Source of the DNA: Bacteroidia bacterium
GTDB lineage: Bacteria; Bacteroidota; Bacteroidia; Flavobacteriales_D; Sanyastnellaceae
Direction: 5' to 3'
Length of the DNA stretch: 64,000 bases
NCBI GenBank assembly: GCA_030427925.1
Contig: JAUICJ010000007.1
Location: 1-64,000, forward strand
Part shown: piece by piece, positions 1 to 64,000 of the stretch
Position numbering within the stretch: the stretch's first letter is position 1
Layout of the letters: each line of letters begins with the position of its first letter
Position numbers and translations under genes: made by a program
The notes under the pieces: model-generated
The model's input: the letters and a program-made list of their open reading frames with translations, nothing else
Database searches by the model: none
Told to the model about the DNA's origin: nothing

Positions 1-28
1 CACCGCTCCTTCCGCACGGGGATGTGAA

Positions 29-901
29 TTAAGGCAAAGGCGGTTCCAACCGCAGGATGGCCCCTTCCGCGTGCGCTTTTTCGAGGAGCCGTTCCTGCAA
101 GGTGGACAGGAGTTCGGTTCGGCGGGCGTGGAGGATGAGTTCTTCGATGCGCTCGCGGACGAGTTCGAAGGGGGCGGGGGCGTCCTTGAGGGAGTGCTCG
201 AGGAATTGCAGCCAGTACAGGCGTCCGTCTTGCTCGAACGAGATGAGGCGGCGGTCGGCGATTTGGCGTTCTGGGCGGTAGAGCTGCAGGGGCACTTCAT
301 GGACGAGGTCGTCGAGGAGCCACCAGATTTCCGGGTCGATGCTGTACACCGCGCCGTTTTCCACGCACCAGGCCTCGAGCACCGCCACCTGGGAGCTGTC
401 CATGGAGAGGAACAGGTTTTGGACCGAGGCCAAATCCCGTCCGTCCGCCGGCAGGTGCAAAAACCGCGCGCGCACCACGTAATCGTTCACGGGAAACAGC
501 GCGGACTGCGCATCGTAGAACGCGCGCGCCTCCGCTTCGGTCACCTCGACGTTCAGCCGCTCCGCCACATACCGCTCCTCGAAGCGGTGCATCACGAGGG
601 CATTTCGGTACGCTTCCAGTTCCTTGCTGAAGTCCAAATCGGCCGCCTCCAATTCGCGCTCCGCTTGGTGCAGCATGACCTGCTCCCGGAGCCAGCCTTC
701 CATGAGGCGCGTGGCGAGGGCGGTGCTGTCTTCGGCGTCGAGGTCGTTCGGGATTTGGGCTTCCAAGTCGCTCCAGCTCAGGATGCGGTCGTACGCCTGC
801 GCCGCCACGGGCACATCGGCCTGCGACTCGCTTCCCCACCCGCTGCAACCGAGCAGCAGGGCCCCGCCGAGCAGCCCGAGCAGCAAGCGCGCCGGTTTCA
901 C
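29..901 (-). CDS. SurA-N-like lipoprotein, probable periplasmic folding factor
   Basis: This 290-residue protein begins with a lipoprotein signal (hydrophobic run ending LLLGC, lipidated Cys19), so it should be anchored in the envelope. The rest is mostly helical and charged and resembles the N-terminal chaperone part of SurA/PpiC proteins. No parvulin rotamase domain is visible. I place the start at the GTG whose first base is 901, because it lies 2 nt after the TGA of the upstream double-PpiC gene and opens directly into the signal peptide; the longer open frame upstream is a shadow of that gene. The pair is probably translationally coupled and may assist outer-membrane protein folding. The role is inferred from weak similarity and from the neighbour. 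Confidence 0.7.
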   Translation of the reverse strand: MKPARLLLGLLGGALLLGCSGWGSESQADVPVAAQAYDRILSWSDLEAQIPNDLDAEDSTALATRLMEGWLREQVMLHQAERELEAADLDFSKELEAYRNALVMHRFEERYVAERLNVEVTEAEARAFYDAQSALFPVNDYVVRARFLHLPADGRDLASVQNLFLSMDSSQVAVLEAWCVENGAVYSIDPEIWWLLDDLVHEVPLQLYRPERQIADRRLISFEQDGRLYWLQFLEHSLKDAPAPFELVRERIEELILHARRTELLSTLQERLLEKAHAEGAILRLEPPLP

Positions 902-903
902 GG

Positions 904-2889
904 TCAGTCCGCCAAAGAGTGAAGGACCAACGTGTTGACCTCGATGGGGTACTTCGCCCGAAGTTCGGCGATCCAGCGGGCCTCGAGCTCGTCTTGGTAG
1001 GCGGCGATGGCAGCACCCCGGCACGCCTCGAGCGGCTTCGGTTCCGGGCCGCGTGCGCTGATCACGTTCACGACCACCGTGGCACCGTCGCCGGCGGGGA
1101 ATTCCAAGACCGTCGGGCCGTTCACCGCTGCCGCGAACACGCTGTCCGCCCAGTGGTTCTCGCCCGATTCGAAGGTGCCGAATTCCATGCGGAGCGCCAA
1201 GGCGTTCTCCTCCAGCCACTTCGCGTTCGCTTCCGCCATTTCTTCGCGGCTGCTGCGTCCTTTTTTCAGTGCTTTCCGCACGGTTTTCAAGACGTCGTCG
1301 TTTGCGCACGTGTAGACGCCGATTTCCATCCGGGGGCCCCACATGAACCGATCGGCGTTTTCCGCGTGGAAGGCTTCGAGTCCGGCGGAGTCGCGCACGG
1401 CTTTCGACCACACTTCTTGGTCGGTCAATTCAAAGAGCAGGATGCCGTCGTGGTATTCTTCGATGAGGAGCCGGAAGTCGTCGTGCTTCGCTTCGAGCTG
1501 CGAATCCTCGTAATCGAGCAGCAGGCTTTCCGTCCAAGCGGTGAAATTCGATGCGATGATGGCCGCAGCGCCGGCTTCGGGGTTGCGGATTTTCGTCGTG
1601 TTCAGGTGAGCGATGAAGTCCCCGACCTTCCAGGTTTGGCCGGCGAACGATACGAGGACTTGGTTGTCGCGGCTCGTCGAGGGGAGGGGATGGCCTTCGT
1701 AGAAGACGCTGTCGACGCGGGCGGCCGCGCGGACGAGTTGGCTGAGTTCCTTTTCCGACTCGGTGTAGGTGTATTCCGTTTTGAGTTTGGCCAAAAACGA
1801 ATCGCGCGTGCGCTCCGCCCGCGAATCCCGGCTGATTTTCTTTTCCAGTTCGCGCTTCGATTCCTCAAAGGTGGGCAGGTCCCGCGCTTCAAGGCGCTTG
1901 ACGATGTGCCAGCCGTATTCGGTTTCGAAGGGATCCGAAATGGCGCCGTTTTCTTCGAGGCCGAAGGCGGCGTCTTCGAACGCTTCGACCATCTTGCCGG
2001 TGCCAAACCACGGAAGTTCCCCGCCCTTGCTGGCCGACGAAACGTCCTCGCTGTACTTCATCGCCATCTCGTTCCAATCGGCACCCTCTTCGAGCATGCG
2101 GTGGATTTCTTCGATGCGGCGACGGGCTTGGGTCACGGCGCCGGGGTCCTTGCCTTGCGGCGTGCGGATCATGATGTGGGCGGCATGAATTTCCCCACGG
2201 GCTTCGCGGCGCCCCGTCACTTCGAGGATGTGGTAGCCGTAACGCGTGCGGATGATGGGGCTGAGTTCACCGACCGGCGTGGTGTAGGCCGCGCTTTCAA
2301 ACGGGTAGACCATTTGAAAAGCGGTGAACCAGCCGAGGTCGCCACCGTTTTCCACGGCACTCGGGTCGTCGGATCCGCCCTTCGATCGGGCCACGGACAC
2401 GAAATCCGCGCCGTCGGCGATGCGGTCGCGCAGGACCTTGATGCGGCGGTAGGCGTTCGCCGTGTCGGTCGGGCTGGCGTTTTCGTCGCACGAGATGAGG
2501 ATGTGCCGGGCGCGCACTTCGGTTTGTTTCCGGTCGAACGCTTCTTGGACCAAATCATCCAGCACTTCCGAATCCGTCAAATACGGCCGAGCCAACTGCT
2601 GCCGGTACCCGTCCAATTCGCGCTTGAACGTGGCAGACGTGTCCATGCCGCGCGCCTCGGCCTCGAGGACCTTGAGCTTGAAGTTGATGAACAGTTCCAT
2701 GTATTCGTCGAGGCTCTCCTCGGTGACGGCCGCGTCGCGGTTGTTCTTGAGGAAGATGTGCTCGAAGTCGGAAGCGGAGACGGATTCGGGTCCTACGGTG
2801 AGCACGGTTTGGCCTTGGGCCCAGCCGATTGCACACCCCATCCACGCGCCCAAGGTCAGGGCAGCAGCTCGAAAAGTCATGTTCTTCAT
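904..2889 (-). CDS. Periplasmic peptidyl-prolyl isomerase with two PpiC domains
   Basis: A 661-residue exported foldase. A Sec-type signal peptide (residues 1 to about 26, ending GWAQG) is followed by an N-terminal helical chaperone region. Two parvulin (PpiC/rotamase) domains lie at about 122-222 (RARHILIS at the start, GYHILEV at the end) and 232-332 (HAAHIMIRTP to GWHIVKRL). A long C-terminal region without an obvious domain follows. It should catalyse proline isomerisation and chaperone unfolded outer-membrane proteins, like SurA. The ATG at 2889 is chosen because it opens the signal peptide; the frame is open for 17 more codons upstream. It has a promoter-like TAATTTTG upstream and is followed after 2 nt by the lipoprotein gene. 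Confidence 0.88.
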   Translation of the reverse strand: MKNMTFRAAALTLGAWMGCAIGWAQGQTVLTVGPESVSASDFEHIFLKNNRDAAVTEESLDEYMELFINFKLKVLEAEARGMDTSATFKRELDGYRQQLARPYLTDSEVLDDLVQEAFDRKQTEVRARHILISCDENASPTDTANAYRRIKVLRDRIADGADFVSVARSKGGSDDPSAVENGGDLGWFTAFQMVYPFESAAYTTPVGELSPIIRTRYGYHILEVTGRREARGEIHAAHIMIRTPQGKDPGAVTQARRRIEEIHRMLEEGADWNEMAMKYSEDVSSASKGGELPWFGTGKMVEAFEDAAFGLEENGAISDPFETEYGWHIVKRLEARDLPTFEESKRELEKKISRDSRAERTRDSFLAKLKTEYTYTESEKELSQLVRAAARVDSVFYEGHPLPSTSRDNQVLVSFAGQTWKVGDFIAHLNTTKIRNPEAGAAAIIASNFTAWTESLLLDYEDSQLEAKHDDFRLLIEEYHDGILLFELTDQEVWSKAVRDSAGLEAFHAENADRFMWGPRMEIGVYTCANDDVLKTVRKALKKGRSSREEMAEANAKWLEENALALRMEFGTFESGENHWADSVFAAAVNGPTVLEFPAGDGATVVVNVISARGPEPKPLEACRGAAIAAYQDELEARWIAELRAKYPIEVNTLVLHSLAD

Positions 2890-2937
2890 CGCAGTTCTAA
2901 CAGGTGTTGCGGCCCAAAACGGGCCAAAAAATCGGAG

Positions 2938-2945
2938 CAAAATTA
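2938..2945 (-). promoter_or_regulatory. Bacteroidota -7 box TAATTTTG ahead of the PpiC gene
   Basis: On the minus strand TAATTTTG matches the Bacteroidota TAnnTTTG -7 consensus exactly, 48 nt before the ATG at 2889. No well-spaced TTG -33 element is seen. It suggests that the two folding genes have their own promoter downstream of guaB. Confidence 0.4.
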
Positions 2946-2968
2946 ATCCGCCGTTTCCAAGCGAAACG

Positions 2969-4453
<1,485 letters not shown>

Positions 4454-4570
4454 TCATCGTGCTTCGAGCGCAGGGCTCGGACAGCGGTTCCCGAATTGCA
4501 GCGTCGCGCCGCTCTAGCCAGTTCGTGAACCCCCAGCCCGACGCGCAAGCGCCTTTGGCGAAGATTCGGG

Positions 4571-4578
4571 CAAAGGTA
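4571..4578 (-). promoter_or_regulatory. Probable guaB promoter, -7 box TACCTTTG
   Basis: TACCTTTG on the minus strand matches TAnnTTTG exactly and lies in the 204-nt gap upstream of guaB. It implies a leader of roughly 130 nt, much longer than for most genes here. I see no recognisable riboswitch in that leader and no well-placed TTG -33 element. Confidence 0.4.
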
Positions 4579-4639
4579 TTGAAAATTGAGGTGCGATTTG
4601 GGTTGGTCGAGAAAGGTTCTGAACAGACCGTTCACCGCT

Positions 4640-6745
4640 TCACTCGTCCACCAACACGTTGACGAGCCCTGAGCGCATGGTTTGTTTGCCCGATCCGTCT
4701 TGAATCCAGAGGGTGTAACCATATGCTCCTTCTTGTACGGTGGCGCCGTCAACCGTACCATCCCACCCCCAATCCGCGTCATCGGAAGCGAAAATCACAT
4801 CGCCCCAACGGCTGTACACTTCCATGTGAAAGGTGGTCAAGTCCGCAAAGGAAATCACCGGCTTGAACACCGGGTTGAAACCGCCGACGGTGATGGCATT
4901 GGGAATCCAAATCACTGGAGGCAACGACAAACACGTGGTGTTCGACAGCGCATAGTTCACTCCGCCATTGGGGCCTGGGGCGCTGTCAACCGCTTCGATG
5001 AGGTAGCAGAATTCGCCACTGGCGGATTCGGTTTGGCCCACTTCATCTTCGTAGGCGGTGACGGACGCGGGCAAAGTCACCAGTGGCTGCGGGGCGCCAC
5101 CGTTTTCCGACCGGAAAATGCGATACGAACTGACCGATCCCGGGAATTCCTCGTAAGGATTCCAAAACAACGTGTTCACCAACTGCTCTTCGTCGGCAGT
5201 TCCATCGAGCAACATCGTGGTCGCTTCGTTGCTCACGTCCACGCTGTCGTTGCACAAGTTCTCCACCCGCACCCGATACGTGTAGCTCATCACCTGGCTG
5301 TGGGCACCGAGGTCGGTGAAGGCGACGTTCAGCCCGCCGACTGCTGTCATGGCGTCGATGCGCAAGAACGGCGCGTTCGGTTGATCAGCGCGCTTGCGTT
5401 CCAGGATGAAATGGTGTTGCTCCGTCATCGATTGGTCGAAGTCCACAACCACCTCGACGCCCGATGAATCCAAGGCGGATGCCCGCAGAATGTTCGTGAA
5501 CGCGGGCGCACCGGGGTATTGGAAATCCAGCGTCGCCAAGTTGGAAAGCGAACTGGCCCCGGTGGAGTGCTGGGCTTCCACCCAGTACCGATAAACGGAA
5601 CCGAGCTGTGCGCCCTCGTGCTCGAATTCGTACGTTCCAGCGGGAACGGTTCCGAGCTGTTCGGCCGCGCCCCAATTGGTGGCGGTTTCGTCCAACGCTT
5701 GCTGCGCATGAATGCTGTACGATTCCACGTTGCCGTCGAGGCCATAAGCTCCGGCCCATTCGATGAGGGCCAAATCCGAGCACGGCTGCCGCTCAGCGAT
5801 GATCCTCAGCGTGGAAGCGCACGAGGGATTTGCGGCTCCGGGGTCGGGGGCGCCGTCCACAAAACAGGAATCGAACGCCGCCACGTTGTAGCTCTCGATG
5901 AGCGATTGCGCGTTCGAAAGGGGATTCGTGTAGGCCGTCGCGTTGGGGTCGAAAATCGTGTCGATGGGCACTTGCAAGCCGCCGCTGCACAAGTAGATGA
6001 TGTAACCGGCCAAATCCGCAGCCGGACTGGGCGTCCAATTCAGCACCGCCAATCCCGTCACGGGATCCACGTCGATGTCCGAAATTGCGGGAGCGTCCGG
6101 GTCCAATTCGTCGTTGATTTCACTCCCGGCTCGGTTCGACTCGTGTTGGCATCCCCAGGTCGCATCGGGTTGGATGACGCGGAATTCGAGCACTTCGCTG
6201 CACGCCTCTACCTCGTATTCAAACGAGTTCATTCCTCCATTGTCCGCAACCGAGCCCAAGTCGATCCATCCCCCAGCGTTGTCGGACTTCTGGACCACAA
6301 AGTCCGCGCCCGTGCCTCCCGTGGCGATCCGCGGGCTGTTCCAGGTCAAATCCGCAAACCCCGGATTCAAGCTGGGCTGAGCCAGGAGAAACGTGTTGCA
6401 AATCGTATCCGAAACGCTGCTGTTCCCATCGGTCGATTGCGTCACGACGAAGTAGCAGACCGGGCCTTGGTTTCCGTTGACGTTGGGCGCGAGCACCGAA
6501 TTGTTCGCATAATTCGGCATGTTCGTCGTCGAGATGTTCGCGGGATTGGTGGCCGGGAATTGGTGAAAAACGTATTGGTAGAACAACCCCGCAGGGTCCG
6601 CGGGCTGCGTCCACGTCACCGTCGTGTTGCCCGCGGTGTTGACCTGAACGCATTGCATGCTCACGTCCAATTGGCCCAACGCCAAGCGAGCGCTCCCTGA
6701 GAGAAGCGCAAGCGCAGTCAGCAAAACGGCTACTGGACGGTTCAT
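4640..6745 (-). CDS. Secreted Fn3-rich protein with T9SS type B (CHU_C) sorting domain
   Basis: A 701-residue exported protein. A signal peptide (residues 1 to about 25, ending ARLALGQ) is followed by several fibronectin type III-like beta-sandwich units, recognisable from repeated TVTWTQP, VLNWTPSPAADLAGY and LFWNPYEEFPGSV phrases. The last ~90 residues are a gliding-motility C-terminal domain: WIPNAIT, VYSRWGDVIFAS, WDGTVDG, EGAYGYTLWI. In this family that domain is the type B signal for export and anchoring by the type IX system, whose core genes lie at 54-60 kb. The ATG at 6745 is preferred over one six codons upstream because it begins the signal peptide and follows a promoter box. The function of the ectodomain is unknown. 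Confidence 0.85.
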   Translation of the reverse strand: MNRPVAVLLTALALLSGSARLALGQLDVSMQCVQVNTAGNTTVTWTQPADPAGLFYQYVFHQFPATNPANISTTNMPNYANNSVLAPNVNGNQGPVCYFVVTQSTDGNSSVSDTICNTFLLAQPSLNPGFADLTWNSPRIATGGTGADFVVQKSDNAGGWIDLGSVADNGGMNSFEYEVEACSEVLEFRVIQPDATWGCQHESNRAGSEINDELDPDAPAISDIDVDPVTGLAVLNWTPSPAADLAGYIIYLCSGGLQVPIDTIFDPNATAYTNPLSNAQSLIESYNVAAFDSCFVDGAPDPGAANPSCASTLRIIAERQPCSDLALIEWAGAYGLDGNVESYSIHAQQALDETATNWGAAEQLGTVPAGTYEFEHEGAQLGSVYRYWVEAQHSTGASSLSNLATLDFQYPGAPAFTNILRASALDSSGVEVVVDFDQSMTEQHHFILERKRADQPNAPFLRIDAMTAVGGLNVAFTDLGAHSQVMSYTYRVRVENLCNDSVDVSNEATTMLLDGTADEEQLVNTLFWNPYEEFPGSVSSYRIFRSENGGAPQPLVTLPASVTAYEDEVGQTESASGEFCYLIEAVDSAPGPNGGVNYALSNTTCLSLPPVIWIPNAITVGGFNPVFKPVISFADLTTFHMEVYSRWGDVIFASDDADWGWDGTVDGATVQEGAYGYTLWIQDGSGKQTMRSGLVNVLVDE

Positions 6746-6750
6746 GCACA

Positions 6751-6758
6751 CAAAGTTA
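6751..6758 (-). promoter_or_regulatory. -7 box TAACTTTG directly upstream of the type B cargo gene
   Basis: TAACTTTG on the minus strand is an exact TAnnTTTG match, and only 5 nt separate it from the ATG at 6745. Transcription would start at or next to the start codon. Confidence 0.5.
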
Positions 6759-6820
6759 ATCACGCGACGGAGGGTCGCGAAGGATAGACGCTCGAAAGTG
6801 GTGAATTGTTGCCCGCCGAA

Positions 6821-9223
6821 TTACGCTTCTTCACTCGGTTCGCCATAGCCACCGCTTCCATAGCCGTATCCATAACCGTAGCCGTAACCGTATCCGTAGC
6901 CGTACTTGTAAGCGTATTTGCTGTACACCCGCTGCCACCGGTTCATCCGGATGTTGTTCAGAATGAAGGAGGCCGACAGTTGGTTTTGGGCCAACACGCT
7001 TTCAAGGTGGTTGATGCTCCGCTTGGAGGACTTTTCCGTGTTCGTCACGAGCAAGCCGGCATCCACGTGCTGCATGAGGATGAGCGCATCGCTGATGAGC
7101 AGAATCGGCGGCGTGTCCAACAAGATGAAGTCGAATCGAGACCGAAGTTCCTTCAACAGTTCCAGCGTCTGATCGCCCATGACCAATTCGGAAGCGTTGG
7201 GGGGGACAGGGCCCGCTGTGCAAACGGAAAGGTTTTCCACCGGTCCGGGGCGCAACACGTCGTCCAATTGGGCGCGGCCGATGAGCACCGTCGAAAGGCC
7301 TTTCTTGTTGTCCAGCCCCATGTTTTTGTGCACCTTCGGCTTGTGCATGTCGAAGTCAATGAGGGCCACCGACTTGCCCGTCTTTGCGAGGACGGCTGCG
7401 AGGTTGGAGGACGTGAAGCTCTTGCCTTCTCCAGGGTGCAAGGAACTGATGAGCAGCAGCTTGCTCTCGGAGCGCGTGAGCATGTACTGCAGGTTTGCCC
7501 GCAAGCTTCGGAACGCTTCCGTCACGGCCGAACGGCTGTCATTCAGGATCGACAAGGGGTGCTCCTCGATGTCGTCGTAGTGCGGGATGCCGCCCAATAC
7601 AGGCAGGTTCGTGGAGTCGCGCAGCTCGACGATGGTTTGGATTCGCTCAAAGAACGCCATGCGCACGAGCGCGATGAGCAAGGCCAAAGCGAACCCGCCT
7701 CCCGCCCACGTCAGCACCGTTCGGCTCTTGTTGGGGCCGATGACCCGGTCGTAGCGAGCGGCTTCGATGATGGTCGCTTCCGGGGCAATGCCCGCGCGCG
7801 AAATGATGGTGGAAGCCTTCGATTCGAGGAGGAAAATGTACAGGCCTTCGTTGACCTGCAGCTTGCGCTCCATGCTCAGGATGTCGCGCTGGGTGGCGGG
7901 CAGGCCTTGAAGGCGGCTTTCGAGGCTGGTGATTTGGCGTTGCAAATCGGACCGTTGATCCTGCAAGGCCAACTCGGTATCGCGGATGTACCGCGAGATG
8001 GTCGATCGCGTGGAACTCAACGAGGAATCCAAACGCCGCACCTGGTAACTGTCCTCTGTGACATCAATCAGCGCACTCGCCCGCTCCGAGCGCAACATGA
8101 AGAGCTGGTTGACCTGTTGGACCAAAAGCGGGTCCTCCGAAAACAAGTACGTCGTTGGAGGCAAGCCGAATTCACCCGATCCCGCTGCAAGGAAGGAGCG
8201 GAGCGAACCCATGGCGTCCAACCGCAAGTCCAACTCGCGCAGCTGGGACTCCATGGTAATGAGCGTATTGAAAAACTCCGTTTCCTCTCGGGTCAAGTCG
8301 AGGATTTCATTGTCCGCTTTGAACAGGTCGACCTGTTGCTCCAGGCTGTCCATCATGGACGTGAGCTCGTCGAGCTGCCGGTCGATGAACTCCTCCGTCC
8401 GGCGGCTGGCTTCGAACCGGGCTTCCTGCGTGTATTCGATGTAGATGTGCGACAGGGCGTCGAGGAACGCGGCGGGCCGCGACGCCAAGGTGCTCGACGC
8501 TTCGAGTTGCAGGATGCTCGTTCGGTCTACGGCCTTGACGGCGAGGGCGCTGCGGAATTGCTGGATGCGCTGGTCGCGGTTGAATGCGCGGATGCGAAGG
8601 TGTTGCTCCCGCATGCTGTCCCATTCGGCTTCGCTGAGCACCTGGTCTGAAGGGTGATTCAAGCTCACTTTCAAGGCCAAATCACCGCTCTCCGTCCAAA
8701 CGCCGAACGGAAATTGCACCTTGACGTGCTCGCCCGTGGGGTTGTCGTACGTGAGTTCGTAGCCGGAAGGGCCGAGGATGCGGAGGTCCAGGTTTTGGCC
8801 TAAAAGACCTGCCGCAAACAACTCGGGATCGGCTTCAATGCTCAAATGGGTGAATCGCTCCACCTGTGTCGTGCGCAACCGCCCGACGAAGAAGAAGTCC
8901 AGCGGCTCGTTCATGGTGTCCACCACTCGGCCGATGAGGTCGTACGATCGCAGGATGCGGCTCTGGTTGGGGACGTTGCTGCTGAGGCTGCGGGCGCCGA
9001 TGGCCCCGAGCATTTGCGCCTGGTAGTCGAAGGTCTCTTGGCTTTCGAGCAGGATTTCCGATGTCGCGCTGTGCACGTCCAGTTGGCGCTTCGTGATGAG
9101 GGTGCCCATGACGTAGCCGGTGGCGGCGAGCAGGAGGAAGAGCCACGCGTTTTGGGCCGCCATCTTGAGATAGGGCCTCAGGTCATTCCAATTGATGAGC
9201 GCGTTCGAGGTGGGTTCAGGCAT
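6821..9223 (-). CDS. Wzc-like polysaccharide co-polymerase with tyrosine autokinase domain
   Basis: An 800-residue inner-membrane protein of the Wzc/GumC type, controlling chain length and export of a surface polysaccharide. It has a Wzz domain with TM1 (about 28-45, AWLFLLLAATGYVMG), a long periplasmic coiled-coil region (about 270-460), TM2 (about 497-520) and a cytosolic BY-kinase domain. The kinase shows Walker A HPGEGKSFTSSN (about 598), Walker A' ALIDFDMHKPK (about 625) and Walker B FILLDTPP (about 704). The C-terminus carries the tyrosine cluster such kinases phosphorylate, here an unusually regular Gly-Tyr run (about 772-788). No glycosyltransferase or Wza genes are adjacent, so the polysaccharide is unknown. 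Confidence 0.93.
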   Translation of the reverse strand: MPEPTSNALINWNDLRPYLKMAAQNAWLFLLLAATGYVMGTLITKRQLDVHSATSEILLESQETFDYQAQMLGAIGARSLSSNVPNQSRILRSYDLIGRVVDTMNEPLDFFFVGRLRTTQVERFTHLSIEADPELFAAGLLGQNLDLRILGPSGYELTYDNPTGEHVKVQFPFGVWTESGDLALKVSLNHPSDQVLSEAEWDSMREQHLRIRAFNRDQRIQQFRSALAVKAVDRTSILQLEASSTLASRPAAFLDALSHIYIEYTQEARFEASRRTEEFIDRQLDELTSMMDSLEQQVDLFKADNEILDLTREETEFFNTLITMESQLRELDLRLDAMGSLRSFLAAGSGEFGLPPTTYLFSEDPLLVQQVNQLFMLRSERASALIDVTEDSYQVRRLDSSLSSTRSTISRYIRDTELALQDQRSDLQRQITSLESRLQGLPATQRDILSMERKLQVNEGLYIFLLESKASTIISRAGIAPEATIIEAARYDRVIGPNKSRTVLTWAGGGFALALLIALVRMAFFERIQTIVELRDSTNLPVLGGIPHYDDIEEHPLSILNDSRSAVTEAFRSLRANLQYMLTRSESKLLLISSLHPGEGKSFTSSNLAAVLAKTGKSVALIDFDMHKPKVHKNMGLDNKKGLSTVLIGRAQLDDVLRPGPVENLSVCTAGPVPPNASELVMGDQTLELLKELRSRFDFILLDTPPILLISDALILMQHVDAGLLVTNTEKSSKRSINHLESVLAQNQLSASFILNNIRMNRWQRVYSKYAYKYGYGYGYGYGYGYGYGSGGYGEPSEEA
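6850..6905 (-). repeat. Short tandem repeat coding for the Gly-Tyr tail of the Wzc-like kinase
   Basis: Imperfect 6-bp units (ggataC/ggctaC on the coding strand) are repeated about eight to nine times and encode alternating Gly and Tyr. The unit length is a multiple of three, so copy-number change would lengthen or shorten the tail without a frameshift. Confidence 0.75.
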
Positions 9224-9336
9224 GCGGTCGCAATTTCGTCAATTCTGTGCGAATACGCGGAAACGATTCTCGGGGATGCGAGAAAAGGCGAAATCCTGCG
9301 TAACATTGACTCGTGGAAACGAAAGCAGCCATCGCG

Positions 9337-9840
9337 ATGGGAGTGGAACGCACGGGGGGGCAGTGGGATGATTTGCGCCCGGAGGCGCGGGTGTGGATTT
9401 ACGTGGCGGATCGCCTGCTTTCTGAGCCGGAGGCGGCGCAACTGGCCGAACAGCTGAACGGCTTTGTCGGGGGCTGGGCTGCGCACCAGGTGCCGTTGAA
9501 GTCCGGCTGGAAGCTTTGGGGGCGCCGGGTGCTTATTATAAGTGTGGACGAATCCGTGGAGCCCGCTTCGGGGTGTTCCATCGACTCCATGACCCACGCG
9601 GTGCGCCAGTTGGGGGCGGAGCTCGGGGTGGATTGGTTCAATCGGATGCTGGTGGTGCACGAGGACGAGCAAGGGGAGTGGGCCTGCACGCCGATGCACG
9701 CGTTTTGGGCGATGCGGAAAGCGGGGCGCGTGGACGATGCGATTTTGGTCGTCAATCCCTTGGCCAAAACCAAGAACGGATGGGAAGTGTCCGGCATACA
9801 GCCCTTCGGCGAAAGCTGGCATGCCACCATGTGGAGCTGA
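9337..9840 (+). CDS. Conserved Bacteroidota protein of unknown function (often mislabelled ABC transporter ATPase)
   Basis: A 167-residue soluble protein without signal peptide or membrane segment. Landmarks are EARVWIYVADRLLSE near the N-terminus, WAAHQVPL, ASGCSIDSMTHAVRQLG, DWFNRM and a C-terminal GESWHATMW. From memory these match a small family found across Bacteroidota that databases often call ABC transporter ATPase. No Walker A, Walker B or signature motif is present, so that name is unsupported. The invariant-looking GCSIDS segment could be functional. I choose the ATG at 9337 over the in-frame GTG at 9313 because family members, as I recall them, start close to the ARVWIY segment. 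It stands alone, divergent from the Wzc-like gene. Confidence 0.72.
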   Translation: MGVERTGGQWDDLRPEARVWIYVADRLLSEPEAAQLAEQLNGFVGGWAAHQVPLKSGWKLWGRRVLIISVDESVEPASGCSIDSMTHAVRQLGAELGVDWFNRMLVVHEDEQGEWACTPMHAFWAMRKAGRVDDAILVVNPLAKTKNGWEVSGIQPFGESWHATMWS

Positions 9841-10150
9841 GTTCCCGGATTGCTGATAAGCAACGGGTTAAACTCCGTATTCCTCCGCTGAATCCCATTT
9901 CGCCCCGGGATAAACTTCAGGCCGAACACAAAGTTTTTCTCCCAAAAAACGTTGGGATTCCGACTTCTCTTCGCTACATTTAACGCGTCTCTTCGCAAAT
10001 CTTAACGTGCGGGTCACGAGAAAGTGCGTGCAGAGGCAACCCTGAATCGCCTGTTGCGACTATGCTTTACTGCCGAGTCGTCCCGGGCATGTGTCGCCTT
10101 GAAATCTTCGATCTAACCATTCTGTAGAATTCTTACCAAAACCAAATCCC
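9841..10150. other. 310-nt intergenic region holding the promoter and leader of the cysteine-repeat protein gene
   Basis: No gene is visible here. It contains a candidate promoter (separate entry) and then about 165 nt of untranslated leader before the ATG at 10151. A small inverted repeat (CCCAA/TTGGG, about 9942-9956) overlaps the -33 region but has no T-run and does not look like a terminator. Confidence 0.5.
9952..9982 (+). promoter_or_regulatory. Candidate promoter of the 1617-residue surface protein gene
   Basis: TTG at 9952-9954 and TACATTTA at 9975-9982 are separated by 20 nt. That is the spacing of Bacteroidota -33/-7 promoters; the -7 box differs from TAnnTTTG only in the last base. 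The predicted leader is about 160 nt. Confidence 0.4.
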
Positions 10151-13100
10151 ATGTTGAACAAACTGACAAAGTGTTGTGGCATCCTCGCGATGTTCGCGCT
10201 TTATTTCCTCTCAGCACCGGGCGCGTACGCCCAGTGCGAGTCGATTGATGAGTATACCCTCATCGTCGGCGGCTCAGGCTACGCTTCCGAGGTAGGCTGG
10301 CGCGTTGAAGCTCCTGACGGATCGGTCGTTGCGCAAGCAGGTGGCCAAGTCGGAGAGCAATTCACTACTTGTGCTGAAGGGTCGGGTGAAGGCACGTTTA
10401 CCTTCGACTTGGCTTCCGGAACGCAATACACGTTCGTCTTCATCGATTGCTTCGGTGACGGATGGAACGGTGGTACGGCCATCATGTACCGCACCGCGGA
10501 TACGGGCTTCGTTATGGGCTCCATCGGGGCGGGCGTTGGCTTCACCAGCGGTGAGGGAAGCCCGGCCGGTGGTCAGTTGAACTACGCGGTCACGACGTTG
10601 CCTGCTGAAGGTTGCGGTTGCACGGATGAATCGTCTTGCAACTACGATCCAGATGCCACCACGGACGACGGCTCTTGCGCCATCCCGGGTTGCATGGACG
10701 CAACGGCTTGCAACTACGACTCATGTGCCAATGAAGACGATGGTTCTTGCGCAACGGAATCCGTTGTGTGGACCATTTCGGGCACGTACATGCCGGAAGT
10801 TTCTTGGGAAATGGCGGATGCCGATGGGAACGTGATCGCCAGCGGCGGTGGCTACCCTTCCTCTTTCCCGTACCCGACCGTCTCGGAAACGATTTGCGTG
10901 AATGCAGCTTGCTACAGCTTCACTGCCATCGATTCATGGGGTGACGGATGGGATGGACCTTACAGCCTTTCCACGAATGGCGTAGCATTCTACAACGGCA
11001 GTGGCGCCTTTGGCACTTCGGAAACCGTTGATTTCTGCTTCGAGCCCGGCTGCACCGATCCGAACGCGTCGAACTACTCTTCGCTCTCTACGGAAGACGA
11101 TGGTTCTTGCCAGTACCTGGGTTGCACCGATCCCAACGATTTCGCTTACGATCCGTTCGCTACGGAAGATGACGGATCGTGCTTGGGTTGCGACCAGTCA
11201 GGCAACTTCTGCTACGGCAACTACGGCAACACCCAGCAAATCGTTTTGCAAACGGGTGTTCCAACCGGAAATGACGGGTTGTACTTCTTGATCACTTCTG
11301 GTTTGATTGAAGATTTCTGGGACCAAATCTTCATCTACGACGGATTGGAAATCAATGCAGACAACCTGCTGTTCTCGGATGGTTTCACATCGGTTACGGG
11401 TTACCTCAATTTGGCTGGAACCTTTGTTTTCGCTCCTTCTGGAACCATCACGGTGGCCATCGATTCGGACGGTTCGGGTTCGTGTGCATCGTCATCGGGC
11501 CTCGCTGCTGGTATCTCGTGGCAGGTCTCTTGCACCGTTGGTTGCATGGACACCATGGCCTGCAACTACGACGAAAATGCGGGCATTGACGACGGCTCGT
11601 GTGACTACTCATGCGTCGGTTGCATGGACACGTCGGCTGCCAACTTCGATCCCAACGCAACGATGCAAGGCGAAGGTTCTTGCGTGTTCTGCGATCCGGG
11701 AACGTTCGTGTTCAACATCGAAATGACGGACGCAGGCAACGACGGATGGGAAGGCGCTGCCTACTTCTTGACGGACTTGGCCACGGACGAAATGATTCAA
11801 GGTTCGTACGACGATGCAGCGTTGCAGCTCGGTGACGTTGCAGTGGACTTCGTTTGCATGCCGTTGGGCTGCTACACGTTCTCTGCTGGCGGTGGATCGG
11901 GCGTGGGCGAAATCGGTGTCACGTTGTCTGACCAATTCGGAACGACCTACTTCGAAGGAACGGGTGCAATCAGCACGACCAACATCGACTTCGGTTTGAC
12001 CCAATTGTGTGACTTCGAGGGCTGCACGGATCCCTACTGCTGGAACTACGACATTTCTGCAACCATTGATGACGGTTCGTGCATCTGCCCGCCGTTGAAC
12101 AACGCGGTGGAAGACGCGATTGCTTTGGAATGCGGTTCAGTCGTCAACGGAACCGTTGCCAACGCATCGGACGTTGAAGGCATCGTTGGAACGCTGTTCG
12201 GTGGTCACACCATCAACCAGGGCGGTGCATGGTACCAGTACAATGCAAGCGGCACGCAGCAAGTCTTCATCGACCTCTGCGGAACGCCGAATGCTGGTTT
12301 CGCTGCAGGTACGGAACTGAACGATTCTCAGATTCACGTCTTCGTTGAGGATGCCAATGGTGACCTCGTCCCCGTTGCGTCAAACGACGAATCGTGCTTC
12401 AGCCATGCAGGTGTTTCCATCGTCACGGACGTTGCGGAGACCTACTACATCCACGTGAGTGCTTACGGCGCTGGCGACGGTGGCCAGTTCCAGATCAGCG
12501 TGAACTGCACGGAAGCCTGCACGACGGGCACGCCGTTCAACGACGACTGCGCAGGTGCATTGCCGCAATTGAACGGCATCGCGTTCTCGGGCAGCACGTG
12601 CTGCACGAACCAAGAAGGCGCGTGGTCTGCCGGTAACGTCGACTACGGTGCGGGTGTGTTGAGCGGAGCGAGCACGTACGGTGTCTGGTTCACGTTCAAC
12701 TCGGGCGACTTCGATTCGTTCGACTTCAACTTGGTGAACGGTGACGGTGCTGCGGTCAGCTTGTCGATCTACTATGCCGCTACGAACTGTGACGAAGTTG
12801 CTTCTTCGACCGTCTTCACGGGTGGCGGCATTGCCGGTTGCAACGTTACGGGTCAGTGTGCAGGTAGCATCTCTGCCATCACGGACTTGATCCCGAACAC
12901 GGATTACTACTTCCTCGTGGGTACGACTGAACCAGGTGAGTGCGGCACGTTCAGCTTCAGCACGACGGGTGTCTACCTCGGCTGCATGGACACGGCTGCC
13001 ACGAACTACGATGCGCAAGCAACGGAGGATGATGGCTCGTGCGACTACACCGACGTGGTTCCGGACAATGACTTGTGCAACAACGCCATCACCCTGCCTT

Positions 13101-15004
13101 GCAACGGTGGTTACGAAGTGTACTCCATGGGTGGAGCTACTGAAGATGACTTCCCGGTTTGCGGCGGTGGTGACATGGATTTTGAGGGTTGCTTGACGGC
13201 TACTTTCGGTTTGTATCCTTCTGCGACCTTCACCCCATCTTGCACGGGCACGTTCCAGAACATCACGACCTGTGCTTACGCAGGTGAATACAGCAACGTC
13301 AACTTGACTGCGGGCAACACCTACACGTTCGTTTCTTCCAACCCGGATTACATGATCACGGTTGCGAACAGCACGGGTACCACGGTTTACGCAGCTGGAA
13401 TGGGCGGTGAAGTGGAGTACGTTGCTACGACGACGGAAACGGTTCGCGTTTACCGCCACACAGCAGGATGCGGCAGTGCTACGGGCTGCACCACGTTCGC
13501 TGTTTCTTGCGGTGGAACGCCTCCGGGCGGTGTTTGGTTCACGTTCGAAGGAACGGGCGAACTCCACAACATCAACACGTGCGGTTCAATCCTCGACACG
13601 CAATTGCAGCTCTTCACGGCGCCTTCTGCCACGTCTTGCGACATGTTGGAGTGCACCACGCAAATCGATGGTTCTCCAGCAGTGAGCCAAACGAGCTTCG
13701 ATGGTTGCGGATTCTTCGACGAGGACGATGCTTCTTTGAACTTCGTTTCTGAGCCGGGAGTGACCTACTTCGTGTACGTCGGAACGGACCTCAGCAACAA
13801 CGGTTCTTACCAAATCGAAATGACCTGCGAGGAAGCCATCTACGGCTGCATGATCGACATCGCTTGCAACTACAACCCGCTCGCGAACCTCGAAGACGAG
13901 TGCGACTTCACGTCATGCGCTTGCTCAGACGAGACGCAAACGGCTGTGGTCATCGAGATGTTCGACACCTTCGGTGACGGATGGTCAGGCGGCAACGACG
14001 GTTCAATGGGCGGTTACGAGATCCAAGACATGGACGGCAACGTCTACGCCTCGGGTACCCTCGAAGAAGCCCTCTACCAAGTCGACGAGGACAACTACCA
14101 AGGTGCTGAGTACGGCATCGACACGCAGTGCTTGTCTGACGGTTGCTACTTCCTCGTCTTCACGACGGCTGACATTTGGTCAGAAGAGCAAGCTTGGGCG
14201 TTGACGGTGAACGGAACGGTGGTTGCAGAAGCGTCTTACACGGCGAACGACAACTCGACGACGTTCGAGTACGCCTTCACTATTGGTGACTTCGAGTGCG
14301 GTTGCACGGACGACTTCGCTTGCAACTTCGACGGTGTGGCTCCCGACTGGATGGAGAACGGAACGTGTGAGTACGTGACGTGCGCAGGTTGCACGGATCC
14401 GGACAACTGCTTCTACGACGGTCCCGAATTCACCATCGACGACGGTTCTTGCTGCACGGAGAACTGCATCACGATCCAGATGTACGATTCATTCGGTGAC
14501 GGATGGAACGGAAACGTCTTGACGATTGCAGACCTCGACGGCAACGTCATCCAAACGGCAGGATTCAGCGCTGGATCTTCTGCGGTCGCAGTGGGTTGCT
14601 TGCCTGACGGCTGCTACACGGTTTCTTGTGGCGGTGGTTCGTTCGCTTCTGAAGTCTCTTGGGACTTGTTGGGAGTGTACGGCGGCACGCTTTCGGGTGC
14701 GGTTCAAGGTCCAACCTACTTCAGCGTAGGCGGCAACAACTGCATCGAGGGCTGCTCCATCCTCTGCGCTTGCAACTACGACGCAGCAGTGAACATCCCA
14801 ACGGATGATGTCTGTGAATTCTTCGGTTGCGGTGGTTGCACCTACCCCGGTGCAACGAACTACGACGAGACCGCTGCATCGGATGACGGTTCTTGCGAAT
14901 TCGACTTCGCGAACCCATGCCCGGCTGACTTGAACGAGGACGGCTCCGTTTCGACGGCTGACTTGCTCCAGTTCTTGGGTGCATTCGGTACGGTCTGCGA
15001 ATAA
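10151..15004 (+). CDS. Giant secreted cysteine-repeat protein with dockerin-like C-terminal tail
   Basis: A 1617-residue exported protein (signal peptide to about residue 27, ending GAYAQC). It is built from three module types. Thirteen short units of the form GC-x-D-x2-A-C-N-Y-D ... DDGSC start at about residues 153, 180, 299, 326, 463, 490, 624, 944, 1232, 1387, 1413, 1534 and 1562. Five beta domains share an F-G-D-G-W-x-G turn (about 100, 262, 527, 1273, 1447). CUB-like and PPC-like domains fill about 345-460 and 650-1230. The last 28 residues are a single calcium-loop-like DLNEDGSVSTADLL segment between two cysteines. No standard T9SS type A or B domain is seen. Codon choice looks tuned for strong expression. 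Probably a structural or adhesive surface protein. Confidence 0.85.
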   Translation: MLNKLTKCCGILAMFALYFLSAPGAYAQCESIDEYTLIVGGSGYASEVGWRVEAPDGSVVAQAGGQVGEQFTTCAEGSGEGTFTFDLASGTQYTFVFIDCFGDGWNGGTAIMYRTADTGFVMGSIGAGVGFTSGEGSPAGGQLNYAVTTLPAEGCGCTDESSCNYDPDATTDDGSCAIPGCMDATACNYDSCANEDDGSCATESVVWTISGTYMPEVSWEMADADGNVIASGGGYPSSFPYPTVSETICVNAACYSFTAIDSWGDGWDGPYSLSTNGVAFYNGSGAFGTSETVDFCFEPGCTDPNASNYSSLSTEDDGSCQYLGCTDPNDFAYDPFATEDDGSCLGCDQSGNFCYGNYGNTQQIVLQTGVPTGNDGLYFLITSGLIEDFWDQIFIYDGLEINADNLLFSDGFTSVTGYLNLAGTFVFAPSGTITVAIDSDGSGSCASSSGLAAGISWQVSCTVGCMDTMACNYDENAGIDDGSCDYSCVGCMDTSAANFDPNATMQGEGSCVFCDPGTFVFNIEMTDAGNDGWEGAAYFLTDLATDEMIQGSYDDAALQLGDVAVDFVCMPLGCYTFSAGGGSGVGEIGVTLSDQFGTTYFEGTGAISTTNIDFGLTQLCDFEGCTDPYCWNYDISATIDDGSCICPPLNNAVEDAIALECGSVVNGTVANASDVEGIVGTLFGGHTINQGGAWYQYNASGTQQVFIDLCGTPNAGFAAGTELNDSQIHVFVEDANGDLVPVASNDESCFSHAGVSIVTDVAETYYIHVSAYGAGDGGQFQISVNCTEACTTGTPFNDDCAGALPQLNGIAFSGSTCCTNQEGAWSAGNVDYGAGVLSGASTYGVWFTFNSGDFDSFDFNLVNGDGAAVSLSIYYAATNCDEVASSTVFTGGGIAGCNVTGQCAGSISAITDLIPNTDYYFLVGTTEPGECGTFSFSTTGVYLGCMDTAATNYDAQATEDDGSCDYTDVVPDNDLCNNAITLPCNGGYEVYSMGGATEDDFPVCGGGDMDFEGCLTATFGLYPSATFTPSCTGTFQNITTCAYAGEYSNVNLTAGNTYTFVSSNPDYMITVANSTGTTVYAAGMGGEVEYVATTTETVRVYRHTAGCGSATGCTTFAVSCGGTPPGGVWFTFEGTGELHNINTCGSILDTQLQLFTAPSATSCDMLECTTQIDGSPAVSQTSFDGCGFFDEDDASLNFVSEPGVTYFVYVGTDLSNNGSYQIEMTCEEAIYGCMIDIACNYNPLANLEDECDFTSCACSDETQTAVVIEMFDTFGDGWSGGNDGSMGGYEIQDMDGNVYASGTLEEALYQVDEDNYQGAEYGIDTQCLSDGCYFLVFTTADIWSEEQAWALTVNGTVVAEASYTANDNSTTFEYAFTIGDFECGCTDDFACNFDGVAPDWMENGTCEYVTCAGCTDPDNCFYDGPEFTIDDGSCCTENCITIQMYDSFGDGWNGNVLTIADLDGNVIQTAGFSAGSSAVAVGCLPDGCYTVSCGGGSFASEVSWDLLGVYGGTLSGAVQGPTYFSVGGNNCIEGCSILCACNYDAAVNIPTDDVCEFFGCGGCTYPGATNYDETAASDDGSCEFDFANPCPADLNEDGSVSTADLLQFLGAFGTVCE

Positions 15005-15024
15005 GCGCACCGACTTTGAAATGG

Positions 15025-15052
15025 AAAGGGCCGCTCCTCGGAGCGGCCCTTT
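15025..15052 (+). terminator. Rho-independent terminator of the cysteine-repeat protein gene
   Basis: AAAGGGCCGCTC and GAGCGGCCCTTT form a 12-bp stem with a 4-nt CTCG loop, followed by more T residues, 20 nt after the stop codon. Confidence 0.92.
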
Positions 15053-15065
15053 TTTATTGGCCATG

Positions 15066-15090
15066 AAAAAGGCGGGCTCGTGCCCGCCTT
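15066..15090 (-). terminator. Terminator of the nitroreductase gene
   Basis: On the minus strand GGCGGGC and GCCCGCC pair around a 4-nt loop and are followed by TTTTT, 20 nt after the nitroreductase stop. With the terminator at 15025-15052 it insulates two convergent genes. Confidence 0.85.
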
Positions 15091-15109
15091 CTTCGTGCCG
15101 AATCTGAAA

Positions 15110-15694
15110 TCAGTCTTCGTGCCAAGTGGTTACGTATTCCAAGGGCTTTCGGTGGCTGATGGGCCAGTCGCCTTCGGGGTACCCGAGGTAGAACAGGCCG
15201 AGGAGTTTGCCCTGTTCACTCAGGCCGACGAAATCGCGGACTTCTGGGCGGTAGATGAATCCCGGGGACGACCAAAATCCGCCGATTCCGTATGCCGTTG
15301 CAGTGAGGTGCAGGTTTTGGACGGCGCAAGCCACCGCTTCGATCTCTTCGACTTCTTTGATGCGGCCATTGGGGTCAGGTTCCATTCCGACTGCGATCAT
15401 GGCCGACACGCGTTCTCCCCGTAGTTTGAGCTTGTCGAATTTGGATTGCGAGAAGGATTCGCCAGCGAATTGCTGGTACCACTCGGAGAGCTTCGGTCCG
15501 ATGCGTTGCATGCCGTCTCCCACGTACACGGTGAAGCGCCAGGGCTGGGTCATCCCATGGGTGGGAGCCCACGTGGCGTTAGTGAGCATGAGTTCGATTT
15601 GTTCCCGATGGACTTTACGGCTTGAGAAGCGTTCGGGTTGGATGCTGCGGCGGTCGCGGATGAGGGCAGTGGCGTCGCTGAGGTTGTGTCGCAT
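15110..15694 (-). CDS. Nitroreductase-family flavoprotein
   Basis: A 194-residue cytosolic FMN-dependent oxidoreductase of the nitroreductase superfamily, nearest in look to the YdjA-type single-domain members. Seen are the N-terminal IRDRRSIQPERF (FMN-phosphate binding RRS), NATWAPTHGMTQPWRF, a central AVACAVQNLHLTATAYGIGGFW helix with a following SSPG turn, and a C-terminal LGLFYLGYPEG strand. The physiological substrate is unknown; such enzymes reduce nitro compounds, quinones or enones with NAD(P)H. It runs convergent to the cysteine-repeat gene and divergent from the SDR gene. Confidence 0.88.
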   Translation of the reverse strand: MRHNLSDATALIRDRRSIQPERFSSRKVHREQIELMLTNATWAPTHGMTQPWRFTVYVGDGMQRIGPKLSEWYQQFAGESFSQSKFDKLKLRGERVSAMIAVGMEPDPNGRIKEVEEIEAVACAVQNLHLTATAYGIGGFWSSPGFIYRPEVRDFVGLSEQGKLLGLFYLGYPEGDWPISHRKPLEYVTTWHED

Positions 15695-15705
15695 GTTTTT
15701 TGTGA

Positions 15706-15713
15706 CAAAGTTA
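15706..15713 (-). promoter_or_regulatory. -7 box TAACTTTG upstream of the nitroreductase gene
   Basis: TAACTTTG on the minus strand is an exact TAnnTTTG match and ends 11 nt before the ATG at 15694, so the leader would be only a few nucleotides. Confidence 0.5.
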
Positions 15714-15731
15714 CGGGGCGTCCGGGCGCAC

Positions 15732-15761
15732 TTGTCGTGCCTGTGGTCACCCTTACCTTCG
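15732..15761 (+). promoter_or_regulatory. Candidate promoter of the SDR gene, TTG-N19-TACCTTCG
   Basis: TTG (15732-15734) and TACCTTCG (15754-15761, one mismatch to TAnnTTTG) are 19 nt apart. The box ends 4 nt before the ATG at 15766, which predicts a leaderless mRNA. The divergent nitroreductase box overlaps the same 70-nt region. Confidence 0.5.
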
Positions 15762-15765
15762 TGGC

Positions 15766-16539
15766 ATGCATACCATCATCATCACGGGCGCGGGATCTGG
15801 AATCGGTTCTGCAGCCGCCGTAGCGTTGAGCCGCCTTCCGTCCATCCGCGTCGTGCTCATCGGTCGCAGGAGGGAGCCGTTGGAGGAGACCGCTGCGAAG
15901 TGCGAGGGGGAGGCGATCGTTCATGATCAGGACGTGGCGGATCGCGAGGCGTGGAAGGCGTTTTTGGGGAGTGAGGAGCTGGGGTTGGCGGCGTTTCCGC
16001 TCGTGGGGGTGTTTGCCAATGCGGGTGTGGGAGGACCCAACCGATTTGCGGACGGCGAGGGGGATCGCTGGGAGGAGATCATCCGCACGAACCTCACCGG
16101 GACGTACGTGACGGTGGAGTCGTGCAAGCCTTACTTGGATGCTGCTGCGTCGATTGGACCGCGGCACGTGGTGGTGACTTCTTCGGTGTTGGCGCGCTTT
16201 GGGGTGCCGGGGCAGGCGGCTTATGTGGCGAGCAAGACCGGGCTGCTGGGGTTGGTTCGGTCGTGGGCAACCGAGTGGTCGGATTCGGGGGTGCTCGTCA
16301 ACGCGATTTGTCCAGGGTGGGTGGAGACGGAAATGGCGCGCAACAGCATTCAGGCCATGGCCGATCAGTATGGACGGAGCTACGAGGAGGAACTGGGAGT
16401 TCAGTCGCAGCTTTTGCCCACGGGCCGCATCAGCCAGCCGGAGGAGGTGGCAGAGCTCGTGGTTTGGCTGATGAGCGGTGCGCAGCGTTCCATGACCGGT
16501 CAAGGAATAGATATAAACAACGGTTCCTACATGGTTTGA
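15766..16539 (+). CDS. Short-chain dehydrogenase/reductase
   Basis: A 257-residue classical SDR oxidoreductase. The Rossmann nucleotide-binding motif TGAGSGIGSA (about 8-17) is followed by the NAG-type strand FANAGVGG, the catalytic VVTSSVLARFG serine, YVASK (Tyr and Lys of the active site) and ICPGWVETEM. An Arg-Arg pair after the second strand (IGRRRE) favours NADP(H). The C-terminal GQGIDINNGSYMV is typical of the family. The substrate is unknown. It shares its upstream region with the divergent nitroreductase gene, so the two may be expressed together. Confidence 0.9.
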   Translation: MHTIIITGAGSGIGSAAAVALSRLPSIRVVLIGRRREPLEETAAKCEGEAIVHDQDVADREAWKAFLGSEELGLAAFPLVGVFANAGVGGPNRFADGEGDRWEEIIRTNLTGTYVTVESCKPYLDAAASIGPRHVVVTSSVLARFGVPGQAAYVASKTGLLGLVRSWATEWSDSGVLVNAICPGWVETEMARNSIQAMADQYGRSYEEELGVQSQLLPTGRISQPEEVAELVVWLMSGAQRSMTGQGIDINNGSYMV

Positions 16540-16609
16540 TGACGATGATTTAATATATTCGTTCTTCTGCACGGAATGCCGACACGGTGACTCAACGAGA
16601 TGAAGAGTC

Positions 16610-18361
16610 ATGGCATCAATGCGCATTTTCCTGTTTTTTTTGATGGGTTCCTTTCCAGCAATGGGGTGGGCACAATACGTCAATGTTTCGGAGGAGTTGG
16701 GGTTGTACACGGACCACACCGATGGCTACTTGGGCCTCGGGGTGAGCGTGGTGGACTTCACTGGAGACGGAATCGACGATTTGTCCTTTTGCCACCACGA
16801 TGGCATCATGCACTTTTTTGCAGGCAACGGTCAGGGAGGCTTTCAGCTGGCGAACCTGGGCATTGACAACTCGGGTGCGGACGCGAAATCCGTTTCGTGG
16901 GTGGACCTGGACAACGACGGGGACCAAGACCTCTTCATCACGAACCGGTTGGCGTCCAATCGGCTTTGGCGAAACGACGGCGAGGCGGGTTTCACGGACA
17001 TTACGGAGGATTCGGGGCTGAACACGGAGAACCGGAAGAGTTATTCGGCGTCGTTTGCGGATTACGACAACGATGGGGATTTGGACTTGTTCGTGGCGAA
17101 TTACAACGCCACGATGATGGAGTTTTTCAATGAGCTGTACGCCAACAACGGGGACGGTACGTTCACGGAAACCACGTTCACGGCGGGAATGGGACAAGAC
17201 ATCAAGCAGTCGTTCATCGGAGAGTGGACGGATTTCAATGAAGACGGCCTCCTCGATTTGTATCTGATCCGCGACCGACACGTGTACCTCAACATGTATT
17301 ACGAAAACCAGGGCGACGGCACGTTCATCGATGTGGCAGAAGACCGGGGTTTGGACCTCGGAATCAACGCGATGTGCTCGGGCATCGGCGATTACAACCG
17401 GGACGGGGCGCTGGACGTTTTCGTAACGGGTCTTCAGAATGAAAACACGTTGTTGACGAATGACGGCACGGGCAACTTCGAGGACTTGGGCTCGGAGGTC
17501 TTTGACATTTGGCACACCTGCTGGTCGGGAACGTGGGTCGACTGGGACAACGACGGCTGGCAGGAGCTTCACATCGCTACGGGGACCTCGATGTATACGG
17601 ACTACCCGGACATCCTCACCGACATCGAGCAGATTCCGGATTCGATGTTTGCGTTCGTTGACGGGGAGTGGAGTGCCATTGAGAATTCCGGACTCTCTGC
17701 CGAACACGCGTTCAGCGTTGCGGCGACGGACCTGAACGGGGACGGGTTTCAGGACTTGGTGTCGTGCCCCATCGGGGGGGAGGCGTCGGTTTATTTTGCC
17801 ACGCCCAACGACAACCACTACCTCCGGATCAAGGGAGAAGGGGTGGTCTCCAACCGGGACGCCATCGGGGTGAAGTTCCGGCTGTATTTGGACGGGGATG
17901 TGCTGTACCGCCTGTCGAAAAGCGGGGAGTCGTATTTGACGCAAGGTAGCCGGTGGCAGCATTTCGGCTTGGGAGCGGCAGAGGTGGCGGATTCCCTTGT
18001 GGTCACGTGGCCGACCGGTCAATCCGATGTCTTTTATAACCTGCCGGCGAACAGTTCGCTGATCATCCAGGAGGGAAGTTCGGAATGGATTTGCTTCGAG
18101 GGCCCGTGCGATGCGGCCTCCACTTCGGGGTGCACGTATGAGGCGGCATTGAATTTCAGCCCATTGGCGCTCGCGGATGACGGATCGTGTGTCTTCGGGG
18201 CCACCCCGATTTCGTGTGGTGAAGGGACCATTTGGGATGCAGAGACGTCCACGTGCATCCCCAACGATGCCTGCCCCGCCGACGTGAACGGGGACAACTT
18301 CGTGGGCATCGCCGACCTCCTCGATTTGCTCGAGTCCTTTGCGACCGCTTGTCCAGAATGA
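16610..18361 (+). CDS. Secreted FG-GAP/ASPIC-UnbV protein with dockerin-like C-terminal tail
   Basis: A 583-residue exported protein (signal peptide to about residue 23, MGWAQ). Seven or more FG-GAP/VCBS calcium repeats (for example DLDNDGDQDLF, DYDNDGDLDLF, DFNEDGLLDLY, DLNGDGFQDLV) suggest an integrin-like propeller. An ASPIC/UnbV domain follows at about 415-495 (HYLRIKGEG, SGESYLTQGSRW, HFGLG, VTWPTG). Next comes one GCTYEAALNFS...DDGSC unit like those of the 1617-residue protein. The last 29 residues (from about 555) are the same cysteine-flanked dockerin-like tail. An ATG at 16619 is an alternative start. It ends 1 nt from the convergent gene on the minus strand. Confidence 0.85.
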   Translation: MASMRIFLFFLMGSFPAMGWAQYVNVSEELGLYTDHTDGYLGLGVSVVDFTGDGIDDLSFCHHDGIMHFFAGNGQGGFQLANLGIDNSGADAKSVSWVDLDNDGDQDLFITNRLASNRLWRNDGEAGFTDITEDSGLNTENRKSYSASFADYDNDGDLDLFVANYNATMMEFFNELYANNGDGTFTETTFTAGMGQDIKQSFIGEWTDFNEDGLLDLYLIRDRHVYLNMYYENQGDGTFIDVAEDRGLDLGINAMCSGIGDYNRDGALDVFVTGLQNENTLLTNDGTGNFEDLGSEVFDIWHTCWSGTWVDWDNDGWQELHIATGTSMYTDYPDILTDIEQIPDSMFAFVDGEWSAIENSGLSAEHAFSVAATDLNGDGFQDLVSCPIGGEASVYFATPNDNHYLRIKGEGVVSNRDAIGVKFRLYLDGDVLYRLSKSGESYLTQGSRWQHFGLGAAEVADSLVVTWPTGQSDVFYNLPANSSLIIQEGSSEWICFEGPCDAASTSGCTYEAALNFSPLALADDGSCVFGATPISCGEGTIWDAETSTCIPNDACPADVNGDNFVGIADLLDLLESFATACPE

Positions 18362-18362
18362 T

Positions 18363-19418
18363 TCAGGACAACGTCAACCGCACCACGAAGGCCACCGCCG
18401 TCGGACCCATCCAAAGCCGAGTCGTCTGCTCGCTCAGTTGGTGTTCCCAAATCGCTTCGCCCCACCGGGTTCTGAAGAGTTCGCGGGACCAATGAAGTCC
18501 CACATAGAGCCCGCGGATGGCGCGGGTGCTCGGTTGATCCGGGTTCCACCCGCTGTTCCCGTCCGGGCGGATGGCCCAGCCCAATTCGGCGATGAGCGGC
18601 ACGTTCCAAAGCCGGGTTCGGTTCTCGGCCACCCGGAAGTCGTGGTAAGCTGTGTCGATGAGGAGGCTTCCCGTCGTGAAGACGTCGGAGGGGGTGAAAT
18701 CGAGGCCGAGGCCGGCGCCGGCGAGGAGTCGCTGTGCATTCGTCAGGCGCACGGAGGTGGTGGCGAGCACCGGTAGGCGGTAACGGACGCCGCGCAGTCG
18801 GAGGGAGGCGTCGACGATTTGGCCCGTCCGATTGCCCAGCCCATCGACGTCTTCGAAGGCCAAATCCCAATTCGCTCCCACCCGCTGCACCGTCAGCCCC
18901 GTCGCCACTCGCCACGACGCGTTCAACGGCCGCACGATGCGCACCGCAAAGCGCGCCCCCCCGGTCGGCACCCAATTCGCCCCCAAATACGGCTCGCCCA
19001 AGCTGTCCGCAACCGCAGCAATCGGCGCCATTCCCAGCGCCTCCACGGCCGGCAACACCCCGGCCTCCACCGCCAATTCCCACCCCTGCGCCCGCACCGA
19101 CCGAAACGCCCCCAACACCGCCAAGGCCACCACCACCGACGTCCCGATGAGCAACGCCCAGCGCAACCCCGCCACGGGAATGAATTTCGTCCGCGTCTTC
19201 GCCTTGATGAGGTGGTTCTCATGAAGGGCCTCCCGAAAATTCCGCTTGCTCACAGCAAACAAGTACGGTTCCCGCTCCTCCGGATCCACGTGATCCTCGT
19301 AAGCAATCCCCAACGCCTCCAACCGAGAACGAAACGCCTCCGCTTCCCCTTCGTCGGGAAAGGTGAACACGGTGTACCGGTTATCCCCCGGATGCTCAAA
19401 GTGATTCGTCCAGCGCAT
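18363..19418 (-). CDS. Cytosolic-domain/outer-membrane-barrel fusion protein, unknown function
   Basis: A 351-residue protein in two unlike parts. Residues 1 to about 80 (MRWTNHFEHPGDN, TVFTFPDEGEAEAF, YLFAVSKRNFREA) resemble a small protein that, as I recall, stands alone in flavobacteria and ends in one membrane helix. That helix (about 84-105) is present, but here it reads as a signal peptide with an Ala-Gln cleavage site (GAFRSVRAQG). It runs straight into a ~240-residue PorT-like beta-barrel (alternating strands, GLYVGLHWSREL, terminal FVVRLTLS). The single uninterrupted frame suggests a genuine fusion, but an assembly frameshift joining two genes cannot be excluded. A TAGCTTTG box lies 4 nt before the ATG. 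Confidence 0.65.
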   Translation of the reverse strand: MRWTNHFEHPGDNRYTVFTFPDEGEAEAFRSRLEALGIAYEDHVDPEEREPYLFAVSKRNFREALHENHLIKAKTRTKFIPVAGLRWALLIGTSVVVALAVLGAFRSVRAQGWELAVEAGVLPAVEALGMAPIAAVADSLGEPYLGANWVPTGGARFAVRIVRPLNASWRVATGLTVQRVGANWDLAFEDVDGLGNRTGQIVDASLRLRGVRYRLPVLATTSVRLTNAQRLLAGAGLGLDFTPSDVFTTGSLLIDTAYHDFRVAENRTRLWNVPLIAELGWAIRPDGNSGWNPDQPSTRAIRGLYVGLHWSRELFRTRWGEAIWEHQLSEQTTRLWMGPTAVAFVVRLTLS

Positions 19419-19422
19419 GGTG

Positions 19423-19430
19423 CAAAGCTA
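19423..19430 (-). promoter_or_regulatory. -7 box TAGCTTTG ahead of the fusion outer-membrane gene
   Basis: TAGCTTTG on the minus strand is an exact TAnnTTTG match followed by CACC and the ATG at 19418. It predicts a leaderless transcript. Confidence 0.5.
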
Positions 19431-19443
19431 ATCCCTTGCCCAC

Positions 19444-19477
19444 AAAAACGCCCCACCGCGGGAAGCGGCAGGGCGTT
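19444..19477 (-). terminator. Terminator of the marR-yceI operon
   Basis: On the minus strand AACGCCC pairs with GGGCGTT, with a further partly paired GC-rich interior, and a T-run follows. It starts about 19 nt after the yceI-type stop codon. Confidence 0.75.
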
Positions 19478-19495
19478 CAAAATGGGGGAGGAAAA

Positions 19496-20152
19496 TCAGC
19501 TGTTCGCCTTGATGAAGAAGCCCAATTCGAACGTGTCGTCGATGGCCTTATCACCCAAGTTTTCGAAGAACGAGCCCGAACCGTACTTGATGTCGAACGC
19601 GGTGCGGTCCACTTTCATCATGCCGCGGATGTCCATGCTGCCTTCGGTGTTGTTCGCCGTCACTTCGAAGCTCTGGGGCTGCGTGATGCCCTTGATGGTC
19701 AACATGCCCTTCACCGTGCCGCCGATTTCCGAGGGCGTGAAGCTGTTGATTTCAAACGTGGCGGTCGGGAAGTTCGCCGTGCTGAAGAAGTCATCGCTGT
19801 GCAGGTGTCCGAGCAACTTCGCACCGGTTTCGGCGTCGAGGTCGGTGTTGGTCATCGATGCCATGTCCATGGTGATGGTGCCACCGCTGATGGCGCCCTC
19901 CGTCACGCGGAATGAGCCGCTTGCAATGGAAATGTTTCCGCGGTGCTCGCCCGTGACCTTGCGGCCAATCCAAACGACTTCACTCGCATCAGCCGCAATC
20001 GTGTAGTTGCCATCGACCAAGGCTTTCACCGCAGGGGTGACGGTTTCGGTGGCAGCAGCTGCCGGTGCTTCGGTTTCGCTGGGGGCGGGAGCGTCGCCGC
20101 ATGCGGCGAGCACGAGCGCTGCAGAGGCAGCGAGGATCATGAATTTGTTCAT
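19496..20152 (-). CDS. YceI-family lipoprotein
   Basis: A 218-residue lipoprotein: the signal ends LVLAACG with lipidated Cys18, then a Pro/Ala/Glu/Thr-rich linker to about residue 42. The YceI lipocalin-like barrel follows (YTIAADASEVVWIGRKVTGEH, SGGTITMDMASM, LLGHLHSDDFF, GMLTIKGITQP, DDTFELGFFI). YceI proteins bind isoprenoid or other amphiphilic ligands such as polyprenyl quinones; the ligand here is unknown. It lies 12 nt downstream of a MarR regulator gene, on the same strand and very probably in one operon, which suggests it is induced by the compound the regulator senses. Confidence 0.92.
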   Translation of the reverse strand: MNKFMILAASAALVLAACGDAPAPSETEAPAAAATETVTPAVKALVDGNYTIAADASEVVWIGRKVTGEHRGNISIASGSFRVTEGAISGGTITMDMASMTNTDLDAETGAKLLGHLHSDDFFSTANFPTATFEINSFTPSEIGGTVKGMLTIKGITQPQSFEVTANNTEGSMDIRGMMKVDRTAFDIKYGSGSFFENLGDKAIDDTFELGFFIKANS

Positions 20153-20164
20153 GTGAACGGTTGT

Positions 20165-20641
20165 TTAAAGGATTTCAGTTTCGAGTCGTTTGGTGTGAAA
20201 GGCGTCGAAGGCCAGGTTGAGTTGTTGGGCCAAATCAGCGGGCACCGCTTCTTCAAACCACAGTTCAACCTCGAGCAATTCCGGAGTCGCCGATTCAACA
20301 CAATGCAGTCCCGCTGGCGTCAGCGCGACATCCACGCGCCGCCGATCTTGCCGAGCAGCTTTGCGCGTGACGAGCCCCTTCGCCCGCAATTTTTCCACCA
20401 AACGAGACGCATTGCTAGCGGGGTCAATCATGCGGCAAGTTAGGTCATTGAGTGCCATGGGTTGGTTGCCCTGACCACGCAAAATGCGCAGGACATTGTA
20501 CTGCTCCGGCGTGATGCCCCAAGGGACGAGCCGCCGCTTCTGTTCCAAATGAATCACGCTCCGGGTGTGCATGATGTACAACAGCAGTTTATGCTGTGCA
20601 TTGCGGAACTTGTCCGTCTGGAGTGCAGTTTCCAAATGCAT
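20165..20641 (-). CDS. MarR-family transcriptional regulator
   Basis: A 158-residue winged-helix regulator. The DNA-binding half is clear: TPEQYNVLRILRGQ, MALNDLTCRMIDPASNASRLVEKL (helix-turn-helix recognition helix) and the wing GLVTRKAARQDRRRVDVALT. N- and C-terminal helices would form the dimer interface. MarR proteins usually repress their own operon until a small ligand or oxidant releases them. No lone redox cysteine pattern typical of OhrR is obvious. It is the first gene of an operon with the YceI lipoprotein, and a perfect inverted repeat lies in its promoter. Confidence 0.93.
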   Translation of the reverse strand: MHLETALQTDKFRNAQHKLLLYIMHTRSVIHLEQKRRLVPWGITPEQYNVLRILRGQGNQPMALNDLTCRMIDPASNASRLVEKLRAKGLVTRKAARQDRRRVDVALTPAGLHCVESATPELLEVELWFEEAVPADLAQQLNLAFDAFHTKRLETEIL

Positions 20642-20645
20642 GGCG

Positions 20646-20678
20646 CAAAACTAGCGAATGTCTTTGTTGTATCAACAA
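20646..20678 (-). promoter_or_regulatory. marR-yceI promoter with palindromic operator
   Basis: On the minus strand the -7 box TAGTTTTG (20653 to 20646) is 4 nt from the ATG at 20641. A TTG -33 element (20675 to 20673) sits 19 nt upstream of it. The TTG is part of a perfect 6-3-6 inverted repeat, TTGTTG-ATA-CAACAA (20664-20678), the size and symmetry expected of a MarR dimer site. Binding there would block the -33 element, so autorepression is likely. Confidence 0.7.
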
Positions 20679-20696
20679 CTAAATGCCGGATAAATG

Positions 20697-20722
20697 AAAA
20701 AGGGACCAAAGCGGCCCCTTTT
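20697..20722 (-). terminator. Terminator at the end of the dcw operon
   Basis: On the minus strand AAAAGGGGCC and GGTCCCTTTT pair (one G-U) around a short GCTTT loop and end in a T-run, about 13 nt after the yqeY stop codon. Confidence 0.75.
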
Positions 20723-20735
20723 CTACATCAGCAAC

Positions 20736-21188
20736 TCACTTCAGCTTCGCTCGCACGATGCCGGAAATGACCTTACCATCGGCCTGACCGGCCATCGCAG
20801 CCGATGCCAAGCCCATCACCTTGCCCATGTCGGCCATGCTGCTGGCTCCGGTTTCGGCGATGATGGCTTCCACCTTGGCTTCGATTTCCGCCTCGGTGAG
20901 CGCCGTGGGCAGGAAGGCCTCGATGACAGTGGCTTGTGCCCGTTCTTCCTCCGCGAGGTCGGCTCGGCCCTGCCCATCGTAGAGTTCAGCCGTCTCCATG
21001 CGCTGCTTGTACAGTTTGCTCAGGATGCCCATTGCGGTGGCGTCCGGGATGTCTTCCCCGCTGCTGCCGTCTTTGGCGGCCTCGAGCATGAGCTTGCTCT
21101 TGATGTCGCGCAGCGCAGCCAAACGGTCGCGGTCTTTTGCCCGCATGGCATCCTTGATGCCTTCTGAAATGGTGGCGTAAATGGACAT
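20736..21188 (-). CDS. yqeY: GatB/YqeY domain protein
   Basis: A 150-residue protein of the YqeY family (normal length), homologous to the tRNA-binding tail of the GatB amidotransferase subunit. Seen are DAMRAKDRDRLAALRDIKSK, the IPDATAMGILSKLYKQR helix, a KQRMETAELYDGQGRADLAEEE region and the C-terminal ADMGKVMGLASAAM. Family members are thought to bind tRNA, but the exact role is unknown. The gene follows ftsZ with a 1-nt gap and is the last gene of the dcw operon before a terminator, a position common in Bacteroidota. Confidence 0.95.
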   Translation of the reverse strand: MSIYATISEGIKDAMRAKDRDRLAALRDIKSKLMLEAAKDGSSGEDIPDATAMGILSKLYKQRMETAELYDGQGRADLAEEERAQATVIEAFLPTALTEAEIEAKVEAIIAETGASSMADMGKVMGLASAAMAGQADGKVISGIVRAKLK

Positions 21189-21189
21189 G

Positions 21190-22863
21190 TCAGTCGACTT
21201 GATCGGAGAGGAATCCGTTGGGGGTGAAGGTCGTGAACGTATTGCCTTCCTCGTCTTCTTCGGCGCGTAGGGTCAAGTTGGAGAGGGTCCGCGCATGGGA
21301 TGGGGGCACATCGTCAAGTTGAATTTGACGGCGGCGGTAGGCGGGCTCGTCTTCGAGGGCCTTCAATTCACCAGGCGTCTTCAGTCGCTTGTTGAGTGCA
21401 GCCAAACGCCGTGTGCGGTCCATTTGACGTTCCTGCGTGTCCGTTGCTGGCTGGTGCGCCCGCGCATCGGATGCATCGTTGTTCACGTGGTGGATGATGA
21501 ACTGGGTGGTGTCGCTCGGAAGCTCATTCACAGGTTCCGAAGGCGGTGCCGGGTGGAACTCATCTTCCTCGGGCTCCTCCATGTTGAGGGTCAGGCGAAC
21601 GGTGGTATCCGACGGGCTTTCCACTTCAGGTGCTGAGAACAGGGTCGGGGTTTCCTTCGGAGCGGGTGCACTTGGGATTTCCTTCAATTCCCAATTCAAT
21701 GCGTTGTCCTCATCCGGGCGCGTGACCGGGGGTTGCGGCGTTTCCCCCATGGCCGCGCGATTCAATGGAGCATTCCATTCGTGCAGGCGCTCCTGCTGTT
21801 GCGGTTGGGGCGCCGGTGCGGGTGCGGCCGGTTCTGCCTGCGCTTGGGGCGGCATGCCGCTTCCGAGCCAATGCTTCGTCTCCTCCTTCGGCAGGTCGCC
21901 GTCATCGAGGCCTTGGAATCCGGTGGCAATGACCGTCACCGAGATGTCCTCTCCGAGGTTGGCGTCGATGCCATAGCCCCAAATGACTTCCGCGCTTTGG
22001 CCAGCAGCATCCTGGATGTAATCGGTGATTTCCATGGCCTCGTCCAGCAGGATTTCGTCCTTGCTGAACGTGATGTTGAGCAGCACATAGCGCGCTCCCG
22101 TGATGTCGTGGTCGTTCAGCAACGGCGATTCGAGTGCCTCGCGGACCGCCTTTTCGGCCCGGCCTTCGCCAGAAGCTTTTCCGGAACCCATGATGGCCCG
22201 GCCGGATTCGCGCATGACCGTGTTGACGTCGTTCATGTCGACGTTGATTTCGCCCGTCAACGTGATGACTTCGGCAATTCCTTTCGCCGCCGTGCACAGC
22301 ACCTCGTCCGCATTCGTGAACGCCTCCCGGATGGTCAAACCGCTGTACAACTCGCGCAACTTGTCGTTGCGGATGATGAGCAGGGTATCGACCGCGTTCC
22401 GCATTTCTTCGAGGCCCATCTTCGCTTGGTCCGAACGCCGGCGCCCTTCAAACTTGAACGGAATGGTGACGATGCCCACCGTCAAGATGCCCAATTCTTT
22501 CGCGGCTTTCGCGATGATGGGAGCCGCTCCGGTCCCCGTTCCGCCGCCCATGCCTGCCGTAACGAACACCATGCGGGTGCCTTGGTTGAGCAGGTCCTTG
22601 ATTTCGTCGATGCTCTCGATGGCCGCGTTTCGGCCGACTTCGGGCTGCGATCCTGCCCCTTGACCTTCGGTCAGGGTTTTACCGAGCTGAATTTTCTGTT
22701 CGACCGGGCTCGCGTCGAGGGCTTGCGCGTCCGTGTTGCACACGATGAAGTCCACGCCTTGGATGCCGCGTTCGTGCATCGTGTTCACGGCGTTGGATCC
22801 TCCGCCACCGACTCCGATGACCTTGATGGGGTTTTGTGAAATGCTCATGTTCGTTGGATTCAT
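21190..22863 (-). CDS. ftsZ: Cell division GTPase FtsZ
   Basis: FtsZ is the tubulin homologue that polymerises into the division ring at mid-cell. The GTPase core (about 1-325) has IKVIGVGGGGSNAVN, the tubulin signature GMGGGTGTGAAP and the synergy-loop region NVDMNDVNTVM. A long Pro/Gln/Glu-rich linker (about 330-530) follows. The C-terminal tail TPNGFLSDQVD fits the Bacteroidota type that recruits FtsA, rather than the proteobacterial IPAFLR type. At 557 residues the protein is longer than E. coli FtsZ because of the linker. The ATG overlaps the ftsA stop codon (ATGA); an in-frame ATG at 22848 is an alternative start. Confidence 0.97.
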   Translation of the reverse strand: MNPTNMSISQNPIKVIGVGGGGSNAVNTMHERGIQGVDFIVCNTDAQALDASPVEQKIQLGKTLTEGQGAGSQPEVGRNAAIESIDEIKDLLNQGTRMVFVTAGMGGGTGTGAAPIIAKAAKELGILTVGIVTIPFKFEGRRRSDQAKMGLEEMRNAVDTLLIIRNDKLRELYSGLTIREAFTNADEVLCTAAKGIAEVITLTGEINVDMNDVNTVMRESGRAIMGSGKASGEGRAEKAVREALESPLLNDHDITGARYVLLNITFSKDEILLDEAMEITDYIQDAAGQSAEVIWGYGIDANLGEDISVTVIATGFQGLDDGDLPKEETKHWLGSGMPPQAQAEPAAPAPAPQPQQQERLHEWNAPLNRAAMGETPQPPVTRPDEDNALNWELKEIPSAPAPKETPTLFSAPEVESPSDTTVRLTLNMEEPEEDEFHPAPPSEPVNELPSDTTQFIIHHVNNDASDARAHQPATDTQERQMDRTRRLAALNKRLKTPGELKALEDEPAYRRRQIQLDDVPPSHARTLSNLTLRAEEDEEGNTFTTFTPNGFLSDQVD

Positions 22864-24164
22864 TCAATGATGTCGTCGTCCGCCTCAAAGAAGTCCTTGA
22901 TTTTGGACATGAAGCGGCTCTTGAAGCCGAGATCGCGGCCGCGCTCTTCAGGTTGCGTTTCGTCTTTGATGACCGAGGGTTCCGTGACCTTCACGCGTTC
23001 TTCGTACCCTTTTAGGACCAATCCCACGCCGGTAGAAAAGGAGGGCGACGTCAGGGTTTCGTCAGGCAGTTCGGCGAGGTGTTCGTTCGGATAGCCCGTG
23101 CGGCAGGAAATGCCCGTGTGGTATTCGAACAACTGGGCGACGTGCTTCAACAAGGCCCCGCCACCGGTGAGCACGATGCCTCCGACGAGGTCCGCTTCGT
23201 GCCCGGAGTTCTTGATTTCGTAGTGGATGAGCTCGATGATTTCCATCATGCGGGCTTCGATGATGGCCGCGAGGTTGCGGCGGCTGATTTCGCGGGGTGG
23301 ACGGCCGCGCAATCCGGGGATGCAGACGATTTCGTTGTCCTTCATCTTCGTGGCAATGGCCGAGCCAAACGTTTGTTTCAGCTTCTCCGCCTGCCGAACC
23401 ATGATCGAGCAGCCCTTCCGAATGTCCTCGGTCACGATGTTGCCCCCCATGGCGATGACCGCGGTGTGGCGGATGACGTGGTCCTGGAAAATGGCGATGT
23501 CGGTCGTTCCGCCGCCGATGTCCACCAAGGCCACCCCCGCTTCGAGTTCGTCTTCGTGCAGGACGGCGGCCGAAGAAGCCAGCGGCTCAAGGATGAGTTG
23601 GTCCACCTCCAGTTCCGCAATGTCGATGCACCGGAAGATGTTCGAAATGGCGTTGACCTGCCCCGTGATGACATGGAACATGGCTTCCAAGCGGATGCCG
23701 TTCATGCCGATGGGCTCTTTGATGCCGGGCTCCCCGTCGACGGTGTACTCCTGGGGCATCACGTGAATGATTTCCTCCCCGGGAGCATTCACGTAGTCCT
23801 TTTGTTGCTTGATGAGCAAATCGATGTCCGCTTGGCTGATTTCCTGCAGTCCGTTGCTGCGGGTGATCATCCCGTTGCGTTGGTGGCTGCGGATGTGTTG
23901 CCCCGCGATGCCCACGTTCACGCGCTTGATGGTGACCCCTGAGTTCCGCTCCGCTTCGTCTACTGCGCGGCGGATGCTGTCGACCGTTTGCTGGATGTTG
24001 GAAACCACACCGCGCTTGACGCCGAGCGATTCACTCCGGCCCGAGCCGAGGATGACCACTTTGCCGTGTTCGTTGAGCTGGCCGACGAAGCAGGCGATTT
24101 TCGTGGTACCGATGTCCAATCCGACGATGATGTCGTTGGGGCCGACGTTGGGGTTTGTGGGCAT
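22860..24164 (-). CDS. ftsA: Cell division protein FtsA
   Basis: FtsA is the actin-like ATPase that tethers FtsZ filaments to the membrane and signals to the septal synthases. The N-terminal phosphate loop VGLDIGTTKIACFVG, the SHS2 (1C) region around residues 85-165 (INVGIAGQHIRS), the second phosphate motif LVDIGGGTTDIAIF and the adenosine motif IVLTGGGALLKHV are all present in 434 residues. The C-terminal amphipathic membrane-targeting segment should lie near SRFMSKIKDFFE. The gene lies 11 nt after ftsQ and overlaps ftsZ by 4 nt. Confidence 0.97.
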   Translation of the reverse strand: MPTNPNVGPNDIIVGLDIGTTKIACFVGQLNEHGKVVILGSGRSESLGVKRGVVSNIQQTVDSIRRAVDEAERNSGVTIKRVNVGIAGQHIRSHQRNGMITRSNGLQEISQADIDLLIKQQKDYVNAPGEEIIHVMPQEYTVDGEPGIKEPIGMNGIRLEAMFHVITGQVNAISNIFRCIDIAELEVDQLILEPLASSAAVLHEDELEAGVALVDIGGGTTDIAIFQDHVIRHTAVIAMGGNIVTEDIRKGCSIMVRQAEKLKQTFGSAIATKMKDNEIVCIPGLRGRPPREISRRNLAAIIEARMMEIIELIHYEIKNSGHEADLVGGIVLTGGGALLKHVAQLFEYHTGISCRTGYPNEHLAELPDETLTSPSFSTGVGLVLKGYEERVKVTEPSVIKDETQPEERGRDLGFKSRFMSKIKDFFEADDDIIE

Positions 24165-24175
24165 GTTGATGGGGT

Positions 24176-24910
24176 TCAGTAGTGACGCTGAGCAACGATT
24201 TGACCTTCGTATTTCAGCGAGATTTTTTTGTAGTCGTTCAGGTTGCCGCGGGCGATTTGCTCGCGGTAGAAGGCATCGAGGTGCATCAGGTTTTGGCTCA
24301 GGTGGGCCAAATCCCCCAGCTCAATCCGCGCCCCACCGAGGCGGGGAAGGAGCTCCACAGTCGTTCCTCGGACGACCAGCCCGTCGGTGAAGGCGCGCCA
24401 TTGCGCCGATTGCACCAACCGCTCGACGAAGGCAAAGCCCAAATCCGCATCCTCTTCCGTCTCCGCATGGATCACGGGAACCCGCGCTGTGAACACGGAA
24501 CTCAAGGGCATCGTTTCACCCGCTTCGTCGAAATACACATCGGCTGCGCTGCCGCCGCGGTGCCACCGCGCAACCGGCCGCCGTTGGGTCACGTGCACGT
24601 GCAGCGTCCGGTCGAGTCCAGGATACACCTCCACGTCGCGCACGGCGGGCAACGCTTCCCGCACCCACGACTCCACTTGCGCGAGGGAAACGTCGGCATA
24701 AAACGTCCCGCGGATGGAGTCGTGGACCGCAATGGCATTCCTTACGCTCTCGCCATCGACGAGGTACATGCCGTCCACTTCTTCCACGGCCACCTCCAAA
24801 TCCACGTAGCGCAAGCCCCCCCGCTCCACGCGCGCAAAGCCCACAAGCGCAGCGGAGCCGCTGAGCAGCAGCACGGAAAGGCTGACGTGAAGGATGCGAC
24901 GGAGTTTCAT
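24176..24910 (-). CDS. ftsQ: Cell division protein FtsQ
   Basis: A 244-residue bitopic inner-membrane divisome protein. One TM helix (about 8-27, VSLSVLLLSGSAALVGF) is followed by a periplasmic POTRA-like domain (DVSLAQVESWVREALPAVRDVEVYPGLDRTLHVHVTQRRP) and a beta domain. Sequence conservation is low, as is usual for FtsQ in Bacteroidota. Identity rests on topology, the V-YP-x4-L-x-V-x-V-x-QR-x-P motif and the position between murC and ftsA. Its ATG overlaps the murC stop (ATGA). Confidence 0.9.
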   Translation of the reverse strand: MKLRRILHVSLSVLLLSGSAALVGFARVERGGLRYVDLEVAVEEVDGMYLVDGESVRNAIAVHDSIRGTFYADVSLAQVESWVREALPAVRDVEVYPGLDRTLHVHVTQRRPVARWHRGGSAADVYFDEAGETMPLSSVFTARVPVIHAETEEDADLGFAFVERLVQSAQWRAFTDGLVVRGTTVELLPRLGGARIELGDLAHLSQNLMHLDAFYREQIARGNLNDYKKISLKYEGQIVAQRHY

Positions 24911-26298
24911 GCGTTTGTGTCAGTTGAGGGCTTGCCCGATGCGTTCAACAACCATTGAGTCAACGGATTAACCAATCGGTCAATGTCGCCCGCGCCCAAG
25001 GTCAAAACCACATCGCGCGGCATCCCCTTCAAACAATCGAATATCCGTTCTGCAGGCGCGAGTTCTTTGACGGGCCCGGATATCTTATCAAATAGCGATT
25101 GTGAATCCACACCCGGAATCGGTGCCTCTCGGGCCGGGTAAATGGGCATCAGGACCAAGGCGTCGAGCGTGGAAAGCACCTGCGCAAACCCGTCGAGGTG
25201 ATCGCGGGTGCGCGAAAACAGGTGGGGTTGGAAGATGCCCGTCAGCGGTTTGCCAGGATGGGCCGAACGCGCCGCCTCGAGCGCGCAACGCAGTTCTTCC
25301 GGGTGGTGCGCGTAGTCGTCGATGTACACGGTTTCAGGTCCGCGAAGGTGGTACTGGAACCGTCGGTGCACGCCTTGGAATGACGCGAGCCGTGCGCGCA
25401 GCTCGGTCGGTTCAAGCCCCGCTTGCAGGGCCAGGCCGCACGCTGCCACCGCGTTTTCCAGGTTGTGCAGCCCGGGCATGGGCAGCACGAGGTTCGGCAC
25501 TTCCGGACCGTCGGGACGCACCAAGGTGAACCGCGTTTGCGCCCCGTGCCGTTCCACGCGGGTTGCCCGCAGCGCTCCCGCGTCGATGCCGTAGGTGGTC
25601 ACCGGGACGGGGGGATGGAGGCGTCCGGTCAGGGCGTGGTGGAGGAGCAGGGTGCGTTGGGTTTGGCCTGTAAACGACTGAAATCCAGCGATGAACTGCT
25701 CAGCGTCGCCGTAGATGTCCAAGTGGTCCAGGTCCAGGCTCGTCACCGCGGCGTGTGTGGGGTGCAGGTGCAAGAAGCTCCGGTCGAATTCATCGGCCTC
25801 CACCACGGTCCACGCGGCTTCCGGGGTGAGGTGCAGGTTGCTGCCCGTTGCCGCGGCCAGTCCCCCGAGGAAGGCGTTGCATCGGTCGGCGAGGAGGTGG
25901 GCGAGGAGGGTCGTGGTCGTCGTTTTTCCGTGGGTCCCGGCCACCGCGAGGGTCGGGTGGTTGCGCGTGATGGCTCCGAGGAGGGCGCTGCGTTTGTGCA
26001 GGGTTCCGCTTGCTTCGAGGTGCATGCGCAAGGCCAAATCCATCGGCACCGCGGGCGTGTATACGCACAGCACCTCCGCCGCGTTCCATCCGCTCGGGAA
26101 CGCTCCCGGAGTCGGGTCGTGCGAAACCGCAATGCCCTCGTTCACCAGCGCGTTCGTCAACGGCGTTGCCGTGCGGTCGTACCCGGCAACGTGCCAGCCC
26201 TCGGACTTCAGGTAACGCGCGAGGGCACTCATGCCGATGCCGCCGATGCCGAGGAAAAACGCGCGGCCGGGAGCGCTGAGGTCGATGCGGGAGCTCAT
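24907..26298 (-). CDS. murC: UDP-N-acetylmuramate--L-alanine ligase
   Basis: MurC adds L-alanine to UDP-MurNAc with ATP, the first step of the stem peptide, in the cytosol. The N-terminal Rossmann domain has FLGIGGIGMSALARYL, the central domain the P-loop AGTHGKTTTTTLLAHL, then EADEFDRSFL, the H-P-E-E-L motif (DDYAHHPEELRCAL) and the C-terminal FQPHLFSRT. The length of 463 residues is normal. It overlaps murG and ftsQ by 4 nt each. Confidence 0.97.
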   Translation of the reverse strand: MSSRIDLSAPGRAFFLGIGGIGMSALARYLKSEGWHVAGYDRTATPLTNALVNEGIAVSHDPTPGAFPSGWNAAEVLCVYTPAVPMDLALRMHLEASGTLHKRSALLGAITRNHPTLAVAGTHGKTTTTTLLAHLLADRCNAFLGGLAAATGSNLHLTPEAAWTVVEADEFDRSFLHLHPTHAAVTSLDLDHLDIYGDAEQFIAGFQSFTGQTQRTLLLHHALTGRLHPPVPVTTYGIDAGALRATRVERHGAQTRFTLVRPDGPEVPNLVLPMPGLHNLENAVAACGLALQAGLEPTELRARLASFQGVHRRFQYHLRGPETVYIDDYAHHPEELRCALEAARSAHPGKPLTGIFQPHLFSRTRDHLDGFAQVLSTLDALVLMPIYPAREAPIPGVDSQSLFDKISGPVKELAPAERIFDCLKGMPRDVVLTLGAGDIDRLVNPLTQWLLNASGKPSTDTNA

Positions 26299-27410
26299 GA
26301 ATGGGCGATGAGGGCTTCGATTTCGTCCACCACCCGCGCTGCCGCATCCGGCCGCGCCGCCGCCCGCAATTCCTCCCGCATGGCCGCTCCGCGTTCGGGC
26401 GAGGCCAACAAGTCGCGCACCACCGCACCGAGTTGCTCCACGACGAAGCGGTCTTCGAGGAGCACCGCGCCGCCTCGATCGCTCAAGGACCGCGCGTTGC
26501 GGGTTTGGTGATCTTCGGCCACCACGGGCGAGGGCACAAGGATGGCCGGCTTACCCACCAAGGCCAATTCCGCCAACGACATTGCCCCCGCGCGGCTGGC
26601 GATGACGTCCGCCGCCGCGTAGGCCAGGTCCATGCGGTCGATGAATCCCTTGCACACCACGCCCTCCCGTCCCTTCGCCCAGGCTTCCGATTCGGCCGCG
26701 TACCGGGCGCCGCACTGCCACAGGATTTGGAAGGGCAAGCTTTCTGAAGCTTCGACCATCGCTCGCACGGCGGCGTTCATGGAAGCGGCGCCGAGGCTCC
26801 CGCCCATCACGAACACCACGGGCCGATCGGGCTGCAGCCCCAACGCGGTGCGCGCCGCGGACGGATCGTCTCCGCGGCTCACGCTGTCCACTACGTGTTG
26901 CCTCAACGGATTGCCCGTCAACACGATGCGCTCGGCCGGAAACCACCGGTCCAGTCCCGGGAATCCCGCACAAATGCGCTGCACGTGGCCCGCGAGGATG
27001 CGGTTCGTGATGCCGGGAAAGGAGTTCTGTTCTTGAATGAGCGTGGGGATGCCCTTCCGCGCGGCGCGATGGAGCAGCGGCCCGGAAGCGAATCCCCCCA
27101 CGCCGATTGCCACCTGCGGCCGGTATTTTCGCAACAACCCGCCCGCCTTCCACAAGCTGCTCACCAATTTGAAGGGAAAGGCCAAATTCCGCCTGCTCTT
27201 CCAGCTCCGGTCCACCCCCGAAATCCACAACCCCTCAATGGGGTACCCCGCCGCGGGCACCTTTTCCATCTCCATGCGCCCGAGCGCCCCCACGAACTGG
27301 ATGGCGCAATCCGGGTGCCTGCGGCGGATTTCGTCGGCGATGGCGAGGGCAGGGTGGATGTGCCCCCCCGTGCCTCCGCCGGAAATGATGATGCGTTCGA
27401 GTTTCACCAT
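26295..27410 (-). CDS. murG: Lipid II synthase, GlcNAc transferase MurG
   Basis: MurG transfers GlcNAc from UDP-GlcNAc to lipid I at the inner face of the membrane, giving lipid II. The N-terminal GGTGGHIHPALAIADE glycine-rich loop, GVGGFASGPLLH and IQEQNSFPGITNR, and the C-terminal VMGGSLGA donor-site loop with GAMSLAELALVGKPAILVPSP are all recognisable in 371 residues. It follows ftsW after 7 nt and overlaps murC (ATGA), coupling lipid II synthesis to its polymerisation genes. Confidence 0.97.
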   Translation of the reverse strand: MVKLERIIISGGGTGGHIHPALAIADEIRRRHPDCAIQFVGALGRMEMEKVPAAGYPIEGLWISGVDRSWKSRRNLAFPFKLVSSLWKAGGLLRKYRPQVAIGVGGFASGPLLHRAARKGIPTLIQEQNSFPGITNRILAGHVQRICAGFPGLDRWFPAERIVLTGNPLRQHVVDSVSRGDDPSAARTALGLQPDRPVVFVMGGSLGAASMNAAVRAMVEASESLPFQILWQCGARYAAESEAWAKGREGVVCKGFIDRMDLAYAAADVIASRAGAMSLAELALVGKPAILVPSPVVAEDHQTRNARSLSDRGGAVLLEDRFVVEQLGAVVRDLLASPERGAAMREELRAAARPDAAARVVDEIEALIAHS

Positions 27411-27417
27411 GCGGAAG

Positions 27418-28602
27418 TCATTCGTCCGCGTTGGGCTCGGAGGCCTCGCGGGTGCGGGAAACGGCCAGGATCATGCCGATGGCCAGTGAATTGAACAAGA
27501 TGCTCGTGCCGCCGTAGGACACGATGGGAATGGGCTGGCCCGTGGTCGGAAAGATGCGCACCGCCACGGCCATGTTCGTCAGGGCTTGGAAGGTGATGCT
27601 CATTCCCAAACCAAACGCCAGCAGCGAACCAAATCGAATCGGACACTTCCGTGCCGCCCGAAGCGTGCGGTAGAAGAACATCAAAAACAAAATGACCAAC
27701 CCGCCCCCTCCAAGCAAGGCCCCCCAATCTTCCACGATGGAGGCAAAGATCATGTCGGAGTACGATTCAGGAACGAAGTTCCGCGCCGCGCCCGTGCCAG
27801 GACCGGACGGCATCAGCCCGCCGCGGGAGATGGCGATTTGCGCGTAACGGATTTGGTCCAACAGCTCACCGTCGCCGTCCGCGAACGACGCGATGCGGTT
27901 CTTCCACGTGCTCAACCGCGGGAAGAGGTTCGGCAGTGCGGTGGCGGCGGCAAGCCCCGCTCCCAGCAAGGCCGCCCCTGCCGCTGCAAGCCGGATCAGG
28001 TGCTTGAACGGCACGCCCCCCACGAAGAGCATCGTTACCGACACCATGCCGATGAGCGCCGCCGTCGACAAATCCGCCGGCAGGATGAGCAAGCACACCA
28101 GCGCGATGGGCACGATGATGGGCTGCACGCCACGCTTGAAGTCGTGGAGTTTGTGCTGGTTGCGGTGGAGCATGCGCGCCACGTAGGTGATGAGCATGAC
28201 CTTGGCGAAGTCCGAGGTTTGGACGGTGATGCCGATTCCGGGGATGCGCATCCAGCGTTTGGCATCGTTGATTTCCACGCCGATGAGGAGCGTGAGCAAC
28301 AGCAGTGCGATGGCGACCCAGACGAGCACCGACGAGGCCCGCGCGAACACGCGGATCGGCATGCGGTGCACGAAAAACACGGCTCCGAGTCCGATGGCCA
28401 GCATGAACGCGTGCTTGCCCAACAGCGGCAGCGACCCCCCGGAATTCTTGTGCACGAGGTACGCCCCCGCGCTGTACACCGTGATGAGGGAGATGCCGAA
28501 CAGGATCAGGGTGACCATCCAGATCCCCCGATCGCCTTCGGCGCGTCGCATGAGTTGTTGGACCCAGTTGCCTTGCGGCAAGGGGGTGCTTTCCGTCGCC
28601 AC
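27418..28602 (-). CDS. ftsW: Septal peptidoglycan polymerase FtsW (SEDS family)
   Basis: A 394-residue polytopic membrane protein (about ten helices) of the SEDS family, the glycosyltransferase that works with the septal PBP. Family landmarks are KRWMRIPGIGITVQTSDFAK, the LLILPADLST loop (usually PDLGT), SYSDMIFASIVEDWG (the F-A-x2-E-E-x-G region) and PIPIVSYGGTSILF. The annotated start is a GTG 12 nt after the murD stop codon. The open frame continues far upstream inside murD, but that part is a shadow. An ATG about 20 codons further in is an alternative. Confidence 0.93.
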   Translation of the reverse strand: MATESTPLPQGNWVQQLMRRAEGDRGIWMVTLILFGISLITVYSAGAYLVHKNSGGSLPLLGKHAFMLAIGLGAVFFVHRMPIRVFARASSVLVWVAIALLLLTLLIGVEINDAKRWMRIPGIGITVQTSDFAKVMLITYVARMLHRNQHKLHDFKRGVQPIIVPIALVCLLILPADLSTAALIGMVSVTMLFVGGVPFKHLIRLAAAGAALLGAGLAAATALPNLFPRLSTWKNRIASFADGDGELLDQIRYAQIAISRGGLMPSGPGTGAARNFVPESYSDMIFASIVEDWGALLGGGGLVILFLMFFYRTLRAARKCPIRFGSLLAFGLGMSITFQALTNMAVAVRIFPTTGQPIPIVSYGGTSILFNSLAIGMILAVSRTREASEPNADE

Positions 28603-28613
28603 GAACCGCTCGA

Positions 28614-30007
<1,394 letters not shown>

Positions 30008-30011
<4 letters not shown>

Positions 30012-31276
30012 CGGACTTTCAGGGTTACGATGGTGATGACCGCCAGCAGGATGCCCACGATCCAAAAACGCGCCGTGATTTTCGACTCCGGCAGGTCCAT
30101 TTTTTGGTAGTGGTGGTGCAACGGCGCCATCCGGAAAATCCGGCGGCCTTCCCCGTATTTCTTGCGCGTGTGGCGGAAGTACGCGACCTGCATCACAACG
30201 CTCAGGTTCTCCACGAGGAAGATGCCGCACAGCACCGGGATGAGCAGTTCTTTCCGAATCAGGATGGCGAACGCGGCGATGATGCCGCCGAGCGCGAGGC
30301 TGCCCGTGTCGCCCATGAAGACTTGGGCCGGGAACGCGTTGTACCACAGGAACGCCACGCACGCGCCCACGAAGGCCGCGATGAACACCACCAGTTCCTG
30401 CGACCCGGGAATGAACATGATGTTCAGGTAGCCGCTCATGATGGCGTTCGAGCCGACGTACGCGAGGACCGCCAGGGCGATGCCGATGATGGCGCTCGTT
30501 CCGGTGGCGAGCCCGTCGATGCCGTCCGTGAGGTTCGCTCCGTTGGACACCGCCGTCACCACGAGGATGACGATCAAAATGAAGACGACCCAAACATAAT
30601 CGAGCGCCCAATCGCCCATCCACCCCACGAGCGCCGCGTAATCGAAGGCGTTGTGCTTCACGAACGGAATGGTCGTGGTGCTCGACTTTTTCGCTTCCCA
30701 AACCACGTTTCCGCCGTCGGGGTTGAACACTTCGAAGGTCGTGCCGTCCACCGACGTCATCGCGACGGTTTCGCCCGTTGTGGTGCGGTCCACGTGGTCC
30801 TTGATGGTGATGTCCGGGTGCCACCACATGACGGCGCCGAGGATGAGGCCGACTCCGATTTGGCCCACCACCTTGAACTTGCCTGCGAGCCCCTCCTTGT
30901 TCCGCTTGAACACCTTGATGTAGTCGTCGAGGAAGCCGATGGCGCCGAGCCAAACCGTCACCAACAGCATGAGCTGGGTGTAGATGCTGGTCAGGTCAGC
31001 GAACAGCAGGGTGGGGACGAGGATGGCCGCCAGGATGATGAGGCCGCCCATGGTCGGGGTGCCTTGCTTTTGCATCTGGCCTTCGAGGCCGAGGTTGCGG
31101 ACGATTTCGCCGACCTGTTTCAGTTGCAGCCACCGAATGATGTGCTTCCCGACGCCGATGCCGATGAGCAGCGAGGTGACCAGCGCCATGGCCGCGCGGA
31201 AGGAGACGAACTGAAAGAGGCCGGCTCCGGGGAGGTCGTGGGCTTGGTCGAGCCACGTGAAGAGGTGGTACAGCAT
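30008..31276 (-). CDS. mraY: Phospho-MurNAc-pentapeptide transferase
   Basis: MraY moves phospho-MurNAc-pentapeptide onto undecaprenyl phosphate, forming lipid I in the inner membrane. The 422-residue protein has about ten helices. Characteristic segments are GTPTMGGLI, the [14 protein letters not shown] Asp-Asp-Tyr motif, the [12 protein letters not shown] Asn/Asp motif, [12 protein letters not shown] and [11 protein letters not shown]. An extended loop at about 190-245 ([18 protein letters not shown] to KSSTTTIPF), between two helices, makes it longer than E. coli MraY, as is common in Bacteroidota. The start is the ATG 1 nt after the murE stop. Confidence 0.96.
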
Positions 31277-31277
31277 C

Positions 31278-32747
31278 TCAGGTGTTGGCGTTGTTGAGGC
31301 CAAACGCTTCCGCGACGACCAACCGGTCATCGAAGTCGTGGCGAACGCCTTGGATTTCTTGGTACGTTTCGTGGCCCTTGCCTGCAACGAGGACGATGTC
31401 CCCTGGGCGCGCCACGGCGGCAGCCATGCGAATGGCCTCGCGTCGGTCCGCGATGCTGATGGATTTCCGTGCTTGGATGGGGTCCAGTCCGGCGCGCATG
31501 TCGGCGAGGATGGCTTCGGGGTCCTCGCTGCGCGGGTTGTCCGAGGTCAGGAACACGCGGTCGCTGAGGTCGGCGGCCGCCCGCGCCATGACCGGGCGCT
31601 TCGTTTTGTCCCGGTCGCCGCCGCAGCCCACGACGGTGATGACCTGCGTGTCGCCGGCGCGGAAGTTGGCGATGGTCTTCAATACGTTTTCGAGGGCGTC
31701 GGGCGTGTGGGCGTAATCGACCACGGCCGTGACGCCGTTGCCGACCTCGACCTGTTCGAACCGGCCCGGAGGCGGCTTGAGCAAGGACAGGGCGGTCATG
31801 ATTTCGAGCGTTTCGAACCCGAGTTCCCGTGCCACCGCATACACGCTGAGCAAGTTCGAGGCGTTGAAGCCGCCGATGAGCCGCGAATACAAATCGTGCC
31901 CGTCGATGAACAGGTGCAACCCCTGCAGCGTGTTTTCGACGACGCGCGCCCGGTAATCCGCCATGGCCGACACCGCGTAATCGCGCACCCGCCCTTTGCA
32001 GCCGATCACGAGGTCGTCCGCGTGGCGGTCGTCGCGGTTGATCAGCGCAAACGCCGAGCTGCTCAGCCCGTCAAAGAGGCCCCGCTTCGCGGCGAGGTAG
32101 TGGTTGAAGGTGCCGTGGTAGTCGAGGTGGTCGTGGGTGATGTTGCTGAACACCGCGCCGGCGAGGTGCGTGCCCGCGAGCCGGTGTTGGTGGATGCTGT
32201 GCGAGCTCGCCTCCATGAAGCAGAATTTGCAGCCTGCGTCGACCATTTGGCGGAAGAGCCGCTGCATTTGCACGGCGTCGGGCGTGGTGTGCGTCGAGGG
32301 CACGACCTGGTCGTTGATGCGGTTTTCGACCGTGCTGAGGAGGCCGGTTTTTCGGTCCAAAGCCCGAAACAGCTGGTGCAACAGCGTAACGGTGGTGGTC
32401 TTCCCGTTCGTTCCGGTCACCGCGACGACGCGCATTTCGCGGCTCGGGTGGTCGTAGAAGCCGGCTGCGATTTGGCCCAAGGCCTTCGACGCATCGTGCA
32501 CCTGCACGTACGTCACGCCCTCCGCGCGATCCTCCGGCAAGCGCTCGGCCACCACCGCGATGGCGCCCCGCTCGATGGCCTGCGGAATGTAATCGTGCCC
32601 GTCCACCTTCGTGCCCGGCACCGCAACGAACACCCCAAACGGTTTCACCGCGCGGCTGTCGAACGCGACGTCTTCGACGGCCACGTGCGTGGGGCCGTTC
32701 ACTTCGGCTATGCGGCAACCGTACAGGATGTCTTTCAGGAGTTTCAT
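31278..32747 (-). CDS. murE: UDP-MurNAc-tripeptide synthetase, meso-diaminopimelate type
   Basis: MurE adds the third residue of the stem peptide. It has the P-loop [14 protein letters not shown], the [12 protein letters not shown] and [13 protein letters not shown] motifs, [15 protein letters not shown] and, near residue 405, DNPRSEDP. The DNPR motif is characteristic of enzymes that use meso-diaminopimelate rather than lysine, so the peptidoglycan is probably A1-gamma type. The length is 489 residues. The ATG at 32747 overlaps the ftsI stop (ATGA); the longer upstream frame is not used. Confidence 0.96.
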
Positions 32748-34879
32748 GAGAGTTCGAGGTGGATGGTCCGGGCATGGCGCAGGGCGGTTCCCGGGATGAT
32801 GCTTTGGCGGCGGACGGTGCCGATGCCGTCGGTGGTGACGGTCAAACCGGCGTTTTCCAAGAGGTACAGCGCGTCGCGCAAGCCGAGGCCGCGCACGTCC
32901 GGAACCGCCGAGGCAGGGACGGGCAGTGGGCTGACGAGGACGGAGTCGCGCTGGGTGGTCGCTCGGGCCCAATCGCCGAGGCGCTCGGTTTCGATGTACG
33001 TCACGCCCCACGCATTGTACAGCGTGAGCAGGTCCGCCTTCGCGCCGTCCTTGGCTCCCGGCAAGTGCGGAGTTTCGGCGAAGTTGCCTTCGGTGGCGGG
33101 GTGCAACGTGGGGTCGGTGGCGTAGACCTTGTCCGCGAGTTCCTGGAAGACGGGGCCGGCGATGGTGCTGCCGTAGTACACGCCGGAGCGGGTGTCGGCG
33201 ATGACGACGATGCAGGAGTATTTCGGCGCTTCCGCGGGGAAATAGCCGGCGAAGGAGGCGCGGTAGCGGCCGTCGTATCCGTTGGGGCCAGCGATCCATG
33301 CCGTGCCCGTTTTGCCCGCCACACGGTACGGACTTTTCTTGAAGACGTCGTTCGCCGTGCCGTTGCCGTTGGGGTCGGCCACCCCTTCCATCATGCGGCG
33401 GCACGTGGCGAGCGTGGCTTCGCTGCAAATGCCGTCGCGCAGGACGCGGGGTTCGAAACGCTCAGCGACTTGGCCGTTGCTCAGCAGGGACTCCACGAGC
33501 TGGGGTTCCATGACGCGGCCGTTGTTTGCGACGGCGTTGACGAGGGCGAGGGTTTGGAGCGGGGTTTGGGTCACCTCGTAGCCGATGGCCATCTGGGTCA
33601 AACTCAACGCCGACCACCGGCCCTCGCCCACTTCGCTGTAGACCTTCGGTTCCGCCTCACCCGCAAGCCGGATGCCGGTTCGATCCGCCACGCCGAGCTG
33701 ATTCAAACCGTCCAGGAACGCTTGCGGCTCCGCGTCGAAGGCCTGCTTGATGGCCAGTGCCGTGCCGATGTTCGAACTCACTTCGAAGGCCTCTTCCAAG
33801 GTCAAATCCCCGTGCCCACCGCGGTCGTGGTTCGAGTCGTGCATGGCCTTGCCGTGGAACACCATGCGGCCATTGCCCGTGGAGAGGACGGTTTCGGGGG
33901 CGATGCCGGCTTCGAGGGCGGCCATGAGCGTGGCGAGTTTGAAGGTCGAGCCGGGCTCGACGGCGGTGCCGATGGCGTGGTTGTACGATTCGGCGTACTG
34001 GGGGGCTTCGCCGCCGAGGTCGAGCCCGTCGCCTTGGCGGGTCAGGTTGGCGATGGCGCGGATGCGGCCGGTGGCCACCTCCATGAGCACCACCGTGCCC
34101 CATGCCGCGTTGTGCTTGACGAGTTGCTTTTCAAGGGCGCGCGAGGCCACGTCTTGCAGGTGCATGTCGATGGTGGAGACCAGGTCGTACCCGTTTTGGG
34201 GTTCCACCACGTAATCGTCCGTTGCGGGAATCCAAACGCCCCCGCTGGCCCGCGTCTGCAACTGCTGGCCTTCGACCCCCTGCAGCTCAGCATTCCAGCT
34301 CGCTTCCAGGCCCACGCGGTTGCTGTCCCGGTCGATGCCCACCGTCCGCGCAGCCAATTCGCCAAACGGCTTCAAGCGTTTGTCCTCCCGGATGAACATG
34401 AACCCGCTGCGCAGCCGCCCGCGTTCGATGAAGGGCAGCTCCTTGAGTTCCTTCATTTGCAGGTAGCTCAGCTTGTTGCCCACGAGGTGGTAGCGGTTGC
34501 CGCTTTGCCGAGCGCGCCGCAGGCGATTTTTGTAGGTGACCGCATCGCGCTTGCCGATGATGCGCGCGAAGCCTTGGGCCAAATCCTCCAACGCCGCATC
34601 CAACGCCTGCGCGTCGAGCCCATCCACTTGGCTGTCCCAGCGCAATTCGTAAACGGGAACCGAGGTGGCGAGGACGCTGCCGTTGGTGGAGAAGATCTGG
34701 CCGCGGCTCGGCTGAATGGAGCGCACCTGTTCGGTGAACGACTGGCCCTGTTGTTGCCAGCGTTCGAACTCGTACGTTTGGATGTAAATGACTTTGCCGA
34801 AGATGCCGATGCCGATGAGCAGCAGCACGCTGAACAAAATCCACGCGCGGACCGCGTATTTCCGATCGAGGTCGCTCAT
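32744..34879 (-). CDS. ftsI: Septal transpeptidase FtsI (class B PBP) with PASTA domain
   Basis: A 711-residue class B penicillin-binding protein that cross-links septal peptidoglycan. It has a short cytosolic N-terminus, one TM helix (about 12-34, WILFSVLLLIGIGIFGKVIYI), a pedestal domain (SRGQIFSTNGSVLA) and the transpeptidase domain with the active-site S-x2-K in EPGSTFKLA (about 310), SSN (about 368) and K-T-G in AGKTGTAW (about 523). A single C-terminal PASTA domain occupies about 645-711 (VPDVRGLGLRDALYLLENAGL). PASTA on FtsI is common in Bacteroidota. It overlaps ftsL and murE by 4 nt. Confidence 0.96.
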   Translation of the reverse strand: MSDLDRKYAVRAWILFSVLLLIGIGIFGKVIYIQTYEFERWQQQGQSFTEQVRSIQPSRGQIFSTNGSVLATSVPVYELRWDSQVDGLDAQALDAALEDLAQGFARIIGKRDAVTYKNRLRRARQSGNRYHLVGNKLSYLQMKELKELPFIERGRLRSGFMFIREDKRLKPFGELAARTVGIDRDSNRVGLEASWNAELQGVEGQQLQTRASGGVWIPATDDYVVEPQNGYDLVSTIDMHLQDVASRALEKQLVKHNAAWGTVVLMEVATGRIRAIANLTRQGDGLDLGGEAPQYAESYNHAIGTAVEPGSTFKLATLMAALEAGIAPETVLSTGNGRMVFHGKAMHDSNHDRGGHGDLTLEEAFEVSSNIGTALAIKQAFDAEPQAFLDGLNQLGVADRTGIRLAGEAEPKVYSEVGEGRWSALSLTQMAIGYEVTQTPLQTLALVNAVANNGRVMEPQLVESLLSNGQVAERFEPRVLRDGICSEATLATCRRMMEGVADPNGNGTANDVFKKSPYRVAGKTGTAWIAGPNGYDGRYRASFAGYFPAEAPKYSCIVVIADTRSGVYYGSTIAGPVFQELADKVYATDPTLHPATEGNFAETPHLPGAKDGAKADLLTLYNAWGVTYIETERLGDWARATTQRDSVLVSPLPVPASAVPDVRGLGLRDALYLLENAGLTVTTDGIGTVRRQSIIPGTALRHARTIHLELS

Positions 34880-35355
34880 GGCTCGCGGAATTCAAGGGTG
34901 GGCACTTCGATGAGGTAGGGGGCGTCGACGGATTGGATGAGTCCGAGGGTCGCCATGCTTCGTTCGACTTGGCTTTGTTGAAGCTGCGATTCAAATTCCG
35001 CTTGAAGGGTCTTGAATTCAGCGCGCAATTCTTCCAGCCTGCGTTCGGTGGATTGGCGTTCGCGCTCCAAATGCTCGTAATAGTAACCGAGCGAAACGTA
35101 GAGCACGAGCAGGAAGCTGACGAAAATCAGGTACGGGGCTTGAGCGAGGGCGCCTTCGCGGATGAGGAACTCGCCGCTCAACAAATCCCGCACCTGGTTT
35201 GCCCAAGCGCTCGAAGGGCGCTTCCGCGCGGGCGCTTCCGTCTCGGGCACTTCCACTTCGGGCGCCTCGTCGGGCGTCCTGAAGGTGGCGTGGCTCGTGG
35301 AGCGCGCTTCGGGAACGGGGGGTGCAGGTTGACTGCGGCGGAACAGGCGCTTCAT
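34876..35355 (-). CDS. ftsL: FtsL-like bitopic division protein
   Basis: A 159-residue protein with a charged, proline-rich cytosolic N-terminus (about 70 residues), one TM helix (about 74-93, YLIFVSFLLVLYVSLGYY) and a coiled coil (about 95-132, ERERQSTERRLEELRAEF). That topology, together with a position between rsmH and ftsI, is the usual basis for calling FtsL, which has little sequence conservation. It should form a complex with FtsQ and a FtsB-like partner and activate FtsW-FtsI. It overlaps both neighbours by 4 nt. Confidence 0.85.
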   Translation of the reverse strand: MKRLFRRSQPAPPVPEARSTSHATFRTPDEAPEVEVPETEAPARKRPSSAWANQVRDLLSGEFLIREGALAQAPYLIFVSFLLVLYVSLGYYYEHLERERQSTERRLEELRAEFKTLQAEFESQLQQSQVERSMATLGLIQSVDAPYLIEVPTLEFREP

Positions 35356-36290
35356 GCTGACGGGGTGTAGTCGGTTCGTTCAGCAATCCGCAGCCGGGCA
35401 CTCCGGGAGCGGGGGTTGGCGACCTGTTCGGCGTCGTCCGCCACCACGGCCTTGCGCGTGATGGGGCGGAAGGGGGCCAAGGGCGCACCGCGCAAGTCGC
35501 GCTCAAGTTCGTCGTCGAAGTTGCCGGAACGCACGAAGTGCTTCACGAGCCGGTCTTCGAGGCTGTGGTACGACATGACGACGAGTCGTCCGCCTTCGGG
35601 CAACAGCGCAGTGCACTGCTTGAGCAGTTCTCGGAGGGCGCCGAGTTCGTCGTTGAGTTCGATGCGCAAGGCCTGAAAGACCTGCGCCATGAATTTGTTC
35701 TCCTTGCCGCGTGGCGCGAGGGGTTCGAGCACGTGCTTGAGCCGGCCCGTCGTCGCGATGGGTTCGGTGTCCCGGGCTTGTACCAGCGCCCACGCCGCCT
35801 TGTCGGGGCGCTTCAGTTCTCCGTACAAACGGAAGACCCGCGTCAATTCTTCGACCGTCGCAGTGGCCACCCACTCCGCCCCGGAAATGCCCGCGTTGGG
35901 GTTCATGCGCAAGTCCAACGGCGCGTCGGTTCGGGTCGAAAACCCGCGCTCACCCGCGTCAAACTGGTGCGATGAAACGCCCAAATCCGCCAACAGGCCA
36001 TGCACTTCAGTCACACCGTGCATGCGCAAGAAATTGCGGGCGTACCGAAAGTTTTGGGGGATGAGCGTGAACCGGTCATCGTCCGGGACATTGGCTTGGG
36101 CGTCGGGATCTTGGTCGAACGCCCAGAGCCGGTCGTTGGCGCCCATTTGTTCGAGGATGGCCCGGCTGTGGCCACCTCCCCCGAACGTGACGTCCACCCA
36201 ATGGCGCGTCGCCGACGCCGCCGCATCCAAGCCCAGCCCGTCGAGGCAGGGTTGGAGCATCACGGGCACGTGGTAGGTCGTTCCTTCCAT
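35352..36290 (-). CDS. rsmH: 16S rRNA (cytosine1402-N4)-methyltransferase
   Basis: RsmH (MraW) methylates C1402 in the ribosomal P site using S-adenosylmethionine. The N-terminal HVPVMLQPCLDGL, the SAM-binding loop VDVTFGGGGHSRAIL, FDQDPDAQ, LLADLGVSSHQFD with ERGFS, the QVFQALRIELNDEL helix and the SYHSLEDRLVKHF motif are all present in 312 residues. The ATG at 36290 overlaps the mraZ stop (TGATG); an upstream in-frame extension has no family similarity. Confidence 0.97.
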   Translation of the reverse strand: MEGTTYHVPVMLQPCLDGLGLDAAASATRHWVDVTFGGGGHSRAILEQMGANDRLWAFDQDPDAQANVPDDDRFTLIPQNFRYARNFLRMHGVTEVHGLLADLGVSSHQFDAGERGFSTRTDAPLDLRMNPNAGISGAEWVATATVEELTRVFRLYGELKRPDKAAWALVQARDTEPIATTGRLKHVLEPLAPRGKENKFMAQVFQALRIELNDELGALRELLKQCTALLPEGGRLVVMSYHSLEDRLVKHFVRSGNFDDELERDLRGAPLAPFRPITRKAVVADDAEQVANPRSRSARLRIAERTDYTPSA

Positions 36291-36763
36291 CACGCTTCCG
36301 GTTCGATGTCGCGCCGCACGTCTTCTGCGAGGTCGCCGAAGTCGATGTCTTCGCCGAGCACTTGGGCTTCGTACGCCGCTTTGTTCCAAATCTCCAGTTT
36401 CTCGCCCAGCCCCGAGATGATGATCTCGTTGTCCGCTTTCACGTCGATGCCTGCGTATTGCATCAACAGTGCGGGGAGGCTGATGCGCCCTGCGCCATCG
36501 AGTTCCATGGCGGTCGCGCCCTTCATGAACATCCGCTGGAATTGCTGGTGCTTCCGGTTGTACCGGCTCAGCTTCGACATTTCATCGTTCACCTTGTCCC
36601 ATTCGGGTTTCGGGTACAGCACCAGGCACTTTTCGAAGATGTCCCGGTTCAGCACGAGCCCGTGATGCAACACCCCGTCGAGCTGCTTGCGCAGCCGCGA
36701 TGGGAAAGACACGCGGCCTTTCGCATCGACTTTACAGGTGTATTCTCCGAGCAGATTGAGCAT
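36290..36763 (-). CDS. mraZ: Transcriptional regulator MraZ
   Basis: A 157-residue DNA-binding protein with two AbrB/SpoVT-like swapped-hairpin modules (LLGEYTCKVDAKGRVSFPSRLR, and MELDGAGRISLPALLMQYAGI), each carrying the D-x-K/A-G-R-x3-P signature. MraZ forms a ring that binds direct repeats upstream of its own operon; in E. coli it represses dcw. Four half-sites with exact 10-bp phasing lie just upstream here (separate entry). It is the first gene of the 16-kb dcw operon. Confidence 0.97.
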   Translation of the reverse strand: MLNLLGEYTCKVDAKGRVSFPSRLRKQLDGVLHHGLVLNRDIFEKCLVLYPKPEWDKVNDEMSKLSRYNRKHQQFQRMFMKGATAMELDGAGRISLPALLMQYAGIDVKADNEIIISGLGEKLEIWNKAAYEAQVLGEDIDFGDLAEDVRRDIEPEA

Positions 36764-36781
36764 GGGGGGACTTCTTCAAAC

Positions 36782-36789
36782 CAAAATTA
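36782..36789 (-). promoter_or_regulatory. dcw operon promoter, -7 box TAATTTTG
   Basis: TAATTTTG on the minus strand matches TAnnTTTG exactly and ends 18 nt before the mraZ ATG. The MraZ boxes at 36800-36834 fall where the -33 region would be, so MraZ binding should affect polymerase access directly. Confidence 0.6.
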
Positions 36790-36799
36790 CTCACGATTT

Positions 36800-36834
36800 C
36801 CCACTTTCTCCCACGATATGACACTTTCTCCCCC
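36800..36834 (-). promoter_or_regulatory. Four-site MraZ box array upstream of mraZ
   Basis: Four 5-bp half-sites begin at 36800, 36810, 36820 and 36830, exactly 10 bp apart. On the minus strand they read GGGGG, GTGTC, GTGGG and GTGGG, with AT-rich spacers (AGAAA, ATATC, AGAAA). The two promoter-proximal sites are perfect GTGGG. This is the repeat type known to be bound by MraZ. Confidence 0.75.
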
Positions 36835-36896
36835 ATTGTGGAAAAGTCATCAAGGGTTGTGTGTTCAAAACCGTTGAATGGCGCGGGTTTGAGAAA

Positions 36897-36911
36897 GTGG
36901 GGGAAAGTGGG
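36897..36911 (+). promoter_or_regulatory. Second, oppositely oriented MraZ box pair
   Basis: GTGGG at 36897-36901 and again at 36907-36911 on the plus strand, separated by GGAAA, repeat the 10-bp phasing of the array at 36800-36834 in the other orientation. It faces the divergent hydrolase-engB genes and may bring them under MraZ control. Confidence 0.55.
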
Positions 36912-37052
36912 GTGTTTTGGCTTTCAACACGTTATCAACAAATCAACGCAGCGGAGTGAGCCGGTGGGGTGGAAGAAGGCGACCTTTGCGTTTCCTTTGC
37001 AGTTCACGGGGTCGGTTGCACGCGGTGCGATTTGGCCTGAAAACGCGATGAC

Positions 37053-37835
37053 ATGGAACCAACGAACACACCGGAAATCAAGGAACTCGGGGAATACCGG
37101 TTCGTGGAAAGCGGCAGCGGCGAGCCGTTGGTGCTGCTGCACGGGCTCTTCGGAGCGCTGAGCAATTTCGAGGCGGTGCGCACGCATTTTTCTGAGCGCT
37201 TCCGCGTCATCATCCCGATGCTGCCGATTTATGAGCTGCCGCTGTTGAGCACCAGTGCCAAATCCATTGCCGCCCACATCGCCGGTTTCGTGGAAGCCAT
37301 GGGCCTCGACCGGGTGCACCTCCTCGGCAACAGCCTCGGGGGGCACGTCGGACTCATTTACACGCGGAAGCATCCGGAGAAGGTGGCGTCGTTGACGTTG
37401 ACGGCGAGCAGCGGGTTGTACGAGAACGCGTTTGGCAACAGCTTCCCCCGCCGCGAGGACAAAACCTTCATCCGCGAGAAAGTCGCCGTGACCTTCTACG
37501 ATCCGGTGCACGCCACCGACGAGCTCGTCGACGAGTGCTTCGAAGCGGTGAACAGCCGGGAAAAGGTGCTGCGCATACTTGCCATCGCGAAGTCGGCCAT
37601 CCGCCACAACATGGCGAAGGACCTGCCGCACATGGACTTGCCCGTGTGCTTGATTTGGGGGAAGAACGACCAAATCACGCCGCCGGAAGTGGCCGAGGAA
37701 TTCCACGCCGGGTTCCCGGACAGCGATTTGTTCTGGATCGATGAATGCGGGCACGCGCCGATGATGGAGCACCCGCAGGAATTCAACCGCATCTTGTCCG
37801 AGTGGTATGCGGCGCGTGGAATCGGGGAAGCGTAA
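37053..37835 (+). CDS. Alpha/beta-fold hydrolase
   Basis: A 260-residue cytosolic alpha/beta hydrolase. The oxyanion loop segment LVLLHGLFGALSNF is followed by the nucleophile elbow GNSLGG (Ser94), the acid in WGKNDQITPP (Asp206) and the general base in ECGHAPMMEHP (His234), so the triad is complete. A cap region lies at about 125-180. The substrate is not predictable. The stop codon overlaps the engB start (TAATG), and the gene is divergent from the dcw operon. Confidence 0.9.
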   Translation: MEPTNTPEIKELGEYRFVESGSGEPLVLLHGLFGALSNFEAVRTHFSERFRVIIPMLPIYELPLLSTSAKSIAAHIAGFVEAMGLDRVHLLGNSLGGHVGLIYTRKHPEKVASLTLTASSGLYENAFGNSFPRREDKTFIREKVAVTFYDPVHATDELVDECFEAVNSREKVLRILAIAKSAIRHNMAKDLPHMDLPVCLIWGKNDQITPPEVAEEFHAGFPDSDLFWIDECGHAPMMEHPQEFNRILSEWYAARGIGEA

Positions 37836-38452
37836 TGGAGAACATCCAAGCCGAATTCGTCAAGAGCAGCGCGCACCCGCGGGAGTGCCCGCCGATGGAC
37901 CGTCCGGAGTACGCGTTCATCGGGCGGTCGAACGTGGGGAAGTCGTCGCTGATCAACAAGTTGGTGAACCGCCGGGATTTGGCGAAGACCTCGGGCACGC
38001 CGGGGAAGACGCAGCTGATCAACCACTTCGTCATCAACCCGCAAACGCCAGCGGAGAGCTGGTATTTGGTGGATTTGCCGGGGTTTGGCTACGCGAAGGT
38101 GAGCAAGAAGGACCGGACGAAATGGGCGCGCACGACGGAGCAATACCTGCTCGGGCGCAAGAACCTGGTGTGCGTGATGATGCTGGTCGATGCGCGGCAC
38201 GAACCGCAGAAGATCGACCTGGAATTCATGGCGTGGATGGGGGAGAACAGCATGCCTTTTGTCCTCGTGTTCACGAAGCTCGACAAGCTGAACCTGACGG
38301 AGAAGGCGAGCTTCATGCCGCGTTACGAAGCGGAGATGCTGAAGCAGTGGCACCGGATGCCGCCCGTGTTTGCGACCAGCGGCGTGGAGGGCGACGGGCG
38401 GGAGGAATTGCTGCAGTTCATCGCGACGACGAACGCCACGTTTGAACTTTAA
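37835..38452 (+). CDS. engB: Ribosome-biogenesis GTPase EngB (YsxC/YihA)
   Basis: A 205-residue GTPase of the EngB family, needed for assembly of the large ribosomal subunit. G1 is GRSNVGKSS (about 30-38), the G2 threonine lies in TSGTPGKTQ, G3 is DLPGFGYA, G4 is TKLD, and a G5-like ATSGVEGDG follows. The ATG at 37835 overlaps the preceding TAA by one base; an in-frame extension into the hydrolase gene is ignored. The stop codon overlaps that of the convergent gldC by a few bases. Confidence 0.97.
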   Translation: MENIQAEFVKSSAHPRECPPMDRPEYAFIGRSNVGKSSLINKLVNRRDLAKTSGTPGKTQLINHFVINPQTPAESWYLVDLPGFGYAKVSKKDRTKWARTTEQYLLGRKNLVCVMMLVDARHEPQKIDLEFMAWMGENSMPFVLVFTKLDKLNLTEKASFMPRYEAEMLKQWHRMPPVFATSGVEGDGREELLQFIATTNATFEL

Positions 38453-38778
38453 GCGCCGGGGACGCGCAGCCGTTTCGCGAGTTCCTTGGTGAACATGCGG
38501 ATGGCGTCGGCGTGGTCTTTGTCGGAGGTGGCGCGCTCGAAGGTGTCCGCGAGCTGCATCAGGGTGCCCGCGGTGAAGGCGTGCATTTCCTCGACGGTCA
38601 TTTTCTTCGTCCAGAGCTGCAGGCCCATGGGGATGCCGTCCACGTCGTCCCACAGGCCGAGGGCCAGCGCCCGGGCTTCGCGGTCGACGATGCCTTGGTC
38701 GTCAGCGCTCCACGTGATGCGTTCCGGGATGCTGTTCTCGTCCTTCTCGACGACGATCTGGATGTTCGAAGTTTCCAT
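38449..38778 (-). CDS. gldC: Gliding motility protein GldC
   Basis: A 109-residue cytosolic protein matching GldC: VEKDENSIPERITWSADD near the N-terminus, ALALGLWDD, LQLWTKKMTVEEMHAF and LADTFERAT. GldC is specific to gliding/T9SS Bacteroidota; it is not essential for gliding but improves it, and is thought to stabilise other Gld proteins. The ATG at 38778 is preferred over one six codons upstream because it follows a promoter box by 4 nt and fits family length. It lies 14 nt downstream of gldB and is convergent with engB. Confidence 0.93.
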   Translation of the reverse strand: METSNIQIVVEKDENSIPERITWSADDQGIVDREARALALGLWDDVDGIPMGLQLWTKKMTVEEMHAFTAGTLMQLADTFERATSDKDHADAIRMFTKELAKRLRVPGA

Positions 38779-38782
38779 GGCG

Positions 38783-38790
38783 CAAAGGTA
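38783..38790 (-). promoter_or_regulatory. -7 box TACCTTTG in the gldB-gldC gap
   Basis: TACCTTTG on the minus strand is an exact TAnnTTTG match, directly followed by CGCC and the gldC ATG. It would give gldC a private, leaderless transcript besides readthrough from gldB. Confidence 0.45.
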
Positions 38791-38792
38791 GG

Positions 38793-39890
38793 TCAACGGT
38801 CGGGGCGGTAGGCCTTGAGGACGGGCGTGACGTCCTTTGTTTCGAGGAGGTCGCGCAGGCTGAGTTCGGGGTGGTCGGCCATGTAGTCGGCCACGATGCG
38901 GTAGCCCATCCAGGCGCCGAGCCGGTCCGGGCTGTTTTGCGGGATGTCGGCTGCGCGGGTGAAGGGGCCTTCCACGAACCAGCGGTTGTACCGCCCGAAG
39001 TCCCGCTCGAAGAGGATGGATTGCGGCTGGAGTTCAAGCCAAACCGCGCGCTCGTTTTCCACCGCCCAGGCCATTTGGTCTGCACTCCAGTCCATCCACA
39101 AGCGGTCGTCCAACTCCGGCGCCAACTGGTCCATCACGAACAGGACCTTCCCCCAGAACAGCAGCTCGTCCGCACACGTCTGCGTCCGGTGGTAGCGCTC
39201 CGCGAAATGCACGAGCAACCACCCGCGCAGCGCATCGGCCGCGAGGAATTCCGGGTCCATCCGGTCGCGCAAGTAGCCGGGAAACACCTCCGGCGCGAGC
39301 CGGCCGACGATGGGGTGGTCGCGGCCGAGGAACCAGTCGAGCCCGACGGCCAAGTGGTCCGGCGTCGGGAACACGGCGTAGTTGAACGCGCTGTTCATCC
39401 ACACCACCGTTGGCACCGGTTCCTCCGGGAAATGGCGGTGAAACCGCTTGAACGACCGTTCCAGCTGCTCGGCAGCGGCGGCGGTGGCGCGGCCGCTCGT
39501 CGTGTCGATCGCGTCGAACGTCGCGGCGATGTCCGGGTGTTGCGCAAACCGGACCAGCGCGGCGAACGTCGTGTCCACATCGACCGGCCCGAGCTGCAAC
39601 ACGTCCTCGATGTAGAGCGGCGCGAACGCTCCCCACGCTTCGCGCAACGCGTTCCATCGCTCCTCGTCCGGCGCGATCTGCACGTCGCGCAACGCCGCCA
39701 CGGGCGCCACCGCATCCACCACCTCGAACGGCTCGGGCAGCGCCACGTCCGCAGGGTCCACCGCCCACGGATTCCCGTCCTTGGAAAACCAATAAACGAG
39801 GGAGAACGTGATGAGGAAGGTGAGGACCATCCCGATGCGCTTGGTTATGGAGAGGCCGCCTGTTCGTAACGGATGGGAATCGGTGTGCAT
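38793..39890 (-). CDS. gldB: Gliding motility protein GldB
   Basis: A 365-residue envelope protein matching GldB: HRHFPEEPVPTVVWMNSAFN, the AVGLDWFLGRDHPI segment, FPGYLRDRMDPEFLAAD, LLFWGKVLFVMDQL, QMAWAVENERAVWLEL and the C-terminal RLGAWMGYRIVADYMADH. GldB is needed for gliding and supports the type IX machine from the cell envelope. The N-terminus has a hydrophobic segment (about 21-36, MVLTFLITFSLVYWFS) but no lipobox cysteine, unlike the lipoprotein GldB of Flavobacterium, so it is probably held by an uncleaved helix. The gldB-gldC order and the proximity to nadE and engB are familiar from flavobacteria. Confidence 0.9.
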   Translation of the reverse strand: MHTDSHPLRTGGLSITKRIGMVLTFLITFSLVYWFSKDGNPWAVDPADVALPEPFEVVDAVAPVAALRDVQIAPDEERWNALREAWGAFAPLYIEDVLQLGPVDVDTTFAALVRFAQHPDIAATFDAIDTTSGRATAAAAEQLERSFKRFHRHFPEEPVPTVVWMNSAFNYAVFPTPDHLAVGLDWFLGRDHPIVGRLAPEVFPGYLRDRMDPEFLAADALRGWLLVHFAERYHRTQTCADELLFWGKVLFVMDQLAPELDDRLWMDWSADQMAWAVENERAVWLELQPQSILFERDFGRYNRWFVEGPFTRAADIPQNSPDRLGAWMGYRIVADYMADHPELSLRDLLETKDVTPVLKAYRPDR

Positions 39891-39907
39891 CGCTTCGGGG
39901 TGTGCGT

Positions 39908-39915
39908 TAGTTTTG
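39908..39915 (+). promoter_or_regulatory. -7 box TAGTTTTG upstream of the PorT-like gene
   Basis: TAGTTTTG is an exact TAnnTTTG match on the plus strand, 9 nt before an ATG at 39925 and 21 nt before the annotated ATG at 39937. Confidence 0.45.
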
Positions 39916-39936
39916 GGCCAACAGATGGCTGCAAAG

Positions 39937-40743
39937 ATGAAACAGATTCGACGATTGAGCGCGCTGTGGGCGGTGTTGCTTTTGGGCCAAACCACCGGGG
40001 CGCTGGGCCAACAGAAGGACGTGCATTTGGGCCTCGCCCTCGCGCCCAACCTCAGCCACGGCATCTCCCGCGACTACGCGCACGAGCCCGTCAGCCCGGC
40101 GCTTCGCTTCGGCTACAAGTTCATTTTCGACTACAAATTCACGGACACCTACGCCATTGGAACCGGCGTCAATGTGTTCCACGCAGGCGCGACCATCCAG
40201 CACTTCGCCGCGGTGGACACCGCGACCGTGAACACCGTGGAATGGAAGGTGCGCAATCAGTACGTCGAGGTGCCGATCACGTTCAAGATGCGCACGAAGG
40301 AAATCGGGTACACGACCTACTACGGGCAGTTCGGGGTCGGCCTCGGCCTCAACGTGCGCGCTGAAGTGGACGAATCCGCCTCCGCCTCCTGGGGCCGCGC
40401 AGCGCAGGGCGAGCCGTGGGACCTCTTGGTGAGTGAAGACGTGGAGCCGCAGCGCATGAATTTTGACGAATCCACACGGCTGTTCCGGCCGTCGCTCATC
40501 GTGGGGCTGGGCGCTGAGCGCTCGCTGTTGGGCAAGACCGCGATTTGTGCGGGTTTGGCCTACAACATGGGCTTGGCGAACCAGTTTGCAGACCAAACCA
40601 CCGTCCGCACCCACTCCACCGGCCTGCCCGTCGACGAATCCGGCGCAAGCTTCGGTACCGGCACGGCCACCGGCGCCCCGTTCGAGCAGGAAATGAAGGG
40701 CAAAACCGGGTTCCTCGAACTCTCCGTAGGCGTGATGTTCTGA
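39937..40743 (+). CDS. PorT-like outer-membrane beta-barrel protein
   Basis: A 268-residue exported protein with a signal peptide (to about residue 25, TTGALGQ) followed by alternating beta strands of an eight-strand barrel (HLGLALAPNLSHGI, FIFDYKFTDTYAIGTGVNVF, YVEVPITFKMRTK, YYGQFGVGLGLNVRAEV, terminal LELSVGVMF). This is the outer-membrane-beta-barrel (PorT) fold; PorT itself supports T9SS, but this may be a paralogue. An ATG four codons upstream (39925) is an alternative start. Its TGA overlaps the nadE ATG (TGATG), so the two are translationally coupled. Confidence 0.82.
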   Translation: MKQIRRLSALWAVLLLGQTTGALGQQKDVHLGLALAPNLSHGISRDYAHEPVSPALRFGYKFIFDYKFTDTYAIGTGVNVFHAGATIQHFAAVDTATVNTVEWKVRNQYVEVPITFKMRTKEIGYTTYYGQFGVGLGLNVRAEVDESASASWGRAAQGEPWDLLVSEDVEPQRMNFDESTRLFRPSLIVGLGAERSLLGKTAICAGLAYNMGLANQFADQTTVRTHSTGLPVDESGASFGTGTATGAPFEQEMKGKTGFLELSVGVMF

Positions 40744-41543
40744 TGGCCACCCGCTCCTTCCACCCCGCTGCGGTCGCGGACCACATCACCGCTTGGCTCG
40801 CCGATTACGCCGCCCGCGCCGGCGTCACCGGCTTCGTCGTGGGCGTTTCCGGGGGCATCGACTCCGCCGTGACCTCCACGCTCTGCGCCCGCACCGGCCT
40901 CGCCGTGACCGGCGTCGAACTCCCCATCCACCAAGCGCCTTCCCAAGTGACCCGCGCCCAAGAGCACCTCGCTCACCTCGCGGCCACCCACTCGAATTTC
41001 ACCCGCACGCGCATCGACCTCACGTCGACCTTCGACGCGCTCACCGCCGCCATCCCCGCCCACGCCGACGAAGCCACCCGCTTCCTCGCCCTCGCCAACG
41101 CCCGCGCCCGGCTTCGCATGACCGCCCTCTACACGTTGGCCCAAGAGCGCCGCGCCCTCGTGGCCGGCACCGGCAACAAAGTCGAGGACTTCGGTGTCGG
41201 CTTCTACACGAAGTACGGCGACGGCGGCGTGGACCTCAGCCCCATCGCCGACCTCGTCAAAACGGAAGTCTTTGCCCTCGGCGCCCACCTCGGCGTACCG
41301 CAGTCCATCCAACAAGCCGCTCCGACGGACGGCCTGTGGGGCGACGACCGCACCGACGAGGACCAAATCGGCGCCACCTACCCCGAACTCGAAGCCGCCA
41401 TGGCCTTCACCGGCGACCCCGCCACCCTCACGGGCCGCGCCGCCGAAGTGCACGCCATCTACTCCCGCCTCCACCGGGCAAACCGCCACAAAATGGACCC
41501 CATCCCCGTGTGCGTAGTCCCCGACGCTATTCGCTTCGCATGA
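40743..41543 (+). CDS. nadE: NH3-dependent NAD+ synthetase
   Basis: NadE amidates nicotinic acid adenine dinucleotide to NAD+ with ATP and ammonia in the cytosol. The 266-residue protein has the PP-loop VVGVSGGIDSAV (about 33-43), LANARARLRMTALYTLA, GTGNKVEDFGVGFYTKYGDGG and the DLSPIADLVKTEVF loop. It lacks the N-terminal glutaminase domain, so it depends on free ammonia. It is coupled to the upstream barrel gene and overlaps the convergent propeller gene by 17 nt. Confidence 0.96.
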   Translation: MATRSFHPAAVADHITAWLADYAARAGVTGFVVGVSGGIDSAVTSTLCARTGLAVTGVELPIHQAPSQVTRAQEHLAHLAATHSNFTRTRIDLTSTFDALTAAIPAHADEATRFLALANARARLRMTALYTLAQERRALVAGTGNKVEDFGVGFYTKYGDGGVDLSPIADLVKTEVFALGAHLGVPQSIQQAAPTDGLWGDDRTDEDQIGATYPELEAAMAFTGDPATLTGRAAEVHAIYSRLHRANRHKMDPIPVCVVPDAIRFA

Positions 41544-44262
41544 CCCAAGGCACCGCCTCGGAATCCGTTCCATCGGGTCCCGTCAGCGTCCACGTGTAGT
41601 CCCCGACGGCCCATTCCGTCCCTGCCAACGGCAGCGCCACCCGCTGCCACCCCCGCGGCCGATCGGCCCACGCCTCCGTGACGACCACGTCACCCTCGGC
41701 ATCCCGCACCGTCAAAGCCGCGGCCCCCGCTTCCGGCAAAAACGCCCACGTCTCCACCGTCCGCGGTTCCCGATCGCCCCACCGCCAGCCGCTCGGCGAC
41801 CAATCCTCCCGATGAGCCACCGTGTCCGGCGCGAGCAACTGCACCCCCTCGGCCACCACCGGCTGGTCCGCGAACAGCCCGAGTTCCAGCACCCAAACCG
41901 ACCGCCCGTGCGTCCCGATGACCAGTTCGCGCTCCCGCTCCTGAAAGGCCAAATCGTGCACCGGCGCCCGCGGCAACTCCGGCTGCGCCGCTGACCACGT
42001 CCGCCCACCGTCCCAACTCGCGTACACCCCGCCGTCCGTCCCGACGAACAGGTGTTCGCCCGCTTCGCACACGGCGTTCACTGGCTCAAGGGGCAGTCCC
42101 ACAAGCCGTTCCCAAGTGAGCCCGGCGTCCTCGCTGCGATAAAGGTGCGCCGTGAAATCGTCCCACCGGTAGGCATTCAAGGCCACGTACATCCGGTCGT
42201 CCGCCTGCTCGCTCCACAGCACCTCGCTCACCCACAACGAATCCACCGGCAGCGCCCGCTCCACCCAGGTCGCCCCATCATCGAGCGAAACGTGCAGCCG
42301 CCCGTCGTCCGACCCGACCGCCAACCGCCCCCGCACCCGCGGGCTTTCATGCAGGGACGTCAGCGTGCCGTACGGCACGTCACCCGGACGCCCGCCGCGC
42401 GTCAAGTCCCCGCTGATGGCCTCCCAATGCTCCCCCGAATCCACGGATCGGAACACCCGGTTCGCCCCGATGTACACCGTGTCAGGCGCGTGCCGGCTGA
42501 TGAGGATGGGCGTTTGCCAATTCCAGCGCAGCGGCGTCTCGCCGAGTTCGTGCTTCGGATGGATGTCCACGCGTTCGCCGGTCGCGCGATCGAGCCGCTC
42601 ATACCACCCGAACTGCGAGCCGAAGAAGACCCGGTCGGGGTTGCGCGGATCGACCTCGATCTGCATCCCGTCGCCGCCCCCGAGTTCCTCCCACGGGTAG
42701 CGCCCCGTCGAGTGCCAGCGCATCGACGCCTCGTAATCCGAGGGGCCGACCCAAACCCCGTTGTCCTGCAACCCCACGTACACGTTGTAGGGCTCCGCGT
42801 CGTCCACTTCGATGGCGTAGCACTGGGCGACGGAGGTGTGGTTGCACTTCGTCCAGTGCGCGCCGCCGTCCCAGCTGATGTTCACGCCCCCGTCGTTGCC
42901 GTTGATGAGGTGGTCCGGGTTGTCGGGGTCCACCCACAGGGCGTGGTGATCGACGTGCACGTTGGGGGCGTTGATGCCCTCCCAGGTGGCCCCGCCATCC
43001 CTGGATTTGAGGAGGGGCACCCCGGCGATGTAGAGGTCGCCGTCCGCGCCGCATGCCATCAGGCCGAAGTAGTAGCCGTAGGTGTAGCAGACCGCCTCCA
43101 AGGGTTCCTCGTGGGTGCGCTCCCAGACGCCGTCGTAGGTGTAGACGGAGGCGCCGACCACGCCCGCGTCGAAGAGCGCTCGGTTGCCGTCGGTCACGTA
43201 GTCGCGCAGGACTTCGGGCGGCAGGGCCCCGCCGACGATGAGGTCGCGCACGGAATCGAGCGGGAGGTCGATGCCGAATTCGTCAAAGTAGCCGCGCAGT
43301 TCCGTGGTGTCGAGCCGCGCGAACCGCCGGGTGCTCATGCCGATGAGGTCGTCGGGCGCCAGGCCGTTGCGGTCTTCGGGCGGCAGCGGGGTTTGGTCAT
43401 CCAGCAGCATGAATAGGCGTTCGCCATCCCAGGCCAAACCCATCCGCCCCAACATCCGCCGCTCCGGAAGCCCACCGCGCTCGGTCAAATCCGTCCACGT
43501 GCGCCCCCCGTCGCGGCTCGCGAACACGCCGCTCGCCGGCCCCGCTTCCGTGAAATCCCATGCCCGTCGCGTCCGATCCCACAGCGCGGCAAACAGCCGG
43601 TCCGGATCCGCCGGATCGACCACCAAATCAATGCCCGCAGCGCCCCCCAATACGCGCTCCCACGTCGCTCCGCCATCCTCCGTCCGGTAAATGCCCCCGG
43701 TCGTGTTCTCGCTGTACAACGGCCCGGCCGCCGCCACCCACATCACGTCCGGGTCGTCCGGATGCAACACGATCCGCCCGATGTGGTGCGTGTCGCCCAG
43801 CCCCAACCGCGTCCACGTGGCGCCGGCGTCGTCGCTCCGATACAACCCGCTCCCCGCGTACGAACTCCGGGACGAATTCACCTCCCCGGTTCCCACAAAC
43901 AGCCGCCCCCGCTCCCAATCGGCCGCCACGCACCCCACGGCCGTCGTGGCCGCGTGGTCAAAGACCGGCTCGAAGCTCGTCCCGTGGTTCACCGTGTGGA
44001 ACACGCCGCCAGTCGCGTACGCCACATAAAACTCCGCCCCGCCCGGCTTCACCGCGAGGTCCACCACGCGCCCGCTCATCACCCGCGGCCCGAGGTCCCG
44101 AATGGGCATCCCCGCCGTCCAACTCGCTGCGTCGAGCGCATCCCGCGACGTCACGGCCGCCATCGGCGAGGCCGGCCTGCGCTCCAGTTCGAACGGCATG
44201 CCGGTTTGGCCCTGCGCCCATCCGAGCACGGCGCATCCGAGGAGGAACAGGGCGCGCCTCAT
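41527..44262 (-). CDS. Secreted Asp-box (BNR/VPS10-like) beta-propeller protein
   Basis: A 911-residue exported protein with a signal peptide (to about residue 19, VLGWAQG). At least nine Asp-boxes of the form S-x-D-x-G-x-x-W (for example TEDGGATWERV, SRDGGRTWTDL, SWDGGAHWTKC, SEDAGLTWERL) indicate one or two large beta-propellers, as in VPS10/sortilin and sialidase-like folds. A helical insertion at about 300-380 (LPPEDRNGLAPDD to GGALPPEVLRDYV) interrupts the propeller. The C-terminal ~110 residues are beta-rich without a recognisable T9SS signal. Catalytic residues of sialidases are not evident, so binding or scaffolding is as likely as hydrolysis. It overlaps the MazG-like gene by 4 nt. 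Confidence 0.82.
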   Translation of the reverse strand: MRRALFLLGCAVLGWAQGQTGMPFELERRPASPMAAVTSRDALDAASWTAGMPIRDLGPRVMSGRVVDLAVKPGGAEFYVAYATGGVFHTVNHGTSFEPVFDHAATTAVGCVAADWERGRLFVGTGEVNSSRSSYAGSGLYRSDDAGATWTRLGLGDTHHIGRIVLHPDDPDVMWVAAAGPLYSENTTGGIYRTEDGGATWERVLGGAAGIDLVVDPADPDRLFAALWDRTRRAWDFTEAGPASGVFASRDGGRTWTDLTERGGLPERRMLGRMGLAWDGERLFMLLDDQTPLPPEDRNGLAPDDLIGMSTRRFARLDTTELRGYFDEFGIDLPLDSVRDLIVGGALPPEVLRDYVTDGNRALFDAGVVGASVYTYDGVWERTHEEPLEAVCYTYGYYFGLMACGADGDLYIAGVPLLKSRDGGATWEGINAPNVHVDHHALWVDPDNPDHLINGNDGGVNISWDGGAHWTKCNHTSVAQCYAIEVDDAEPYNVYVGLQDNGVWVGPSDYEASMRWHSTGRYPWEELGGGDGMQIEVDPRNPDRVFFGSQFGWYERLDRATGERVDIHPKHELGETPLRWNWQTPILISRHAPDTVYIGANRVFRSVDSGEHWEAISGDLTRGGRPGDVPYGTLTSLHESPRVRGRLAVGSDDGRLHVSLDDGATWVERALPVDSLWVSEVLWSEQADDRMYVALNAYRWDDFTAHLYRSEDAGLTWERLVGLPLEPVNAVCEAGEHLFVGTDGGVYASWDGGRTWSAAQPELPRAPVHDLAFQERERELVIGTHGRSVWVLELGLFADQPVVAEGVQLLAPDTVAHREDWSPSGWRWGDREPRTVETWAFLPEAGAAALTVRDAEGDVVVTEAWADRPRGWQRVALPLAGTEWAVGDYTWTLTGPDGTDSEAVPWVMRSE

Positions 44263-44630
44263 GGTTGCTGCAGTTTCGGGTTGTTCCGATGCCGGTCCGC
44301 GTCGCGCGCCGTTTTCTTCGCCACATTGGCGGCGAGCGCGTCGGTCAGGTCGACGCCGGTTTGGTTCGCCAACGCACAGACCACCCACAGGATGTCCGCC
44401 AATTCGTCCGCGATTTCGCGCCCGGTGTCGGACGGCTTGCTGCTCTGGTCGCCGAAGCGGCGGGCGAACAGCCGAGCCAGCTCGCCGACTTCTTCGGTCA
44501 GCACCGCGAGGTTCGTCAGTTCCGAAAAGTACCGGACGCCGACCGTGGTGATCCAGTCGTCCACTTGGGCTTGGGCCGCGCGGAGGCTTGTTTCCGGCGT
44601 GTTGCCGCGCTCAAAGGGGCGCGTGTTCAT
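44259..44630 (-). CDS. MazG-like nucleotide pyrophosphohydrolase
   Basis: A 123-residue all-helical protein of the MazG/dUTPase-like superfamily, which hydrolyses (d)NTPs to monophosphate and pyrophosphate. The metal-binding E-E-x2-E (TEEVGELARLF) and the E-x2-D pair (REIADELADILWVV) are intact. The preferred nucleotide is unknown; house-cleaning of non-canonical nucleotides is the usual role. Its ATG overlaps the dtd stop and its stop overlaps the next ATG (both ATGA), so it sits inside a three-gene coupled unit. Confidence 0.88.
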   Translation of the reverse strand: MNTRPFERGNTPETSLRAAQAQVDDWITTVGVRYFSELTNLAVLTEEVGELARLFARRFGDQSSKPSDTGREIADELADILWVVCALANQTGVDLTDALAANVAKKTARDADRHRNNPKLQQP

Positions 44631-45079
44631 TCCTTGTTCCATGTGTCGAGGCAAAGGGTGACGGGGCCGTCGTTGATGAGGTCCACCTGCATGTCCGCGC
44701 CGAAGCGACCGCGTTGAGGCGGCTCGCCGGTCAGGCGTTCGCACGCGCTGAGGAAATGCTCGTAAAGCGGGATGGCGTGGTCGGGGCGAGCGGCGCCGGT
44801 GAAGCCCGGGCGGTTGCCTTTTTTGTACGAGGCGTGCAGGGTGAACTGGCTGATGACGAGCAGCTTGCCGCCTGCTTGGGCCAAATCCAAATTCATCTTC
44901 CCCCCATCGTCCGAAAACAACCGCATCCCCACCACCTTGGCGGCCAGCCATTCGGCATCGGCCTCGGTATCGCGCGGCTCGACGCCCAGCAACACGACCA
45001 GCCCCTTGTCAATCGCGCCGTGCACGGCGCCGTCGATGTGGACCGCCGCTCGGGCCGCCCGTTGGATCACAGCTCGCAT
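44627..45079 (-). CDS. dtd: D-aminoacyl-tRNA deacylase
   Basis: Dtd removes D-amino acids (and glycine mischarged on tRNA-Ala) from tRNA. The 150-residue protein starts MRAVIQRAARAAVHIDG and carries both active-site motifs: the SQFTL stretch (LLVISQFTLHASYKKGNRP) and the cross-dimer GPVT motif (LINDGPVTLCLDT). The ATG at 45079 matches the universal MRAV/MKVV start; an ATG six codons upstream is not used. A near-consensus box TAACTTGG lies 5 nt before it. Confidence 0.97.
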   Translation of the reverse strand: MRAVIQRAARAAVHIDGAVHGAIDKGLVVLLGVEPRDTEADAEWLAAKVVGMRLFSDDGGKMNLDLAQAGGKLLVISQFTLHASYKKGNRPGFTGAARPDHAIPLYEHFLSACERLTGEPPQRGRFGADMQVDLINDGPVTLCLDTWNKE

Positions 45080-45098
45080 GCCGGCCAAGTTAGGCACG

Positions 45099-45127
45099 AA
45101 AAAGGGCCGCCTCCGAAGAAGCGGCCC
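45099..45127 (-). terminator. Terminator of the collagen-like lipoprotein gene
   Basis: On the minus strand GGGCCGC and GCGGCCC pair around a 10-nt loop and are followed by TTTTT, 25 nt after the lipoprotein stop codon and just before dtd. Confidence 0.88.
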
Positions 45128-45151
45128 CTCAAGTTGGTTCGAAACCGAAGC

Positions 45152-45643
45152 TTATTTCGCGAGCGCCTCGGTCAACGCCTCGAACGTCACGAGGTCCTCC
45201 TCGTCGAGCAATTCGTAGTCGCGCAATTCCATCGTCACGACGCGGACGTTGAAGTCCGTGTCGACGGTCAACGTCGGGTCGTAGTCCAAGCCCACGATGC
45301 CGCCCGTGTCCGCCGTCCAGAAGAACGCGAAGCCGACGAAGTCGGTCCAAGCGCTCGGGATTTGGTTCCAGTAACCGAATTCGTCCTGAATGTACACCAT
45401 CACCATGCCTTGGTTGTAGATGCTCTCGGTGACGTTCGGTGCAGGGAATTCCGTGTAGACCCCGCCTTGCCAGTCGGCGACGACGACGGTCGTTTCGTAC
45501 AATTCGAAGCCGGCGTCCGCGCCGTCTTGTCCGTTGATTCCGTCAGCTCCATCCGATCCAGCGGGTCCAGCAGGTCCTTCCTTTGCGCAGCCTGCGAACA
45601 TCAAGGTGGCGGCTGCGACGAGTGCAAATGCAATGCGTTTCAT
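45152..45643 (-). CDS. Small lipoprotein with collagen-like Gly-x-y segment
   Basis: A 163-residue lipoprotein: the signal ends LMFAGC (Cys19). It is followed by about eight collagen-like triplets (GPAGPAGSDGADGINGQDG, residues 23-43) and a ~120-residue C-terminal beta domain rich in Trp, Tyr and acidic residues (VVVADWQGGVYTEF, YIQDEFGYWNQIP, VRVVTMELRDYELL). Similar small lipoproteins are common in Bacteroidota; none that I recall has a known function. The ATG at 45643 is chosen because it opens the signal peptide. It is monocistronic, with its own terminator, and divergent from purL. Confidence 0.82.
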   Translation of the reverse strand: MKRIAFALVAAATLMFAGCAKEGPAGPAGSDGADGINGQDGADAGFELYETTVVVADWQGGVYTEFPAPNVTESIYNQGMVMVYIQDEFGYWNQIPSAWTDFVGFAFFWTADTGGIVGLDYDPTLTVDTDFNVRVVTMELRDYELLDEEDLVTFEALTEALAK

Positions 45644-45763
45644 AGCGAGTGGGTTTAAGAATTTGCGGCGAAAATAGGGCACCTTCGACGAACGGGGGGT
45701 GTGCGTGGAAAAGTGGGGACAAACTTCAAGGCGAAGGGGGGAGGGGCGCGCGGTGGGCTGGGT

Positions 45764-45771
45764 TATTTTTG
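45764..45771 (+). promoter_or_regulatory. purL promoter, -7 box TATTTTTG
   Basis: TATTTTTG is an exact TAnnTTTG match on the plus strand, 19 nt before the purL ATG at 45791. No PurR-type palindrome was recognised. Confidence 0.45.
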
Positions 45772-45790
45772 GCCTTTGAAAACGATCCGC

Positions 45791-48034
45791 ATGTCAGCAG
45801 CCACCCAACCCGCTACCCTCGACCAAGCCATCGAAATGGGCCTTCGCCCGGAAGAATTCGAAGCCATCATCGGCCACCTCGGACGCACGCCCAACTTCAC
45901 GGAAATGTGCATCTACAGCGTGATGTGGAGCGAACATTGCTCGTACAAGAACAGCATCAAGTGGCTGAAAACGCTGCCGAAAGACGGGCCCCACATGCTC
46001 GTCAAGGCCGGGGAAGAAAACGCAGGCATCGTGGACATCGGCGACGGCCTCGGCTGCGCGTTCAAGATCGAGAGCCACAACCACCCGTCGGCCCTTGAGC
46101 CCTACCAAGGCGCGGCCACGGGGGTGGGCGGCATCAACCGCGACATTTTCACCATGGGTGCTCGGCCCATCGCGCAATTGAACAGCCTGCGCTTCGGGGC
46201 GCTGGAGGAGGCGCGCACGAAGTGGTTGCTCGAAGGCGTGGTGAAGGGCATCGGCGATTACGGCAACAGCTTCGGCATCCCGGTCGTCGGCGGCGAAGTC
46301 TTCTTCGACGAGAGCTACCACCAAAACCCGCTCGTCAACGCCATGTCGGTCGGTATTCTGAAGACCGACCGCATCATCTCCGCGACGGCGGCGGGCGTGG
46401 GCAATCCGGTGTACATCGTCGGTTCGGCCACGGGCAAGGACGGCATCCAAGGCGCCTCGTTCGCCTCGAAGGACATGACGGCGGAGAGCGCGGAGGATTT
46501 GCCAGCGGTGCAGGTCGGCGATCCGTTCCAAGAAAAGCTCCTCCTCGAAGCCACGCTCGAGCTTGCGGGCACCGAAGCGGTGGTGGGCATGCAGGACATG
46601 GGCGCGGCGGGCATCACCTGCTCAACCTCTGAAATGTCGGCAGCAGGCGAAGTCGGCATGGACATCCACCTCGATCGCGTTCCGTTGCGCCAGGACGACA
46701 TGGAGCCGTTCGAAATCTTGCTCAGCGAGTCGCAAGAGCGGATGCTTGTCGTGGTCAAGAAAGGGCACGAATCGGAAGTGGAGGCCATCTTCGACAAGTG
46801 GGACCTGCACGCGGTGGCCATCGGCGAAGTGACGGAAGGCCCGAACCTCCGGTATTTCGTGAACGGCGATTTGGTGGCCGAAGTCGAGGCGCACAACTTG
46901 GTGCTCGGCGGCGGTGCACCCGTCTACGAGCGGGAGTACGAGGAGCCGGCTTGGTTCAAAGAAGTGCAGCAGTTCGACGCGGCGACCGTTTCGGTTCCGA
47001 CGCTTGAAGAGGCAGCGGCCTACGCCGAGTCCCTGATCGAACTTCCGAACATCGCATCGAAGCAGTGGGTCACGGACCAATACGATTCCACGGTGGGCAC
47101 CGCGCACCGCGGTGCGAACCGCCCGTCCGATGCGGGCGTGGTGAACGTGCGCGGCACGAACAAGGCGCTCGCGTTGACGGTCGATTGCAACGCGCGGTAC
47201 GTGGACGCCGATCCGTTCACGGGAACGGCCATCGCGGTTGCGGAGGCGGCTCGGAACATCAGCTGCACCGGCGCGGTCCCGAGCGCGATCACGAACTGTT
47301 TGAATTTTGGCAACCCCTACAACAAGGAGGTTTACTGGCAATTTGTCCACGCCATCAAGGGCATGAGCGCGGCCTGCGAACGGTTCCAAACCCCAGTCAC
47401 CGGTGGAAACGTCAGCTTCTACAACCAAAGCACCCTCGAAGACGGCTCCACGAAATCCGTGTTCCCTACGCCCACCATCGGCATGGTCGGCGTGATGGAA
47501 GACCGGTCGAAGCACATGTCCCTGGATTTCAAGGAGAAGGGCGAGCTGATTTTCTTGGTCGGGGAGATCACGGACTGCATCAACTCGTCGGAATACTTGG
47601 CGAGTTTGCGCGGGGTGAAGCGGTCGCCGGCGCCGCACTTTGACCTCGAGGCCGAGGCGAAATTGCAAGCAGCGGTGCGCGCGGTCATCGATGCGGAGAC
47701 GGTGCGCGCCGTGCACGATGTGGCCGATGGGGGCCTGTTCGTGACGCTGCTCGAAATGGGCATGCCGCGCGGGTTGGGCTTTGACATCGTGACGGATTCG
47801 GACATTCGGTTGGACGGCTTCCTGTTCGGGGAGGGCCAAGGTCGCGTGGCGGTCAGCTGCACCGAGGACCAGCAGGATGCCTTCCTCGACCTCGTTGAGG
47901 CCCACGGGGTTCCGGTGGTTTTGTTGGGCCACGTCACGAAGGGCAAGATGCAGGTTGACGGTCACCTTTTCGGTTACGTGGAGGAGTTCCGCAACACCTT
48001 CGACAACGTGTTGGCGGAGGAAATGGAGGCGTAG
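45791..48034 (+). CDS. purL: Phosphoribosylformylglycinamidine synthase subunit PurL (small form)
   Basis: PurL converts FGAR to FGAM in purine synthesis, using ATP and ammonia delivered by PurQ with PurS. At 747 residues it is the class II (Bacillus-type) form without a fused glutaminase, so purQ and purS must lie elsewhere. Motifs include MWSEHCSYKNS near the N-terminus, FKIESHNHPSALEPYQGAATG, GVGGINRDIFTMGARPIA, MQDMGAAGITCSTSEMS, the second-half NCLNFGNP, GNVSFYNQS, PTIGMVG and VHDVADGGL. The ATG at 45791 is used; the longer frame upstream runs through the promoter. Confidence 0.97.
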   Translation: MSAATQPATLDQAIEMGLRPEEFEAIIGHLGRTPNFTEMCIYSVMWSEHCSYKNSIKWLKTLPKDGPHMLVKAGEENAGIVDIGDGLGCAFKIESHNHPSALEPYQGAATGVGGINRDIFTMGARPIAQLNSLRFGALEEARTKWLLEGVVKGIGDYGNSFGIPVVGGEVFFDESYHQNPLVNAMSVGILKTDRIISATAAGVGNPVYIVGSATGKDGIQGASFASKDMTAESAEDLPAVQVGDPFQEKLLLEATLELAGTEAVVGMQDMGAAGITCSTSEMSAAGEVGMDIHLDRVPLRQDDMEPFEILLSESQERMLVVVKKGHESEVEAIFDKWDLHAVAIGEVTEGPNLRYFVNGDLVAEVEAHNLVLGGGAPVYEREYEEPAWFKEVQQFDAATVSVPTLEEAAAYAESLIELPNIASKQWVTDQYDSTVGTAHRGANRPSDAGVVNVRGTNKALALTVDCNARYVDADPFTGTAIAVAEAARNISCTGAVPSAITNCLNFGNPYNKEVYWQFVHAIKGMSAACERFQTPVTGGNVSFYNQSTLEDGSTKSVFPTPTIGMVGVMEDRSKHMSLDFKEKGELIFLVGEITDCINSSEYLASLRGVKRSPAPHFDLEAEAKLQAAVRAVIDAETVRAVHDVADGGLFVTLLEMGMPRGLGFDIVTDSDIRLDGFLFGEGQGRVAVSCTEDQQDAFLDLVEAHGVPVVLLGHVTKGKMQVDGHLFGYVEEFRNTFDNVLAEEMEA

Positions 48035-48082
48035 GCCCAGACCACAGGCCAAATCCCATCCCCCGTTCCGCAACAAATGAGG

Positions 48083-48090
48083 TACTTTCG
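48083..48090 (+). promoter_or_regulatory. Candidate promoter box TACTTTCG before the PASTA gene
   Basis: TACTTTCG matches TAnnTTTG with one mismatch, 18 nt before the ATG at 48109. The 74-nt purL-PASTA gap has no visible terminator, so readthrough from purL is also possible. Confidence 0.3.
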
Positions 48091-48108
48091 CGTTACACCG
48101 CCTGAACT

Positions 48109-48921
48109 ATGAAGACCTGGTTGCAATTCTTGGTGAGCCGTTCGTTTCGCCGGCACCTCCTCGCCATCGCGGTGGTTTGGGGGGTCGTGCTGGGGAGCGC
48201 TTGGATTTTTTTGAATGCATACAGCCGGCGGGGAGAGGTGGTGGAACTGCCCGATTTGCGGGGCGTAACGCTGCAAGAGGCGCAGGCCTTGCTGGCGGAA
48301 TCGGGGCTTCGCGCGGTGCATTTGGACAGCGTGTACAGCCGCGAAGGCCGGCCCTTCGAAGTCATCGAGCAACTCCCTCCGCCTTCGAGTCCCATCAAGC
48401 CCGATCGGAACGTGTACCTAACCACTTACCGGTCGTTGCCCCCGAATGAATTGCTCGGTGTCGAGGAAGGGATGGACGCTCGGGTTGCGCGCATTCGTTT
48501 GGAAAACAAGGGCTTCGAAATTGTGGAGGTGGAAGAGGCGAACATCGCGTTGGTGGGGCGCGTGGTGCGCGTGGAAACGGCGCGCCGGAAGGTGCTTCAA
48601 CCCGATGCCCGACTGCCCCGCGGAACGACGGTGCGGCTGGTCATCGGTCGAACCACGAACGAGCGCGTCCCCATGCCCAACCTCGTCGGGCTCCCGCTGG
48701 ATTCCGTTCGGGTGGAACTCATCCGAGGCCGATTGAGCCTGGGGCTAGTGGAATACAGCGAATCGTGCGAAGATGCAGACGACAGCCTCGAGGCGCTCGT
48801 CATCGACCAACACCTGCCGCCCACGGAAGACGCCGTGGTCCCCGCGGGCACTGAAATCGACGTTTACTTGGGGCTGGCTTCCGATGCTTCGCGCCGGGCC
48901 CCTTCGGCGGACACGCCGTGA
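48109..48921 (+). CDS. Membrane-anchored triple-PASTA protein
   Basis: A 270-residue bitopic protein. A basic N-terminus and one TM helix (about 17-35, LLAIAVVWGVVLGSAWIFL) lead into three extracytoplasmic PASTA domains: VVELPDLRGVTLQEAQALL (about 44-105), a degenerate middle one (GMDARVARIRLENKGFEIVEV, about 115-185) and VPMPNLVGLPLDSVRVEL (about 187-255). PASTA domains bind muropeptides or scaffold cell-wall proteins. There is no kinase or transpeptidase domain, so it is likely an adaptor or sensor in the periplasm. The next gene starts 13 nt later. Confidence 0.88.
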   Translation: MKTWLQFLVSRSFRRHLLAIAVVWGVVLGSAWIFLNAYSRRGEVVELPDLRGVTLQEAQALLAESGLRAVHLDSVYSREGRPFEVIEQLPPPSSPIKPDRNVYLTTYRSLPPNELLGVEEGMDARVARIRLENKGFEIVEVEEANIALVGRVVRVETARRKVLQPDARLPRGTTVRLVIGRTTNERVPMPNLVGLPLDSVRVELIRGRLSLGLVEYSESCEDADDSLEALVIDQHLPPTEDAVVPAGTEIDVYLGLASDASRRAPSADTP

Positions 48922-48934
48922 ATGAACCCATGGA

Positions 48935-50839
48935 ATGAAGGAGAATCGTATTCAACACGTGTTACGGATGGTGGGCGCAGCGGCCTGGGTGCTCATGTTA
49001 GGGGCAACGGCTCGCGCTCAAGGAGAGTGGGAACACGACTTGAAGGTGGTGCCGCAGGCTCGGCCCGCGTCCGTAGCGGAGCGAGGCGGGGGGCTCATTG
49101 CCTTGCCGTTCTTTGATGACTTTTCGACTCCATCGTTTGCAGACGCTCCGGCTTGGGTTCCCGATGAACTCATTCGTTGGGAGGCCAGTTCAGCGGCCAT
49201 CACCGAAACCTATGCCCTAGGCGCTCCCACCATCGGCACCGCCACATTCAACGGTTGCGACCGGTCGGGATACCCGTACAGCTGGACGAATACCGACGTG
49301 GTGGGATGGGCCGATACGTTGACTTCGTTGCCGATCAATCTGAACGGTTATTCCACGAACTCCAATGTGCATTTGGTCTTTTCCTACGAACGGGGAGGCC
49401 GAGGCAATTCGGCGGATGTGGGCGAGGACAGCCTGGTGGTGGAGTTCAAGACCACCGACAGCAACGGCGACGCCGTGTGGACGCAGGTGTGGGGCTCGGA
49501 TTCGTGCGGCATCACCGAATTCACGCGTGCCTTCATTCCCGTGGATGAACAAATCTGGCTGCAGGCAGGGTTCCAATTCCGGTTCCGCAATTACGGTTCC
49601 CTTTCCGGCAACGTGGATTTGTGGCATGTGGATTACGTCTTCCTTGACGACGGCATTGACCCGGCGACTTACGAGGTGATTTCGGAGGTCGCGTTCACCG
49701 AACCCATGAACAGCTTGCTGCGTGATTTCACCCGCATGCCGTGGACCCATTATGTGGAGAACCCTTCGGTGTTCATGCGGGACAGCGTCACCACCTTCCA
49801 TCGCAATTACAGCGACGGCCAAGCTGACAACATTGCTGGTGGCTTCACGGTGGAGCACGAGGGCGCCATCGAAAATTACCCCAACGCCTTCTCCACCACC
49901 TTCGTTGCAGCAGGAGCGGAATTCACCACGGGCTATTACGTCGGCCTTCCTCCTGCGAGCTTCGCGTTTGATCCGACGGTGAGCGACACGGCAGCCTCGT
50001 TCGAAGTGACCTTTTACGAGAGTTCAGTGGGGTTGCAGCACCAACAGAAGGTGGGGGTGTTGGACAACGACAGCATCGGATACACTCAGGTGTTTGCCAA
50101 CGATTACGCTTACGACGACGGCTCGGCCGAACGTGCTTATGCGCTTACGGCAGCGGCGGGCAAGTTGGCGGTGCGCTATCCCTTGGCCCAGGCGGACACC
50201 CTGTTGGGCTTGGCCATTCACTTTACGCCGTATTACACGGATGCCTCGGAGGAGACGTTCCTATTGCGGGTTTGGTCAGATGATGCGGGCATGCCGGGGG
50301 AGGAGTTGGGCATCAATTACCAATTTCATTCACCGAGTTATTACACCCAAGGGCCGGACGTGTTCGGCTACTTTCCGCTCGACGATCCGCTGCCGGTGGA
50401 GGGGGTCATCCACGTGGGGCTGGTGCAGTCCACCGACGCGATGCTGAACTTCGGTTTGGACAAGAACACGAACGCGAATGTGGGCAACGTGCACTACACC
50501 CTCGGACTGGGCAGTCCCTGGCAGGCTTCAGAAATTGAAGGTTCGGTGATGATCCGCCCGGTGTTGCGCGCTGGGATGGAGCAGGCTTGGGTGGGCGTGG
50601 CAGAAGCGCCGGATGCCCAAGCGTTGAAGGTGTACCCCAATCCCGCGTCTGACCGGCTGCGCATCGAAGGGCCCCGGCAGACGGCGTGGCAGGCGTTCAG
50701 CTTGGAGGGTCGGATGCTTGCCGATGGCGTGACGGACGGCGCGGGAGCTGTTGAATTGTCCGTTTCCGACTGGCCTTCGGGTCTGGTGGTGGTGCGCTTT
50801 GCGACCGGTGAAGTGGCGAAATGCTGGGTGCGGCACTGA
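48935..50839 (+). CDS. Secreted protein with T9SS type A sorting domain
   Basis: A 634-residue exported protein: signal peptide to about residue 28 (MLGATARAQG), then a large beta-sandwich region. An N-terminal jelly-roll-like part at about 45-220 (IALPFFDDFSTPSFADAP, LVFSYERGGRG, WHVDYVFLDDG) resembles domains seen in other Bacteroidota surface proteins. The last ~75 residues form a type A CTD: LKVYPNPASDRLRIEG, AFSLEGRML, and a terminal ASGLVVVRF-like strand then VAKCWVRH. That domain directs export through the type IX channel. The ectodomain role is unknown. Its TGA overlaps the rluD-type ATG (TGATG). Confidence 0.88.
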   Translation: MKENRIQHVLRMVGAAAWVLMLGATARAQGEWEHDLKVVPQARPASVAERGGGLIALPFFDDFSTPSFADAPAWVPDELIRWEASSAAITETYALGAPTIGTATFNGCDRSGYPYSWTNTDVVGWADTLTSLPINLNGYSTNSNVHLVFSYERGGRGNSADVGEDSLVVEFKTTDSNGDAVWTQVWGSDSCGITEFTRAFIPVDEQIWLQAGFQFRFRNYGSLSGNVDLWHVDYVFLDDGIDPATYEVISEVAFTEPMNSLLRDFTRMPWTHYVENPSVFMRDSVTTFHRNYSDGQADNIAGGFTVEHEGAIENYPNAFSTTFVAAGAEFTTGYYVGLPPASFAFDPTVSDTAASFEVTFYESSVGLQHQQKVGVLDNDSIGYTQVFANDYAYDDGSAERAYALTAAAGKLAVRYPLAQADTLLGLAIHFTPYYTDASEETFLLRVWSDDAGMPGEELGINYQFHSPSYYTQGPDVFGYFPLDDPLPVEGVIHVGLVQSTDAMLNFGLDKNTNANVGNVHYTLGLGSPWQASEIEGSVMIRPVLRAGMEQAWVGVAEAPDAQALKVYPNPASDRLRIEGPRQTAWQAFSLEGRMLADGVTDGAGAVELSVSDWPSGLVVVRFATGEVAKCWVRH

Positions 50840-51870
50840 TGGAAGATTCGCAGTCCGAGGAGTTCGAATCGGAGGAGCTGTTTGAACACCACCGGGTGGA
50901 GGTGGATCCGGGGCAGCAGCCACTGCGAGTCGATAAGTTCCTGACGAACCTCATTGCCCACATGTCCCGCTCGCGGTTGCAACTGTCCGCGCGTGCAGGT
51001 TACGTGCGCATCAACGGCACACCGGTCAAACCCAACGCCAAAGTGAAGCCTGGGGACGTCGTGACCATCGAGTTGCCGCAACCGGTGCGGAAGTTCGAGT
51101 TGGTGCCGGAGCCGATGGAGTTGGACATTTTGTTCGAGGACGATGCCGTGCTGGTCTTGAACAAGCCCGCGAACCTGGTGGTCCATCCGGGGAACGGGAA
51201 TTATACGGGAACCCTCATTCATGGCGTTGTGCATCATTTGATGAGCGCGCCGCTGCCGACGACCGACCGGACGGGGGAAGTGCCGCGGCCGGGTTTGGTT
51301 CACCGATTGGACAAGGACACGACGGGCATCATGGTGTTGGGAAAGACGGAATTGGCCATGACCTCGCTCAGTGAGCAGTTTTTTGAGCGGACGGTCGATC
51401 GGAGGTACCACGCGCTGGTTTGGGGCGACGTGAAGGAGGACGGAACCGTGACGGGGCACATCGGGCGGCATCGGCGCGACCGGAAGCTGTTCCAGGTGTT
51501 CGAGTATGGGGAGGAGGGAAAGCATGCGGTGACACATTACCGCGTTTTGGAACGCCTCGGGCCCGTGACCTTGGTGGAATGCAAACTCGAAACCGGCCGC
51601 ACCCACCAAATCCGCGTCCACATGAAGCACATCGGTCACCCCCTATTCGGCGATGTCCAATACGGCGGAAACAAAGCGGTCCGGGGTGTGGCAGGCGGGA
51701 AATACACGGCCTTCCTCAACAATTGCTTCGCCACCTTGCCCCGCCAGGCCCTCCATGCAAAATCCCTGGCGTTCACTCACCCCACCTCCGGCGAGTGGCT
51801 GACGTTTGAACGCGCATTGCCTTCGGACATGGAGGAAGTGATTGCGAAGTGGCAAGCTTATCTCAGCTGA
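50839..51870 (+). CDS. rluD: RluD-type 23S rRNA pseudouridine synthase
   Basis: A 343-residue RluA/RluD-family pseudouridine synthase. An N-terminal S4 RNA-binding domain (RVDKFLTNLIAHMSRSRLQLSARAGY) precedes the catalytic domain with VLNKPANLVVHPG, the active-site aspartate in GLVHRLDKDTTGIMVLGKT, RRYHALVWG, and the KLETGRTHQIRVH / HIGHPLFGD / LHAKSLAF motifs. By family it should modify U1911/1915/1917 in helix 69 of 23S rRNA. The start at 50839 overlaps the upstream stop; an ATG at 50821 is an alternative but overlaps more. Confidence 0.93.
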   Translation: MEDSQSEEFESEELFEHHRVEVDPGQQPLRVDKFLTNLIAHMSRSRLQLSARAGYVRINGTPVKPNAKVKPGDVVTIELPQPVRKFELVPEPMELDILFEDDAVLVLNKPANLVVHPGNGNYTGTLIHGVVHHLMSAPLPTTDRTGEVPRPGLVHRLDKDTTGIMVLGKTELAMTSLSEQFFERTVDRRYHALVWGDVKEDGTVTGHIGRHRRDRKLFQVFEYGEEGKHAVTHYRVLERLGPVTLVECKLETGRTHQIRVHMKHIGHPLFGDVQYGGNKAVRGVAGGKYTAFLNNCFATLPRQALHAKSLAFTHPTSGEWLTFERALPSDMEEVIAKWQAYLS

Positions 51871-52044
51871 AAACCAAAGTTTTAGGCAGCGAAAAGGCCG
51901 CCCTTGTGCCGACGACCTCTTCTTGAAAGGACCAGTTGTGAGTGGCATAAAGCTACGCAGATTAGCATGAAATGCGTTGAAATACACCACAGAAAAGGGA
52001 GTGGGTTTTCGACAATGGTCCGTGTTTTTTGTGGAAATTCCCCG

Positions 52045-54003
52045 TCAGGAATGCCGCTCGAATGCTTCAAGTGCGAGCGTTGCCGCTTCCCACTGTTCCA
52101 TTGCTTGTTGCACGGCGTGCTGTGCCTGTTCGTACTGGTAGGCCAAATCCGTGATCGTGCCCCGCTCTTCCGGCGCCGTCTGCGCGATTTGCTCGTTCAG
52201 TTTTTCCACGGCAGCTTCCCGTTCCGCGATGAGGGATTCCGCCTTGCTTACCCGGTTGCGCAGGGTGCGCTCCTCTTTTTCAAGTGCCTTGCGCTCTTTG
52301 TAGCTGAGCTCGGGTTTCGCGGTTTCGACGGGCTTGGGTTTGTCCTTCGTGAGGTGCACTTTCTTTGCATTGCCTGCCTCATAGGCCCGGATGCTCGCGG
52401 CGTGTTTTTCGTGCAAAAAATGCCGAATGTCTCCGATGTATTGCTGCAGACCCGTGGGCGTCACTTCGTAAACGAGGTCGGTCATGTCCGCCAAGAAATC
52501 CCGGTCATGGCTCACGACCATCAAGGTGCCGTCGTAGGCCTTGAGCGCTTGCTTGAGCACCTCCTTGGACTTGATGTCAAGGTGGTTCGTCGGCTCGTCG
52601 AGGATGAGGAAGTTGTACGGATGCAACAGCAGTTTGCACATGGCCAAACGCGCCTTCTCCCCACCCGACAGCACCTTCACTTTCTTGTCCACGTCTTCCC
52701 CTGAAAACAGAAAGGACCCGAGCAGGCCCCGCAGGTTCTTGCGCACGTCGCCGACCGCCACTTCCTCGAGCGTCTCCAGCACAGTGAGGTTGCCGTCGAG
52801 TTCTTCGGCTTGGTTTTGGGCGTAGTAACCGATGTCCACGTTGTGGCCCAATTTCAGGTCCCCTTGTGCCTGTTCCAGTCCGAGGATGATGCGCGTGAAC
52901 GTGGTTTTGCCCGCTCCGTTCTTGCCGACCAGCGCGACTTTTTCCTGCCGAGCTAGGATGAGGTCCACGCCGTGAAACACTTCCTTTCCGTCAAAGGATT
53001 TGGACACGCCTTCTGCTTCGATGACCACCTTGCCTGCCCGCGCGGCCGGGGGGAAGCGGAAGCGGATGCTGGCGTTGTCGGCGGCATCCACTTCGATGCG
53101 ATCGAGTTTGTCGAGTTTCTTGATGAGCGATTGCGCGAAGGCGGCCTTGTTCTTTTTCGCGCGGAATTTGTTGATCAGTTGCTCGGTATCTTCGATGTAC
53201 TTCTGCTGGTTTTTATAAGCTTGTTCTTGTCGTTCGCGTTCTTCTTCGCGCCAAATCTGGTACTTCGAATAACTCGCCTTGAAGTCATAGAGCTTGATGG
53301 GCGTGATCTCGACCGTCCGCGTGGTGAGGTTGTCCAAAAACGCCCGGTCGTGCGAAATCAGCAAAATCGCGCTCGACGAGTTTTGGAGGAACGTCTCCAA
53401 CCACTGGATGCTCTCGATGTCCAGGTGGTTCGTGGGCTCATCGAGGAGGAGCAAATCGGGGTTCTGGAGCAACAGTTTGGCCAATTCCACGCGCATTTGC
53501 CAGCCCCCCGAAAACTCGCCCATCATGCGGTGCATGTCCTCCGCGGTGAAGCCCAAACCTTGCAAAATGCGCTGCACCTGTTCTTCCATGGTGCTTCCGC
53601 CCAACACGTCCAACCGCTCGTTCGCCTCGGTGAGCTGCTCGATGAGCCGGTGGTACTCGAGCGTTTCGTAGTCCGTCCGTTCGCCGAGTTCTTTGGAAAT
53701 GCGTTCCACCACGCCTTCAAGGCGCTGCAATTCCTCGAAGGCGCTGCTGGCCTCTTCGAGTACGGTGCGGTCTTCGTTGTGGTCCATCTCCTGCGGGAGG
53801 TAGCCGATGCGGTAGTCGTTCGGGTAGCTGACTTGGCCTTCACTGGGCGTTTGAAGGCCGGCGATGATCTTCAAGAGCGTGGACTTGCCTGCACCGTTCC
53901 GGCCGACTAAGCCGATGCGTTCGCGCTTGCCGATGAACAGGTCGACTTGTTCGAAAAGGGTACGCTGTCCGAAGTGGACACCGACGGAGGAGAGGTTCAA
54001 CAT
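52045..54003 (-). CDS. ABC-F family ATPase
   Basis: A 652-residue soluble protein with two ABC nucleotide-binding domains and no membrane part. The first has Walker A GRNGAGKS, signature FSGGW and LLDEPTNHLDI; the second has GKNGAGKT, LSGGEKARL and ILDEPTNHLDI. A basic linker lies between them (about 230-310), and a C-terminal coiled coil at about 560-650 (LSYKERKALEKEERTL to EQWEAATLALEAF). ABC-F proteins act at the ribosomal E site in translation control or antibiotic protection; by architecture this looks like the YdiF/Uup-related housekeeping type. The ATG at 54003 starts the first domain; an upstream extension crosses the gldN terminator. Confidence 0.95.
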   Translation of the reverse strand: MLNLSSVGVHFGQRTLFEQVDLFIGKRERIGLVGRNGAGKSTLLKIIAGLQTPSEGQVSYPNDYRIGYLPQEMDHNEDRTVLEEASSAFEELQRLEGVVERISKELGERTDYETLEYHRLIEQLTEANERLDVLGGSTMEEQVQRILQGLGFTAEDMHRMMGEFSGGWQMRVELAKLLLQNPDLLLLDEPTNHLDIESIQWLETFLQNSSSAILLISHDRAFLDNLTTRTVEITPIKLYDFKASYSKYQIWREEERERQEQAYKNQQKYIEDTEQLINKFRAKKNKAAFAQSLIKKLDKLDRIEVDAADNASIRFRFPPAARAGKVVIEAEGVSKSFDGKEVFHGVDLILARQEKVALVGKNGAGKTTFTRIILGLEQAQGDLKLGHNVDIGYYAQNQAEELDGNLTVLETLEEVAVGDVRKNLRGLLGSFLFSGEDVDKKVKVLSGGEKARLAMCKLLLHPYNFLILDEPTNHLDIKSKEVLKQALKAYDGTLMVVSHDRDFLADMTDLVYEVTPTGLQQYIGDIRHFLHEKHAASIRAYEAGNAKKVHLTKDKPKPVETAKPELSYKERKALEKEERTLRNRVSKAESLIAEREAAVEKLNEQIAQTAPEERGTITDLAYQYEQAQHAVQQAMEQWEAATLALEAFERHS

Positions 54004-54034
54004 GGGGTGCAAAGGTCGCTCACGGAACGGCACG

Positions 54035-54059
54035 AAAAAAGGGAGGCACATGACCTCCC
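54035..54059 (-). terminator. Terminator after gldN
   Basis: On the minus strand GGGAGG and CCTCCC pair around a 7-nt loop and are followed by TTTTTT, about 23 nt after the gldN stop. It closes the gldKLMN unit. Confidence 0.85.
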
Positions 54060-54081
54060 TTTCCTTCGGCATTTCCTTGAT

Positions 54082-54942
54082 TCAGTAATGCCACAAATCG
54101 TGTTCAATCTCGAACAATTCGTTTTGAATGCGTTGCCCTTCCGCCAATGCGTCCAAGCCACGTGCGTAGCTCTGGATGTTTCGATCGTACACATTGGACT
54201 CTTTGATGATGTAGCTGGCGAAGTACCGCTTTTGGAACAAATCCTCGAACGTTCGGCGCTGCGAATCGTTCTGCGTGTTGTACACTTCTGCGTTCGCAAA
54301 AACATAACGGCATTCGGGATAGTACAGCCAAAACAACGTCTCAAAACCTTGCGAAACCCCATCGCCATCGAAGCTTTCCTTTTGCGGAGCGATGCCGATG
54401 ATGCGGACGTATCGTTCGCTCCGTTGGCGGTCGAAAATCCAATCTTCTTTGATGATGTAACGCTTGATGTCTTCCGTTCGAATCGGCGCCGGCTCAGGCT
54501 TGTCACCGATTTTCTCCCCCGTTACCAAGTCGAACTGAGGAACCAACTCAACTGGGTTGAGGATGGAGTCCACCTGAGCTTGGGTCATCGGGTAGCGGAA
54601 TTCGTCGTCTTGACCATCGGGTCCCCCCCCGTACGCGACCAATGAGCCCTCCACTTCAAGGGCATTGCGCATGACATTGAAGAACGACTTCCGATCGGCG
54701 ATGTCCGTGATCGGGAAGTAAAATGAATGGTTCATTTTTTGGCTCAAGTCCATGATGCGCCAAACACGTTTCGTGTACATCACGTCTGCTTCGCGGAGCG
54801 AAGGGTAGGGGATGACGCGCTTCGTGCGGTTGGTCTCTTTCACATACGCACCATCGAGAACGGTGGGCACTTGTGCTTTCAACCCAGCGAATGCGGGCAG
54901 CAACACCAAGGCCAATGCGAGTGTACGGGCGTAGAGCTTCAT
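54082..54942 (-). CDS. gldN: T9SS/gliding protein GldN (PorN)
   Basis: A 286-residue periplasmic protein (signal peptide to about residue 23, FAGLKAQ). Typical GldN segments are RVIPYPSLREADVMYTKRVW, RIMDLSQKMNHSFYFP, KRYIIKEDWIFDRQRSERYV, RIIGIAP, LFWLYYPECRYVFANAEVYN and FEDLFQKRYFASYIIKESN. GldN/PorN forms the large outer-membrane-associated ring of the type IX machine with the lipoprotein GldK/PorK. It is the last gene of gldKLMN, 6 nt after gldM, and is followed by a terminator. Confidence 0.97.
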   Translation of the reverse strand: MKLYARTLALALVLLPAFAGLKAQVPTVLDGAYVKETNRTKRVIPYPSLREADVMYTKRVWRIMDLSQKMNHSFYFPITDIADRKSFFNVMRNALEVEGSLVAYGGGPDGQDDEFRYPMTQAQVDSILNPVELVPQFDLVTGEKIGDKPEPAPIRTEDIKRYIIKEDWIFDRQRSERYVRIIGIAPQKESFDGDGVSQGFETLFWLYYPECRYVFANAEVYNTQNDSQRRTFEDLFQKRYFASYIIKESNVYDRNIQSYARGLDALAEGQRIQNELFEIEHDLWHY

Positions 54943-54948
54943 GAAGAA

Positions 54949-56658
54949 TTAGTTTACGGTGAGCTTGAGCGGGGCCAGTTGGCGTTCCGTATTATCCGGC
55001 ATCTTGACGACGATGTCTTCGAGGTAGATGACGGTCCCCCGGGCGCAGGACTCCAAGAGCGACTTCATGTCATCGGACAAGCGGTTCGAGTTCGACGCCT
55101 TGCGGATGAGGGTGCCGTCCTTGGAGACGACGAGCTGGAAGCTCTTGACCACAACGGTGACATTGAAATCGAAGTTCTCCATCCGGGCGCTGACCCCGGG
55201 AACACCGCGCAAGGTGGTCCGGTCGATTGAGCGGTCGCTCGGTGATTTACCACCAAACGTCGGAACCGGATCGGGGATGCGCTTAACCCGGAATTTTTTC
55301 GCCGGCATGGACTTCTTTGATCCATCGGGCAATTCCGCGGTTACGGAAATGTCCGCATCTTGGGCAGCTCCGGGTTCAACGATGTAGGTGCCATCGGGCT
55401 GCTCGGTGATTTTGTGTCCGCCACTGATGGAGACGCTGATTTTATCCGACGACACGCCCGGAACAGACACCTCCACGGGATTCGGCACCCCGCGGTAGAA
55501 GACGTTCATTTGGGTCGGCGAAACCACCAAGGCGGGCTCGGCAACTTGGAAGGGGGGCGTGAAGAATGGGTAGTCTTCCACCGAACCGTCGGGTCCAGTC
55601 AGTTGAATGACCCCTTTGTATGCAGCTTCTCCCAACGGCAAGTTGTTCGTTGCGATGCGCAATTGGCCAAACCCGTTGGCACTCACACTCAACGGATCCA
55701 AACCCGCAATGTTGATGGCACTGCTGTCCCGGCCATCCCACTTCGAGTTGTCCACATAAATGGTGGGACGGTTCGTGTTGTCAAATGCAGCGAGGAGCAC
55801 TTCAGCCCGGAAGCTGTCCCCACGCAGCAAGTAGCTCGATTGTGGAACAACGAGGGGGACCAACGAGGTAAACTTGAACGATTTCGAATCCACATCGCCG
55901 GCCAGCCAAGAAATGATGTCGGCTTCCGTGTTCTGGACGTCCAGAACCATTTTCGTCATCAAGGGCATGACGGCTGCGAGGGGCACGTCATAAAAGTTGG
56001 CGGCCTCCCAGAGCACTTCGACGCCGTTTTCAACCTCATTCTCAAAGACGAACGTCTTGTCAATTTGGTTCTTCAACGATTGCGGCAAGGTGCGCGTTTG
56101 CCCTTCAACGTCCTTGAACGAAATGCTCTTCAAGGATTCACGAAACGCTTCGAGGCGGACGCGCAGTTGGTGTGCGGACCATTCATCTTCTTTCGGAGAT
56201 GCCGGTTCTGATCCCACCAGGAAGGTCGTCAATGCTTGGTACTCATCCTTCTTATCGATGTACACCAAATTCAAGGTCGTATCCTTTCCGGACGCGTCCT
56301 TGCCGAGGTATTTCGTGAAGCCGAGCGGCTCTTGCACCTCATAATCGCCTCCGGAGAAGCTCATGGAACGCGCCTTCAGCTCTTGGATGTAGCTGACCAA
56401 ATCCTCAGCGTTCCGCTGAATTTTTTTCGCTTCAGCAAGGAACGGGGCGGTTTTTTCAGGGTTCGACGAATTTTCCATCGCGCCAATGGCGTTGGCATTT
56501 TTCGTCGCAAGGGTCACCTGCGTTTTGCGCAGGCTGTTCTCGACTTTAACGAATCCATTCAGGACTTCTTTCGAGATGTTCAAGGCCAACAAAGCGGTCA
56601 GGACGAGGTACATCATCCCGATCATCTTCTGCCTGGGTGTTTCTTTTCCTCCAGCCAT
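54949..56658 (-). CDS. gldM: T9SS/gliding motor protein GldM (PorM)
   Basis: A 569-residue inner-membrane protein. The N-terminus AGGKETPRQKMIGMMYLVLTALLALNISKEVL contains the single TM helix, after which a long periplasmic dimer of rod-like domains follows (VALPAVMPLM-like region near 230, then beta domains at about 310-390, 395-470 and 480-569, ending LAPLKLTVN). With GldL it forms the proton-driven motor that powers type IX secretion and gliding, and it contacts the GldK/GldN ring. It is followed by gldN after 6 nt and preceded by gldL at 40 nt. Confidence 0.97.
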   Translation of the reverse strand: MAGGKETPRQKMIGMMYLVLTALLALNISKEVLNGFVKVENSLRKTQVTLATKNANAIGAMENSSNPEKTAPFLAEAKKIQRNAEDLVSYIQELKARSMSFSGGDYEVQEPLGFTKYLGKDASGKDTTLNLVYIDKKDEYQALTTFLVGSEPASPKEDEWSAHQLRVRLEAFRESLKSISFKDVEGQTRTLPQSLKNQIDKTFVFENEVENGVEVLWEAANFYDVPLAAVMPLMTKMVLDVQNTEADIISWLAGDVDSKSFKFTSLVPLVVPQSSYLLRGDSFRAEVLLAAFDNTNRPTIYVDNSKWDGRDSSAINIAGLDPLSVSANGFGQLRIATNNLPLGEAAYKGVIQLTGPDGSVEDYPFFTPPFQVAEPALVVSPTQMNVFYRGVPNPVEVSVPGVSSDKISVSISGGHKITEQPDGTYIVEPGAAQDADISVTAELPDGSKKSMPAKKFRVKRIPDPVPTFGGKSPSDRSIDRTTLRGVPGVSARMENFDFNVTVVVKSFQLVVSKDGTLIRKASNSNRLSDDMKSLLESCARGTVIYLEDIVVKMPDNTERQLAPLKLTVN

Positions 56659-56698
56659 GGGTATGCTGTTTAAGCTTTAAATGAAGTTCAATCGGGGA

Positions 56699-57463
56699 TT
56701 AACCGCGATTGCCCATGGCATTGAGCATGTTGCTGTAGACCGTGTTCAAAGAAGACAGGTTACGGGCAAGCTCGGCAATGTTGTCCTTGTACAGCTTGGT
56801 ATCTTCCACCGATTCGCTCAAGTTCTGGACCAATTCACCCATGCCTGCATAGAGCGCTTTGTTTTGCTCCAGCTGCGCGAGTTGCGATTGGTACATGTCG
56901 TTGAGCGCACTGAGGTTGGTGGTCATTTTTTCCATGTGCTGGCCGACCGTATTTCCCGCTTCCGAGGCACCGACCAAGCCCGTGAGGCTTTCTGACACCT
57001 GGGCGTAGGTTTCAGACAAGCCCGTTACTTGATTGGATGCCTTTTGCAACGCAGAGCTGTATTCTTTGGTCGCGGCAGAAGCCTCGGCGACTTCACCCAT
57101 CTTGGACGCTTGTTCTCCAAGGTTGCGCATGCCATCTCCCAACCGCTCCAAGAGTGCGCTGTCGATGTTGGCTTCCTTCAGCAATTCATCCAATTGGCCG
57201 GTAACGGAGTCCGGCTTCTTCGGGTCGGGTCCTTGACCTCCACCACTTGCCAATTCAGGGTAAACCAACGTCCAATCCGGCTCCTCGTGCGGCTTTTCAA
57301 AAGCGGAGAAAGCGAAAATCACGGCTTCCGTTCCCAATCCCAAGATCAACATTTCGGAAGCTCCTTCCCAGTGTTGAATCTTAAACAAGGCTCCGACAAT
57401 CACAATTGCCGCACCAAATCCGTACAACTTCGCCATGAAGTTCTTCCAGGCTTTGCTCTGCAT
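56699..57463 (-). CDS. gldL: T9SS/gliding motor protein GldL (PorL)
   Basis: A 254-residue inner-membrane protein with two N-terminal TM helices (about 12-30, LYGFGAAIVIVGALFKI, and 36-54, MLILGLGTEAVIFAFSAF) separated by the short QHWEGAS loop. A long cytosolic helical region follows (DELLKEANIDSALLERLGD, YAQVSESLTGLVGASEAG, terminal NTVYSNMLNAMGNRG). The glutamate in TM2 (TEAVIF) and the conserved Lys/His at the end of TM1 are the residues thought to handle protons in the GldLM motor, which has a 5:2 stoichiometry. Confidence 0.97.
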   Translation of the reverse strand: MQSKAWKNFMAKLYGFGAAIVIVGALFKIQHWEGASEMLILGLGTEAVIFAFSAFEKPHEEPDWTLVYPELASGGGQGPDPKKPDSVTGQLDELLKEANIDSALLERLGDGMRNLGEQASKMGEVAEASAATKEYSSALQKASNQVTGLSETYAQVSESLTGLVGASEAGNTVGQHMEKMTTNLSALNDMYQSQLAQLEQNKALYAGMGELVQNLSESVEDTKLYKDNIAELARNLSSLNTVYSNMLNAMGNRG

Positions 57464-57522
57464 TTTAAATTACTTTGGTTGGTTTCAATTTCAATCTAGG
57501 GGTCCTGTTTCCAGGGGAATGG

Positions 57523-58890
57523 TCAGTTCCAGTCTTCCGGGTCTCCTGCCTTACCCCGTCCGAGGTAGGACATGACCGACCGGAATCCGATGTACGACTT
57601 CGCAGTGTCGCGGTACTCGAAAGAACGCGTACCCGTCTCACAGTAGTATCCGATGTCCTTCCATGAACCACCGCGAATCACTTTCCGGTGCAAAGAAGGC
57701 GGATCATCCACCGTCGCGTGGTACGTGTATTCAGGGCTCAAGTCGTGCGAGAATTCATAGACCGTCTCGTCGAATGCGGTGTTGGTCCATTCGGCAACGT
57801 TCCCCGACATTTGGTACAGTCCATAATCGTTGGGAGCAAACGTCGTCACGGGAACCGTGTAAGCAGCACCGTCTTCTACGTAGTCCCCACGCATAGGCTT
57901 GTAGTTTGCCAAGGGGCATCCCAAGTTGTTGCGCATGTAAGGCCCACCCCACGGATAGGGGCTCAATTCGAGCCCACCTCGGGCGGCGAATTCCCACTCT
58001 GCTTCCGAAGGAAGACGGAAACGTTGGACATACACATCGCCGTTGCTGGCTCGGTAGTCGTTCATCAACTGCGTCCGCCACGCATTGAATGCTTTAGCCT
58101 GGCTCCACGTAACGCCGACCACTGGATAGTCGTCGAACGCATTGTGCCAAAAATAGGCGTCAGCATACGGTTCGTTGAATCCGTAAGTGAAGTCACGCAC
58201 CCAAACCAAGGTGTCGGGGTAGACGTTGATGGTTTCTTCGATGACGAATTGAGAGCGATCGCTGTGTCCACGAATGCTGTGCAATTGGTTCAGGCTATTC
58301 ACTTCACTGAATTGTTCATCCATTCCCTCGCGGCTAGCAGCAGCGTCGAAATTGATCCACCAGTAGCGGAAGTTCAGCTTGCGGGTATCGAGCTCCTTGC
58401 GGTTGTAGAATTGGTCAGATCCTTGCAAGTAGTACTCGTCGTACAACAAGTCAAAAACGTCCTCATTTTCCCATTCGATGGGGGCTTCCCAATTCAACAC
58501 GTAACCCTTGTCAATGAAGCGGTCCAACTCACGTCCTTGCGCGTCTTCCGCAAAGAAGTAGTTCTCGTTGTCGTCCTCAGCAAGGGTGTTCAAGAACAAA
58601 GAATCGCGCACCCAGTAGACGAACTGGCGGTACTCGTTGTTCGTGATTTCCGTGGCGTCCATGTAGAACGAAGGAATCGTCACGGTTTTCGAACGCGAGT
58701 TCAGCGCGAACGGAACGTCTTGGTCACTCGGTCCCATGGTGAACGAACCCAAGTGGATGTAGTTCATTCCATAGGGATTCACTTGAACCCACTCTTTGCG
58801 AGGGTACACGCCGACCAATTCCCCCTGAGGGCCCATGTAGCAGCCGGCAAATAGTGCAGCAGCTGTCAGGATGAGAAGGATGTGTTTCAT
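57523..58890 (-). CDS. gldK: T9SS/gliding lipoprotein GldK (PorK)
   Basis: A 455-residue lipoprotein (signal ending AALFAGC, Cys17) with a formylglycine-generating-enzyme-like (FGE-sulfatase) fold: MNYIHLGSFTMGPSDQD, FYMDATEITNNEYRQFVYWV, YPVVGVTWSQAKAFNAW, RLPSEAEWEFAARGG, YPWGG, YQMSGNVAEW and VIRGGSWKD. In GldK the fold is structural, not enzymatic. It makes the outer-membrane ring with GldN above the GldLM motor. It is the first gene of gldKLMN; gldL follows after 59 nt without a visible terminator. Confidence 0.97.
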   Translation of the reverse strand: MKHILLILTAAALFAGCYMGPQGELVGVYPRKEWVQVNPYGMNYIHLGSFTMGPSDQDVPFALNSRSKTVTIPSFYMDATEITNNEYRQFVYWVRDSLFLNTLAEDDNENYFFAEDAQGRELDRFIDKGYVLNWEAPIEWENEDVFDLLYDEYYLQGSDQFYNRKELDTRKLNFRYWWINFDAAASREGMDEQFSEVNSLNQLHSIRGHSDRSQFVIEETINVYPDTLVWVRDFTYGFNEPYADAYFWHNAFDDYPVVGVTWSQAKAFNAWRTQLMNDYRASNGDVYVQRFRLPSEAEWEFAARGGLELSPYPWGGPYMRNNLGCPLANYKPMRGDYVEDGAAYTVPVTTFAPNDYGLYQMSGNVAEWTNTAFDETVYEFSHDLSPEYTYHATVDDPPSLHRKVIRGGSWKDIGYYCETGTRSFEYRDTAKSYIGFRSVMSYLGRGKAGDPEDWN

Positions 58891-58954
58891 GACTTGCGGG
58901 TTTCAGCAGATTCTTACGATGGTTAACTCCAAAATGTTCACTTTTCGTCTGCAA

Positions 58955-59914
58955 TCAGAGGAAGCGAGGGTTGGAGTGGCGTTGGGTCATCGGAATCTGG
59001 AGGAACTTAAAGCAGTAGCTGATGAAGACCTCGTGCGAACCGTTGGAGTAGTTCTGGAGGTCTGATGTAGTGATGTCATAAGAATAACCCAACCGGAAAA
59101 CCTGAGTGGATTCGCTGGTCCGGTCCTTGTTCTCGATTTTGTATTGGAAACCGGCAACAGGGGCGACGGCATCTCCAGGTCGCCAAGAAACACCTGCCCA
59201 AGCCATTTGGTTCCACAACACGTTGACATTCACGTCCGCAATGGAGGCATTCAAGTCCGTCTTCGCCAACACATTGGTGCGAAGGACGAGGTAGTCGCTG
59301 TCGATGGCGTAATCGTACCCCCCCATGAAGTAGAGGTGGCGCTTCGGCTGAATGCTCAGCGCTCCCAATTCCGTCTGCGCTACGTGCGTAGCCGAAACTC
59401 CGGCATAGAATGATCCCGGCTTCCGGATGTAGATGCCCAAATCCACATCGTAGGCACTGGCCGAGGATTGCTGGTTGGGGATCGCGGGATCATCTTGCCA
59501 CGGGTCGATGGAGACCCAGTTGTTGCCGATGGTCTTGTTGAACATCGTTACGGCCAAACCTGCACTCACGGTCGCACCATTGCTCAGGGTCGGCAAATGG
59601 AATGCATACCCCGCTTTGAGCATGTTGTTGGTTTCTTGGCCGAGGGCGTCGTTGTATACCGAGAGCATGACCCCGCCTTTGATGGCATCGATGAACGTGT
59701 TCGCATTCAACAACGAGGTGTTGGGGTCTGCGCCCAAATCTTGCCACTGATTCCGATACGTTCCCGAAATGCACGTCAACTCACTGTGACCAGCAGCACC
59801 CGGGTTGAATCCAACCGGATCCATGAACCACTGAGTGTACTGCGGATCTTGTTGTGCCACGCTTACAGCGGCAAATCCGAGGGCGCAAAGGAGTGAAATG
59901 GAGGTGCGAATCAT
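58955..59914 (-). CDS. porP: PorP/SprF-family type IX secretion membrane protein
   Basis: A 319-residue outer-membrane barrel of the PorP/SprF family (signal peptide to about residue 20, GFAAVSVAQ). The hallmark N-terminus QDPQYTQWFMDPVGFNPGAAG is followed by YRNQWQDLG, VSAGLAVTMFNKTIG, SFYAGVSATHV, RHLYFMGGYDY and a C-terminal SHEVFISYCFKF. PorP is part of the T9SS envelope complex, and SprF-type paralogues help export particular adhesins. Its location 64 nt upstream of gldK matches porP in the por/gld cluster of many Bacteroidota. The symbol is by context; an SprF-like role is not excluded. Confidence 0.88.
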   Translation of the reverse strand: MIRTSISLLCALGFAAVSVAQQDPQYTQWFMDPVGFNPGAAGHSELTCISGTYRNQWQDLGADPNTSLLNANTFIDAIKGGVMLSVYNDALGQETNNMLKAGYAFHLPTLSNGATVSAGLAVTMFNKTIGNNWVSIDPWQDDPAIPNQQSSASAYDVDLGIYIRKPGSFYAGVSATHVAQTELGALSIQPKRHLYFMGGYDYAIDSDYLVLRTNVLAKTDLNASIADVNVNVLWNQMAWAGVSWRPGDAVAPVAGFQYKIENKDRTSESTQVFRLGYSYDITTSDLQNYSNGSHEVFISYCFKFLQIPMTQRHSNPRFL

Positions 59915-60081
59915 GCTAACGTTCTGTTTTTCAACTCTTAACCTTCCGGATAGACTCCGGGAAGGTCTGCTAATATAGAGAAATTCACAAACCTTGTGTG
60001 AAAAGCGGATAAAGTTTCTTGGCGAGGGACGAGGCAACCTTTGCTTTTTTGCGCGTTCGTGCGCGAGCGATTTCGGTCTGA

Positions 60082-61254
60082 TTAGGCCAATTTTTGGAAC
60101 ATGCGCCACCACGCATCGGGCAAATCCCCCTGTGCTGCCTCCTCGTACGTAGCGTAGGTGCAAGGCACCGTGAGGGTTCGTTCGGCGTGTTGTTTATTCG
60201 TCGGGGGATAGGGAATGTCCATCCACCACCGGTCGGAGCGGCCGCTTTTCAAGAACACCACCTCGTGGTCGATGTTGGGCAAGTCGACCACGTAGCGGGT
60301 GTACTCGGATTTGTCGCACTTGGGGAAATCCGCGACTTGGTTGTAGACGCCGTCGAGGAAGTGCCACACGATTTGGCCTGCCAATTGAGCGCCCAAGTTG
60401 CGCAGGTCCAAATCGGGATTGTGTTCGAACAGCCCAAAGCACTTCACCCGATCGCTCTGTCCTGCATACCGCGCAAGGGCGCAGGATTGCAGGGCGTCCA
60501 ATCCATTGGGGCCCGCCTGATCGTGCGCAGGATGATCCGCCGCTCGAATGGCCCCCATGTCGAACGAGACCAAGTCCGCATCGCGGAGCACCGGCTCCAA
60601 TTGCCGGATGTCCTCGTGCGCTTTGCCCAATCGGTGCGCATCGAACTGCATTTGTTCCAGCAAGTCGAGGGTGTCCGGATCCGTCTGATAGCCTTGGTGG
60701 CCGATGTTGCTGTAATGAAACAGGTAATTCGGCTCGTGAAGGATGACGTTGTTGAGGAAATTCTTCGACGTCATGTCCTCCGGATCGGCGCCAAAGTCGA
60801 GTCGCGAGTCGATGGTGACCAAGTTCACCGCTTGGCCCAGCGGTTCAAGGGCCTGATAGAGCGGGTAAGTCAAATCCTGTCCGCCACCGAGGACCAACGG
60901 GATGACCCCCATTTCAATGAGTTCGCCCACCAACGAACGCACGGCTGCAGCCGTGTCCTGTTCGGTGATCCCTGGACGCAAGTCCCCCAAATCAATGGTG
61001 TGCTGCCAATTCCGTGGAGGGGTCAAGCGGTAGAGCGCTTCCCGGATCGCATTCGGAGCCGTGGCGCATCCTTCGTTGTCTCCGGAACGTCGGCCGTCCT
61101 GGATGCCGAGGATGGCGACGCGCGCGCCTTCGATTTGGGGGCGGAAGTCGAACCGGTGCACTTCGATGCGCTCCGCTAAACGCGGGGTGCCTTCAGCATT
61201 GCTGAAGTACGGCGTGTCCACCGAAGAAAGGAGGTCGTAGATCGCGTCGCTCAT
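60082..61254 (-). CDS. Arginase/ureohydrolase-fold protein with degenerate metal site, T9SS-linked
   Basis: A 390-residue cytosolic protein of the arginase/formimidoylglutamase superfamily. The fold motifs are recognisable but half of the manganese ligands are gone. GGGH-D reads GGGQD (Gln126). D-A-H-x-D reads D-S-R-L-D (Asp149, Arg151, Asp153). S-x-D-x-D reads SFDMG (Asp232, Gly234). A C-terminal extension (about 300-390, DKSEYTRYVVDLPNIDHEVV to RSDRWWMDIPYP) is not part of ordinary arginases. It is therefore unlikely to hydrolyse guanidino substrates. As I recall, orthologues with the same changes sit between topA and gldK in flavobacteria, so the role may be linked to type IX secretion. 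Confidence 0.85.
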   Translation of the reverse strand: MSDAIYDLLSSVDTPYFSNAEGTPRLAERIEVHRFDFRPQIEGARVAILGIQDGRRSGDNEGCATAPNAIREALYRLTPPRNWQHTIDLGDLRPGITEQDTAAAVRSLVGELIEMGVIPLVLGGGQDLTYPLYQALEPLGQAVNLVTIDSRLDFGADPEDMTSKNFLNNVILHEPNYLFHYSNIGHQGYQTDPDTLDLLEQMQFDAHRLGKAHEDIRQLEPVLRDADLVSFDMGAIRAADHPAHDQAGPNGLDALQSCALARYAGQSDRVKCFGLFEHNPDLDLRNLGAQLAGQIVWHFLDGVYNQVADFPKCDKSEYTRYVVDLPNIDHEVVFLKSGRSDRWWMDIPYPPTNKQHAERTLTVPCTYATYEEAAQGDLPDAWWRMFQKLA

Positions 61255-61293
61255 GGGCGGCTAATTTCCGCAAATTCCGCCAATGCTCGGCGT

Positions 61294-63603
61294 TTAGGAT
61301 TTCCGCCGTCCGCGCTTGGGCTTTTTTGCGTGTTCTTCAATGAGTTCCAAAGCGCGGGCCCAGTCAATTCCCATCGGGTCTTCGGTCTTTGGGATGGTCA
61401 CGTTTTTCTTGCCGTGCTTGATGTATGGGCCGTAGCGTCCATTCAGGATGCGGGTATCCGGATCCTCGTCGAAGACCTTGATGAGCGCTTTCGCATCCGC
61501 CTCCATTTTTGCTTGGATCAACTCCAACGCACGCGTCAACGTGATGGTGTGGGGGTCGTCCCCGTCGGCAGCTTTGAGCGAAACGAACTTGCCATCGTAC
61601 CGCACATACGGTCCAAACCGCCCGATGGCCGCTGTGACCACCTTGCCTTCGTGTTCCCCCAGTCGCCGGGGCAATTTGAAGAGTTCCAACGCCTGTTCGA
61701 GGGTAATGGTCTCGATGGATTGGTCTTTCAGCAAGGAAGCAAACTGCTTCTCTTCGTCGTTGGCGTCGCCGATTTGGGCAATGGGCCCAAACCGACCGAT
61801 GCGAACGATGATGGGTTTTCCTGTTTTCGGATCCTCCCCGAGGACGCGGTCTTTCGGGCGTTCTCCGACTTCGATGACCTCATCGACCTTTGATTTGAAG
61901 GGCTTGTAGAAGTCTTGAAGCATGTCGCGCCAGTTCAATTCACCCTGCGCGATGTGGTCAAATTCGTTCTCTACGTTGGCCGTGAAGTTGAAGTCGAGGA
62001 TGTTTTCGAAGTGCTCGTGCAAGAAGTCGTTGACCACGGAGCCGATGTCTGTTGGAATCAACTTGTTGCGATCAGCGCCCGTCATTTCCGTTTCCGTGCG
62101 CTCCGAGATTTCACTCCCTCGGATTTCCAAAATTCGGTATTCGCGCGGCGTGCCTTCCAAGTCCCGCTTTTCCACGTAGCCCCGTTTTTGAACGGTGCTG
62201 ATGGTGGGGGCGTAGGTCGAAGGGCGCCCAATGCCCAGTTCTTCGAGCCGCTTCACTAGGCTCGCTTCCGTGTACCGTGGCAGGTGCTTCGAGAAGCGTT
62301 CTGTCGCTACAATGCCTTCGCGGTCAAGTGTTTGACCAACTTCCATGGCGGGCAAGCGGTCCTTGTCATGCTCTTCCGTATTCTCGTCGTCCGTGCTTTC
62401 GAGGTACACCTTCAGGAATCCGTCAAACGTGATGACTTGGCCTTTCGCCACGAAGTGTTCCGGTCGGCCAGAGACGTCGATGTGGGCCGTGGTGTTCTCG
62501 AGCCGGGCATGCGCCATTTGCGAGGCGATGGCCCGTTTCCAGATGAGTTCGTAAAGGCGGACCAAATCCCGATCGCCCGTCATCGTGGTCGCGGTGAAGT
62601 CCGTCGGGCGAATGGCCTCGTGCGCCTCCTGAGCTCCTTTCGCAGCCTTTGAGTAGGTTTGGCGCAGGTGGTAATCCGCCCCGTAAGCCGACTTGATTGC
62701 CGCTTCAGCACCTTCCAAAGCCGTCTCGCTCAGGTTCGTTGAGTCGGTCCGCATGTACGTGATGTGCCCCGCTTCATAGAGGTCTTGGGCCACCTTCATG
62801 GTTCGGGAAACCGAAAAGCCCAATTTCCGGGCCGCTTCTTGTTGAAGGGTGGACGTGGTGAAGGGTGCAGCGGGTTTCCGCGTCGTGGGCTTCGTGTCAA
62901 TGGACTTGACCGAATGGGTGGAATGCAGGGCCGATTCGAGGAAGTTGCGGGCGTCCTCGAAGGCGTCGAACCGCTCGTTCAAGGTGGCTTTGAACGGAAT
63001 GCCGTGCGTCAAAAACTCACCGACCACGCGAAAGGAAGCCACGGAGGTGTGCTGGCGGATTTCCCGCTCGCGCTCGACGAGGATGCGCACCGCCACGGAC
63101 TGAACGCGGCCTGCGCTCAGTTGTGGTTTGACCTTGCGCCACAAAACAGGGCTCAATTCGAAGCCGACCAAGCGGTCAAGGATGCGCCGCGCCTGCTGGG
63201 CATTCACCAGGTCCTCGTCCACCGTGCGGGGGTTTTCAATGGCCCGCAAAATGGCGGGTTTCGTGATTTCGTGGAAAACGATGCGCCGGGTTTTTTCGTC
63301 CGCCAGGCCCAGCGTCTCCTTCAAGTGCCAGGAAATGGCCTCTCCCTCGCGGTCCTCATCCGTCGCGAGCCAAACCAACTTTGCGGCCTTTGCGGCTTTC
63401 TTGAGGTCGCGGACGAGTTGCTCCTTTTCTTTTGAGATCGTGTATTTTGGCTCGAAGCCCGCCTCCACATCCACAGCTCCCTGTCCTTTCGGAAGGTCGC
63501 AAATGTGCCCGTAACTGGACATCACTTTAAAGTCTTTTCCGAGGTATCCTTCGATGGTTTTTGCCTTCGCAGGGGACTCCACGATCACGAGGTTTGCTGA
63601 CAT
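61294..63603 (-). CDS. topA: DNA topoisomerase I (type IA)
   Basis: TopA relaxes negative supercoils. The 769-residue protein starts with the TOPRIM domain (ANLVIVESPAKAKTIEGYLG, then LATDEDREGEAISWHL with the D-x-D-x-E-G-E metal site at about 88-96). It has QQARRILDRLVGFELSPVLW, the active-site tyrosine in HITYMRTDSTNLS (about residue 282) and RPSTYAPTISTVQKRGYV. Instead of zinc fingers it ends in several C-terminal repeat units (PIIVRIGRFGPIAQIG, VTAAIGRFGPYVRYDGKFV, ILNGRYGPYIKHGKKNV), usual for Bacteroidota, then a basic tail KPKRGRRKS. The ATG at 63603 is the family start. Confidence 0.97.
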   Translation of the reverse strand: MSANLVIVESPAKAKTIEGYLGKDFKVMSSYGHICDLPKGQGAVDVEAGFEPKYTISKEKEQLVRDLKKAAKAAKLVWLATDEDREGEAISWHLKETLGLADEKTRRIVFHEITKPAILRAIENPRTVDEDLVNAQQARRILDRLVGFELSPVLWRKVKPQLSAGRVQSVAVRILVEREREIRQHTSVASFRVVGEFLTHGIPFKATLNERFDAFEDARNFLESALHSTHSVKSIDTKPTTRKPAAPFTTSTLQQEAARKLGFSVSRTMKVAQDLYEAGHITYMRTDSTNLSETALEGAEAAIKSAYGADYHLRQTYSKAAKGAQEAHEAIRPTDFTATTMTGDRDLVRLYELIWKRAIASQMAHARLENTTAHIDVSGRPEHFVAKGQVITFDGFLKVYLESTDDENTEEHDKDRLPAMEVGQTLDREGIVATERFSKHLPRYTEASLVKRLEELGIGRPSTYAPTISTVQKRGYVEKRDLEGTPREYRILEIRGSEISERTETEMTGADRNKLIPTDIGSVVNDFLHEHFENILDFNFTANVENEFDHIAQGELNWRDMLQDFYKPFKSKVDEVIEVGERPKDRVLGEDPKTGKPIIVRIGRFGPIAQIGDANDEEKQFASLLKDQSIETITLEQALELFKLPRRLGEHEGKVVTAAIGRFGPYVRYDGKFVSLKAADGDDPHTITLTRALELIQAKMEADAKALIKVFDEDPDTRILNGRYGPYIKHGKKNVTIPKTEDPMGIDWARALELIEEHAKKPKRGRRKS

Positions 63604-63860
63604 GAATTGAGCTTTGGTCGGTGCAAAGTAACGCTGTTCATTGAGGGATTTGCAAACGAGGGTGGGCAAGAAAAGGTTGCGATTGGCCTTCAGCACAGGC
63701 GGGTTGGGCAAAAAAAAAGTTCTGACCAAAACCCTTGGAGTTCATGGGCCGATGGTGCACGTTACGCGGGTGCGAACAGGGAGTCTTGCGCTCGTGAATT
63801 TCTGACCGGCGTTGGTGAATTGGTCTGGGTCTTGCCTTCGTTTTGTGCCAAATTGCACCC
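63604..63860. other. Divergent intergenic region between topA and the last gene
   Basis: A 257-nt gap that must hold two divergent promoters. On the minus strand TTACTTTG, one mismatch from TAnnTTTG, lies 22 nt before the topA ATG. On the plus strand TCGTTTTG lies 17 nt before the ATG at 63861. Nothing else, such as an RNA gene or repeat, was recognised. Confidence 0.35.
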
Positions 63861-64000
63861 ATGAAAAAGCTCCGAGGAATCCTGGTTGTGGTCAGCGCCT
63901 TCGCGCTGGCTTGGTCCTCGGGAATGCTGCCTCATGCGACCGACGCGCCTTATTCGGTCCACGAATGGCGGCAGCGCGACGCCTTGTCCCAAACGCTTCG
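63861..64000 (+). CDS. Partial gene, possible membrane glycosyltransferase (N-terminus only)
   Basis: Only the first 46 codons are in the window; the frame is open to the end. The N-terminus has a hydrophobic helix (LRGILVVVSAFALAWSSGML) and then, about 30 residues in, VHEWRQRDALSQTL. An H-x-W-R-Q-x-D motif right after the first membrane helix is typical of the first periplasmic loop of GT39/PMT-like membrane glycosyltransferases that use lipid-linked sugars. The assignment rests on this short segment alone and could be wrong. Confidence 0.45.
   Translation, partial: MKKLRGILVVVSAFALAWSSGMLPHATDAPYSVHEWRQRDALSQTL

Follow-up and report, generated by a model that had tools for sequence, protein, structure and literature searches.

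The window, a stretch of 64,000 nucleotides from a Bacteroidia bacterium of the family Sanyastnellaceae (contig JAUICJ010000007.1, positions 1 to 64,000), carries two open reading frames (ORFs) whose products end in nearly the same short tail. The genes and features are as follows.

10151..15004, + strand: large secreted Cys-rich protein of 1617 aa with a signal-peptide-like start (Gln after AYA), nine DDGSC units and a terminal GC tail
14825..14896, + strand: last DDGSC cysteine unit (GCGGCTYPGATNYDETAASDDGSC) ahead of tail 1
14918..14998, + strand: tail 1, CPADLNEDGSVSTADLLQFLGAFGTVC-E, one Cys-flanked dockerin-type EF loop plus helix (NF041540 21.8 bits, cut-off 29)
16610..18361, + strand: secreted FG-GAP/ASPIC protein of 583 aa with a signal-peptide-like start (Gln after GWA) and a terminal GC tail
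18128..18190, + strand: DDGSC cysteine unit ahead of tail 2
18215..18256, + strand: CGEGTIWDAETSTC unit of the 583-aa protein, between the DDGSC unit and tail 2
18272..18352, + strand: tail 2, CPADVNGDNFVGIADLLDLLESFATAC-PE, one Cys-flanked dockerin-type EF loop plus helix (NF041540 16.4 bits, cut-off 29)

Both ORFs and their near-identical ends are as the original prediction had described them. Tail 1 and tail 2 align without gaps over 27 columns, with 56% identity, and the last cysteine lies one residue from the C-terminus of the 1617-aa protein and two residues from that of the 583-aa protein. This likeness goes beyond chance, since tail 1 used as a query recovers 65 loops in the genome, tail 2 included. 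The signal peptides proposed for the two proteins agree with the signal-peptide-like starts called by our script, in which Gln follows the probable cleavage site, and a DDGSC unit precedes the tail in both, also as described. In Pfam, the 583-aa protein matches FG-GAP_3 (140.6 bits) and UnbV_ASPIC (49.1 bits). A profile scan confirmed that neither protein has a T9SS type A or type B domain at its tail; the one match of Pfam Por_Secre_tail to the 1617-aa protein is internal and sub-threshold (16.6 bits, cut-off 27, residues 1290-1340).

The sole family matched by either 30-32-residue window tail is the NCBIfam model NF041540 (GC-type dockerin). Each tail covers one half of this two-loop model and stays below the 29-bit cut-off, which is passed by at least two tandem tails from other parts of the genome (30.7 and 30.1 bits). 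Since NF041540 is the best match and is covered by one half only, the module is a known one, its family being already named and catalogued, and occurs in the window tails in a single-loop form. Against PF00404 (Dockerin_1), the 30-residue tail 1 reaches 15.6 bits, under the gathering cut-off of 22.9, and tail 2 is not among the matches listed. The term 'GC-type dockerin' was not found in the literature searched, and in those parts of the literature that the search returned we found no paper on the genome-wide use of single loops or on type A domains in their place.

The window's genome (G000; 2.95 Mb in 51 contigs, 99.5% complete) was searched with tail 1 at E 10 or less, and for all 65 loop matches the matched frame was traced to its stop. 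The matches fall in 51 ORFs, and tail 2 is recovered at E 1.2e-4. In 45 of the 51, the last match lies 0-7 residues before the stop. The tail that had been noted on two proteins is thus real and more widely used: some 45 proteins of this genome end in it. The reading of it as a dockerin-like loop that sits, tag-like, at the extreme C-terminus of architecturally unrelated proteins is borne out. Internal loops, far from being equally frequent, occur in six of the 51 ORFs; four of these loops lack flanking cysteines and two (C11, C14) have them, 702 and 262 residues from the protein end. One loop match was found in 31 of the 45 terminal-tail ORFs and two in 14, by a tail 1 query that a degenerate first loop would escape. 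The second match is mostly in tandem; in L035 the two lie 282 residues apart. Cysteines stand on both sides of the loop in 38 of the 45 terminal tails. Signal-peptide-like starts were called in 43 of the 45 tail ORFs and a small-x-small-Gln site (Gln at +1) in 33, by a crude script run without a control, which considers starts as deep as 500 residues into the frame and keeps the best one; L037 and L058 are doubtful. These calls suggest that the tail proteins carry signal peptides; in Bacteroidota, proteins cleaved by type I signal peptidase usually have Gln at +1. L059, one of the two tail ORFs lacking such a start, runs off its contig.

Twenty tail proteins of the genome were compared with Pfam. 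Six have no match at all, and the cargo recognised among the 20, typical secreted enzymes among it, includes reprolysin, M43, GH16, endonuclease I with a lamin-tail domain (LTD), BD-FAE esterase, FG-GAP/ASPIC and MopE-type proteins. At E 0.1, none of the 45 tail C-termini matched TIGR04183 (type A) or TIGR04131 (type B), so that the tail is not an ordinary domain of either type, and the type C model NF033708 is not among the 10 families that they did match. NF041540 was found in 19 of the 45 at the same threshold. The genome itself holds 58 type A matches. Plasmid searches returned two weak records and otherwise none.

Residue counts over the last loops of these 45 proteins, with the misaligned row L035 kept, show that calcium ligands of the PF00404 type are present: Asp1 in 44, Asn or Asp3 in 38, Asp5 in 37 (with Asn in 5 more) and Asp12 in 43, with Gly at loop position 6 in 36. 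This is a dockerin-type loop, predicted to bind calcium. In the helix that follows, Leu or Met13 is found in 41 of the 45, Leu14 in 38, Phe or Leu16 in 42, Leu17 in 42, Phe or Tyr20 in 42 and Gly21 in 36. Residues that calcium binding does not need are therefore kept just as strictly across unrelated proteins, which fits one shared receptor; a common binding partner would explain the constant helix face. A profile built from 27 single loops found solved dockerins best (2y3n_B, E 3.4e-8), with calmodulins among the weaker matches, and a two-loop profile covers the pair of loops in dockerin 2y3n_B (E 7.9e-9). An AlphaFold2 model of the window tail, built from two rows, is poor, with a mean pLDDT of 40.8.

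To survey the distribution, the single-loop profile was run at E 0.01 against 40 genomes, 25 of the window's family (G000 included) and 15 others of the order. All 25 family members have loops, 17 with 20-117 (tail-rich) and eight with 1-11 (tail-poor); in the relatives these are counts of loops rather than of proven tails, and those for G007, G010 and G012, each with more than 150 candidates, are to be read as 'at least'. Four single loci checked in G011, G014 and G017 all end in the tail. Elsewhere in the order, four of the 15 genomes have one loop each. In a sample of the phylum, where the best 21 or fewer candidates were scored for each genome shown, loops were found at E 1e-5 in four of 395 genomes, namely two of the window's family, G032 of the order and, weakly, G101. 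NF041540 at E 1e-4 matched three of the 395, with the best 14 or fewer candidates scored per genome shown. One of the matched genomes, G335, was rejected as a tail carrier, since its loops are internal and lack cysteines, and a type A-like end comes after them. With 25 of 25 family genomes set against four of 15 in the order and four of 395 in the phylum, the tail is, within this sample, peculiar to a single family in the main.

Some of the tail-bearing enzymes have relatives that end in another way. Endonuclease I gave 34 matches in 30 of the 40 genomes, and 30 of these matches, one per genome, were examined. A GC tail is present on 11 of the 30 loci, all in tail-rich members of the window's family. 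TIGR04183 is found in 17 of the 19 non-GC C-termini and in none of the 11 GC-tailed ones; L090, which runs off its contig, and L091, in which no such domain was seen, stand outside the count of changes. In a tree of the catalytic domain, the type A endonuclease of G031, a genome of another family of the order with no GC loop at E 0.01, nests inside the 11-member GC-tailed clade (97/85 support), and it is 65% identical to the copy of G012. Two tail changes are forced on this tree. The type A endonucleases within the window's family are other gene lineages, those of G004, G008, G009, G011, G017 and G023 forming one and that of G016 belonging to another. G009 and G016 are themselves tail-rich.

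For reprolysin, 60 matches were obtained. Of 24 examined, 16 are GC-tailed (L157 was relabelled so by eye), all in the window's family. The catalytic domain of the G031 reprolysin is 78% identical to GC-tailed ones and the protein ends, as judged by eye, in a type A domain, as do the reprolysins of G038 (63%) and G027 (65%). A second G027 copy (76% identical) ends in a Cys-less dockerin. Two reprolysin-like proteins from tail-poor members of the window's family, G017 and G019, match weakly and end in type A, and the tree was built without two weak long-branch rows of the family, L138 and L167, both type A by eye. No reprolysin was found at E 1e-6 in six of the 25 family members, five of them tail-poor. 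Because the type A endonucleases in the family are other lineages and reprolysin was not detected in these six, exchange between close relatives is seen only against other families of the order. On this scale, close relatives of some tail-bearing enzymes have a type A domain where the GC tail would be. The same enzyme can thus end in either module, and the tail takes the position of a targeting domain.

A tail that caps about 45 proteins and occupies the place of its relatives' secretion tag is probably an address for sending or holding proteins. We favour, as the likelier account, a portable C-terminal address tag that plays the role of the type A domain and acts through one common receptor. 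The tail would be a small half-dockerin, predicted to bind calcium, whose two flanking cysteines probably form a disulfide that clamps it. Its cargo would leave through Sec by means of a type I signal peptide, and the terminal tail would then be bound by one common partner, which may sort the cargo to the cell surface or hold it there, as the type A domain does elsewhere. In most genomes using the tag, this putative partner would be no detectable cohesin. T9SS domains of type B can pair with dedicated outer-membrane shuttles, according to the part of PMC12618676 available to us, and by analogy a tail receptor would be the thing to look for. Clustering of 178 ORFs from 40 stretches, in search of a gene family that recurs beside tail genes, gave no candidate receptor; apart from one pair, it joined 14 ORFs in a single mixed component, and some tail ORFs remained in the set.

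Two other readings overlap with that of an address tag. It is possible, if on balance doubtful, that the tail is itself a T9SS export signal beside types A, B and C, which the translocon would recognise by way of a putative shuttle. The cargo classes are the same, type A stands in its place on close homologues, and NF052644, the NCBIfam family of T9SS-dependent surface endonucleases, matches six of the 19 non-GC endonuclease C-termini. The machinery is present around the tail: a PorV/PorQ-family protein is present in 40 of the 40 genomes and type A domains in 39, and one cluster of the window's genome matches PorU (1036 bits), PorV (434), a PorP-family protein (239.5) and GldJ (436.7, just under the cut-off of 458.2). 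All 29 loop-bearing genomes among the 40 have a PorV/PorQ-family protein, in line with the predicted restriction to T9SS-positive genomes; so do the 11 loop-free ones, however, and the restriction therefore says little. GC-type dockerins are abundant in Planctomycetota, which are not known to have T9SS, and this would speak against a purely T9SS signal. So does size, a 27-residue EF loop being unlike the 72 positions of the type A model and the roughly 100 residues given for type B and C regions in the portion of PMC10202324 consulted. The same text describes the type C signal, so that the tail could not count as a third T9SS signal type, as had been tentatively proposed. Although T9SS is widespread in the phylum, loops were found in only four of the 395 genomes scored as above.

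Nor do tail-rich genomes have an excess of PorV/PorQ proteins or a consistent PorU2. An extra PorV-family shuttle was rejected, with a mean of 4.1 PorV/PorQ matches in the 17 tail-rich family members versus 5.1 in the eight tail-poor ones, fragments included. The sortase PorU2 was rejected too, as it reaches the cut-off in seven of the 17 and two of the eight, and the PorU2 match of the window's genome is low and falls on PorU. The expectation of one co-occurring membrane family thus fails for both, since neither tracks tail richness. We also dismissed as weak the idea that type A domains trade off in number against tails: over 25 genomes, the density of type A candidates per Mb falls weakly as loops become more numerous (Spearman -0.39, p 0.052), and the raw counts give -0.10 (p 0.62).

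Less probable than a direct T9SS signal is classical docking, in which the tail proteins would be clipped on cohesin scaffolds, as in the cellulosome or the proposed planctosome. The kinship to solved type I dockerins noted above (2y3n_B, E 3.4e-8 and 7.9e-9) argues for it, as does the precedent of Cloacimonadota, for which the accessible part of PMC8542988 describes dockerin enzymes together with a cohesin scaffold. In the window's genome, moreover, the gene next to that of a GC-tailed M43 peptidase encodes a scaffold-like protein, which opens with a signal-peptide-like start, contains four cohesin-like repeats and itself ends in a two-loop GC tail. In Pfam, it matches cohesin with 52.2 bits as a whole; single repeats reach 31.2, 15.8 and 13.1 bits and the fourth has no match. 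Docking on cohesins is therefore possible in this genome. As the general partner that the original prediction had considered, cohesin was nevertheless rejected. PF00963 (E 0.01) is found in four of the 25 family members, all four among the 17 tail-rich ones and one of them (G007) below the cut-off, and also in three of the 15 order genomes outside the family, none of which has more than one loop. When the other 39 genomes were searched with a profile built from the four repeats, nothing reached E 0.01 and the one match stood at E 0.0755, and 31 of the 45 tails have a single loop match and no pair. Cohesin thus fails as a general partner unless cohesins elsewhere are too diverged to detect.

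That the loop is a structural cap, with no role but to keep the C-terminal end of Cys-rich secreted proteins stable where the water is rich in calcium, is unlikely: many secreted proteins are stabilised by calcium loops and the majority consensus of the 45 C-termini does have a DDGSC-type Cys unit ahead of the tail, but a cap accounts poorly for the strictly terminal position in 45 of 51 ORFs, for a helix face kept across unrelated proteins, for 45 C-termini none of which also has a type A or B domain, and for close homologues that have a known targeting domain instead.

What stands of the original proposal is therefore a terminal, tag-like sorting or anchoring module on unrelated proteins; a third T9SS type and a general cohesin partner do not. 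Returning to the address tag, we put forward more tentatively a broader picture, in which one Bacteroidota family may run a second genome-wide C-terminal sorting code beside type A. This code would consist of a calcium half-dockerin on tens of proteins per genome with a receptor of its own, either a new T9SS shuttle or an independent surface anchor, and enzymes would pass from one code to the other. A large and so far unreadable share of the secreted proteome of these bacteria gains a destination if the tag is an address. The type A domain in the tail's place on close homologues makes the question testable, with the same enzyme bearing either tail. If true, the tail would offer a genetic tag of 27 residues, much shorter than any known T9SS domain, and could point to the targets of GC-type dockerins in genomes without a detected cohesin.

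Among known systems, the tail is closest to NF041540 (dockerin_GC), which is the best match of both window tails and shares their C-terminal placement, as we read it from the family name and the 45 of 51 ORFs; it differs in that the model has two loops over 67 positions and the tails here mostly have one match. With type I dockerins (PF00404; 2y3n_B), it shares the DxNxDGxVxxxDL loop and the helix. Unlike them, the tails are mostly flanked by cysteines and single-looped, and most of the genomes that use them have no detected cohesin. The cohesin/dockerin 'planctosome' proposed in Nemodlikiaceae (PMC6461901, as far as the text at hand extends) likewise involves non-cellulosomal dockerin proteins with peptidases, but it concerns Planctomycetes and is based on cohesin scaffolds, and this part of the text makes no mention of T9SS domains. 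The T9SS type A domain (TIGR04183/PF18962), finally, is Ig-like with a 72-position model, unlike a 27-residue tail with an EF loop and no type A profile match in 45 C-termini, and yet the two have in common the C-terminal position, the cargo and the same place on homologous enzymes.

The DDGSC-ending Cys-rich units of the two GC-tailed proteins in the window, the large one of 1617 residues and the smaller FG-GAP/ASPIC protein of 583 residues, are listed here together with neighbouring genes:

10610-14896, nine Cys-rich units ending DDGSC, in the large protein
15113-15694, minus strand, nitroreductase
15766-16536, plus strand, short-chain dehydrogenase
18128-18190, one Cys-rich unit ending DDGSC, in the smaller protein
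21193-22863, minus strand, FtsZ

No Pfam or NCBIfam model scored above its cut-off in the DDGSC regions of either protein. The unit is also contained in the majority consensus of the 45 tail C-termini found in the window's genome (G000). The neighbouring genes listed are of ordinary kinds.

The porU-porV stretches were picked after the closeness of GC loops to these T9SS genes had been noticed; in four genomes (G012, L169; G003, L170; G006, L171; G014, L174) they contain a large protein with a GC tail, at a distance of roughly 12-16 kb from porU-porV. The corresponding stretches of G000, G004, G008, G011 and G020 yielded no flagged protein of this kind. The putative second T9SS sortase PorU2 (NF052324) passed the cut-off in 18 of the 40 genomes scanned, G000 not being one of them.

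A cohesin-like protein is also encoded in G000:

contig C45, locus L061, 6026-7879, minus strand, protein of 618 residues with cohesin-like repeats and a signal-peptide-like start

It combines four cohesin-like repeats with a two-loop GC tail of its own and is adjoined by a GC-tailed M43 peptidase. None of the other 39 genomes yielded a relative at E 0.01.

Finally, loop versions devoid of flanking cysteines occur internally, 91 to 750 residues before the end, in four G000 proteins (loci L066 and L070):

contig C30, 66810
contig C30, 67674
contig C36, 337289
contig C36, 338703

A reprolysin of G027 (L160) ends in a two-loop dockerin that lacks the flanking cysteines; its catalytic domain is 76% identical to that of a GC-tailed reprolysin.
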